A stretch of 36,252 nt of DNA from positions 1-36,252 of the forward strand of contig JAFDYG010000167.1 of NCBI GenBank assembly GCA_018267545.1, written 5' to 3'. Within the stretch, counting starts at the first letter, position 1, and each line of letters opens with the position of its first letter. Source of the DNA: Bacteroidota bacterium (GTDB lineage Bacteria > Bacteroidota > Bacteroidia > Chitinophagales > Chitinophagaceae). The position numbers and the translations under genes were made by a program. Shown piece by piece: positions 1 through 36,252 of the stretch. The notes under the pieces are model-generated. The model searched no databases and was not told the DNA's origin. It saw only the letters and a list, made by a program, of their open reading frames with translations.

Positions 1-3
1 GAC

Positions 4-2124
4 CTATCGGACAAAGGCCATCGCCACACCTCCATCCACATTCAACACATTCCCCGTAGACTTATTCATCAACCCACCCACCAGGACAAAGCAAGCATTG
101 GCAATATCCTCCGGCAGGATGATCTCATTCAACAGTGTCCGCTTGGCATAATAAGCCGGTAATTCCGCCACCGTCACACCATAAGCCTTGGCCCGTCCTT
201 CCGCCCAGCCGCTTTCCCAGATCTTACTGTCGGAAATGACCGCGTCGGGATTGACGACGTTGACCCTGATCCGATCCGCACCAAGCTCGGCCGCATTGAG
301 CCGGCTCAGATGCAGCTGCGCCGCCTTCGCCGAACCATAAGCTGCATTGTTCGGACCCGACACCAGCGCATTCTTGCTGACAATATTGAGCACATCCCCG
401 CCGATACCCTGCTTACGCATTATCGCCACACCCGCCTGGGTCACCAGGAACTGTCCCTTTACAAGCACGTCGTAAAGAATATCCCAGTCCTTCTCCGTAT
501 GATCCTGCAGAGGCTTCGAGATAGAAAGTCCCGCACAGTTGACGACGATATCTACACCTCCGAACGCCAATGCACCCGCCGCATATACCTTTCCAATCCT
601 TTCGGCGCTCGTTACGTCCAGCACCTCTCCGACAAACGCATCCTTTCCATACGAAGACAAAAATTCTTTCTTAGCTGCCTCCAGCCTCGTTTCATCGTTG
701 TCATTAATGATCACGCAAGCGCCTTCGTCCGCCATCTTCCTCGCAATTGCCTTTCCGATTCCCCCTGCGCTACCCGTCACCAACGCAATCCGTCCGGACA
801 ATGCCTTGGGCTTGGGCATACGCTGCAGCTTCGCCTCCTCCAGCAGCCAGTACTCGATATTGAACGCCTCCTGGCGAGGCAGCGAAGTATAGGAAGAAAC
901 CGCTTCCGCCCCCTTCATCACATTGATGGCGTTGATATAAAACTCCGCCGCTACCCTGGCCGTCTGCTTATCCTTCGAAAAAGTAAACATACCCACACCC
1001 GGATAGAGGATAACCACGGGATTAGGATCCCGCATAGCAGGACTATTGGGATGTTTGCAAGAGTCATAATATTCCGCATACATCTTTCTATAGCTCTCGA
1101 ACTGCGGCGCTAGCTTATCTTTCAACGCAACCACATCCTCCAGCGAATCCTTCGCCCCTAGCTCCAACACAAGCGGGCTGATCTTCGTCCGCAAAAAGTG
1201 GTCGGGACAGCTCGTCCCCATCGGCGCCAGCCGATCCAAATCCTTCGAGTTGATAAATTCCAGCACACGTTCATCATCCGTAAAATGACCGATCATTTTC
1301 GTCTTGGAAGAACAAAATCCGCGCAGCACCGGCGCCAGCTCCGCCGCCTTCTTCAGTCTCTCTTCCTTCGGCAGCGACTGTAATTTCGCCCCTCCAAAAA
1401 CCGGCCCCTTCTTGCCGATATGATCTTCCAGGTACTGCGCACAGCGCTCGATCACCTCCAACGTATTGATATAGCTTTCATAAGCCGTATCCCCCCACGT
1501 AAACAAACCATGAGAGCCGAGCATGATACCCCGAATACCCGGATTCTCATCCAGACACTGGCGAAGCTTCAGCCCCAGGTCGAAACCCGGACGCTGCCAT
1601 TCTACCCACCCTATCTTACCATTGAATAATTCCTGTGTAATCTTCTTGCCGTCCTTTGCCGCAGCGATTGCAATGGCAGCATCGGGATGCAGATGATCGA
1701 TATGTGCAAACGGCAGAAAGCCATGCAGCGGCGTATCGATCGAAGGCGCCTTCGAAGCAAGGTCATAAATACAGTGGTTGAACAGCTCGACCATCTCGTC
1801 CTCGAATTCGATACCCCTATATACATTCTTCAGACTCAGAAGCCGGTCCACATACAAAGCCGCCAGGCCACTGCGCTTCAATGTCCCCAGATCTCCTCCC
1901 GAACCCTTTACCCACATGACCTCCGTCTCCTTTCCCGTCAACGGGTCCTTTGCCATCGCTTTGCAAGACGTATTCCCACCGCCATAATTGGTCAGACGAA
2001 GATCGGCTCCTAACAGATTGGACCGGTAAATCAATAACGCGACTTCGTCACCTGCCAGTTCGGCCGCTTTCTTCTCATCCCACAAATAGCTGACATGCTT
2101 GAATTTCGTTGTAGTAACAGACAT
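4..2124 (-). CDS. rhaD: Bifunctional rhamnulose-1-phosphate aldolase / lactaldehyde dehydrogenase
   Basis: Complete gene of 706 codons ending with TAG at the very edge of the window. The N-terminal half is a class II aldolase: GGGNTS at residues 48-53, and a His-rich metal site with H134, H141, H144, H146 and H205 (GSHG). From about residue 442 a short-chain dehydrogenase follows, with TGSAGGIG at 450-457, NCAG near 529-532, and the catalytic set S583, Y596, K600. Family knowledge: this fusion splits L-rhamnulose-1-phosphate into DHAP and L-lactaldehyde and then oxidises the aldehyde with NAD, in the cytoplasm. It lies 57 bp downstream of rhaT on the same strand, so the two probably form an operon. 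Rhamnose isomerase, kinase and regulator are not in the window. A closely related aldolase of another deoxy-sugar is the main alternative. Confidence 0.93.
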   Translation of the reverse strand: MSVTTTKFKHVSYLWDEKKAAELAGDEVALLIYRSNLLGADLRLTNYGGGNTSCKAMAKDPLTGKETEVMWVKGSGGDLGTLKRSGLAALYVDRLLSLKNVYRGIEFEDEMVELFNHCIYDLASKAPSIDTPLHGFLPFAHIDHLHPDAAIAIAAAKDGKKITQELFNGKIGWVEWQRPGFDLGLKLRQCLDENPGIRGIMLGSHGLFTWGDTAYESYINTLEVIERCAQYLEDHIGKKGPVFGGAKLQSLPKEERLKKAAELAPVLRGFCSSKTKMIGHFTDDERVLEFINSKDLDRLAPMGTSCPDHFLRTKISPLVLELGAKDSLEDVVALKDKLAPQFESYRKMYAEYYDSCKHPNSPAMRDPNPVVILYPGVGMFTFSKDKQTARVAAEFYINAINVMKGAEAVSSYTSLPRQEAFNIEYWLLEEAKLQRMPKPKALSGRIALVTGSAGGIGKAIARKMADEGACVIINDNDETRLEAAKKEFLSSYGKDAFVGEVLDVTSAERIGKVYAAGALAFGGVDIVVNCAGLSISKPLQDHTEKDWDILYDVLVKGQFLVTQAGVAIMRKQGIGGDVLNIVSKNALVSGPNNAAYGSAKAAQLHLSRLNAAELGADRIRVNVVNPDAVISDSKIWESGWAEGRAKAYGVTVAELPAYYAKRTLLNEIILPEDIANACFVLVGGLMNKSTGNVLNVDGGVAMAFVR

Positions 2125-2181
2125 ATATTAAACTTTATAGTACAAAATCATTTCTATCTCCCCGCCACCGATCAATCAAAC

Positions 2182-3294
2182 CTACGCGCCGCTCGCCGGC
2201 CTCACTAACCCCTCTAACGATTTCATCGAATTCCCATATCCCACCAAAATCACCGAAGCCAAAATCGCAGCAATTCCCAGCGTAATCGTTATCCTCGTCT
2301 TCGCACTCACCCCCTTCCACTCCTTCAATGCAATCCCCCAGCAATTCGCCACCAGGATGATAAAAGCCATATGCAAGATCCAGGAGCTGGCCCCATTACC
2401 AAGCCTGCTCTCCCCCATTCCATAAAAGAAAAACTGCAGGAACCAAACCGTCCCCGCCAGCGCCGCAAAAAAGTAATTATTGGCCAGCGGCGTCCGCTTA
2501 TTCGTATAATCTCCAAACGTCTTGTTCTTTGCATTCAGAAACATACACCATACAAAGTTGGTCGTCAGGCCGCCCCACAACAAAACGATATACGTCACAT
2601 TATTCTGGTATAGAAACTTCGTCGTAGCGCCCGGATTCGCCGCCTTCCACAGCTCGTTCGCCGTCTCCGCCATCGGACTCCCCGCCTCGATGCCATAGTT
2701 GAAACAAGCGCTCAATATCCCCGAGATCGTACAAACCACTAACCCCTTCACCAGGCTAAACTCCTTGACACTTTCCTTCTTTTTCTCCTCCGGCAACTCC
2801 TTCTCCTTGAACACGCCCGCCATTCCGCAGATGTAAATACCGACCAAACACAAAATCGTCCCAGCCAGCACAACCCGCCCCCACGAAGTAGTCAGCAGCT
2901 CGTGAAAAGTCGTCTTCCCCTCCGTCGGCACAAAGTTATAATAGATCGAAGGCACCAACGCCCCAAACGCGGACGTAAAGCCCAACAAAACCGAGTTTCC
3001 CAGCGACATTCCCAAATACCGCATCCCCAATCCGTACATCAGCCCCCCTACCCCCCACAAAATCCCCCAGAAAAACGTCCACCCCAGCGTCGCCGCCGAA
3101 GTCTGCCCGATGATCTCACCAAAATGCGGAACGGTCAACCACGCCGCCAACGGCGGAACGATCAACCACGAAAAAAGCCCCCCCACAATCCAATAGCTCT
3201 CCCAGCTCCATCCCCTAACTTTCTTATATGGAATGTAGAAACTGCCCGAGGCGAACCCGCCAATAAAGTGAAAGAGAATGCCGAATAGTATCAT
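2182..3294 (-). CDS. rhaT: L-rhamnose/proton symporter RhaT
   Basis: Protein of 370 residues with about ten hydrophobic helices. It shows the RhaT pattern from the start (FHFIGG, GSFYIPYKKV, WSWESYWIVGG, then MRYLGMSLG and WYLQ-like WFLQFFFYGMG, and SWILHMAF near the C terminus). The frame is open for 22 more codons upstream, but ATG at 3294 begins exactly at the conserved first helix and gives a length near the family norm, so it is preferred. Role: inner-membrane import of L-rhamnose with protons, feeding the aldolase/dehydrogenase gene downstream. No clear promoter was recognised upstream; only AT-rich stretches with partial TTTG boxes. Confidence 0.92.
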   Translation of the reverse strand: MILFGILFHFIGGFASGSFYIPYKKVRGWSWESYWIVGGLFSWLIVPPLAAWLTVPHFGEIIGQTSAATLGWTFFWGILWGVGGLMYGLGMRYLGMSLGNSVLLGFTSAFGALVPSIYYNFVPTEGKTTFHELLTTSWGRVVLAGTILCLVGIYICGMAGVFKEKELPEEKKKESVKEFSLVKGLVVCTISGILSACFNYGIEAGSPMAETANELWKAANPGATTKFLYQNNVTYIVLLWGGLTTNFVWCMFLNAKNKTFGDYTNKRTPLANNYFFAALAGTVWFLQFFFYGMGESRLGNGASSWILHMAFIILVANCWGIALKEWKGVSAKTRITITLGIAAILASVILVGYGNSMKSLEGLVRPASGA

Positions 3295-3493
3295 GTAGTC
3301 GCAAATTTTCAATATGGCCAAGCAAATACAATCGTTCCAACCAACGCCCCCCATTTCCACACAAATCCTTCCAAATCACATCAAACACCCGCCAAATATA
3401 AGCCCTCACCCCATTCAAGCCGTCATGCACTGTCATGCCCCCAGCCCCACGTCCTAGCTAAAAACTTTAACAACACATCCCCAAAAATATTAG

Positions 3494-3501
3494 TAAATTT
3501 C
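3494..3501 (+). promoter_or_regulatory. Possible -7 box of the YhcG gene
   Basis: TAAATTTC matches the Bacteroidota -7 consensus TAnnTTTG at 7 of 8 positions and lies 15 bp before the ATG at 3517. No convincing -33 TTTG was found, so this is weak. Confidence 0.3.
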
Positions 3502-3516
3502 CAAAAACTCACACCT

Positions 3517-4593
3517 ATGGACAAGACATATATCGACTTCATCGCCGGCCTCAAACAAAACATCCTCCAAAGCCGCTACATCGCCGCCAAGCTGGTGAAC
3601 AAAGAACAGCTTCTGCTCTATATCAAAACTGGTAAAATGCTATCCGAAAAGATTACCCTCGAAAATTGGGGAGCCAAAGTCATAGAACAAATCGCAGCAG
3701 ATCTCCAACAACAATTGCCGGGACTTAGAGGATTTTCATATAGGAATCTAATGAAAATGAAGCAGTTATCAGATTCCTATTCTCCCTCTCTATTTCTGCC
3801 GTCATCGACGGCAGAATTTAAACTTTTATCTAATATGACCCCGACCCCTACTACTTCCAAACCTCCCGCATCCCTTACCGAAAACTTCTGGAAAATCAGC
3901 TTCACCCACCACATGCTCATCCTCAACAAATGCTCCACACCAGAAAAACGCCTCTTCTACATCGAACAAGCCGCCTCCCATTTCTGGCCCGTCTCCATCC
4001 TCGAACATCACATAAACGCCGACCTATTCACCCACCAGGGCAAACTCCCCAACAACTTCGACTCAACTCTCCCCAAAGACCTAAAACCATCCGCACTGCA
4101 AGTCTTCCAGGATGAATATCTGATGGACTTCATCACTCCCCTCGCAATCGAAGACGAAAGAGTCCTCGAAAGTGAAGTCGTATCCGAAATCAAAAATTTC
4201 ATACTCAAAATGGGCAAAGGTTTCTGCTTCCTCGGCAACCAATACCGCCTCGAAGTCGCCGGCGATGAATTCTTCATCGACCTCCTCTTCTTCAACCGCC
4301 ACCTCCAATCTCTCGTCGCCTTCGAGCTGAAACGCGGCAAATTCAAACCCTCCTACGCCGGCCAGCTCAACTTCTATCTCAACGTCCTCGACGACAAAGT
4401 CCGCCTCCCCCACGAAAACCCCTCCATCGGCATCATCCTCTGCAAAGAAAAAAACAACACCATCGTCGAATTCGCCATCAAGAACATCGACAAATCCATG
4501 GGCGTCGCCACCTACCGCACCACCAAAGAGCCCCCCAAAGAACTAAAAGACATCCTCCCCGACCCAAACGCCCTGGCCCAACTCCTCCAATAA
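3517..4593 (+). CDS. PDDEXK nuclease of the YhcG/DUF1016 family
   Basis: Protein of 358 residues. The N-terminal DUF1016_N domain (about 5-90) carries the family pattern LYIKTGKMLSEK, WGAKVIEQIAADLQ, LPGLRGFSYRNLMKMKQ. The C-terminal part (about 215-340) is a PDDEXK nuclease fold with D255 (FIDLLFF), E270 and K272 (FELKRG), followed by AGQLNFYLN. Between them, residues 93-115 form a low-complexity Ser/Thr/Pro linker, part of which (93-100) is encoded by a perfect DNA palindrome. The family is found in mobile and defence contexts, but its biochemical role is poorly settled. No restriction-modification partner or toxin-antitoxin partner is next to it. It is a single-gene unit between the rhamnose and sugar-porter regions and is followed by several hairpins. 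Confidence 0.88.
   Translation: MDKTYIDFIAGLKQNILQSRYIAAKLVNKEQLLLYIKTGKMLSEKITLENWGAKVIEQIAADLQQQLPGLRGFSYRNLMKMKQLSDSYSPSLFLPSSTAEFKLLSNMTPTPTTSKPPASLTENFWKISFTHHMLILNKCSTPEKRLFYIEQAASHFWPVSILEHHINADLFTHQGKLPNNFDSTLPKDLKPSALQVFQDEYLMDFITPLAIEDERVLESEVVSEIKNFILKMGKGFCFLGNQYRLEVAGDEFFIDLLFFNRHLQSLVAFELKRGKFKPSYAGQLNFYLNVLDDKVRLPHENPSIGIILCKEKNNTIVEFAIKNIDKSMGVATYRTTKEPPKELKDILPDPNALAQLLQ
3794..3816. repeat. Perfect palindrome inside the YhcG coding sequence
   Basis: TTCTGCCGTC and its exact reverse complement GACGGCAGAA surround the triloop ATC. The 10-bp stem lies in the interdomain linker (codons 93-100), where a short insertion would be tolerated. The core GCCGTC-nnC-GACGGC recurs downstream of the gene at 4656-4670. 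Confidence 0.85.
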
Positions 4594-4599
4594 ACGCAC

Positions 4600-4622
4600 A
4601 ATGCGCGCCAAACGCGCGCATT
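4600..4622 (+). terminator. Hairpin directly after the YhcG gene
   Basis: AATGCGCGC pairs with GCGCGCATT (9 bp) across a 5-base loop CAAAC, beginning 6 bp after the stop codon. It is followed by only three T residues, so it may be a terminator or a transcript-protecting hairpin. Confidence 0.5.
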
Positions 4623-4626
4623 TCCC

Positions 4627-4676
4627 AATTGTGCAGTCGCCGACTGCATAGTTACGCCGTCACCGACGGCACAATT
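4627..4676. repeat. Nested inverted repeats with two triloop hairpins
   Basis: An outer inverted repeat AATTGTGC / GCACAATT (4627-4634 and 4669-4676) encloses two hairpins: TGCAGTC-GCC-GACTGCA (4632-4648) and GCCGTC-ACC-GACGGC (4656-4670). The outer arm overlaps the inner stems by two bases, so the two folds partly exclude each other. The element lies between two convergent genes and reaches into the stop codon of the NTF2-like gene. It may act as a bidirectional terminator or be a small dispersed palindromic element. Confidence 0.75.
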
Positions 4677-5130
4677 ATACCGGCACCTTAACCGCCTGCC
4701 TCGCCAACAACCTCCACTGCCCCTTCTGCTTCATCCACACCAGCAGCACATACAAATGCGCCGTCCCCGGCTTCCCCCCATCATTATTCGTCGCACTCAA
4801 CGTATGCCTCACCCAAGCCGTATTCCCAATCACCTTTATCGTCTGCTCCGTCAAATCGATCGTCACAAAATCACTCTTCTTCGACAACAACGCCTCCTCA
4901 AACTCCGCCTTATTCTGAATCATCCCATTAGAATGCCCATAGGTCAAATCATCGAGCGCAACCTCATCCAAATTCTCCTTCGTCGGGTCAATCAACGCCT
5001 TCCTCAACTTCTCCACCGCCGCCGACACCGCCCCCTCCTCCTTCGAAACCGAACCAGAACCCGAAGCCCCCTGCGCCTTCACTCCACCCATCACCCCAAC
5101 CAGGATAAGTACAAAAACAATTTTTTTCAT
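4675..5130 (-). CDS. Secreted NTF2-like (SnoaL/DUF4440-type) protein
   Basis: Protein of 151 residues. It starts with a typical signal peptide (MKKIVFVLILVGVMGG, cleavage near VKAQ, about residue 19-20). After a Ser/Gly-rich stretch comes an NTF2-like cone domain (about 36-150), with YGHSNGMIQNKAEF, DLTEQTIKVIGNTAWVRHTL and a C-terminal strand WRLLARQAVKV. That pattern matches DUF4440/SnoaL-like proteins, which bind small ligands and sometimes act as enzymes; no specific activity can be assigned. The gene follows the sugar porter by 24 bp on the same strand and is probably cotranscribed with it. A periplasmic role linked to the sugar is possible but is inference. Confidence 0.8.
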   Translation of the reverse strand: MKKIVFVLILVGVMGGVKAQGASGSGSVSKEEGAVSAAVEKLRKALIDPTKENLDEVALDDLTYGHSNGMIQNKAEFEEALLSKKSDFVTIDLTEQTIKVIGNTAWVRHTLSATNNDGGKPGTAHLYVLLVWMKQKGQWRLLARQAVKVPV

Positions 5131-5154
5131 ATGCTAAAATTTAATGTTTACAAC

Positions 5155-6504
5155 TTACCGTATCCCCAGCTCCTTCTGTATCTCCTCCAACGTCCTCCCC
5201 TTCGTCTCCGGCAGCATCCTCCACACAAACAACAAATGCAACAACATCATCACACTATAAAACAAAAACGAATGATACCCCCCTGCCTTATTCCCTTCCA
5301 CAATAACCGGAAACGTCCATGAAATAATCGCCGCCATAATCCAGTGAGTAAAACTACCCAAAGATCCCCCCTGCGACCTCACCGAATTAGGAAAGATCTC
5401 CGAAATAAATACCCATATAACCGCCCCTTGCGAAAAAGCGAAAAACGCAATAAACCCGATCAGATACAACAGCACGAACTTATTCCCCGCGACAGGCGCC
5501 GCAGCCACAGCATCCCCCATATTATCCCTAAAGAACAACGCGGTCAATCCCAAAAATACAATCATACCGACACTCCCAATAATCAATAACCGCTTCCGGC
5601 CAAACCTATCGATCACCGTCATCGCCAGTAACGTAAACAGCAAATTCGCCGCTCCAATATAAACAGGCTGCAGATAAGCCTCCTTCTGATCGAAACCCGC
5701 CATTTCGAAAATACGCGGTGCATAGTACAGAATCGCATTAATGCCCGATAGCTGATTGAACATCGCCAGCAAAACCGCATAGAGAATGGGTTTGAAGTAT
5801 CGCATCTGAAACAGCGACTCCCGGCTGCCATGCTCCTGAACCGACGCCTTGATGATAGCCGTCGCCCCGGCAATATCCGTCTCTCCCAATCGCCCCAAAA
5901 TAGGAACAGCCTCTCCTTCCCTCCGGTTTAGAATCAACCACCGGGGACTCTCCGGAATCCGCAGCAGCAATACCCAAAAGAGCACCGCCGGAACGATCAT
6001 AACCCCCAGCATCCAGCGCCAGGCATCCGGACCGATATTGGAAAAAGCGAAATTCGTCAGATATGCGATAAATATCCCCGCGACAATATTCAGCTGAAAA
6101 GAACCCGCCAGACGCCCCCGCAGCTTCGCCGGCGCAATCTCCGATATATACATGGGCGCAATCACAGAGGAAGCACCCACCGCCAATCCCCCGATAATCC
6201 GGAACAATATAAACAAGACCCAGGCCGATACCGCCGCACAACCAACCGCCGCAACGACGAAAAACACCGCAACTACCTGCAGCGTCTTCTTACGGCCATA
6301 CCTTTGCGCCGGAAAACCCGCCAGCAACGAACCGGCAATAGTCCCCAAAAGACTGGAAGAAACAGTAAATCCATGCCAGAACGAGTTCAGACTCCAAATT
6401 TTCTCCAGCGTCTGCTCCGCCCCCGAAATAACTACAGTCTCGAATCCAAACAAGAACCCGCCCAAGGCGGCGATCAGAGCAATACGAACGGGGTAAGAAA
6501 GCAT
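5155..6504 (-). CDS. Sugar porter family MFS transporter (sugar/proton symporter)
   Basis: Protein of 449 residues with 12 predicted helices and all the sugar-porter signatures: RYGRKK at 68-73, RIIGGLAVGASS, PMYISEIAPAKLRGR at 117-131, PESPRWL at 184-190, QLSGIN at 251-256, DRFGRKRL, FISEIFPNSVR and PETKGRTLEEI near the end. The ATG at 6504 is chosen over an in-frame TTG three codons upstream. The family imports xylose, arabinose, galactose or glucose with protons; the sugar cannot be read from the sequence. The gene is divergent from a LacI regulator, and its promoter sits in a long inverted repeat, which suggests specific repression. The NTF2-like gene follows closely. Confidence 0.9.
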   Translation of the reverse strand: MLSYPVRIALIAALGGFLFGFETVVISGAEQTLEKIWSLNSFWHGFTVSSSLLGTIAGSLLAGFPAQRYGRKKTLQVVAVFFVVAAVGCAAVSAWVLFILFRIIGGLAVGASSVIAPMYISEIAPAKLRGRLAGSFQLNIVAGIFIAYLTNFAFSNIGPDAWRWMLGVMIVPAVLFWVLLLRIPESPRWLILNRREGEAVPILGRLGETDIAGATAIIKASVQEHGSRESLFQMRYFKPILYAVLLAMFNQLSGINAILYYAPRIFEMAGFDQKEAYLQPVYIGAANLLFTLLAMTVIDRFGRKRLLIIGSVGMIVFLGLTALFFRDNMGDAVAAAPVAGNKFVLLYLIGFIAFFAFSQGAVIWVFISEIFPNSVRSQGGSLGSFTHWIMAAIISWTFPVIVEGNKAGGYHSFLFYSVMMLLHLLFVWRMLPETKGRTLEEIQKELGIR

Positions 6505-6520
6505 GGCAGACAATTTTATA

Positions 6521-6561
6521 TGGCGTTAAAAAATTGAAACAAAACTAATTTTTTAACGCCA
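6521..6561. promoter_or_regulatory. Long inverted repeat bracketing the sugar-porter promoter (putative operator)
   Basis: TGGCGTTAAAAAATT at 6521-6535 and its exact reverse complement AATTTTTTAACGCCA at 6547-6561 are separated by 11 bp. The spacer holds the porter gene's -7 box. Such a symmetric frame around a promoter is expected of a repressor site, and the neighbouring LacI gene is the natural candidate to bind it. A hairpin function in the transcript cannot be excluded. Confidence 0.7.
6540..6547 (-). promoter_or_regulatory. -7 box of the sugar-porter gene
   Basis: On the minus strand TAGTTTTG matches the Bacteroidota -7 consensus TAnnTTTG fully. It lies 35 bp before the ATG at 6504 and inside the spacer of the inverted repeat. 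No good -33 TTTG at the usual spacing was found. Confidence 0.6.
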
Positions 6562-6575
6562 AACCACAATATCTG

Positions 6576-6583
6576 TACTTTCG
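6576..6583 (+). promoter_or_regulatory. Possible -7 box of the first LacI gene
   Basis: TACTTTCG matches TAnnTTTG at 7 of 8 positions. If used, the transcript would have a leader of over 100 bases that contains the two hairpins described below. Confidence 0.35.
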
Positions 6584-6598
6584 GCCATAGGGCCTCAA

Positions 6599-6629
6599 GT
6601 ACTAATTGGCCTCCGGCCAATTTTAGTAC
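6599..6629 (+). other. Strong hairpin in the leader of the first LacI gene
   Basis: GTACT-AATTGGCC-TCC-GGCCAATT-TT-AGTAC: an 8-bp stem with a triloop is continued, after a two-base bulge, by a further 5-bp stem. The triloop form resembles the palindromes around the YhcG gene. There is no T-run after it, so a simple terminator is unlikely. Confidence 0.65.
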
Positions 6630-6666
6630 CCGAAAATAACACTAATTTTAATTCACTAACGATACC

Positions 6667-6689
6667 CCGATGGCTGCAAATCCCATCGG
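6667..6689 (+). other. Second hairpin in the leader of the first LacI gene
   Basis: CCGATGG and CCATCGG (7 bp) surround a 9-base loop, ending 24 bp before the ATG. It could be a regulator site or affect translation of the repressor gene. Confidence 0.45.
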
Positions 6690-6713
6690 CCATTAAAAAG
6701 TCATTAACTCCCG

Positions 6714-7745
6714 ATGAAGTACGAAGCCATCACCATAAAAGATATCGCCAAAGCCCTCGGCCTCTCCACCTCCACCGTCTCCCGCGCCCTGCGCGGCAGC
6801 TACGAGATCAGCGCCGAAACCCGCAAGCTCGTACTCGAATACGCCGAAAAGCTAAACTATCGCCCCAATCCTATAGCACTTAGCCTAAAAGAGAAAAGAA
6901 GCCGCTCCATCGGCATCGTCGTCTGCGAAATAGCCAATAATTTCTTCTCCCAGGTGATCAACGGCATCGAATCCGTAGCCTATAAAAAGGGCTACTACGT
7001 CATCATCTCCCAAAGCCACGAATCCTTCGAACGTGAAGTCGCCAATACCCAATACCTCGCCTCCCGCTCCGTCGACGGCCTGCTCATCTCCCTTTCGACC
7101 GAAACGACCGACCTCTCCCACCTCAATAAGCTCCACGACCGCGGCCTGCCCATCGTCTTCTTCGACCGTATAACCGAAGAAATGACCACCCACAAAGTCA
7201 TCGCCAATAACTTCAACGGCGCCTACCAGGCCACCGAGCACCTGATTAAGACCGGCTTCAGGCGCATCGCCCACTTGACGATCTCGCCCTATCTATCCAT
7301 CACAAAGGAACGCCTGGCCGGCTACAAAGCAGCCCTGGCCGATCACCGGATCCCCTACGACGAAACACTGGTAAAGTATTGTAAATATGGAGGACTATTC
7401 GAAGGAGAAACAGAAGAGGCTATCGACAGCCTGCTAGCCCTAAAGAAAAAACCCGACGCCATCGTCGCCGCCAGCGACAAACTATCGACCGGCTGCCTCG
7501 CAGCCCTGGCCCGGAGAAAGGTACGCGTACCCGAAGAAATGGGCATCGTTGGCTTCACCAACTCCTTATTGACCGACATCTTCCATCCAGCCCTCACCAG
7601 CGTCCGGCAACCCGCCTTCGAAATGGGCCAGGTCGCCATGGAAATGCTCATCCAGCTGATCGAAAGCAAACACCCCGTCACAAAATTCGAAACCCGCGTC
7701 CTAAACACCGAACTCTCCGTCCGCGCCTCCAGCCAGAAACCCTAA
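6714..7745 (+). CDS. LacI-family transcriptional regulator (sugar-porter side)
   Basis: Protein of 343 residues. The N-terminal helix-turn-helix (about 6-30: TIKDIAKALGLSTSTVSRAL) and hinge helix (NYRPNPIALSLK, 48-59) are classical LacI. A periplasmic-binding-protein-like effector domain follows from residue 64 (RSIGIVV) to the end, including FFDRI and GIVGFTNSLLTDIFHP. It is divergent from the sugar porter and convergent with the exuT-like gene, so the porter operon is its likely target. It is a close paralogue of the second LacI protein at 11080-12117: 44 of the first 60 residues are identical by eye. The effector is unknown; a sugar or uronate intermediate is likely. Confidence 0.92.
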   Translation: MKYEAITIKDIAKALGLSTSTVSRALRGSYEISAETRKLVLEYAEKLNYRPNPIALSLKEKRSRSIGIVVCEIANNFFSQVINGIESVAYKKGYYVIISQSHESFEREVANTQYLASRSVDGLLISLSTETTDLSHLNKLHDRGLPIVFFDRITEEMTTHKVIANNFNGAYQATEHLIKTGFRRIAHLTISPYLSITKERLAGYKAALADHRIPYDETLVKYCKYGGLFEGETEEAIDSLLALKKKPDAIVAASDKLSTGCLAALARRKVRVPEEMGIVGFTNSLLTDIFHPALTSVRQPAFEMGQVAMEMLIQLIESKHPVTKFETRVLNTELSVRASSQKP

Positions 7746-7754
7746 CCGCACATC

Positions 7755-7819
7755 ACCCGGCGCCCCCATCACAGGCAGCCGCCAACCCGACGCCCCCACC
7801 TCACAACCCAGCGCCCACC
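7755..7819. repeat. Degenerate C-rich repeat at a convergent gene end
   Basis: Three related blocks starting ACCCGGCGCCCCC (7755), ACCCGACGCCCCC (7785) and ACCCAGCGCCC (7806) fill most of the 75-bp gap between the LacI stop and the exuT-like stop. The spacing is irregular (30 then 21 bp). No terminator hairpin is visible. Confidence 0.5.
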
Positions 7820-7820
7820 G

Positions 7821-9173
7821 CTAATCCAACTTCGCAGGCGTCATCTTCGGCACCAAAAAGTGCATAATCACCCACGCCAGCAAATACGCTCCCCCACAAA
7901 CCGCAAACATGATATAATAAGCAACCTCTATCTTATTGATCGACCGATAATACACAAACATATTCTTCTGCACCAGCGCCGACAGCAAAATCCCGCCCAG
8001 CGCTCCCGCCATCCCCCCAATACCCGTCACCGACCCCGTAGCCTTCTTCGGGAACATATCCGAAACCGTAGTGAATATATTCGCGCTCCACGCCTGATGC
8101 GCCGACGCAGCAATCCCGATGATCACGACCGCCAGCCACATATTGACACTACCCGCCACCTGCGCAAACATGATCGGTAAAACCAGAAAGGCGAAAATCA
8201 ACATCGACGTCTTCCGCGCCTTGAAGTTCGCCCAGCCTTTATTGATCAGACTCATCGGCAGCCATCCACCCCAAATCCCACCAACCGTAGCCATTAAATA
8301 CACCACAGCCACAGGCAGCGCAACTTCTATATCCCCCATCTTGTACTGACTCTTCAAAAAATCCGGTAACCAAAAAAGGTAGAACCACCAGATAGGATCG
8401 GTAAGCAGCTTGCCGATCGCAAAGGCCCAGGTCTGCCGGAAACCCAATAGCTTGAACCAGGAAAATTTACGCTGCGCAGTACCTTCCTCCGCCGCCACAG
8501 TAGATTGAGCCGAAGCCTCATCACTGTTGATATAGGCCCGCTCTTCCGCAGACAGTTTCTTATGCCTTTCCGGCACCTCATATAAAAGGAACCAAAAAAT
8601 CAGCCAGATAAATCCAATAGCGCCCGTAATGATAAACGTCGCCTTCCACCCCCAGGCCGCATTGATAAAAGGAACGCTCAACGGCGCAACAATCGCCCCG
8701 ATGCCCGCACCCGAATTGAAAATAGCCGTCGCAAACGCCCGTTCCTTCTTCGGAAACCACTCGGCCACCGTCTTGATAGCCGCCGGAAAGTTTCCCGCCT
8801 CCGTTATCCCCAACGCGCTCCGCGCAACACCAAAGCCAAAAACCGTACTCGTAAACGCATGACACATCGCCGACAGACTCCAAAGGCCAGTAGCCAGCGC
8901 ATAGCCCACCTTCGTCCCCAGCTTATCGATAATTCTTCCGACAAAAAGCAGTCCGACAGCATACGCGAACTTGAACGCGATCTCCACATTGGCATAATCC
9001 GCATCGTCCCACCCCTTATCCGTAGTCAACGTCGATTTCAAAAAGCTGATCACGGACCGATCCAAATAATTGATCGTCGTAGCAAAAAACAACAACGCGC
9101 AGATCGTCCACCGAAAGCCGCCAACGGCGGTTATCTTATTGTTAGCCGGAGATATATGGGAAGCGTTAGACAT
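7821..9173 (-). CDS. MFS transporter, hexuronate (ExuT/ACS) type
   Basis: Protein of 450 residues with 12 predicted helices, of the anion:cation symporter group of the MFS. It shows RWTICALLFFATTINYLDRS at 21-40, FVGRIIDKLGTKVGYA, GITEAGNFPAAIKTVAEWFP and FNSGAGIGAI, all typical of ExuT-like hexuronate permeases. It follows kduI by 19 bp on the same strand and is the last gene of the kduD-kduI operon, so uptake of galacturonate, glucuronate or an unsaturated derivative fits both family and context. The exact substrate is inference. No exuT symbol is given because specificity in this family is hard to read. Confidence 0.88.
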   Translation of the reverse strand: MSNASHISPANNKITAVGGFRWTICALLFFATTINYLDRSVISFLKSTLTTDKGWDDADYANVEIAFKFAYAVGLLFVGRIIDKLGTKVGYALATGLWSLSAMCHAFTSTVFGFGVARSALGITEAGNFPAAIKTVAEWFPKKERAFATAIFNSGAGIGAIVAPLSVPFINAAWGWKATFIITGAIGFIWLIFWFLLYEVPERHKKLSAEERAYINSDEASAQSTVAAEEGTAQRKFSWFKLLGFRQTWAFAIGKLLTDPIWWFYLFWLPDFLKSQYKMGDIEVALPVAVVYLMATVGGIWGGWLPMSLINKGWANFKARKTSMLIFAFLVLPIMFAQVAGSVNMWLAVVIIGIAASAHQAWSANIFTTVSDMFPKKATGSVTGIGGMAGALGGILLSALVQKNMFVYYRSINKIEVAYYIMFAVCGGAYLLAWVIMHFLVPKMTPAKLD

Positions 9174-9192
9174 AGTTTCGAAAATACCACAA

Positions 9193-10023
9193 TTATCTTA
9201 AATCTGATATATTAACAATATCCATATCGGTATACGTATAATTCTCACCGGCCATACCCCAGATAAAGGAATAGTTGCTCGTCCCACAACCCGAATGTAT
9301 CGACCACGGCGGAGAAACGATCCCCTGATGATTCGCCACCAGCAAATGCCTCGTCTCCTGCGGCTGACCCATAAAATGGAAAACACGCTGCTGCTCCGGC
9401 ACATCGAAATAAAAATAAGCTTCCATCCGACGCGTATGCGTGTGAGCCGGCATCGTATTCCAAACACTGCCCGTCTTCAGGATCGTCAAGCCCATCACCA
9501 GCTGGCAGCTCTGTATCCCCTCGGCATGAATATATTTGTAGATGGTCCGCGCATTCGAAGTCTCCAGCGAACCCGTATCCACCGGCAACGCCTTTTCTTT
9601 AGGCATATACTGCACCGGATACACAGCATGCGCAGGCGCGGACAATAGATAAAAGAAAGCCGGCTCAGCCGAATCTACACTCTCGAAAGCAACTTCCTTG
9701 ACGCCCTTGCCCACATACAGACAATCCAGCTTCCCCAGCTCCTGCGACTGCCCATCCGCCAAAACCTTCCCCTTCCCGCCGACATTGATGATCCCGAGTT
9801 CCCGGCGCTGTAGAAAATACTCCGACTTCAATTCTGGATGCGTCTCCAGCACCAATCGCTTCCTAACAGGACAGGCGCCGCCCAATATCACCCGGTCATA
9901 ATGCGTATATACAAGACGGATAGTATCTTCTACGATCAGCTTATCCGTCAGAAAAGAACTGCGTAATTCTTCCGTCGTCATCCCCCGAACTTCCTTCGGG
10001 CTATGCTCGAATCTTATTTCCAT
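9193..10023 (-). CDS. kduI: 5-dehydro-4-deoxy-D-glucuronate isomerase
   Basis: Protein of 276 residues, close to the 278 of E. coli KduI. It is a bicupin with the zinc ligands H194, H196 (PAHTHTRRMEAYFYF), E201 and H243 (PPWSIHSG). The enzyme converts 5-keto-4-deoxyuronate, formed from unsaturated pectin or glycosaminoglycan uronates, to 3-deoxy-D-glycero-2,5-hexodiulosonate, the substrate of KduD, in the cytoplasm. The frame is open 46 codons further upstream, but that stretch is the translated tandem repeat; ATG at 10023 with MEIRFEHSPKEVRGM is the family start. The gene lies between kduD and the MFS gene in one operon. Confidence 0.95.
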   Translation of the reverse strand: MEIRFEHSPKEVRGMTTEELRSSFLTDKLIVEDTIRLVYTHYDRVILGGACPVRKRLVLETHPELKSEYFLQRRELGIINVGGKGKVLADGQSQELGKLDCLYVGKGVKEVAFESVDSAEPAFFYLLSAPAHAVYPVQYMPKEKALPVDTGSLETSNARTIYKYIHAEGIQSCQLVMGLTILKTGSVWNTMPAHTHTRRMEAYFYFDVPEQQRVFHFMGQPQETRHLLVANHQGIVSPPWSIHSGCGTSNYSFIWGMAGENYTYTDMDIVNISDLR

Positions 10024-10061
10024 ATTAGTTGATTTTATCGTCCCATCCTCCGCGCACAACA

Positions 10062-10136
10062 CCGCACGCGCCATCCACCGCATGCGCCATCCATCGCACG
10101 CGCCACCCACCACACGCGCCATCCACCGCACGCGCA
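10062..10136. repeat. 16-bp tandem array between kduD and kduI
   Basis: Units CCGCACGCGCCATCCA (10062), CCGCATGCGCCATCCA (10078), TCGCACGCGCCACCCA (10094) and CCACACGCGCCATCCA (10110), then a partial unit of 11 bp that stops 2 bp short of the kduD stop codon. Copies differ at one to three positions. The array makes up most of the 115-bp gap inside the operon. Confidence 0.9.
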
Positions 10137-10138
10137 GC

Positions 10139-10903
10139 CTACCTCCCCATCCATCCCCCATCCACCGTCAATACCGTCCCATGCACATAATCCGCCGCCG
10201 CCGAAGCCAAAAATACCGCCGGCCCCTTGAAATCATCCCCTTCCCCCCATCTCCCCGCCGGTATCCTATCCAAAATCGACTTGCTCCGCACCGGATCATT
10301 CCTCAACGCCTCCGTATTATCCGTATTGATATACCCCGGCGCAATCCCATTCACATTCACTCCCTGCGAAGCCCACTCATTGGCCAGCCCTTTCACCAGG
10401 CTGCCCAACGCTCCCTTGCTCGCCGCATACCCCGGAACATTGATACCTCCCTGAAACGTCAGCAGCGAACAGGTAAATATAATCTTCCCGCTCCTGCGCG
10501 CCAGCATATCACGGCCAAATTCCCGCGCCAGTATAAACGGCGCATCCAGATTGACCGACAGCACCTTATCCCAGTATTCATCCGGATGCTGCGCCGCCGG
10601 CGCACGCATTATCGTACCCGCATTATTGATCAGGATATCAATCCGCTCATGCCGGGCCTTCACCGCAGCAACAAACGCATAAAGCGAATCCCTGTCTGAC
10701 ATATCCGCCTGATACGCAAAAAACTCCCGCCCCAGCGCCCGAACCTCCCCCTCGATCTCACTCCCCTCCAGCGCCAAAGAAGCAGAAACACCGATTATAT
10801 CCGCACCCGCCTCCGCCAATCCCAGCGCCATTGAACGCCCAATCCCTTTATTACAGCCCGTTACGAGGGCAACCTTTCCCTTTAAATTAAACAGATTACT
10901 CAT
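10139..10903 (-). CDS. kduD: 2-dehydro-3-deoxy-D-gluconate 5-dehydrogenase (SDR)
   Basis: Protein of 254 residues, a classical short-chain dehydrogenase. It has TGCNKGIG at 15-22, NNAG at 93-96, catalytic S146, Y159 and K163, and the C-terminal GGWMGR ending typical of KduD. It reduces 3-deoxy-D-glycero-2,5-hexodiulosonate to 2-keto-3-deoxygluconate with NADH in the cytoplasm. It is the first gene of the kduD-kduI-MFS operon and is divergent from the second LacI gene. The neighbour kduI makes the assignment firm among the many similar SDRs; 2-deoxy-D-gluconate 3-dehydrogenase is the older name for the same family. KDG kinase and aldolase are not in the window. Confidence 0.93.
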   Translation of the reverse strand: MSNLFNLKGKVALVTGCNKGIGRSMALGLAEAGADIIGVSASLALEGSEIEGEVRALGREFFAYQADMSDRDSLYAFVAAVKARHERIDILINNAGTIMRAPAAQHPDEYWDKVLSVNLDAPFILAREFGRDMLARRSGKIIFTCSLLTFQGGINVPGYAASKGALGSLVKGLANEWASQGVNVNGIAPGYINTDNTEALRNDPVRSKSILDRIPAGRWGEGDDFKGPAVFLASAAADYVHGTVLTVDGGWMGR

Positions 10904-10934
10904 AAATTGTTAGTCAACAAGTCGTTAACTTTGG

Positions 10935-10942
10935 CAAGACTA
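10935..10942 (-). promoter_or_regulatory. Possible -7 box of the kduD operon
   Basis: On the minus strand TAGTCTTG matches TAnnTTTG at 7 of 8 positions, 31 bp before the kduD ATG. It resembles the porter box TAGTTTTG in sequence and distance. Between it and the ATG lie CGTTAAC and GTTAGTC, loosely symmetric. Confidence 0.4.
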
Positions 10943-10974
10943 CACATATATGAGGAAAAAATTGATAAAATTTA

Positions 10975-10988
10975 CGAAAACGTTTGCG
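10975..10988. promoter_or_regulatory. LacI-type operator-like site between kduD and the second LacI gene
   Basis: CGAAAACGTTTGCG is nearly symmetric around a central CG (AAAACG/CGTTT), the core form of LacI/PurR-family operators. It lies between the divergent kduD and LacI genes, directly before the 18-bp array. Autoregulation and control of kduD by the neighbouring LacI protein is the obvious inference. Confidence 0.5.
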
Positions 10989-11060
10989 GCCGCCGCCCAC
11001 AACGGCGCCGACGCCCACAACGGCGCCGCCGTCCTCAACGACGCCGACGCCCAATGCATC
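10989..11060. repeat. 18-bp tandem array upstream of the second LacI gene
   Basis: Four units in register: GCCGCCGCCCACAACGGC (10989), GCCGACGCCCACAACGGC (11007), GCCGCCGTCCTCAACGAC (11025) and GCCGACGCCCAATGCATC (11043), the last half-degenerate. The array ends 19 bp before the LacI ATG. Being a multiple of three it is open in the LacI frame. Confidence 0.88.
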
Positions 11061-11079
11061 CCGCCCAAAAGCCAAAGCA

Positions 11080-12117
11080 ATGAAATTTGAAGCCATCACC
11101 ATAAAAGACATTGCCAGGGCGCTCGACCTTTCCGTATCCACCGTCTCCAAAGCCCTGCGCGGCAGCCACGAAATCAGCGACGAGACCAAACGCCTCGTCC
11201 TTGCCTACGCCCGCGAGCACAACTATAAACCCAACCCCATCGCCCAAAGCCTGAAAAAAGGCCTCAGCAAATCCATCGGAGTCATCGTCTGTAATATCGA
11301 CAACAATTTCTTTTCCCAGGTCATCAACGGCATCGAATCCGTCGCCCGACAAAAGGACTACAACGTCATCATCACCCAAAGCCAGGAATCCTACGAACGC
11401 GAGGTCGCCAACAGCGAACACCTCTCCTCCCGCTCCGTCGACGGCCTGATCATCTCCCTATCGGCCGAAACCAAAAACGTCGACCACCTCATACGCCTCC
11501 ACCAAAAAGGCCTGCCCATCGTCTTTTTCGACCGGATCACCGACGAAATCCCCACCCACAAAGTCATCGCCAACAATTTCAAAGGCGCCTACGAAGCCAC
11601 CCGGCACCTCATACAGCAGGGCTTCCGGCACATCGCCCACATCACCAGCAGCAGCAGCCTTTCCATCACCCTCGAAAGATTCGAAGGCTACAAAAAAGCC
11701 CTCGAAGACGCCGGTCTCAAACCAGACCCGCGCTATACCAAGCTATGCCAGCACGGCGGCATGATCCCCGAAGAGACCCGCCAGGCCCTCACCGAGCTCT
11801 TGCAGTTAAACCCACAGCCCGACGCCATCTTTACCGCCAGCGACCGCCTGAGCACAACCACCCTTAGCCTGCTGCGAAAGATGCAGATTTCCGTTCCCGA
11901 TCAGATCGGCCTGGTCGGCTTCACCAACTCCATCTCCGCCGATATCTTCCACCCCGCCCTTACCTCCGTCGTTCAACCCGCCCTGGAAATGGGAACACTG
12001 TCGACCGAACTCCTCATCCAACTCATCGAAAGCAAACGACCCGTCACCGAATTCAAAAAGATCATTCTCGAAACAGACCTCAAAATCCGCGACTCCAGCC
12101 TGCGCATCAACCAGTAA
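11080..12117 (+). CDS. LacI-family transcriptional regulator (uronate side)
   Basis: Protein of 345 residues with an N-terminal helix-turn-helix (TIKDIARALDLSVSTVSKAL), hinge NYKPNPIAQSLKK and a sugar-binding-protein-like effector domain (SIGVIVCNIDNNFFSQ, FFDRITDEIP, GLVGFTNSISADIFHP). ATG at 11080 gives an N terminus equal to that of the first LacI protein (MKFEAITIKD against MKYEAITIKD). An in-frame TTG at 10984 would add 32 residues encoded by the 18-bp array, low-complexity Pro/Thr, and is judged unlikely. Divergent from kduD, so repression of the kdu operon, relieved by a uronate intermediate, is the likely role. It is a paralogue of the regulator at 6714-7745. Confidence 0.92.
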   Translation: MKFEAITIKDIARALDLSVSTVSKALRGSHEISDETKRLVLAYAREHNYKPNPIAQSLKKGLSKSIGVIVCNIDNNFFSQVINGIESVARQKDYNVIITQSQESYEREVANSEHLSSRSVDGLIISLSAETKNVDHLIRLHQKGLPIVFFDRITDEIPTHKVIANNFKGAYEATRHLIQQGFRHIAHITSSSSLSITLERFEGYKKALEDAGLKPDPRYTKLCQHGGMIPEETRQALTELLQLNPQPDAIFTASDRLSTTTLSLLRKMQISVPDQIGLVGFTNSISADIFHPALTSVVQPALEMGTLSTELLIQLIESKRPVTEFKKIILETDLKIRDSSLRINQ

Positions 12118-12188
12118 ATCATACAACCGCTCATCAATAACCTCACATTAGAATCCCATTAGTCCCACCGCACATACCCCTTTTTTCG

Positions 12189-12196
12189 TATCTTCG
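12189..12196 (+). promoter_or_regulatory. Possible -7 box of the small gene at 12209
   Basis: TATCTTCG, in the context TTTTTTCGTATCTTCGCACC, matches TAnnTTTG at 7 of 8 positions and lies 12 bp before the ATG. It could drive the small gene and the efflux genes together. Confidence 0.45.
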
Positions 12197-12208
12197 CACC
12201 ACTGACCG

Positions 12209-12604
12209 ATGTTGAAAAAGTGGATCTACATATTTACCCTTTTTTGTCTGGCTAACAGCCTGATAGCCTTCTATTCAGGCGACACCAGCACAGACCCCTC
12301 AGGCCAGCCGCAAGTAGCCGATATCGACTCGCGCGCCGGCTCCTCTACCCTGTTGGACCTCCTGATCGGCCAGATCCAAAACAACGACGAAGGAGAAGAC
12401 GGCAAAGCCCCCTTCAAAAGAGTCTTCCGTCACACCTATTCCATCGTCCGCAGCTTCGCCTTCAACGTCCAGATCCCCTTTCAAAGCGTCTTCAGCTTCT
12501 TCCGTATACCCGGCATCGTCCACCACGTCTACGGCAATCACCTGATCCGCAAACCCATCCTCCCCTCCTACTACAACTTCCTCTTCCGGCTAAGTCCATT
12601 CTGA
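12209..12604 (+). CDS. Small membrane-anchored or secreted hypothetical protein
   Basis: Protein of 131 residues that I do not recognise. Residues 5-22 (WIYIFTLFCLANSLIAFY) form one hydrophobic helix after two lysines, so it is a signal anchor or signal peptide. The middle (25-70) is Asp/Ser/Gly-rich with DLLIGQIQNNDEGEDG, and the C-terminal third is basic and aromatic (FKRVFRHTYSIVRSF, FRLSPF). A good promoter-like box upstream, normal codon use and the position 76 bp before the RND adaptor gene support a real gene, perhaps cotranscribed with the efflux system. Function unknown. Confidence 0.6.
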   Translation: MLKKWIYIFTLFCLANSLIAFYSGDTSTDPSGQPQVADIDSRAGSSTLLDLLIGQIQNNDEGEDGKAPFKRVFRHTYSIVRSFAFNVQIPFQSVFSFFRIPGIVHHVYGNHLIRKPILPSYYNFLFRLSPF

Positions 12605-12680
12605 GCAGACTCCCACCGAACCATTTAGCTGCATCCGCAAAAGATGCCAGCCTTACGTCTATTCAGAAAAAAGAAAACAC

Positions 12681-13853
12681 ATGCTCAAACTTTTATCCAT
12701 CAACCTTGGGTTGATGATCGTTCTCATACTGTCACAAACAGCCTGCACATCTTACGGTCAACCCGAACGCCCCAGCGCAGATACACTCCAGCTGCCCGTA
12801 CTCACGCTTAAAGAACGCGATACGCTCCTTCAAACTCCCTACGTAGCCGATATCCAGGCCGTAAAGAATGTCGAAATCCGCACCCGCGTCAAAGGCTTCC
12901 TCGAAACCATCTTCGTGGACGAAGGCAAGCCCGTCAAAAAAGGACAACCCCTCTTCAAGATCAATGACGAAGAATACAAGGTCGCCCTCTCGAAGGCCAA
13001 AGCCGGACTCTCCAACGCCATCGCCGCGGCCAAGTCCTCCGAGGTAGAGGTCCAGCGCGTACAGATCCTGGTAAACAAACAGGTCGTCGCCGCCTCCGAG
13101 CTGGAAGTCGCACAGGCTAAATTAGCCGCCGACAACGCCAATATCGAAGAAGCCCGCGCCGCCGTCAAAAGCGCCGAAAATCACGTCTCCTATACCCTCC
13201 TTAGAGCCCCCTTCGACGGCATCATCGACCGCATCCCCCTAAAAGCAGGCAGCCTCATCGACGAAGGCGCCCTCCTCACCACCCTCTCCGACATCAGCTC
13301 GATGTATGCTTATTTCAGCATCCCCGAGAACGAATACCTCCAATACGAACGCAGCCGCACAGCTCTCAATAACCGCACAGCATCCGATAACCACAGCCCC
13401 CACGACAACCGCAGCAACGAAGTAAAACTCATCCTCGCCGACGGCAAACCCTACGCCTATCCCGGAAAGATCGAAACCGTCGAAGGCGAGATCGAACAAA
13501 ATACCGGCTCCATCGACTACCGCGCACGCTTCCCCAACCCACAGCAGCTCCTCAGACACGGCGCCACCGGCAAGCTCTATCTATCGAATAAAATCGAAAG
13601 AGTCCTCCTGGTCCCACAACAAGCCGTTTTCGATATCCAGGATAAAAGCTATGTGTATATCGTCAACAAGGACAATACCCTAAAAATGCGAAGCTTCACC
13701 CCCCTCACCCGGATAACCGGCTGCTACGTCGTCCGCGAAGGACTACACGCCGACGAAAATATCTTGTGTGAAGGCGCACAGAACGTACGCGAAGGAATGA
13801 CCATCCAACCACGACCCGTAACGGCAGACATGCTGCAGGCGGCAAAAAAATAA
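12681..13853 (+). CDS. RND efflux periplasmic adaptor (membrane fusion protein)
   Basis: Protein of 390 residues. The N terminus is a hydrophobic signal ending at a cysteine (LSQTAC22), a probable but not canonical lipobox (Gln at -3). The HlyD/AcrA order follows: lipoyl half-motif VEIRTRVKGFLETIFVDEGKPVKKGQPLF (shown in part; 64-92), an alpha-hairpin rich in Ala/Glu/Val (about 100-168), the second lipoyl half TLLRAPFDGIIDR (172-184), then beta-barrel and membrane-proximal domains. A short Asn/Arg/His-rich insert at about 227-248 is unusual. It links the pump to the outer-membrane channel in the periplasm. The next gene starts 4 bp after its stop codon, so translation is probably coupled. Confidence 0.92.
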   Translation: MLKLLSINLGLMIVLILSQTACTSYGQPERPSADTLQLPVLTLKERDTLLQTPYVADIQAVKNVEIRTRVKGFLETIFVDEGKPVKKGQPLFKINDEEYKVALSKAKAGLSNAIAAAKSSEVEVQRVQILVNKQVVAASELEVAQAKLAADNANIEEARAAVKSAENHVSYTLLRAPFDGIIDRIPLKAGSLIDEGALLTTLSDISSMYAYFSIPENEYLQYERSRTALNNRTASDNHSPHDNRSNEVKLILADGKPYAYPGKIETVEGEIEQNTGSIDYRARFPNPQQLLRHGATGKLYLSNKIERVLLVPQQAVFDIQDKSYVYIVNKDNTLKMRSFTPLTRITGCYVVREGLHADENILCEGAQNVREGMTIQPRPVTADMLQAAKK

Positions 13854-13857
13854 TCTC

Positions 13858-16800
13858 ATGTTGCAACTATTTATCAGGCGGCCCATTCTGTCGCTGGTGA
13901 TTTCTTTAATTATACTGTTACTGGGCGTACTGGCGCTCATCGGCCTCCCCGTTACCCAATTCCCCGACATCGTTCCCCCATCGGTGACCGTCACCGCCAA
14001 TTATACCGGCGCCAACGCCGAAGTCTGTACCAAGGCAGTCGCCACCCCGCTGGAACGCGCCATCAACGGCGTACCCGGCATGACGTATATGTCTACCGTC
14101 TGTAGCAACGACGGCCTGACCGTCATCACCATCAATTTCAACGTAGGCGTCGACCCGGACCAGGCCGCCGTCAGCGTCCAAAATCGCGTGGCCACTATCC
14201 TCGACGAAATGCCCGAAGAAGTAATCCGCGCCGGCGTCACCACCGAGAAAGAAGTCAATAGCATGCTCATGTATCTGAATATCATGAGCACCGACAGCAC
14301 TCTCGACGAAAAATTCATTTATAACTTCACGGACATCAATATCCTCCAGGAGCTAAAACGCATCAACGGCGTAGGCCGCGCCGAAATCATGGGCGCCAAG
14401 GAATACTCCATGCGCGTCTGGCTGAAACCCGACCGCATGGTCGCCTACCACGTCGCAACGGACGAGGTGATACAAGCCATCCGCGACCAAAATGTCGAAG
14501 CAGCCCCCGGTAAAACCGGCCAAAGCTCCGACCGCTCCCCCCAGCCTCTCCAATACGTCCTCCGCTACCCCGGCAAGTTCTTCGAACCCACCCAGTACGA
14601 AAACATCGTCATCCGCGCCGACAGCAGCGGTTCCATCCTCCGGCTCAAAGAAATAGCCGACATCGAGTTCGGAGCCCAGACCTACAGCATGGTGTCCAAA
14701 ACCGACGGCCAGCCCTCCGCCTCCATCCTGATCAAACAACGCCCCGGCAGCAACGCCCGCGACGTCATCAACGATATCAAAAAGAAAATGGCCGAGCTAA
14801 AAGGCACCTCCTTCCCTCCCGGGATGACCTATAATGTCAACTACGACGTGTCCCGCTTCCTCGACGCTTCCATCCACGAGGTCTTGAGAACCCTCGTCGA
14901 AGCCTTCATCCTCGTATTTATCGTCGTGTTTATCTTCTTACAGGATTTCCGCTCCACCCTGATCCCAGCCCTGGCCGTACCCGTCGCCCTCATCGGCACC
15001 TTCTTCTTTATGCAGATGCTCGGATTCTCGATCAACCTGCTGACGCTCTTTGCCCTCGTCCTGGCCATCGGCATCGTCGTCGACAACGCCATCGTCGTCG
15101 TCGAAGCAGTACACTATAAGATGACCGAAGAACACCTCAGCGCCATGGACGCTACTCTCAGCGCCATGAAGTCGATCAGCGGCGCCCTCGTCGCCATCAC
15201 CCTCGTGATGTCCGCCGTATTCCTGCCCGTCGCCTTTATGGAAGGCCCCGTAGGCGTATTCTATCGCCAGTTCTCTCTGACGCTCGCGATCTCCATCGTG
15301 ATCTCCGGTATCAACGCCCTCACCCTGACACCCGCCCTCTGCGCCATCCTGCTAAGACACGCAAAACCCGGAAAAAGGACCTTCCTCCAACGCCTCTTCT
15401 CCGGCTTCAACAAACGCTACGACAAGCTATCTAACGGCTACGTACGCCTCCTGCTGAGAATCGCCGGCAGAAAAGGGGTCACCGTGGCCCTGCTGCTCTT
15501 CTTCTTCCTGGCTACCTGGGGCTTTAGCGCCATTCTCCCCGGCGGCTTCATCCCAACCGAAGACCAGGGGATGATCTATGTCAACGTAACCACGCCACCC
15601 GGCTCCACCGTCGAACGCACCGAGCAGGTCCTGACTCAAGTCCAAAACGTAGCGTCCAAACTCGAAACCGTCGAATCCGTCTCCACCCTCGCCGGCTATA
15701 GCCTGGTGAACGAGGTTGCCGGCGCCTCCTACGGCATGGCCATGATCAATCTCAAACCATGGGGAAGCCGCAAATCGTCGCTAAACGAGGTCATCCGCGA
15801 GCTCGAAAGAAAAACCCGCGACGTCGGCGATGCGGCGATACAATATTTCCCGCCGCCCACCATCCCCGGCTTCGGTAACGCCAGCGGCTTCGAAATCCGC
15901 CTCCTCGACCGCTCCGGCTCGGACGATTTCCAAAAGACCGCAGCCGTCACCACCCAATTCATCGACGCTCTCAATAAAACTCCAGAAATCGCCGGCGCCT
16001 TCAGCACCTTCGACGCCAGCTTCCCACAATACCTCATCCACGTCGACCAGGCCGTCGCCGCCCAAAAAGGCATCACCATCGACAAAACCATGGAGACGCT
16101 CCAAACTCTCATGGGCAGCTATTACGCATCTAATTTCATTCGCTTCGGACAAATGTATAAAGTGATGGTACAAGCCTCACCCGAATTCCGGACCAAACCC
16201 GAAGACGTCCTCCGCCTGCACGTCAAAAACAATAAAGGAGAAATGGTGCCCCTCGGCACCTTTGTCCGTATGGAGAAGATCCACGGACCCGAACAGCTCA
16301 CCCGGTACAATATGTATACCTCCGCCATGATCACCGGCGACGCAGCCCCCGGCCATAGCAGCGGCGACGCCATCGCCGCCATCGCCCGTACCGGCAAGGA
16401 AAAGCTGCCCCGCGGCTATAGCTTCGACTGGTCAGGTATGACCCGCGAACAGATCCTCTCCGGCAACCAGGCCATTTTCATCTTTCTGATCTGTCTGCTC
16501 TTCGTCTATCTGCTCCTGGCAGCTCAATACGAAAGCTTCCTCCTGCCCCTGCCCGTGATCCTTTCTCTGCCTACAGGTATCTTCGGCGCCTTTTTCTTCC
16601 TGAAAATCGCCGGCCTCGAAAATAACATCTATGCCCAGGTAGCCCTCGTCATGCTGATCGGTCTGCTCGGGAAAAACGCCATCCTGATCGTGGAATTCGC
16701 TATCCAACATCAAAAGGCAGGAGCCTCGCCCCTTATGGCCGCCATCGAAGGGGCCAAAGAAAGACTAAGACCCATCCTGATGACCTCCCTGGCCTTCGTG

Positions 16801-18408
16801 GCCGGTCTGCTTCCCCTCTGCATCGCCGACGGTGCCGGCGCAATGGGCAACCGCAGCATCGGCACAGCCGCCGCCGGCGGGATGCTCTTCGGCACGATCT
16901 TCGGCCTCATCCTCGTCCCTGGCCTCTATGTGCTTTTTAGCAGCCTGGCCAAATCCAGCAAAAAAATCAAAACCGTCCCCGCACCGGCAATCGCCCTCAT
17001 CGCAATCATATTACTCGCCGCCAGCTGCAAAGCCCCGCAGGCTATAACCACTAAGCCCGTCACGACCACACTGCCGCAAACTTTCGATGGCAGCACCGAC
17101 ACCACGACAATCGCAGCTCTCCCGACCCGTCAGTTCTTCCCCGATCCCTACCTCCAACGGCTCATCGATACCGCGCTCGGCAGCAGCCCCGACATCCAAT
17201 CCGCCTACCAGCGGATCATGCTCGCCGCCGCCAATATGCGCTTCAACAAAGCCGCCCTCTATCCATCCGTCCAGGCCGGCGCAACAGCAGCCATCGATAA
17301 ATACGGCGATTATACAATGAATGGCGTCGGTAATCACGACACCAACAAATCACCCAACATCACCGATGACGAGCACATCCCCGACCCCACCCCCGACCTC
17401 TTCCTCGGCCTTCGCAGCCAATGGGAGATCGACCTCTGGGGTAAACTAAAAAACCGGAAGAAGGCCGCCGTCTCCCGCTGGCTCGCCAGCCAGGAAGGCT
17501 ACCACGTCGTCGTCACCATGCTCACCTCGGACATCGCCACGCTCTATTACCAATTGCTCGCCCTCGACAACGAACAAAAGGTCATTACGAAAAATATCCA
17601 GCTGCAGGAAAACGCCCTCCAGATCGTCAACGTCCAAAAAGAAGCCGGCAGGGCCACCGAGCTCGCGGTCCAACAGTTCCAGGCCCAGCTGATCCACACC
17701 CGAAGCCTCCGCTATACAACCGCCCAGCAGATCACCGAGACCGAGAATCAGCTGAACCTGCTCATCGGCCGGACCGGACAGACCATCCAACGCGACAGCT
17801 CCCTGCTCAAGCTTTCTCTGCCTACAGCCCTAAACGCCGGCCTGCCTTCACAGCTGCTCCTCAACCGGCCCGACATCCGCGCCGCCGAGCTTGAATTACA
17901 AGCCCTCAACGCCGATATAAAAGCCGCAAGAGCCGCCTTCTTCCCCACCCTGACCCTCAACCCCTATGTCGGCTTCAATGCCTTCAAACCAGGCCTCCTC
18001 TTCAACTCCGGTTCTTTCGCATACGGCGCCGCCGCCGGCCTGATGGCCCCCATCTTTAATAGAAACGCTATCAAAGCCGACTACGAACGCACCATCGCCG
18101 AAGGCAAAATTGCCCTCTACGACTACCAGCGAACGGTCCTCACCGGCTTCCAGGAAGTCACCAATAGCCTCAAAGGCATCCGCAACTTCACGGACTATTT
18201 TGAATTGAAACAACAGGAAGCAGCCTCCCTAAATAACGCCGTGGGAGTAGCCAACGACCTCTACCGCGTAGGCCGGGCCACCTACCTGGAAGTCATCACA
18301 GCACAACGCAACGTGCTGGACGCCGAGCTCGAAGTAAATGCGGCAAAAAAGAATATTTTCCTCCAAACGATCAATCTCTACCGCGGAGTGGGCGGCGGCT
18401 GGCGTTAA
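13858..18408 (+). CDS. RND efflux permease fused to outer-membrane factor lipoprotein
   Basis: A single frame of 1516 codons. Residues 1-1040 are a complete HAE1/AcrB-type pump: TM1 at 8-28, GMTYMST, the TM4 motif VVDNAIVVVE with D409 and N410 in place of the usual Asp-Asp pair, TM10 GKNAILIVEFA with K939, and the last helix GLYVLFSSL. Then comes a basic stretch (KSSKKIK, 1032-1038), a hydrophobic segment (1042-1055) and AASC1057, a lipobox. Residues 1057-1516 form a complete NodT/OprM-type outer-membrane factor with two repeats (WEIDLWGKLKNRKKAA, RPDIRAAELELQ, GRATYLEVITAQRNVLDAE). So one gene encodes both ends of the tripartite pump, with the adaptor just upstream. Topology fits cleavage by signal peptidase II inside the polyprotein. 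Substrate unknown. Frame and codon use stay continuous across the junction, so a sequencing error is unlikely. Confidence 0.93.
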   Translation: MLQLFIRRPILSLVISLIILLLGVLALIGLPVTQFPDIVPPSVTVTANYTGANAEVCTKAVATPLERAINGVPGMTYMSTVCSNDGLTVITINFNVGVDPDQAAVSVQNRVATILDEMPEEVIRAGVTTEKEVNSMLMYLNIMSTDSTLDEKFIYNFTDINILQELKRINGVGRAEIMGAKEYSMRVWLKPDRMVAYHVATDEVIQAIRDQNVEAAPGKTGQSSDRSPQPLQYVLRYPGKFFEPTQYENIVIRADSSGSILRLKEIADIEFGAQTYSMVSKTDGQPSASILIKQRPGSNARDVINDIKKKMAELKGTSFPPGMTYNVNYDVSRFLDASIHEVLRTLVEAFILVFIVVFIFLQDFRSTLIPALAVPVALIGTFFFMQMLGFSINLLTLFALVLAIGIVVDNAIVVVEAVHYKMTEEHLSAMDATLSAMKSISGALVAITLVMSAVFLPVAFMEGPVGVFYRQFSLTLAISIVISGINALTLTPALCAILLRHAKPGKRTFLQRLFSGFNKRYDKLSNGYVRLLLRIAGRKGVTVALLLFFFLATWGFSAILPGGFIPTEDQGMIYVNVTTPPGSTVERTEQVLTQVQNVASKLETVESVSTLAGYSLVNEVAGASYGMAMINLKPWGSRKSSLNEVIRELERKTRDVGDAAIQYFPPPTIPGFGNASGFEIRLLDRSGSDDFQKTAAVTTQFIDALNKTPEIAGAFSTFDASFPQYLIHVDQAVAAQKGITIDKTMETLQTLMGSYYASNFIRFGQMYKVMVQASPEFRTKPEDVLRLHVKNNKGEMVPLGTFVRMEKIHGPEQLTRYNMYTSAMITGDAAPGHSSGDAIAAIARTGKEKLPRGYSFDWSGMTREQILSGNQAIFIFLICLLFVYLLLAAQYESFLLPLPVILSLPTGIFGAFFFLKIAGLENNIYAQVALVMLIGLLGKNAILIVEFAIQHQKAGASPLMAAIEGAKERLRPILMTSLAFVAGLLPLCIADGAGAMGNRSIGTAAAGGMLFGTIFGLILVPGLYVLFSSLAKSSKKIKTVPAPAIALIAIILLAASCKAPQAITTKPVTTTLPQTFDGSTDTTTIAALPTRQFFPDPYLQRLIDTALGSSPDIQSAYQRIMLAAANMRFNKAALYPSVQAGATAAIDKYGDYTMNGVGNHDTNKSPNITDDEHIPDPTPDLFLGLRSQWEIDLWGKLKNRKKAAVSRWLASQEGYHVVVTMLTSDIATLYYQLLALDNEQKVITKNIQLQENALQIVNVQKEAGRATELAVQQFQAQLIHTRSLRYTTAQQITETENQLNLLIGRTGQTIQRDSSLLKLSLPTALNAGLPSQLLLNRPDIRAAELELQALNADIKAARAAFFPTLTLNPYVGFNAFKPGLLFNSGSFAYGAAAGLMAPIFNRNAIKADYERTIAEGKIALYDYQRTVLTGFQEVTNSLKGIRNFTDYFELKQQEAASLNNAVGVANDLYRVGRATYLEVITAQRNVLDAELEVNAAKKNIFLQTINLYRGVGGGWR

Positions 18409-18440
18409 GCCGGCCCTCGCTCACCCCCTAAACCCGCCCC

Positions 18441-20081
18441 TCACCACCGTACTCGCACCATCATCACCCCATGTGCCGGCAATGCCACCGGCAGACTAAC
18501 CCCTCCACTCTTCACCGTAACAGTCTCCACATCCCCTGGCATCTGCAACTGCCCCGCCTTCTCCAACACCTTATACTGCTCATCACTCACCGACTGCGGC
18601 GACCCCATCTTCTTCCAAACCTCATATGAATTACTATGCTCATCGTCAATCATAAAACGCTCCACCCTAACCTTCTTCGCCGGCACATTCAACAACCGCA
18701 CCACCCTCTCTAAAGCCGGCCCCGGCAAATCATCATCGATATAATTCCACAACATCACCGTCATCGAATGCCCATCCCCCGCCGCCAGCACATTCGCACT
18801 ATCCACCCCAATCCTGTTCCCCTTCATCATCCCATACATCCGAAACACATTCAGCACCGGCTTATCCACCCCATTCGTCGCCAGATCCCGAAACCCATCG
18901 AACCACTTCTGATTCTCGAACTCGAAAGACCAGCTCGTAGCACCAGCCAGATTTACCCCATACTTATCCGCCGAATCCAACACTTTCTTAAAAGAAGACG
19001 CCGTATAGCTCGAATACATCGTCCCATTCCTATAAGCATTCTCCGGGTTCGTCGTCATGCCGCAAGCCGCACAACCCTCCGGGTCACACTCCGTAATATA
19101 AATCGGCAGATCCGCATACGCCGATGCCTTGACAATCGCAAACCCATTCCCCACATCCTTCATCTGCGGCCGCATATTCATCCGCACGTGCCCATCCACC
19201 ACCCGCGGCGCACCCTTCGCATGATAGCTGATAAAATCCAACGGTACATTCCCCGCTTTACAATGCTCCAAAAAAGTCTTCAACCACATCCCGGCAACAT
19301 CCCAGCTCGGCCCCGTCGTCGCCGGTCCGCCCACCTTCGCCGTAGGCAACGCCCTCTTCACCCCTGCCGCCGCATAATCATATAATTTGAAGTACTCTTC
19401 CCGCTTCCCCTTCCAATACGAAATATTCGGCTCATTCCACACTTCCCACAACCACGTATTCACTTCTTTCTCTCCATACTTCTTCACACAATGCCGTACC
19501 CACTCCTCCACCAACCTTCCCCACTTATCGTAACTCACCGGCGGCCAGGCCCATCCCGTATATATGCTATCGTACTTCACCCCCGGCTTCCAATGATGCC
19601 GGTACGGCTGCGGATGCACCGACAAAGCCTCCGGCATAAACCCGATCTCCGCCAGCGGCTTCATCCCCCTACTTACATACGTATCGAAAATACTGTCCAC
19701 AATATGCCAGTCATAAACCGGATTTCCATTGGCATCCTCCGTATACGCATTCGTAGAACCCCACTTCATCGCCGCCTCCCCATCTCCCGTCGTAAGCAAA
19801 TTATGACAGCGCACATACACCGGCGCCGGGCTCAATGCCGCCAGCTCGCTCAATAATTTCTTCCCATCTTTCATATAGGTATAATTCGGCTCATCATAGC
19901 CAAAATGCGCCCAAAACGTAGATACCTGCTTTCCTTGTTTGGTATAATCCACAACCACAGCCGGCGCAGCCGGCCCCTGCGCATTCGCCGCAGTACCCAA
20001 AGCACAAATCCCCGCTAAGAATAGCAGGGATCCATTAACCAAAACCAGCAGTGATGCCAGCTTAATCGGTGTAGTCAACAT
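18441..20081 (-). CDS. Secreted GH39-type glycoside hydrolase
   Basis: Protein of 546 residues with an N-terminal signal (hydrophobic 9-30, cleavage near ANAQ34-35). The TIM-barrel of clan GH-A shows the acid/base motif WEVWNEPN at 212-219 (E217) and a nucleophile candidate E331 in IYITEC; VRCHN and FISYHAKG also fit GH39, a family of beta-xylosidases and alpha-L-iduronidases. A C-terminal beta domain follows (about 440-546). ATG at 20081 overlaps the last 20 bp of the permease gene in another frame, so translation is coupled. An extended frame upstream is the permease gene read in another frame. It acts in the periplasm or outside. The presence of a glycosidase in an amino-acid operon is odd. 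Substrate unknown. Confidence 0.82.
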   Translation of the reverse strand: MLTTPIKLASLLVLVNGSLLFLAGICALGTAANAQGPAAPAVVVDYTKQGKQVSTFWAHFGYDEPNYTYMKDGKKLLSELAALSPAPVYVRCHNLLTTGDGEAAMKWGSTNAYTEDANGNPVYDWHIVDSIFDTYVSRGMKPLAEIGFMPEALSVHPQPYRHHWKPGVKYDSIYTGWAWPPVSYDKWGRLVEEWVRHCVKKYGEKEVNTWLWEVWNEPNISYWKGKREEYFKLYDYAAAGVKRALPTAKVGGPATTGPSWDVAGMWLKTFLEHCKAGNVPLDFISYHAKGAPRVVDGHVRMNMRPQMKDVGNGFAIVKASAYADLPIYITECDPEGCAACGMTTNPENAYRNGTMYSSYTASSFKKVLDSADKYGVNLAGATSWSFEFENQKWFDGFRDLATNGVDKPVLNVFRMYGMMKGNRIGVDSANVLAAGDGHSMTVMLWNYIDDDLPGPALERVVRLLNVPAKKVRVERFMIDDEHSNSYEVWKKMGSPQSVSDEQYKVLEKAGQLQMPGDVETVTVKSGGVSLPVALPAHGVMMVRVRW

Positions 20082-21489
20082 GAGGACTTTTAGTATTTTT
20101 AGTGATAAAAAAGTAAATAGGAATCCCAAGCAGCACAATCCCCAAACCCGGCCACGTAAACTTCGGCTTGTAGATAAACAAGAGCACACAAATCGCACCC
20201 GCCAGCAGCACATACAACATCGGCAGCACCGGATATCCAAAAGCCTTGTAAGGACGTACCGCCTCAGGACGCTTCTTCCGCAGCCTGAATATACCCAAAA
20301 TCGTAAGGATGTAAAAGATCAGCACCACGAAGATAACATAGTCGAGCAGCTCCCCATACCTCCCGCTCAAACAAAGGACCGAAGCCCAAATACACTGCAT
20401 CCACAACGCCCTCGCAGGAACCGCATTCTTGTTCAGCACGCCGACCTGCTTGAAAAACACACCATCCTTGGCCATCGTGTAGTATACCCGTGCACCCGAA
20501 AGAATCAATCCATTGTCACAGCCAAATGTCGAAATCATGAGCAGTATCGCCATCACCGTCGTCCCGCTCCCCCCAAAAATCTGCAACGAAGCCGTCACAC
20601 CCACCCTGTCGTTCTCCGCATTCGCAATCGCATCCAGTGGCAGCACATTGATATACATCAGGTTCGTCGCCACATAGATCGCCGTTACGATCAGCGTCCC
20701 TAAGAACAGGCTCAACCCGATATTCTTCGCAGGATTCTTGATCTCCCCCGCGATAAACGTCACGTTATTCCAGGAATCGCTGCTAAAAAGACTCCCAACC
20801 ATCGAGCCCGCGATAGCTCCAAGCCCCGCAAGTCCCAGATAAGGAACGATCGAGCCGCCTTCCCTCTTCCCCAGCGTAAAACCCGTACTCCAGTTCGCAT
20901 GCGCTACGTCTCCGCGAGCCGCCAGGATAAACCCGAAGATCACCAGACCCGCCAGCGCCACGATCTTGGCCAGCGTAAACACCGTTTGAATAAACTTCCC
21001 TTCTTTTACGCCGCGGGTGTTGATATATGTCAGCACCACGATGAGTAAAATCGAAGTAATCTGAGCCGCAGATATATCTAATCCGAGTACATTCAGCAAA
21101 ATATGATGTTCACTGAGCCCCGGGAAAATATACGCGGCAAACTTCGAGAAAGCCACACCCACCGCCGCAATCGAACCCGCCTGAATCACCGCAAAGAACG
21201 ACCAGCCATACAAAAAACCCGTCAGCGGATTGAACGCCTCCTTCAAATACACATACTGCCCGCCCGCCTTCGGAAACATCCCGCTCAGCTCTCCATAGCT
21301 CAGAGCAGCCGTCAGCGTCAATACTCCCGTGAGAATCCAAACCAGGATCAGCCAGCCGGCCGAACCCACACTTCTCGTAATATCCGCACTGACGATAAAG
21401 ATCCCCGAACCGATCATGGAACCAACCACGATCATCGTAGCATCCAATAACCCCAGCGACTGTTTAAAACTAACTTTTTCTTCCGCCAT
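20062..21489 (-). CDS. APC-superfamily amino-acid permease
   Basis: Protein of 475 residues with about 12 helices. The APC substrate-backbone motif GSMIGSGIF lies in helix 1 (about 22-30), followed by LSYGELSGMFPKAGGQYVYLKEAF and, later, NPAKNIGLSLFLGT, typical of the LAT/YkbA-type exchangers and permeases for neutral amino acids. The C terminus is short and polar. Its ATG shares one base with the stop codon of the DapA-like gene (TAATG), and the GH39 gene starts within its 3' end, so the three genes form a tight operon. Uptake of an amino acid used by the neighbouring oxidase and lyase, for example hydroxyproline, is inference. Confidence 0.88.
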   Translation of the reverse strand: MAEEKVSFKQSLGLLDATMIVVGSMIGSGIFIVSADITRSVGSAGWLILVWILTGVLTLTAALSYGELSGMFPKAGGQYVYLKEAFNPLTGFLYGWSFFAVIQAGSIAAVGVAFSKFAAYIFPGLSEHHILLNVLGLDISAAQITSILLIVVLTYINTRGVKEGKFIQTVFTLAKIVALAGLVIFGFILAARGDVAHANWSTGFTLGKREGGSIVPYLGLAGLGAIAGSMVGSLFSSDSWNNVTFIAGEIKNPAKNIGLSLFLGTLIVTAIYVATNLMYINVLPLDAIANAENDRVGVTASLQIFGGSGTTVMAILLMISTFGCDNGLILSGARVYYTMAKDGVFFKQVGVLNKNAVPARALWMQCIWASVLCLSGRYGELLDYVIFVVLIFYILTILGIFRLRKKRPEAVRPYKAFGYPVLPMLYVLLAGAICVLLFIYKPKFTWPGLGIVLLGIPIYFFITKNTKSPHVDYTD

Positions 21490-22424
21490 TAAGCAAATGT
21501 TTTCTCGGACCGGATGGAGAGATAATCAGGGAGCGCCGGCCGCGTAGCCACACTCTCGCCAATGATCTTTAAAATTCTTTCTCTTTCTTTTCCTTCCAGG
21601 ACCAGACGCGGCGCACGCACATACTCACTGCCAATCCCCGTCTGAACCTCCGCCAGCTTGATATACTGAACCAGCTTGGCATGAATATCCAGCTCCAGCA
21701 CCGGCAGGAACCAACGATAGATCGACAGCGCTTCTTCGATACGACCCGCTTTGATCAGACGATAGACCGCTACCGTCTCGGCAGGAAACGCACATACCAG
21801 ACCAGCAACCCATCCATCGGCGCCCATCAGTAGCTCTTCCATCGCCAGCGTATCTACACCGCAAAGGATCTTGAGCCGCGTTCCAAAACGATTGAACATC
21901 CGCGTAACATTCGACACGTCCCGCGTAGATTCTTTCACCGCTTGAATATTCTTGCACTCGATCAGCTCTTCGAACATATCGAGCGTTACTTCGATCTTAT
22001 AATCGACAGGGTTATTATAGATCATGATCGGCAGATCGGTCGAATCGGCAATCGTCTTGAAGTATGTAACCGTCTCCCGGTGGTCGGAAGAGTAACGCAT
22101 CGGCGGCAGAATCATCAGCCCCTTGGCGCCCCACTTCTTCGCATTGGCCGCCTGCTGCAGCGCCTCCTTCGTAGACCCTTCGGCAATATTGAGAACAACA
22201 GGTACCTTCCCATCGACCGCCTCGACCGCAAACTTCACGAGCTTCTCCTTTTCATCGGTCGTAAGCACACTGGCTTCGCCAAGACTACCACCCAGGATAA
22301 TCCCATCCACGCCGGAGGCTAGCTGAAATTGTAAATTCTTATCGAACAGCTTAAGGTCCAGCTCGTCCTTCGCAGTGAATTTCGTAGTAAGCGCAGGGAA
22401 GACCCCTTTCCAGACAATAGCCAT
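21489..22424 (-). CDS. DapA/dihydrodipicolinate-synthase-family lyase, possibly 1-pyrroline-4-hydroxy-2-carboxylate deaminase
   Basis: Protein of 311 residues, a class I aldolase-type TIM barrel. Schiff-base Lys is K164 (QAVKESTRD), the proton-relay Tyr is Y136 (IYNNPVDY), and the carboxylate-binding loop is GGSLGEASVL at 45-54. ATG at 22424 is preferred over a TTG five codons upstream. The family includes DHDPS, N-acetylneuraminate lyase, KDG aldolase and the hydroxyproline-pathway deaminase. The C terminus (YIKLAEVQTGIGSEYVRAPRLVL) and the neighbours (DadA-like oxidase, amino-acid permease, proline-type peptidases, AraC regulator) favour the last. True DapA is unlikely because lysine synthesis genes are absent. 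Function at reaction level is moderate confidence only. Confidence 0.85.
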   Translation of the reverse strand: MAIVWKGVFPALTTKFTAKDELDLKLFDKNLQFQLASGVDGIILGGSLGEASVLTTDEKEKLVKFAVEAVDGKVPVVLNIAEGSTKEALQQAANAKKWGAKGLMILPPMRYSSDHRETVTYFKTIADSTDLPIMIYNNPVDYKIEVTLDMFEELIECKNIQAVKESTRDVSNVTRMFNRFGTRLKILCGVDTLAMEELLMGADGWVAGLVCAFPAETVAVYRLIKAGRIEEALSIYRWFLPVLELDIHAKLVQYIKLAEVQTGIGSEYVRAPRLVLEGKERERILKIIGESVATRPALPDYLSIRSEKTFA

Positions 22425-22436
22425 AAAATCTTTTTT

Positions 22437-22444
22437 CAAATGTA
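22437..22444 (-). promoter_or_regulatory. Possible -7 box of the lyase-permease-GH39 operon
   Basis: On the minus strand TACATTTG matches TAnnTTTG fully, 12 bp before the ATG at 22424. It lies in the 96-bp gap after the S9 peptidase stop, which suggests that the three downstream genes can be transcribed on their own. Confidence 0.45.
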
Positions 22445-22520
22445 TTTATTCAAAAACTAGAACGTATGTTGGTTTTTAATCAATCCTGCGCAGATATTAA
22501 CCAAACCCGCGCCAGACGCC

Positions 22521-24659
22521 TTACAACTCATGATCATTTCTGTGAGGAGGCTCGACTCCCAACAATTGTCTCACAAAAAAGTCTCTCCGCTTGATCCGCC
22601 CATAAGGCCCGCCGTCAGTATGATCCGAACCCGGTATCGGCAGAAATTCAAAAGCTTTTCCAGCCTTGATCAGCGCATCAGCTACCCTGTAAGTAGACTC
22701 GGGAGGCACGTTATTGTCAGCCTCACCTACCATCAACAGCAAGTCCCCGCGCAGCTTCCAGGCATTCGTAACATTCGACTGCTCGTCGTAGTGCTTGCCC
22801 ACAGGATATCCCATCCACTGCTCATTCCACCACTGCTTGTCGATCCGGTTGTCATGACAGCCGCAAGAGCTAACAGCCACTTTATAAAACTCGGGATGAA
22901 ACAATAGCCCACCCAGTGAATTCTGTCCACCGGCCGAAGTCCCATAGATCCCTACCCGATCGATATCCGCATAAGAATACTTCGCAGCCATCGCCTTCAT
23001 CCACAAGATCCGGTCCGGGAATCCCGCATCGGCGATGTTCTTCCAGCACACATCGTGAAAGGCCTTCGAACGGTTGGCCGTACCCATCCCATCGATCTGA
23101 ACCACAATGAATCCCATCTGCGCAATGCTCTGCATCTCCCCATATCTTCCCGTAAAATCCTTGGGAACGAATGCATCCTGGGGACCGGCATAAATATTCT
23201 CGATCACAGGGTAACGCTTATTCGGATCAAAATCGTTCGGCCGTACAATGATACCCCAGATGTCCGTCACCCCATCCCTGCCCTTGGCATGAAAAGGTTC
23301 AGGAAGCTTAAAGCCGGCAGCCAGATACTGCGACGCATCCGCCTTCTCTAAATCTACTACTTTCTTTCCATCCGCCGTCCGGTGCAGCTCCGTAACCGTC
23401 GGAACATTGATCTCCGACACGGCGTCTATATAATATTTTCTATCCGGGGAGAAGCTCACGATATGATTTCCCTTCGCAGGAGTCAACGACACCAGGTTCT
23501 TTCCGTCGAACCCAATCCGGTACCAATGCACATAATAAGGGTCTTCTTCCGGATTCATCCCGCTCGCAGAAAACCAGATCTCCCTCTTCTTTACATCGAT
23601 GCTGTCGATATTACGCACTACCCAGTTCCCCTTCGTCACCTCCTGCTTCTGAGTTCCCGTCAGCAGGTCGAACAGGTAAATGTGCTGCCAGCCGTCCTTC
23701 TCCGACGTCATCAGCATCTCGTTCGTCTCCGGCAGATAATAAGTAAACAAGCGTTGCTCATATATGAATGTCTTCGTCTTATCGTCTATAACCGCCTTCG
23801 AATCGCCCGTCGTAGCATCCACCTCGATCACGGCAAACCGCTGATGCCCGCGCTCTACCCGCTCGAACGTAAAGTAACGGTTGTCCTTCATCCTCCAGTG
23901 CAGCTCCGGCGCCCCAAAAAAGTCGATGATCGGTGTATTGACCTTGGTCGCCTTCTTTTCGACCGGACGGAAAAGGAACATTTCGTACGTCGTAAACGGA
24001 TCGCCCGGCTGCTTGTACGGCCTCTCCTTCAGCTGCCCCCTCGTCGTATTTTTCACGGAGGAAAGCACATAGTATACCTCTGAATCCCGTACCGGTGTAA
24101 TATGATACCCAACCACATATTTGCTGTCCGGTGACCAGGAAAGATTTCCATACGGCTTGTCCTTAGACCCATCCGTAGTCAATGCAACCGCCTCTGCATC
24201 CGTTGCATTTGCAGGCCGTACATAAACATTATGCTCGTGGATAAAAGCCACCCACTGCTTGTCCGGAGAAATAGAATCTCTCCCAAAATTCCCATTACGC
24301 CCACGCCTGCGGGCAAAACCGGTGTATCTCGTTGTCGTATCCTTCGGCTCCCCATCCAGCTTCGTCCGCGTGCCCTTCACCACGTCGACCATGATGTATT
24401 CCCTGGCGCTATCCCGGCTGACGATGTTGCGATACCAAAAAGAGTTATTATCCGCAGACCAGTGTGGGCGCACCCCAGTCTTAAAGATGCTCCGGGTAGC
24501 CAGGCTATCCAGGGTCTTCGCTTTCTTATATCTTTCAAGTACTTCGGAACGCGTAGGCTGATAAGGTGCAGGCAGAGGAGCCGCAGGCGCAAGAGGCTGC
24601 GCATGTGCTCCCAGGTAGGCGCATAGAATGCCCACCTGCATAAGCAGTAGTTTTTTCAT
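22521..24659 (-). CDS. Secreted prolyl oligopeptidase family (S9) peptidase
   Basis: Protein of 712 residues with a signal peptide (MKKLLLMQVGILCAYLG, cleavage near AHAQ). An N-terminal beta-propeller of the DPP4 N-domain type (about 60-430) is followed by an alpha/beta-hydrolase domain with the triad S575 (GTSAGG), D648 (EADNNVPP) and H680 (GSDHTDGG). Family enzymes cut oligopeptides, often after proline or alanine. The DPP4 glutamate motif seen in the second S9 gene is not present, so it is probably not a dipeptidyl peptidase of the strict DPP4 kind. ATG at 24659 is chosen; the frame is open upstream only through the 16-bp repeat. It follows the D-amino-acid dehydrogenase gene on the same strand by 87 bp. 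Confidence 0.88.
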   Translation of the reverse strand: MKKLLLMQVGILCAYLGAHAQPLAPAAPLPAPYQPTRSEVLERYKKAKTLDSLATRSIFKTGVRPHWSADNNSFWYRNIVSRDSAREYIMVDVVKGTRTKLDGEPKDTTTRYTGFARRRGRNGNFGRDSISPDKQWVAFIHEHNVYVRPANATDAEAVALTTDGSKDKPYGNLSWSPDSKYVVGYHITPVRDSEVYYVLSSVKNTTRGQLKERPYKQPGDPFTTYEMFLFRPVEKKATKVNTPIIDFFGAPELHWRMKDNRYFTFERVERGHQRFAVIEVDATTGDSKAVIDDKTKTFIYEQRLFTYYLPETNEMLMTSEKDGWQHIYLFDLLTGTQKQEVTKGNWVVRNIDSIDVKKREIWFSASGMNPEEDPYYVHWYRIGFDGKNLVSLTPAKGNHIVSFSPDRKYYIDAVSEINVPTVTELHRTADGKKVVDLEKADASQYLAAGFKLPEPFHAKGRDGVTDIWGIIVRPNDFDPNKRYPVIENIYAGPQDAFVPKDFTGRYGEMQSIAQMGFIVVQIDGMGTANRSKAFHDVCWKNIADAGFPDRILWMKAMAAKYSYADIDRVGIYGTSAGGQNSLGGLLFHPEFYKVAVSSCGCHDNRIDKQWWNEQWMGYPVGKHYDEQSNVTNAWKLRGDLLLMVGEADNNVPPESTYRVADALIKAGKAFEFLPIPGSDHTDGGPYGRIKRRDFFVRQLLGVEPPHRNDHEL

Positions 24660-24703
24660 TATAAAGAGAAATTTTTTACAGCAGAAACCCGCGCTCGGCA
24701 TAC

Positions 24704-24751
24704 CCGCGCGAAACCACATCCGTGCGAAACCACATCCGCGCGAAACCTAGT
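24704..24751. repeat. 16-bp tandem array at the end of the D-amino-acid dehydrogenase gene
   Basis: CCGCGCGAAACCACAT (24704), CCGTGCGAAACCACAT (24720) and CCGCGCGAAACCTAGT (24736). The third copy contains the stop codon of the dehydrogenase gene. A shorter degenerate copy may precede the array. Unit length and the CCGC-CG start are the same as in the array at 10062-10136, although the units differ. Confidence 0.85.
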
Positions 24752-26003
24752 CGAACCTTTCCACCGCAAACGGCGTCAGATCGATGCTCGGCTTCTTCCC
24801 ATCCACCAATTCACTTACCAGCACACCCGTCCCCGCACCCAGGCTCAACCCCAGCATCGAGTGCCCCGTCGCAATGACGACATTCTTATGACTCTTGATC
24901 CTTCCAATATAAGGGAGCCCATCCGCCGAACAAGGCCTATATCCATACCATATCTTCTCCACCGGCGGCATCGGCACGTCAAACTCCGGAAAAAACCGCC
25001 GGACAGCATTCAAAATCCCCTGTACTCTATTGTATCGTGGAGGCGTATTCGTAGAAGTAATCTCCATCGTCCCGCCAAACCGGATCTTATTACCATCCAT
25101 CGGCGTAATAGCCGCACGACCTTCCACCAGGATCGCCGGATAGTTCAAAAAATAAGGCGAATCCTCCAGCGTCACCGAATACCCACGGCCCGGCACCAGC
25201 GGCAGCCGCGTATCCAGCATAGCCGCCATTTCCCGGCTCCAGGAACCCGTCGCAATAACAACCTCATCTGCGTCGAAAGCCCCTTTCACCGTTATCAGCC
25301 TCGTCACCTTCCCACCGGCAGTCTCCATCTTCACCACTTCTTCACCAGCCAGCAACCGCACACCCGAAGCCTTCAGCAGCTCGATCATGCCCCGCATCAG
25401 CTTGTCCGGAAACAAATGCGCATCACACTTGAAAAAAATTGCGCCCTTCCCAACTACCGTCGTATGCGGTTCCTTAGCCTTCAAAGCAGCTTCGTCCAAT
25501 AGCTCTACATCCAATCCCAGCTCATGCCCCTTCTCCACCGTATGATGAGCATGCTCCGCAGCCGCATCCGTTTGAAATATTTCGAGCAGCCCCTTATGCT
25601 GATAAGCAAATTCCAGCTCGGGCCGCTTCAACCAGTCGTTCTCATAATAATGCTGACTCAACAACGCGATATCTTTTAACGGTACCGCCGACTTTTCGAC
25701 ATGACCCGCATTGGCGCTCTTCATAAACTTCATCCCCCAATCGATCAGCGACCGGCTCAACCTCGGCTGCACATAGAAAGGACTCTGCGAATTCATCATC
25801 CATTTCAATCCTTGTTTCACAATCCCCGGAGCCGCCAGCGGTATAAAGTGGCTGGGACACACATAGCCGCAATTCCCATAAGAACAGTTGTCCATAAAAT
25901 CCGACTTATCCAATACGGTAACCTGATGTCCGGCCTTTTGCAGATAGTAAGCAGAGCTCAATCCAATAATCCCGCCGCCAATAACGACTACATTTTTCTT
26001 CAT
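24747..26003 (-). CDS. FAD-dependent D-amino-acid dehydrogenase (DadA-like), possibly D-hydroxyproline dehydrogenase
   Basis: Protein of 418 residues of the DAO fold. The dinucleotide motif GGGIIG (8-13) opens a Rossmann unit ending in the acidic residue of TVLDKSD. FAD contacts follow at SYGNCGYVCPSHFIPLA, and the C-terminal FAD loop is GHSMLGLSLGAGTG (about 386-399). The family oxidises D-amino acids to imino acids, passing electrons to the respiratory chain; D-alanine and D-hydroxyproline enzymes are closely related. Next to a DapA-like lyase and peptidases for proline-rich peptides the second role fits, giving 1-pyrroline-4-hydroxy-2-carboxylate. No LhpA-type epimerase is in the window, so this stays an inference. 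Divergent from the AraC gene. Confidence 0.86.
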   Translation of the reverse strand: MKKNVVVIGGGIIGLSSAYYLQKAGHQVTVLDKSDFMDNCSYGNCGYVCPSHFIPLAAPGIVKQGLKWMMNSQSPFYVQPRLSRSLIDWGMKFMKSANAGHVEKSAVPLKDIALLSQHYYENDWLKRPELEFAYQHKGLLEIFQTDAAAEHAHHTVEKGHELGLDVELLDEAALKAKEPHTTVVGKGAIFFKCDAHLFPDKLMRGMIELLKASGVRLLAGEEVVKMETAGGKVTRLITVKGAFDADEVVIATGSWSREMAAMLDTRLPLVPGRGYSVTLEDSPYFLNYPAILVEGRAAITPMDGNKIRFGGTMEITSTNTPPRYNRVQGILNAVRRFFPEFDVPMPPVEKIWYGYRPCSADGLPYIGRIKSHKNVVIATGHSMLGLSLGAGTGVLVSELVDGKKPSIDLTPFAVERFD

Positions 26004-26381
26004 TCAACAAAAATAAGCGCTATTGTAACGTATTGGACTGCGGCGCTATACACTATTTTTAACCTGTTTTTTGTAATTATTACCACCCGGTTTTCCGTCC
26101 GCCCGGCATCCTGACCAGCCGCTCCCGGGCCGCCTGACCACCCGCTCCCAGGCAGCCGACCCCCTGCCCCCAGCGGTCATTTTCAACCCCGCCCCGCCCC
26201 AGCCATCCTGCACCATCCGGGGCCTAACTAAACCGCAAAAACACCCCTTATAGCCATATTTTAACCACTAGTTGACCAATTTTAATAGTTCGATGGTAAT
26301 ATCCGCAAATTCAAGTAAATTCATATTGAGTTCACATTAAGGTCATTATTTGTTAACCATTTACGCCAAAACTCTCCAGCG
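26004..26381. other. 378-bp divergent intergenic region
   Basis: Between the dehydrogenase gene and the AraC gene. It holds a C-rich middle (about 26090-26225) with a 23-bp duplication, flanked by AT-rich parts. TTAACC occurs three times (26059-26064, 26261-26266, 26353-26358), perhaps as regulator contact sites. On the minus strand TATTTTTG ends 7 bp before the dehydrogenase ATG, formally a -7 match but too close to the start to be secure. No coding frame or RNA gene was recognised. Confidence 0.5.
26110..26155. repeat. 23-bp tandem duplication
   Basis: Two units of 23 bp at 26110-26132 and 26133-26155, both starting CCTGACCA and sharing CCGCTCCC; they agree at 20 of 23 positions. A more degenerate third unit may follow to 26178. 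Confidence 0.7.
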
Positions 26382-27269
26382 ATGAAAGTACTGCAATTCA
26401 CCATTCCAGTGCCGCATGACAAGACGGTCATCGTGCAAAAAGATGAGCTCCCGCACTTTTATCCGCACTTGCACCGGCACCAGGAGATCCAGCTGACCTG
26501 GATCCAACAGGGCGAAGGAACCCTGGTAGCAGAAAACAACATGTACGCCTTCCGGCCAGGAGAAATCTATTGGCTGGGAGTCAATCTTCCACATGTTTTT
26601 AAAAGCGACCCCTCCTATTTCGCACCCTCCAGCCGCAAGAAAGTCCAGACCTTGAACATCTTCTTTAATGTCAAGGGACAATTGGACGGCTTCTTCGAGC
26701 TGCCCGAAATCAAAAATCTAAAGAACTTCCTGCAGAACCAACAGACAGGCTTTAAAGTGCCCCCCAACCATACCGCCGAAATATCGGCGAAAATGCTGCG
26801 CATTCAAAACAGCACGGGCATCGACCAGCTTATCCACTTCATCGAATTGCTCAAACAGCTCAGCACCTATCAGGAGCTTCAACCCTTATCCTCCTGCGGC
26901 CAGCCCGCAGCCTATAGCGAACACGAAGGCATCCGCATCGGCGCCATCTACAACTACATCATGCAGCAGTATGACAAACCCATCACGCTGGAAGACGTAG
27001 CCAAACAAGCCCACATGACGCCCCAGGCCTTCTGCCGCTATTTCAAAAAACACACCCTGCACACCTTCGTATCCTTCCTCAACGAGGTCCGGATCAACGA
27101 AGCCTGTAAAAAACTAACCGACGGCAACTACGACAGCATCGCCACCGTCGCCTACAACTGCGGTTTCAATAGCATTACCAATTTCAACCGCGTCTTCAAA
27201 TCCGTAACACACAAATCACCCAGCGAATACGTCGAATCCTATTTCGCCAACGTCGCCGTTGCTGAATAA
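26382..27269 (+). CDS. AraC-family transcriptional regulator
   Basis: Protein of 295 residues. The N-terminal part (about 20-110) is a cupin-like sensing domain (FYPHLHRHQEIQLTWI, GEIYWLGVNLPHVF). The C-terminal part (about 190-288) has the two AraC helix-turn-helix units: ITLEDVAKQAHMTPQAFCRYFKK and the second with IATVAYNCGFNSITNFNRVFK (positions about 253-273). It is divergent from the D-amino-acid dehydrogenase and convergent with the susC-susD-peptidase operon, so it may control one or both blocks. The ligand is unknown; an amino acid such as hydroxyproline would suit the neighbourhood. Confidence 0.92.
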   Translation: MKVLQFTIPVPHDKTVIVQKDELPHFYPHLHRHQEIQLTWIQQGEGTLVAENNMYAFRPGEIYWLGVNLPHVFKSDPSYFAPSSRKKVQTLNIFFNVKGQLDGFFELPEIKNLKNFLQNQQTGFKVPPNHTAEISAKMLRIQNSTGIDQLIHFIELLKQLSTYQELQPLSSCGQPAAYSEHEGIRIGAIYNYIMQQYDKPITLEDVAKQAHMTPQAFCRYFKKHTLHTFVSFLNEVRINEACKKLTDGNYDSIATVAYNCGFNSITNFNRVFKSVTHKSPSEYVESYFANVAVAE

Positions 27270-27291
27270 CTTCTTGCTTGAATTTTCCCTT

Positions 27292-27327
27292 AAAAAAATA
27301 GCCGCCCGATTGGGCGGCTATTTTTTT
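27292..27327. terminator. Strong bidirectional intrinsic terminator
   Basis: AAAAAAATAGCCGCCC and its exact reverse complement GGGCGGCTATTTTTTT (16 bp) surround the loop GATT. A GC-rich core with A and T runs on both sides works in both directions. It ends the AraC gene and the DPP4 gene, whose stop codon starts at the next base. Confidence 0.95.
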
Positions 27328-29481
27328 CTATCTTCCCCCCCCGGGACAATGCTCCCGGAGATAGCTCGTAAATAAATGCGATAAGTGCAGCGACGTACCC
27401 TCACCCTCGCTGATGGCATGCGTCCTGTTCGGATACACCATGATCTGGAACTTCCGGTCATTCTTGACGAGCTCATTAATCAACATTTCAGTCCCTTGAT
27501 AATGTACGTTATCATCCCCCGTACCATGGACGATCAAAAGATTACCCCTCAGGTTCTTCGCATGCGCCAAAGGCGAACCATTCACAAAGTCTTCCCTATT
27601 CTCCTGGGGCAGTCCCATATACCGTTCCTGGTAGATATTATCGTATAAAAGCTGATTCGCCACCGGCGCAATCGCAATCCCCGTCTTATAAATCTCCGGA
27701 TACTGGAACAGCAGGTTCAACGTCGTAGACCCGCCGCCGCTCCATCCATGCACCGCAATCCGGCTCGTATCCACATACTTCCATTGCATGATTTTCCTGG
27801 CAGCCATCGCCTGGTCCCGGATATTGATGATGCCGATCTTCCGGTAGATGGACTTCCTCCAGGCAGCGCCCTTCGGCGAAGGCGTACCCCGCCCGTCGAG
27901 ACTGATCTGGATATATCCATCCGCCGCAATATCCCCGGCATAAAGTCTCGTCCCAGCCCCGCCAGCAACATCCTTCACCGTCGCCGAAGCAGGCTCCGTA
28001 TACACCATAAATAGGACAGGGTACTTCTTCGTGCTGTCGAAATCTTTCGGCAGAACCATCCATCCATCCAGCGTAACATTGTCGTCCGTCGTCACCTGGA
28101 ACATCGTGACCGGATAACGGGGCCCGCGGCCTCCTCCGCCCATAGCCGGATTCACTTTAATCGACGTATGCTTGGGCAGCGAGACCCACTCCGACACCGA
28201 CTCGAACAAATGATTCGAAAAATTATGGGTAGCAAACTGCGCCCCGGGAGACACACTATAATTATGCGTCCCCTTCTGACCCGCCGGCGACACCAGCTGC
28301 AGCGTCCCCTTCCCATCCAACGGAACCCGGTACAGATAAGCCTGTGTAGCATTATCCGGCGAAGCCGTAAAATAAACATAGCCCCCCTTTTCATCCACCG
28401 CGCTGCTCCGAATCATATCATAATTTCCCTTGGTCAGCAAAGTCTCCTTCTTCCCATCCCGGCTCATGCGGTAGATATGCCGCCAGCCATCCTTCTCGCT
28501 CACCCAAAGGAATTCCTTCCCGCCATTCAGCCAGTCCCAGCCATCGATGCCGTCACTCCAACGCCCCTTGACGTCTATCCAGGCATTGTCGTTTTCTTTA
28601 TAGATCTCCGTCGCAGCGCCCGTCCCCGCATTGCAAATAAAAATCTTTGCCTCGTTCTGCTTCCGGTTCAGCTGCTCCAGGATAACCTCTGTGCTATTGT
28701 CCGCCCATTCCATCCGCGGAATATAGTGCTGACGGCTATCCCCCGGCACCTGCATCCATACAGTCTTCGCCGTAGCAATGTCGACTACCCCTACCTTGGT
28801 AGGCGAAGGGTCTTCACCAGCTTTCGGATACTCGACCGGGATTGTAAAAGGATACAAAGAATCCGTATTGTCGATCATCAGGAAATTCCGGATTTTATTC
28901 GCATCCAGCTGCCAATAAGCGATCCGCTTGCTGTCCGGGCTCCAGCGAAAGCCGTCCCGGCAGCCGAACTCCTCTTCATAAGCCCAGTCGAACGTCCCGT
29001 TGATCATACGAAAAGTTCCATCCGTCGTCAAAGGGCTGATCGCCCCCGAAGCCAGATCTTCTACATATACATTGTGCTCGCTGACATAAGCCGCCTTCGT
29101 CCCATCCGGCGATAATTTCGCAAACATCAGGGAAGAAGCCGGACGGCCCTTGCCCAGCTGCTTCAGGCTATGCGAGGCAACGTCCAGCACCCAATAATCC
29201 CCCCGGGTATTCGCCCTCCATACCTTCTTGCTATTCGTATAAATCAACACCGTCTTGCCATCCTCACTAAACGAGTAGCCCTGCACAGCCATCGACTTGA
29301 AGTCTGCCGCCTGGACCACAGTCGTCTTCTGAAAAGCAGGCAGGTCATAGCGAACGATACTCCCCTCTTCCAGCGCATAATACCCCTTCCCATCCTTCGT
29401 CCACTTGACACCCCCGCCGCCTCTTTGCGCAAAAACAGAACCCGAAATCAATAAAAAAACAATCGCAGATAATATTCTCAT
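27328..29481 (-). CDS. Dipeptidyl peptidase IV-type S9 peptidase
   Basis: Protein of 717 residues with a signal peptide (MRILSAIVFLLISGSVFAQ). The DPP4 N-terminal beta-propeller (about 30-440) contains DWAYEEEF at 165-172, the paired-glutamate motif that holds the free N terminus of the substrate in true DPP4 enzymes. The hydrolase domain has S581 (GWSGGG), D656/D657 (GTGDDNVH) and H688 (NRTHAI). So it should release X-Pro or X-Ala dipeptides from peptides in the periplasm. It is the last gene of the susC-susD-M1-DPP4 operon, 11 bp after the M1 gene. A run of eight C (27335-27342) sits at its extreme 3' end. Confidence 0.93.
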   Translation of the reverse strand: MRILSAIVFLLISGSVFAQRGGGGVKWTKDGKGYYALEEGSIVRYDLPAFQKTTVVQAADFKSMAVQGYSFSEDGKTVLIYTNSKKVWRANTRGDYWVLDVASHSLKQLGKGRPASSLMFAKLSPDGTKAAYVSEHNVYVEDLASGAISPLTTDGTFRMINGTFDWAYEEEFGCRDGFRWSPDSKRIAYWQLDANKIRNFLMIDNTDSLYPFTIPVEYPKAGEDPSPTKVGVVDIATAKTVWMQVPGDSRQHYIPRMEWADNSTEVILEQLNRKQNEAKIFICNAGTGAATEIYKENDNAWIDVKGRWSDGIDGWDWLNGGKEFLWVSEKDGWRHIYRMSRDGKKETLLTKGNYDMIRSSAVDEKGGYVYFTASPDNATQAYLYRVPLDGKGTLQLVSPAGQKGTHNYSVSPGAQFATHNFSNHLFESVSEWVSLPKHTSIKVNPAMGGGGRGPRYPVTMFQVTTDDNVTLDGWMVLPKDFDSTKKYPVLFMVYTEPASATVKDVAGGAGTRLYAGDIAADGYIQISLDGRGTPSPKGAAWRKSIYRKIGIINIRDQAMAARKIMQWKYVDTSRIAVHGWSGGGSTTLNLLFQYPEIYKTGIAIAPVANQLLYDNIYQERYMGLPQENREDFVNGSPLAHAKNLRGNLLIVHGTGDDNVHYQGTEMLINELVKNDRKFQIMVYPNRTHAISEGEGTSLHLSHLFTSYLREHCPGGGR

Positions 29482-29492
29482 AGCAAAAAATA

Positions 29493-31256
29493 TTAGTGTG
29501 AAGCATTAGCTTTCACCCCAATGTAATACATATTTTTGATACCCTCTTCCGTAAACAGCGCCACCTCATCCCCCTTCAGATCCGTCGTCTTCCAGGTAGT
29601 GGTCGGTACGATCTTCACCCGGGCCTTGTCATTTTTCAGCACCATCGGCAGATTGAACCCATCCACTGCATTCGCATACCGGTACGTCACTTTCTTCTTG
29701 TCATCGCTGAAGTAGTATTCGAAGTCCGGAATCTGCGTCGTCCGCAGGTACTGATCGAATACCTTCTGGTAGTCGAACCCGGCCTTTTCTGAAACATAAT
29801 GCTCTACCTGCTGCGTCGTAACCGTCTGATGATAGAAATCTTTCTGCAGCCCCCTTATGATCGAACGGAATTTCTCGTCGTCATCGATGCCATGCCGCAT
29901 AGACTGCAGCATACAGCCCGATTTGGGATACATGTCTCCGCTGCCCTGCTCGTTGACATTGTAACGGGGGATGATCGGCCGGTCATTGCGGATCCCGCGG
30001 CGCGTAGCAATATTGTACTCATTGCCCGCTTCCTTCCCCCACATAAAATCCGTGAAAAGGGTTTCGCTGTAGTTGGTAAATCCCTCATGAACCCACATAT
30101 CGGCCAAATCCTTCGTCGTCAAATTATTTCCGAACCACTCGTGACCGCTTTCATGGATAATGATAAAGTCATACATCATCCCATATTTCGAACCGCGGCC
30201 GCGATAGCCGAATGCATAGCTGTTGCCATACGCCACAGCGCTCTGATGCTCCATCCCCGTATGCTGTACGTCCACCAGCTTATAGCTGTCCTCATAGAAA
30301 GGATAGGGTCCCATCCAGTGCTCGAAAGCATGCAGCATATTATGAACCTGCTCGGGCATATAGCTTTTGGCCTTCGCTAAGTTATAATCCAGCACCCAGT
30401 AGTCCAGGTCCAGATGTCCCTTCTCACCCTGGAAATCCTCGTGAAAGGTCACATACTTACCGATATATGGAATCAGACAGTAATTGCTGATCGGATTGAC
30501 CACGCCCCACTTATAGGTCGTCGTCCCATCCCCATTTACCTTCTTGGACTGCATCCGGCCATTCGAAACCGCCACCAGCGAATCCGGAACAGTCATCGTC
30601 ACCGAACCACCCTTGTCCGGCTCGTCATACTGCAGGTCTTTACAGGGGTACCAGAGCGAAGCGCCCATCCCCTGGCAGGTCACCGTCATCCAGGGACGGC
30701 CGAGCGAATCCTTTGCAAAGGTCCAGCCCCCGCTCCACGGCGGACGAGTGCTTTCATGTGGCACACCGGAGAAATAAGCCTGCACTGTATTGATGCTGCC
30801 TACCTTCTGCTTGGGCGTCTTGACGTGCCATACATTCCCTTCCCTGGTGAACGGAAGCCGCTCTTTCCCATTGAAGATAACGCTGTCGATATGCAACGGC
30901 TCCTGCAGGTCCAGCTGCATCCCGGGCTGATTGTCGCTGATAACTTTATAGGTAATCAGGTCGTTGCCCGGCGCCATCTTGGCCAGGAAATCCGGCTTGA
31001 CCGTAATATCGTAACGCTGGACATCCCACCAGGCCCGCTCGGGCGTAACACTGCCCCGCAGCGTATCGGCATGCGTAAATACTTTGTGCTTATACTCTTC
31101 GGAGGCCTGCGCTACCATCCGGGCACGCTGCGCGCGGACGCTGTCAGGATTGGGCTGTTGCTGCGCCTGGGCAAAAGCTGGTCCCAGCAGGGATACTACC
31201 GCCAATCCCCGCAAACAGAATTGGACTCCATTCAATTTCGATCTGAGTGTGCTCAT
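29493..31256 (-). CDS. Secreted M1-family metallo-aminopeptidase
   Basis: Protein of 587 residues, signal peptide about 1-31 (LAVVSLLGPAFAQAQ). The M1 catalytic site is HESGH at 368-372 with the third zinc ligand E391 in WVHEGFTNYSE, i.e. HExxH-18-E. The exopeptidase motif GxMEN appears as GMEHQ (334-338), with His in place of Asn. It is shorter than the classical 850-residue aminopeptidase N and lacks the large C-terminal helical domain, as is common for Bacteroidota M1 proteins. It should trim N-terminal residues from imported peptides in the periplasm. It lies 15 bp after susD and 11 bp before the DPP4 gene, in one operon. Confidence 0.92.
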   Translation of the reverse strand: MSTLRSKLNGVQFCLRGLAVVSLLGPAFAQAQQQPNPDSVRAQRARMVAQASEEYKHKVFTHADTLRGSVTPERAWWDVQRYDITVKPDFLAKMAPGNDLITYKVISDNQPGMQLDLQEPLHIDSVIFNGKERLPFTREGNVWHVKTPKQKVGSINTVQAYFSGVPHESTRPPWSGGWTFAKDSLGRPWMTVTCQGMGASLWYPCKDLQYDEPDKGGSVTMTVPDSLVAVSNGRMQSKKVNGDGTTTYKWGVVNPISNYCLIPYIGKYVTFHEDFQGEKGHLDLDYWVLDYNLAKAKSYMPEQVHNMLHAFEHWMGPYPFYEDSYKLVDVQHTGMEHQSAVAYGNSYAFGYRGRGSKYGMMYDFIIIHESGHEWFGNNLTTKDLADMWVHEGFTNYSETLFTDFMWGKEAGNEYNIATRRGIRNDRPIIPRYNVNEQGSGDMYPKSGCMLQSMRHGIDDDEKFRSIIRGLQKDFYHQTVTTQQVEHYVSEKAGFDYQKVFDQYLRTTQIPDFEYYFSDDKKKVTYRYANAVDGFNLPMVLKNDKARVKIVPTTTWKTTDLKGDEVALFTEEGIKNMYYIGVKANASH

Positions 31257-31271
31257 ATTGTAATATACAAA

Positions 31272-32717
31272 TTATTGCATCCAAAAAAGTTTGGTCGTCA
31301 CGTCATCCGACGTACCACCACTATTCGCCTTCACAGCCGCCGCCCAGTTGATAGGATTGGCGCTCTGCTCCGTCGTCGGATAGTAGAACCGCTTCGGCAG
31401 TATCGTAATCGCACCGACGGGCGGGCTGATCGCATCGATATTGGGCTGCTTCAGCCGGCGAATGCTCGTCCACGCATCCCAGCCGCGATTGGCAAACGCA
31501 ATCCACTGCTGCCAGCCGATCTTTTGCTTGTAGTCGCCGGCCGCCGTAGCATAAGCCACCGTCGGCTGTGCCAGATAAGTCGTAGCATCCGAAGCGCTGC
31601 CGCCCCAGAAGGTGATGGAAGCCGTAACGGCATTGTTGTAGTGGCCTGCAGCCGTACCGCCCACATTAAAGCCCCTCTCTACCGCTTCAGCCAGCAAAAA
31701 TTCCGTCTCCGAATAATCCAGCATATCGTCGGCAAACGTAGTAGTCTGCCAGGCGGCCGAGAACTGCGACAAGTCGCTGTAGGAATTACCACCACCTGCA
31801 ACACCACCCTTATAGGTGCCATCCGTAGCTTTTTTGAAATAAAGCGGAAGACGGGGGTCGCTCCAGGTTTTCATCGTATTGACCAGCAGCTCCGCCGGAC
31901 AAAAGTCATTGCGACCACTATTAACCAGCGACTGCCAGATCGGATTGGTATTCCCCGTAGGGCTTGCCTGATACGCAAAAAGCGCATTGTCGGTATTCGA
32001 CGTAAAGACACCCGTAGATACCGCCTCTTCTACCTTTTTCTTGGCCGTAGCCGCATCCACATCCGCCAGCACCATCGCCATCTTCAGCTTCATCGTAGCG
32101 GCAAACTTCTTCCAGGAAGCCGTATTGCCCTTGTAAAGCTGATCGACCGTGCCGATCGAACCGGCGCTCGTATTCAAACCGGCAATACAAGTATCCAGCC
32201 GGGTCAGCAGATCCATATACACCGTCTTGGCATCGTCATATTTCGGAAAAGGAATCGACCGGTTTTCGGCCTCCGAGTAAGGGATATTCCCATAGGTCGA
32301 TACCAGCAGATTGTACGTGTAAATCATCATGATATCGGTGATGATCAGATCATTCTTCAACAAAGCCGGGTCGCTGACATTGGCAGGGAACAGCGTCTTG
32401 GCATTCGTCATGTTGTTCAGTACGGTGCTGTACATCTGGTTCCACCAGCCATTCGGAGAGTTGTACTGGGAAAGGACGTACCGCGCCTCCGTCGTATACG
32501 TCGTCGCGGTCCAGCTTTGCGCAAACTGCCGGAAAGGATTATAGGAACCCGATACCGAAGTATAATAATCCGAAAGATTCTTCTGCCCATACAGGAACAG
32601 GCTGGTAGGCGGCACATTCAAAGCCCCCTTCGAGTTCACATTATAGTCGGTGATATTCTTCTTACACGAAGCGAACATCAGCAGCACCGGAGAAAATATT
32701 ATCAGTAGTTTTTTCAT
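31272..32717 (-). CDS. SusD/RagB-family nutrient-binding outer-membrane lipoprotein
   Basis: Protein of 481 residues with a lipoprotein signal MKKLLIIFSPVLLMFASC (Cys18). It has features of the SusD-like-2 group: a TPR-like helical half and motifs such as STYGNIPYSEA, GNTASWKKFAATMKLKMA and SDPRLPLYF. It forms the lid of the SusC channel at the cell surface and binds the substrate. ATG at 32717 is preferred; an ATG seven codons upstream would spoil the signal peptide. It follows susC by 24 bp. Together with the downstream peptidases it resembles RagAB-type peptide importers rather than glycan importers. Confidence 0.93.
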   Translation of the reverse strand: MKKLLIIFSPVLLMFASCKKNITDYNVNSKGALNVPPTSLFLYGQKNLSDYYTSVSGSYNPFRQFAQSWTATTYTTEARYVLSQYNSPNGWWNQMYSTVLNNMTNAKTLFPANVSDPALLKNDLIITDIMMIYTYNLLVSTYGNIPYSEAENRSIPFPKYDDAKTVYMDLLTRLDTCIAGLNTSAGSIGTVDQLYKGNTASWKKFAATMKLKMAMVLADVDAATAKKKVEEAVSTGVFTSNTDNALFAYQASPTGNTNPIWQSLVNSGRNDFCPAELLVNTMKTWSDPRLPLYFKKATDGTYKGGVAGGGNSYSDLSQFSAAWQTTTFADDMLDYSETEFLLAEAVERGFNVGGTAAGHYNNAVTASITFWGGSASDATTYLAQPTVAYATAAGDYKQKIGWQQWIAFANRGWDAWTSIRRLKQPNIDAISPPVGAITILPKRFYYPTTEQSANPINWAAAVKANSGGTSDDVTTKLFWMQ

Positions 32718-32741
32718 TGCTTGAAGTTTTAGGTACATTCC

Positions 32742-35700
32742 TTAGAACTTTACTTTCAAATTGAATCCAAAGGTCCTGAATACAGGATACGCACCGGACT
32801 GGAAACCGATAGACCCGTTCTGACCGGCCGTACCATTGTTGGCAACGCCCTGCTCAGGGTCCGAATACGGCAGGTTCTTGTGGATGATCCAAAGATTCTT
32901 CCCTGTAAGGGATACCTCGACACCCTTTACATAAGAGAACTTATCCATGATGCTCTTCGGCAGGCTATATGCCAGCGTCAGCTCGCGAAGCTTAACATAG
33001 CTCGCGTCATAGACATAGGTCTGTGCCGTTTCGGAGTAGATCGAGCTGAAGGTAAACAAGCCTTTGCTGAAGTCCGACATGTCTACCCTCGTCGTATTCT
33101 TCTTCCCATCAGGGTTGACACCTTCGAAGATCATCCCGCCGCCGCTCGCCAGGGAACCGCGGACATCACCGCCGGCCGAATTCTTACCCGCCGTATGCGG
33201 AGTCAGACCACCCGACGCGCCATAGTCCAGGTCGAGAGAATATACCTGACCACCCTGTCTTACATCGACCAGGAAGCTCAGCGAAAGGTTCTTGTAGGTG
33301 AAGGTATTGTTGATACCCCCCATCCAGTCGGCGTTCGTATTGCCGATATCTACCAGGCCGGATGCCTTTGTATAAGCGCCCGTAGTAGCATTGATCACCG
33401 GCTGCCCGTTCAGATACGTATATCCGCTGCCCCGCAGTACCCCCGTCGACTTGCCGGCCTCGGCCACCAGCTGCACAGAGTTCTGGAAGCTCGTGATGAT
33501 ATAGGAAGGCTGATTATTATAGAGCGACACGACCTTATTCCTGTTCCGCGACCAGTTGATGTCCATATTCCACATAAAGGCCTTCGTCTTGACAGGCATG
33601 AAGTGCAAGGTCGCTTCTATACCTTTGTTCAGGATCGTACCCCCATTCACATAGAACTGGGAATACCCGCTGGCGCTGGAAGTCGTAATAGGCATAATCT
33701 GGTTGTCCGACCTGGCATTGTAATACGTTACGTCCAGCGCAATCCGGTTATTCCAGAAAGCCAGCTCCGTACCCACTTCCCAGGTATGGTTCTTTTCAGG
33801 CTGAAGATTCGGGTTATTGTTCGTAGTCGGTGACGAGAAGACCGTCGAACCGTTGAAAGGCGTACCGCCCGTGTAGGTGTTCTGCAAGCTGAATACAGGC
33901 GCATCACCGCCTACCGACGCATAGTTGGCCCTCAATTTACCGAAGGAAAGCCAGCTCACGTCCAGCAGCTTGGAGAAAGCCCAGCTCCCCGATACCGCCG
34001 GATAGTAGTAGCCATTCTTCCCGCTCGGCAGGGTCGAAGACTTATCCCGGCGCAACGTTCCATCCAAAGTAACCATATCCTTCCAGGTGATCGTAGCGCC
34101 GCCGAAGACACCATCCACTTCTTTAGTAGAAGACGTTTCGCTCGGAGCCGTCAGCGTGTTGACCGAATTGGCCAGCGCATAATACCTCGGAACCACCAGC
34201 CCCCCGTTTGTGGAAGCATTGATGCTCTGGTTTACGCTCTGACGGATATTACCACCCAGCAGCGCCTTTACATTGAAATCAGTCCCTACATTCTTGTCGA
34301 AATTCAACAGCACATCGTAGTTCGTTTCCTGGTAGGAGGAGTTGATCCGGCCATAGCTCGGCGTACCCGCGCTGCCCACGGCATATCGGGTTTCGACCAG
34401 CTGGTTCCAGTTATCGATCGCCACCCGGCCCATCAAGCTCAAAAAGGAGGTGATCTTATAGTTCAGATTGACATTACCGAAGTAACGAGTCCTGGAATCC
34501 GTCTCGAAATTCTCATACCGTACCCAATACAGGTTATCGTGATAGGCCGGCTTGACTACACCCGCGGGACCATTCTGCAGATAAGCCGTCTGAGCCCAGT
34601 TCCAGTTATTGTTCAGCTTTCCATTGAAATAGTCCGCCTTCTGCGCGTCGATATCCACGTTCGTCTGCCACCACTGACGGAAGTCGGTCATGGGGTTGAT
34701 CTGCGTACCGTTACCACCGCCATAGCCATAACCATAACGACCGACACCCGCGATATCGGAATAGTTGATCTGGCCGCCCAGCGACAGTCTATCCGTCAGG
34801 TTGAAGGTACTCGAGAAGTTCAATAAACTCTTGGTCTGGCTGCTGTTGGGCAGATAGCCATTGTCCACCGAACGGGTGTAACCCATCCGGAACGTGGACT
34901 TGTCACTTCCACCATCCGCGCTGACGCTGGTGATCGTAGATACCGGCGTCACGAAATAGTCCTCGGGACGATGATGCTTGGCCGGCATCCAGGGAGTAGC
35001 CTTCCCGAAATTGGGGTCGCCCGGCGAAAACGCATCCCAGTTGTATACCATCAGGCTGGGGTCATAACGCGGCCCCGTCGCCTGATCCGCATCCGTCTGG
35101 ACAATCACCACGGGCGTAGCGCTAAAAGAAGTAGGTTTATAATAAAAGAAAGGACTCGGCGTGCCAGGGTCCTTCCCCTGACCGCCAAGACCCTGGCCAT
35201 ATTCTTCCTGGTACTGCGGCAGCGTGCTCTTGTCGGGCGTACCCACGGTCACGCCAAAGCTGGCCGTAACGCCGATTCCCTTCCGCTTGGAACCCTTCTT
35301 CGTGGTGATCAGAATGACGCCGTTCGAACCCCGCGAGCCATAAAGAGCGGACGCAGCCGCACCTTTCAGCACGCTCATATTTTCGATATCATCCGGATTC
35401 AGGTCGGAAATGGCATTTCCCAGGTCATACTTGCCGCTGGCCTGATTCGTATTGTCATAAGGCACCCCATCTACGACAAATAGCGCCTGGTTATTCTGCG
35501 TCAACGATTTCACGCCTCTTAAAATGACATTGTTCGAGCCGCCCATCGCATTGCTCGAAGTCACCTGCAACCCGGCGATCTTCCCGGACAGATTGTCGAC
35601 GAAGTTCGAAGAAGGCGTCTTGTTGATGTCCGCACCCGTAATCTGCTGCGTCGCATAGGGCGTAGCATTTCGCGTCCTGCGGATGCCAAGCGCCGTAACC

Positions 35701-36020
35701 ACCACCTCGTTCAACGCCTGCGAAGACCTTTTTAATAGAATAGAGATGTTGTCCTGACCGCCGACGCGGATTTCCTGGCTTTCAAAACCGATATTGCTGA
35801 CAAGCAGCACATCTGCCGATCCGGCCGAGATTTGAAAGCTTCCGTTCTCTTGTGTGGAAACGCCCGATTTCGAAGACTTTAATCGTACAGTGACGTTGGG
35901 AATGGGTAACCCAGCTGAATCGATCACCTTACCGGTGATGGTCCTTTTTTGCGCCTGGGCGTCGAGACATAGCAGGAAAGCCATGACGATGCCTAACGCA
36001 TGGAAGAGATGTTTTCTCAT
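32742..36020 (-). CDS. SusC/RagA-family TonB-linked outer-membrane transporter
   Basis: Protein of 1092 residues. Signal peptide (ALGIVMAFLLCLDAQAQ, cleavage near residue 24), a carboxypeptidase-regulatory-like domain (about 26-105), a TonB-box region NEVVVTALGI, the plug (about 118-240) with the SusC signature GSRGSNGVILITTKKG, and a 22-strand beta-barrel ending in FNLKVKF, the typical C-terminal outer-membrane motif with a final Phe. It is the first gene of the operon with susD, M1 and DPP4 genes. It imports a substrate held by SusD, powered by TonB; the peptidases downstream point to oligopeptides. No sigma/anti-sigma pair is next to it. Confidence 0.95.
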   Translation of the reverse strand: MRKHLFHALGIVMAFLLCLDAQAQKRTITGKVIDSAGLPIPNVTVRLKSSKSGVSTQENGSFQISAGSADVLLVSNIGFESQEIRVGGQDNISILLKRSSQALNEVVVTALGIRRTRNATPYATQQITGADINKTPSSNFVDNLSGKIAGLQVTSSNAMGGSNNVILRGVKSLTQNNQALFVVDGVPYDNTNQASGKYDLGNAISDLNPDDIENMSVLKGAAASALYGSRGSNGVILITTKKGSKRKGIGVTASFGVTVGTPDKSTLPQYQEEYGQGLGGQGKDPGTPSPFFYYKPTSFSATPVVIVQTDADQATGPRYDPSLMVYNWDAFSPGDPNFGKATPWMPAKHHRPEDYFVTPVSTITSVSADGGSDKSTFRMGYTRSVDNGYLPNSSQTKSLLNFSSTFNLTDRLSLGGQINYSDIAGVGRYGYGYGGGNGTQINPMTDFRQWWQTNVDIDAQKADYFNGKLNNNWNWAQTAYLQNGPAGVVKPAYHDNLYWVRYENFETDSRTRYFGNVNLNYKITSFLSLMGRVAIDNWNQLVETRYAVGSAGTPSYGRINSSYQETNYDVLLNFDKNVGTDFNVKALLGGNIRQSVNQSINASTNGGLVVPRYYALANSVNTLTAPSETSSTKEVDGVFGGATITWKDMVTLDGTLRRDKSSTLPSGKNGYYYPAVSGSWAFSKLLDVSWLSFGKLRANYASVGGDAPVFSLQNTYTGGTPFNGSTVFSSPTTNNNPNLQPEKNHTWEVGTELAFWNNRIALDVTYYNARSDNQIMPITTSSASGYSQFYVNGGTILNKGIEATLHFMPVKTKAFMWNMDINWSRNRNKVVSLYNNQPSYIITSFQNSVQLVAEAGKSTGVLRGSGYTYLNGQPVINATTGAYTKASGLVDIGNTNADWMGGINNTFTYKNLSLSFLVDVRQGGQVYSLDLDYGASGGLTPHTAGKNSAGGDVRGSLASGGGMIFEGVNPDGKKNTTRVDMSDFSKGLFTFSSIYSETAQTYVYDASYVKLRELTLAYSLPKSIMDKFSYVKGVEVSLTGKNLWIIHKNLPYSDPEQGVANNGTAGQNGSIGFQSGAYPVFRTFGFNLKVKF

Positions 36021-36049
36021 TGCGACAATAGTATTTGGTTGGAGATGAC

Positions 36050-36057
36050 CAAATTTA
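36050..36057 (-). promoter_or_regulatory. -7 box of the susC operon
   Basis: On the minus strand TAAATTTG matches TAnnTTTG fully, 29 bp before the susC ATG. No clear -33 TTTG was seen. Confidence 0.55.
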
Positions 36058-36252
36058 AATTACCTCTAAAGCCGCCTCTTCCTAATTTTTGATCTTTTCT
36101 ATACGAAAATTACCTGAAGGCATGCCGCGCCCCGACCACCCCTTCATCAGTCCGGGCAGCCGTTCATCATAACTTCGAATACACAGAACCGTTATCTACC
36201 ACGCCTCATTCTTCTGAAACGACAAGATCAAAATAATCCCACTCACGAATCC
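36058..36252. other. Region upstream of the susC operon, no gene recognised
   Basis: 195 bp to the window edge. AT-rich near susC, then mixed. I see no coding frame, RNA gene or clear inverted repeat; it may be the regulatory region of the susC operon or the end of a gene outside the window. Confidence 0.4.

Follow-up and report, generated by a model that had tools for sequence, protein, structure and literature searches.

A Bacteroidota gene joining an RND permease to its outer membrane channel across a putative internal lipoprotein signal peptide

An assembled RND efflux pump consists of three permeases, three channels, and six adaptors, and the C-terminus of the permease lies inside the cell. 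In the closest described systems, which are MexB/OprM-like and occur in Mucilaginibacter, Dyadobacter, Hymenobacter, and some Chitinophaga, an HAE1-type permease and a NodT-type lipoprotein channel are encoded by separate genes. The locus described here has the same order of adaptor, permease, and channel, and its channel is homologous to the separate ones along the whole length, with the lipobox cysteine aligned, but in the separate systems a stop codon and a new start lie between the two genes and the permease tail is charged. The CusA/CzcA plus TolC-like fusions of about 1450 residues, named 'CusA/CzcA family heavy metal efflux RND transporter', resemble our locus in being one gene with a basic and hydrophobic joint; they differ in belonging to RND family TIGR00914 and in having a signal peptidase I type A/G-Q joint without a lipobox. 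The nearest precedent known to us is fbcH of Bradyrhizobium japonicum, which encodes cytochrome b/c1, a polytopic and an exported protein, in one chain that is cut after an internal signal sequence. The likeness lies in the single chain and the cut internal signal, whereas the proteins are unrelated to those of an efflux pump, the cutting is of the signal peptidase I type, and there is no lipidation.

We know of no bacterial case of a cut internal lipobox. Among the titles and abstract openings listed in a search that covered few subscription journals, no paper describes a natural permease-channel fusion or an internal lipobox, and the passages at hand from PMC8277102, PMC11213822, PMC10434189, and PMC5837995 mention no natural permease-channel fusion. 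According to the abstract of PMC13082787, many TolC homologues bear an N-terminal lipid, and the usual lipoprotein route, as a passage of PMC5837995 describes it, runs via Lgt and then Lsp.

The fused gene and its operon

The window, by which we mean the whole stretch of 36,252 nucleotides that was analysed, is contig C74 of a 7.3-Mb assembly in 553 contigs that is 94.7% complete. An ATG opens a single frame of 1516 amino acids, and the features that matter for the argument are as follows.

12681..13853, + strand: periplasmic adaptor (membrane fusion protein), 390 aa (TIGR01730 RND_mfp, HlyD_D23)
13858..18408, + strand: fused gene, RND permease and outer membrane channel, 1516 codons and stop
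13858..16938, + strand: HAE1/AcrB-type RND permease, residues 1-1027 (PF00873, 1024 bits)
16930..16932, + strand: GTG codon 1025, a possible but unsupported internal start (from the sequence)
16951..16971, + strand: basic n-region K1032-K1038 (from the sequence; basic residues lie here in other fused joints too)
16981..17022, + strand: hydrophobic h-region, residues 1042-1055, 14 residues (predicted helix)
17017..17028, + strand: putative lipobox A1054-A1055-S1056-C1057 (Cys invariant in the alignment)
17026..18405, + strand: predicted mature NodT/OprM-type channel, residues 1057-1516 (TIGR01845, phmmer, Foldseek, structure model)

A sequence-only reading of this DNA had described a continuous frame of 1516 codons containing a full pump and a full channel, and reading of the frame together with Pfam and NCBIfam searches confirms it. 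The Pfam model ACR_tran spans residues 1-1027 with 1024 bits and is covered from position 1 to 1020 of its 1021 positions. The RND permease model TIGR00915 scores 1064 bits over residues 1-1036 against a cut-off of 940, which places the permease in the HAE1 family. Among the other NCBIfam models, the narrower NF000282 is narrowly missed (1205 versus 1250 bits), and the CusA/CzcA-type TIGR00914 scores 356 bits against a cut-off of 701. In the channel part, OEP scores 145 bits over two stretches, the best being 1330-1509, and TIGR01845 assigns residues 1074-1514 to the NodT-type outer membrane subunits with 261 bits (cut-off 210). The top PDB matches of the permease part are RND efflux pumps, e.g., 7wlv, CmeB, MexB, and AcrB, and the best 60 of 98 PDB matches, judged by name, length, and matched part, include no fusion. 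OprM is the top phmmer match of the channel part in the PDB (1.7e-46), and a model of residues 1021-1516 built from 60 sequences, with a pLDDT of 86.3, has OprM 3d5k as its top Foldseek match (E 5.9e-22).

The adaptor gene stops 4 bases upstream of the fused gene on the same strand and scores 253.8 bits with TIGR01730 RND_mfp against a cut-off of 94.9, so the putative operon encodes the adaptor of a tripartite RND efflux system as well. The adaptor N-terminus, LILSQTAC, is itself lipoprotein-like. Directly upstream of the adaptor, at 12209-12604 (+), is a 131-aa open reading frame with an N-terminal hydrophobic stretch and no match in Pfam or NCBIfam. A LacI-type regulator gene lies upstream of the efflux operon at 10984-12117 (+) and may serve sugar genes on the opposite strand instead. 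Farther along, at 27328-36020 (-), genes for a TonB-dependent receptor, a SusD-like lipoprotein, an M1 peptidase, and an S9 peptidase stand in series, a row that looks like a peptide-uptake SusCD locus.

The joint in fused and separate loci

We compared the locus with the best 80 of 576 relatives, each of which covers nearly all of residues 1-1516. Of these, 29 have a single gene of 1514-1561 aa and 50 have two adjacent genes, always permease then channel, while one (L121) was set aside with a disrupted permease frame and a separate channel frame; because only the best matches were kept, the ratio of 29 to 50 is not a prevalence. L119 (1054 + 481 aa) is counted as split, and so is L087, which has a channel frame of just 295 aa and was excluded from the channel joint sets and alignments. 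Within these best 80, fused loci occur in Flavitalea and other Chitinophagaceae, some Chitinophaga, Olivibacter, Pedobacter, and Sphingobacterium, one of them on the complete chromosome of Sphingobacterium sp. CZ-2, and separate genes occur in Mucilaginibacter, Dyadobacter, Hymenobacter, other Chitinophaga, Cytophagales, and two methanotrophs, among others.

A search of 58 genomes identified orthologs in five other genomes of the same genus, with 74-83% identity, and in each of them the frame runs open through the joint. In G277 the contig ends inside the channel, at residue 1456, and in G269 one frame matches in two pieces, with 79% identity to residue 1078 and 64% beyond. In G279 and G280, which are of the same family but other genera, the best-matching permease is closed by a stop codon of its own, after 1061 and 1043 aa respectively. 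The earlier reading had named related strains with two separate genes as an observation that would speak against it. Such strains do exist in other genera, but since the orthologs found within the genus are also fused, the split genes elsewhere do not refute the fusion. The length of an open frame was not a usable sign of fusion on its own, as several frames of about 1550 codons turned out, when read, to be ordinary permeases of 1050-1071 aa.

The joint itself has the elements that the same reading had placed there, i.e., the basic stretch from K1032 to K1038, the hydrophobic segment 1042-1055, and A-A-S-C1057. In the structure model, residues 1042-1055 are exactly one helix (helix 22-35 of the model), which ends just before S1056-C1057. 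By the positive-inside rule, K1032-K1038 would be on the cytoplasmic side. The joint thus looks like a lipoprotein precursor signal, with a basic n-region, an h-region, and a [GAS]C lipobox, as do the other fused joints, although the signal occupies residues 1032-1056 and not the N-terminus of the translated protein. The predicted signal peptidase II cut falls between 17025 and 17026 (S1056/C1057).

Beyond the last helix of the permease, all 36 fused HAE1 joints that were read have a basic run, a hydrophobic run, and then a Cys after Gly, Ala, or Ser. Thirty-one of these were taken by script and five by reading (L194 and L229-L232); the genus orthologs L195-L198 were not recounted because their joints are identical to those of L054, L083, L061, and L080, nor was L136, whose joint equals that of L126. 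The script picked the Cys by requiring a preceding Gly, Ala, or Ser, but the lipobox Cys is the sole Cys of the joint in 30 of the 31 scripted joints, so the rule had no freedom in those 30. As a control, 565 of 4674 windows of 45 aa elsewhere in the fused proteins (12%) contain any Cys. On an alignment of 60 of the 78 available channel sequences, the Cys is invariant in 27/27 fused and 33/33 separate channels, and the positions around it vary. Separate channels have a Cys after Gly, Ala, or Ser near the start in 46 of 48, picked by that same rule, and in the other two, L105 and L111, His or Gln precedes the Cys.

The run free of D, E, K, R, N, Q, and H before the Cys is of similar length in both, with a median of 13 in fused joints (n=31) versus 12 in separate channels (n=48), and a Gln at -2 cuts it to 1 in three fused joints. 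From the Cys to the first invariant channel residue, the median is 39 residues in fused proteins (n=27, range 36-69) versus 36 in separate ones (n=33), a difference with p = 4e-7 if relatedness is ignored. The window's own linker, measured between alignment positions C37 and F74, is 36 residues and is also the minimum of the 27.

Repeated change between fused and split, and a second family of fusions

On a FastTree permease tree of 80 rows, the fused label has to change three times, and well-supported branches force each of these changes; for this tree the fused rows were cut at residue 1030, or at 1055 in five longer proteins, where some joint residues were left. For the 79 rows of the channel tree, four changes are required, three of them forced. 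IQ-TREE on 44 of the 80 rows agrees, and a topology with a single fused clade fails the AU test (delta lnL 190, p-AU 2.9e-7). A wider permease tree of 138 rows, 36 of them fused, needs eight changes, six forced; it was built on the C-terminal half of the permease, and some of its rows are partial. The fusion is thus gained or lost repeatedly, and we claim repeated change and not an exact number of fusions because a count of three could also arise from a single gain plus two losses.

A second HAE1 pump of the genus brings this to a fine scale, as it is encoded by two genes in the window's own genome (L234) and in G277 (L233) and by one gene in G269 (L230) and G275 (L231, truncated at its start). 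The permeases of L230 and L234 share 81% identity and their channels 76%, and the junctions read ...FILIVGLGSC-KVSKDTATPQ in the fused L230 versus ...LLLGLGAC-KVSKDTATPQ in the separate L234. This pump is the freshest fused/split case.

L229 (G107:C56) is a distant HAE1 permease-channel fusion of 37% identity, with its own lipobox AFSSC and a very long branch on the tree. The split HAE1 operons L107 and L118 come from Methylococcaceae methanotrophs and group with Sporocytophaga among Bacteroidota, which suggests transfer between phyla. L133, on a contig of an Azovibrio MAG, also groups with Bacteroidota permeases, through transfer or because the contig is mis-binned.

The sequence-only reading had guessed that fusions of this kind might already be known in Bacteroidota, and for the CusA/CzcA type this holds well, as they are common and annotated as single genes. 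By hand count, a near-full-length, stop-free match to the CusA/CzcA fusion is present in 108 or more of the 247 genomes from the class. In public annotation, RUNSL_RS28305 on a Runella plasmid and HALHY_RS33085 on a Haliscomenobacter plasmid are each a single CDS named after the pump. Among the best 60 plasmid records, 34 are matched in one piece over at least 98% of the length, and 33 of these carry only the CusA/CzcA-type name, the remaining one being unannotated. Further down the list, the genes are separate on plasmids of Variovorax and Thauera, and they include one for an adaptor.

The window's own genome holds such a protein as its second permease-channel fusion (L006, G000:C396:22267-26610, - strand, 1448 aa), and its joint, KASA followed by Q, is signal peptidase I-like. 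We read 30 CusA/CzcA joints, the own genome's and those of 29 relatives (two of which, L189 and L190, are alike at the joint), and all 30 have Ala/Gly-Gln at the end of the hydrophobic stretch and no lipobox. The dipeptide sits 24-56 residues past a P-x-x-Y motif, and the windows of L192 and L193 hold two candidates each. As a control, [A/G]-Q occurs in 929 of 4949 windows of the same length, against 30/30 joints.

In Bacteroidetes, as a passage of PMC5837995 puts it, most signal peptidase I substrates expose Gln after cleavage (the "Q-rule"). Because a Q-rule site is retained inside the fused protein, we infer that this residue becomes an N-terminus. Each lineage seems to keep the signal that its channel had before fusion, which is expected if the chain is cut and not if the joint is a relic. 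The earlier proposal of an internal lipoprotein signal peptide in the window is therefore strongly supported by comparison: the Cys is kept in 36/36 joints, fused and split states change repeatedly on the tree, and a different fusion family keeps a signal peptidase I site in its place.

From one chain to two proteins

Probably, the cell makes pump and channel as one chain and then cuts it in two. For the window, we consider it very probable, judging from the joint and its relatives, that the product is a polyprotein cut by signal peptidase II at C1057. The RND permease would insert as a 12-helix protein with its C-terminus in the cytoplasm. Since a joint that is first basic and then hydrophobic follows that cytoplasmic end, the next segment would cross outward and could act as a signal peptide. 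Residues 1042-1055, which would be the channel's old lipoprotein signal peptide, would thus cross the membrane as a thirteenth segment with the basic side in, carrying the channel part into the periplasm. Lgt would then add a diacylglyceryl group to C1057, Lsp would cleave between S1056 and C1057, and the acylated channel would move to the outer membrane. Unless trimmed, the signal peptide would stay at the C-terminus of the pump as an additional, thirteenth helix. Insertion topology, acylation, cutting, sorting, and the fate of the extra helix are all inferred.

The gene for signal peptidase II, lspA, is present in the window's own genome. No lgt was found in this assembly with TIGR00544 or PF01790, which is likely an assembly gap because PF01790 finds a match in 24 of 25 searched genomes of the genus and misses only this one. 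Both parts would be synthesised 1:1, with the adaptor remaining a separate gene. The 1:1 amounts proposed earlier hold for synthesis because there is one open frame. With three permeases, three channels, and six adaptors in the pump, the parts that are joined are those needed 1:1, which may be the advantage of the arrangement.

Four other explanations of the fused frame have to be weighed against cutting at C1057. A merger of two genes by an assembly or sequencing error would be natural to suspect in a draft of 553 contigs, but the same joint is unbroken in 29 other one-gene loci, including one on a complete chromosome, and it is open in the five relatives from the genus (four of these have joints already counted among the 29); on these grounds we reject an error, the chance of which is negligible. 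It is very unlikely that translation starts anew inside the gene and yields the channel separately, with a signal peptide of its own. The start would be GTG1025 in the window, 32 codons ahead of C1057 and the only in-frame ATG, GTG, or TTG in the preceding 45 codons, and 29 of 32 fused genes do have such a codon 15-45 codons upstream of the Cys, with two or more basic residues after it. The candidate positions are not conserved, however, and three of the 32 genes have no usable codon (L061 has none, and in L063 and L091 the sole candidate is a GTG that follows most of the basic run). A usable ATG is present in just 17 of 32 fused genes versus an ATG opening 42 of 48 separate channels, taking the first start mechanically, and GTG1025 is explained as the valine codon of the PGLYV motif with which the permease ends.

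The chain might also stay uncut, as one polypeptide across both membranes in which 1042-1055 serves as a genuine thirteenth transmembrane helix and C1057 is a relic. The continuous frame agrees with this, and with three copies of each part per pump, one can picture three single chains forming a trimer. The fused linker is moreover slightly longer (by the medians given above), which also counts against the cutting view, as cutting does not require extra length. A relic Cys should nevertheless decay over such divergence, yet it is kept in every fused joint read, and the CusA/CzcA set keeps the site of another peptidase just as strictly. A 39-residue linker would also extend to at most about 140 A, which we judge too short to reach from the inner membrane to the core of an assembled channel, and we regard an uncut chain as very improbable. 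More improbable still is that another protease cuts in the linker, or that cut and uncut forms coexist with different jobs; some fused linkers are indeed longer, up to 69 residues in L080, but what stays invariant in the joint is the lipobox Cys, and the linker beyond it varies.

Cutting at the former signal peptide of the channel would apply to both families of fusion. It is likely that Bacteroidota repeatedly turn envelope-spanning efflux pumps into polyproteins that are cut by the channel's former signal peptidase, II at the lipobox of the HAE1 type and I at the Q-rule site of the CusA/CzcA type, and that the permease is left with thirteen helices and a periplasmic C-terminus. If the chains are cut, these genes would encode natural bacterial polyproteins whose processing is left to housekeeping signal peptidases, in the HAE1 type to signal peptidase II acting at an internal lipobox, and signal peptides would not need to be N-terminal. 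Cutting would also give a natural route to 1:1 pump parts, and many "RND pump" annotations in Bacteroidota would hide the source of an unannotated outer membrane channel as well.
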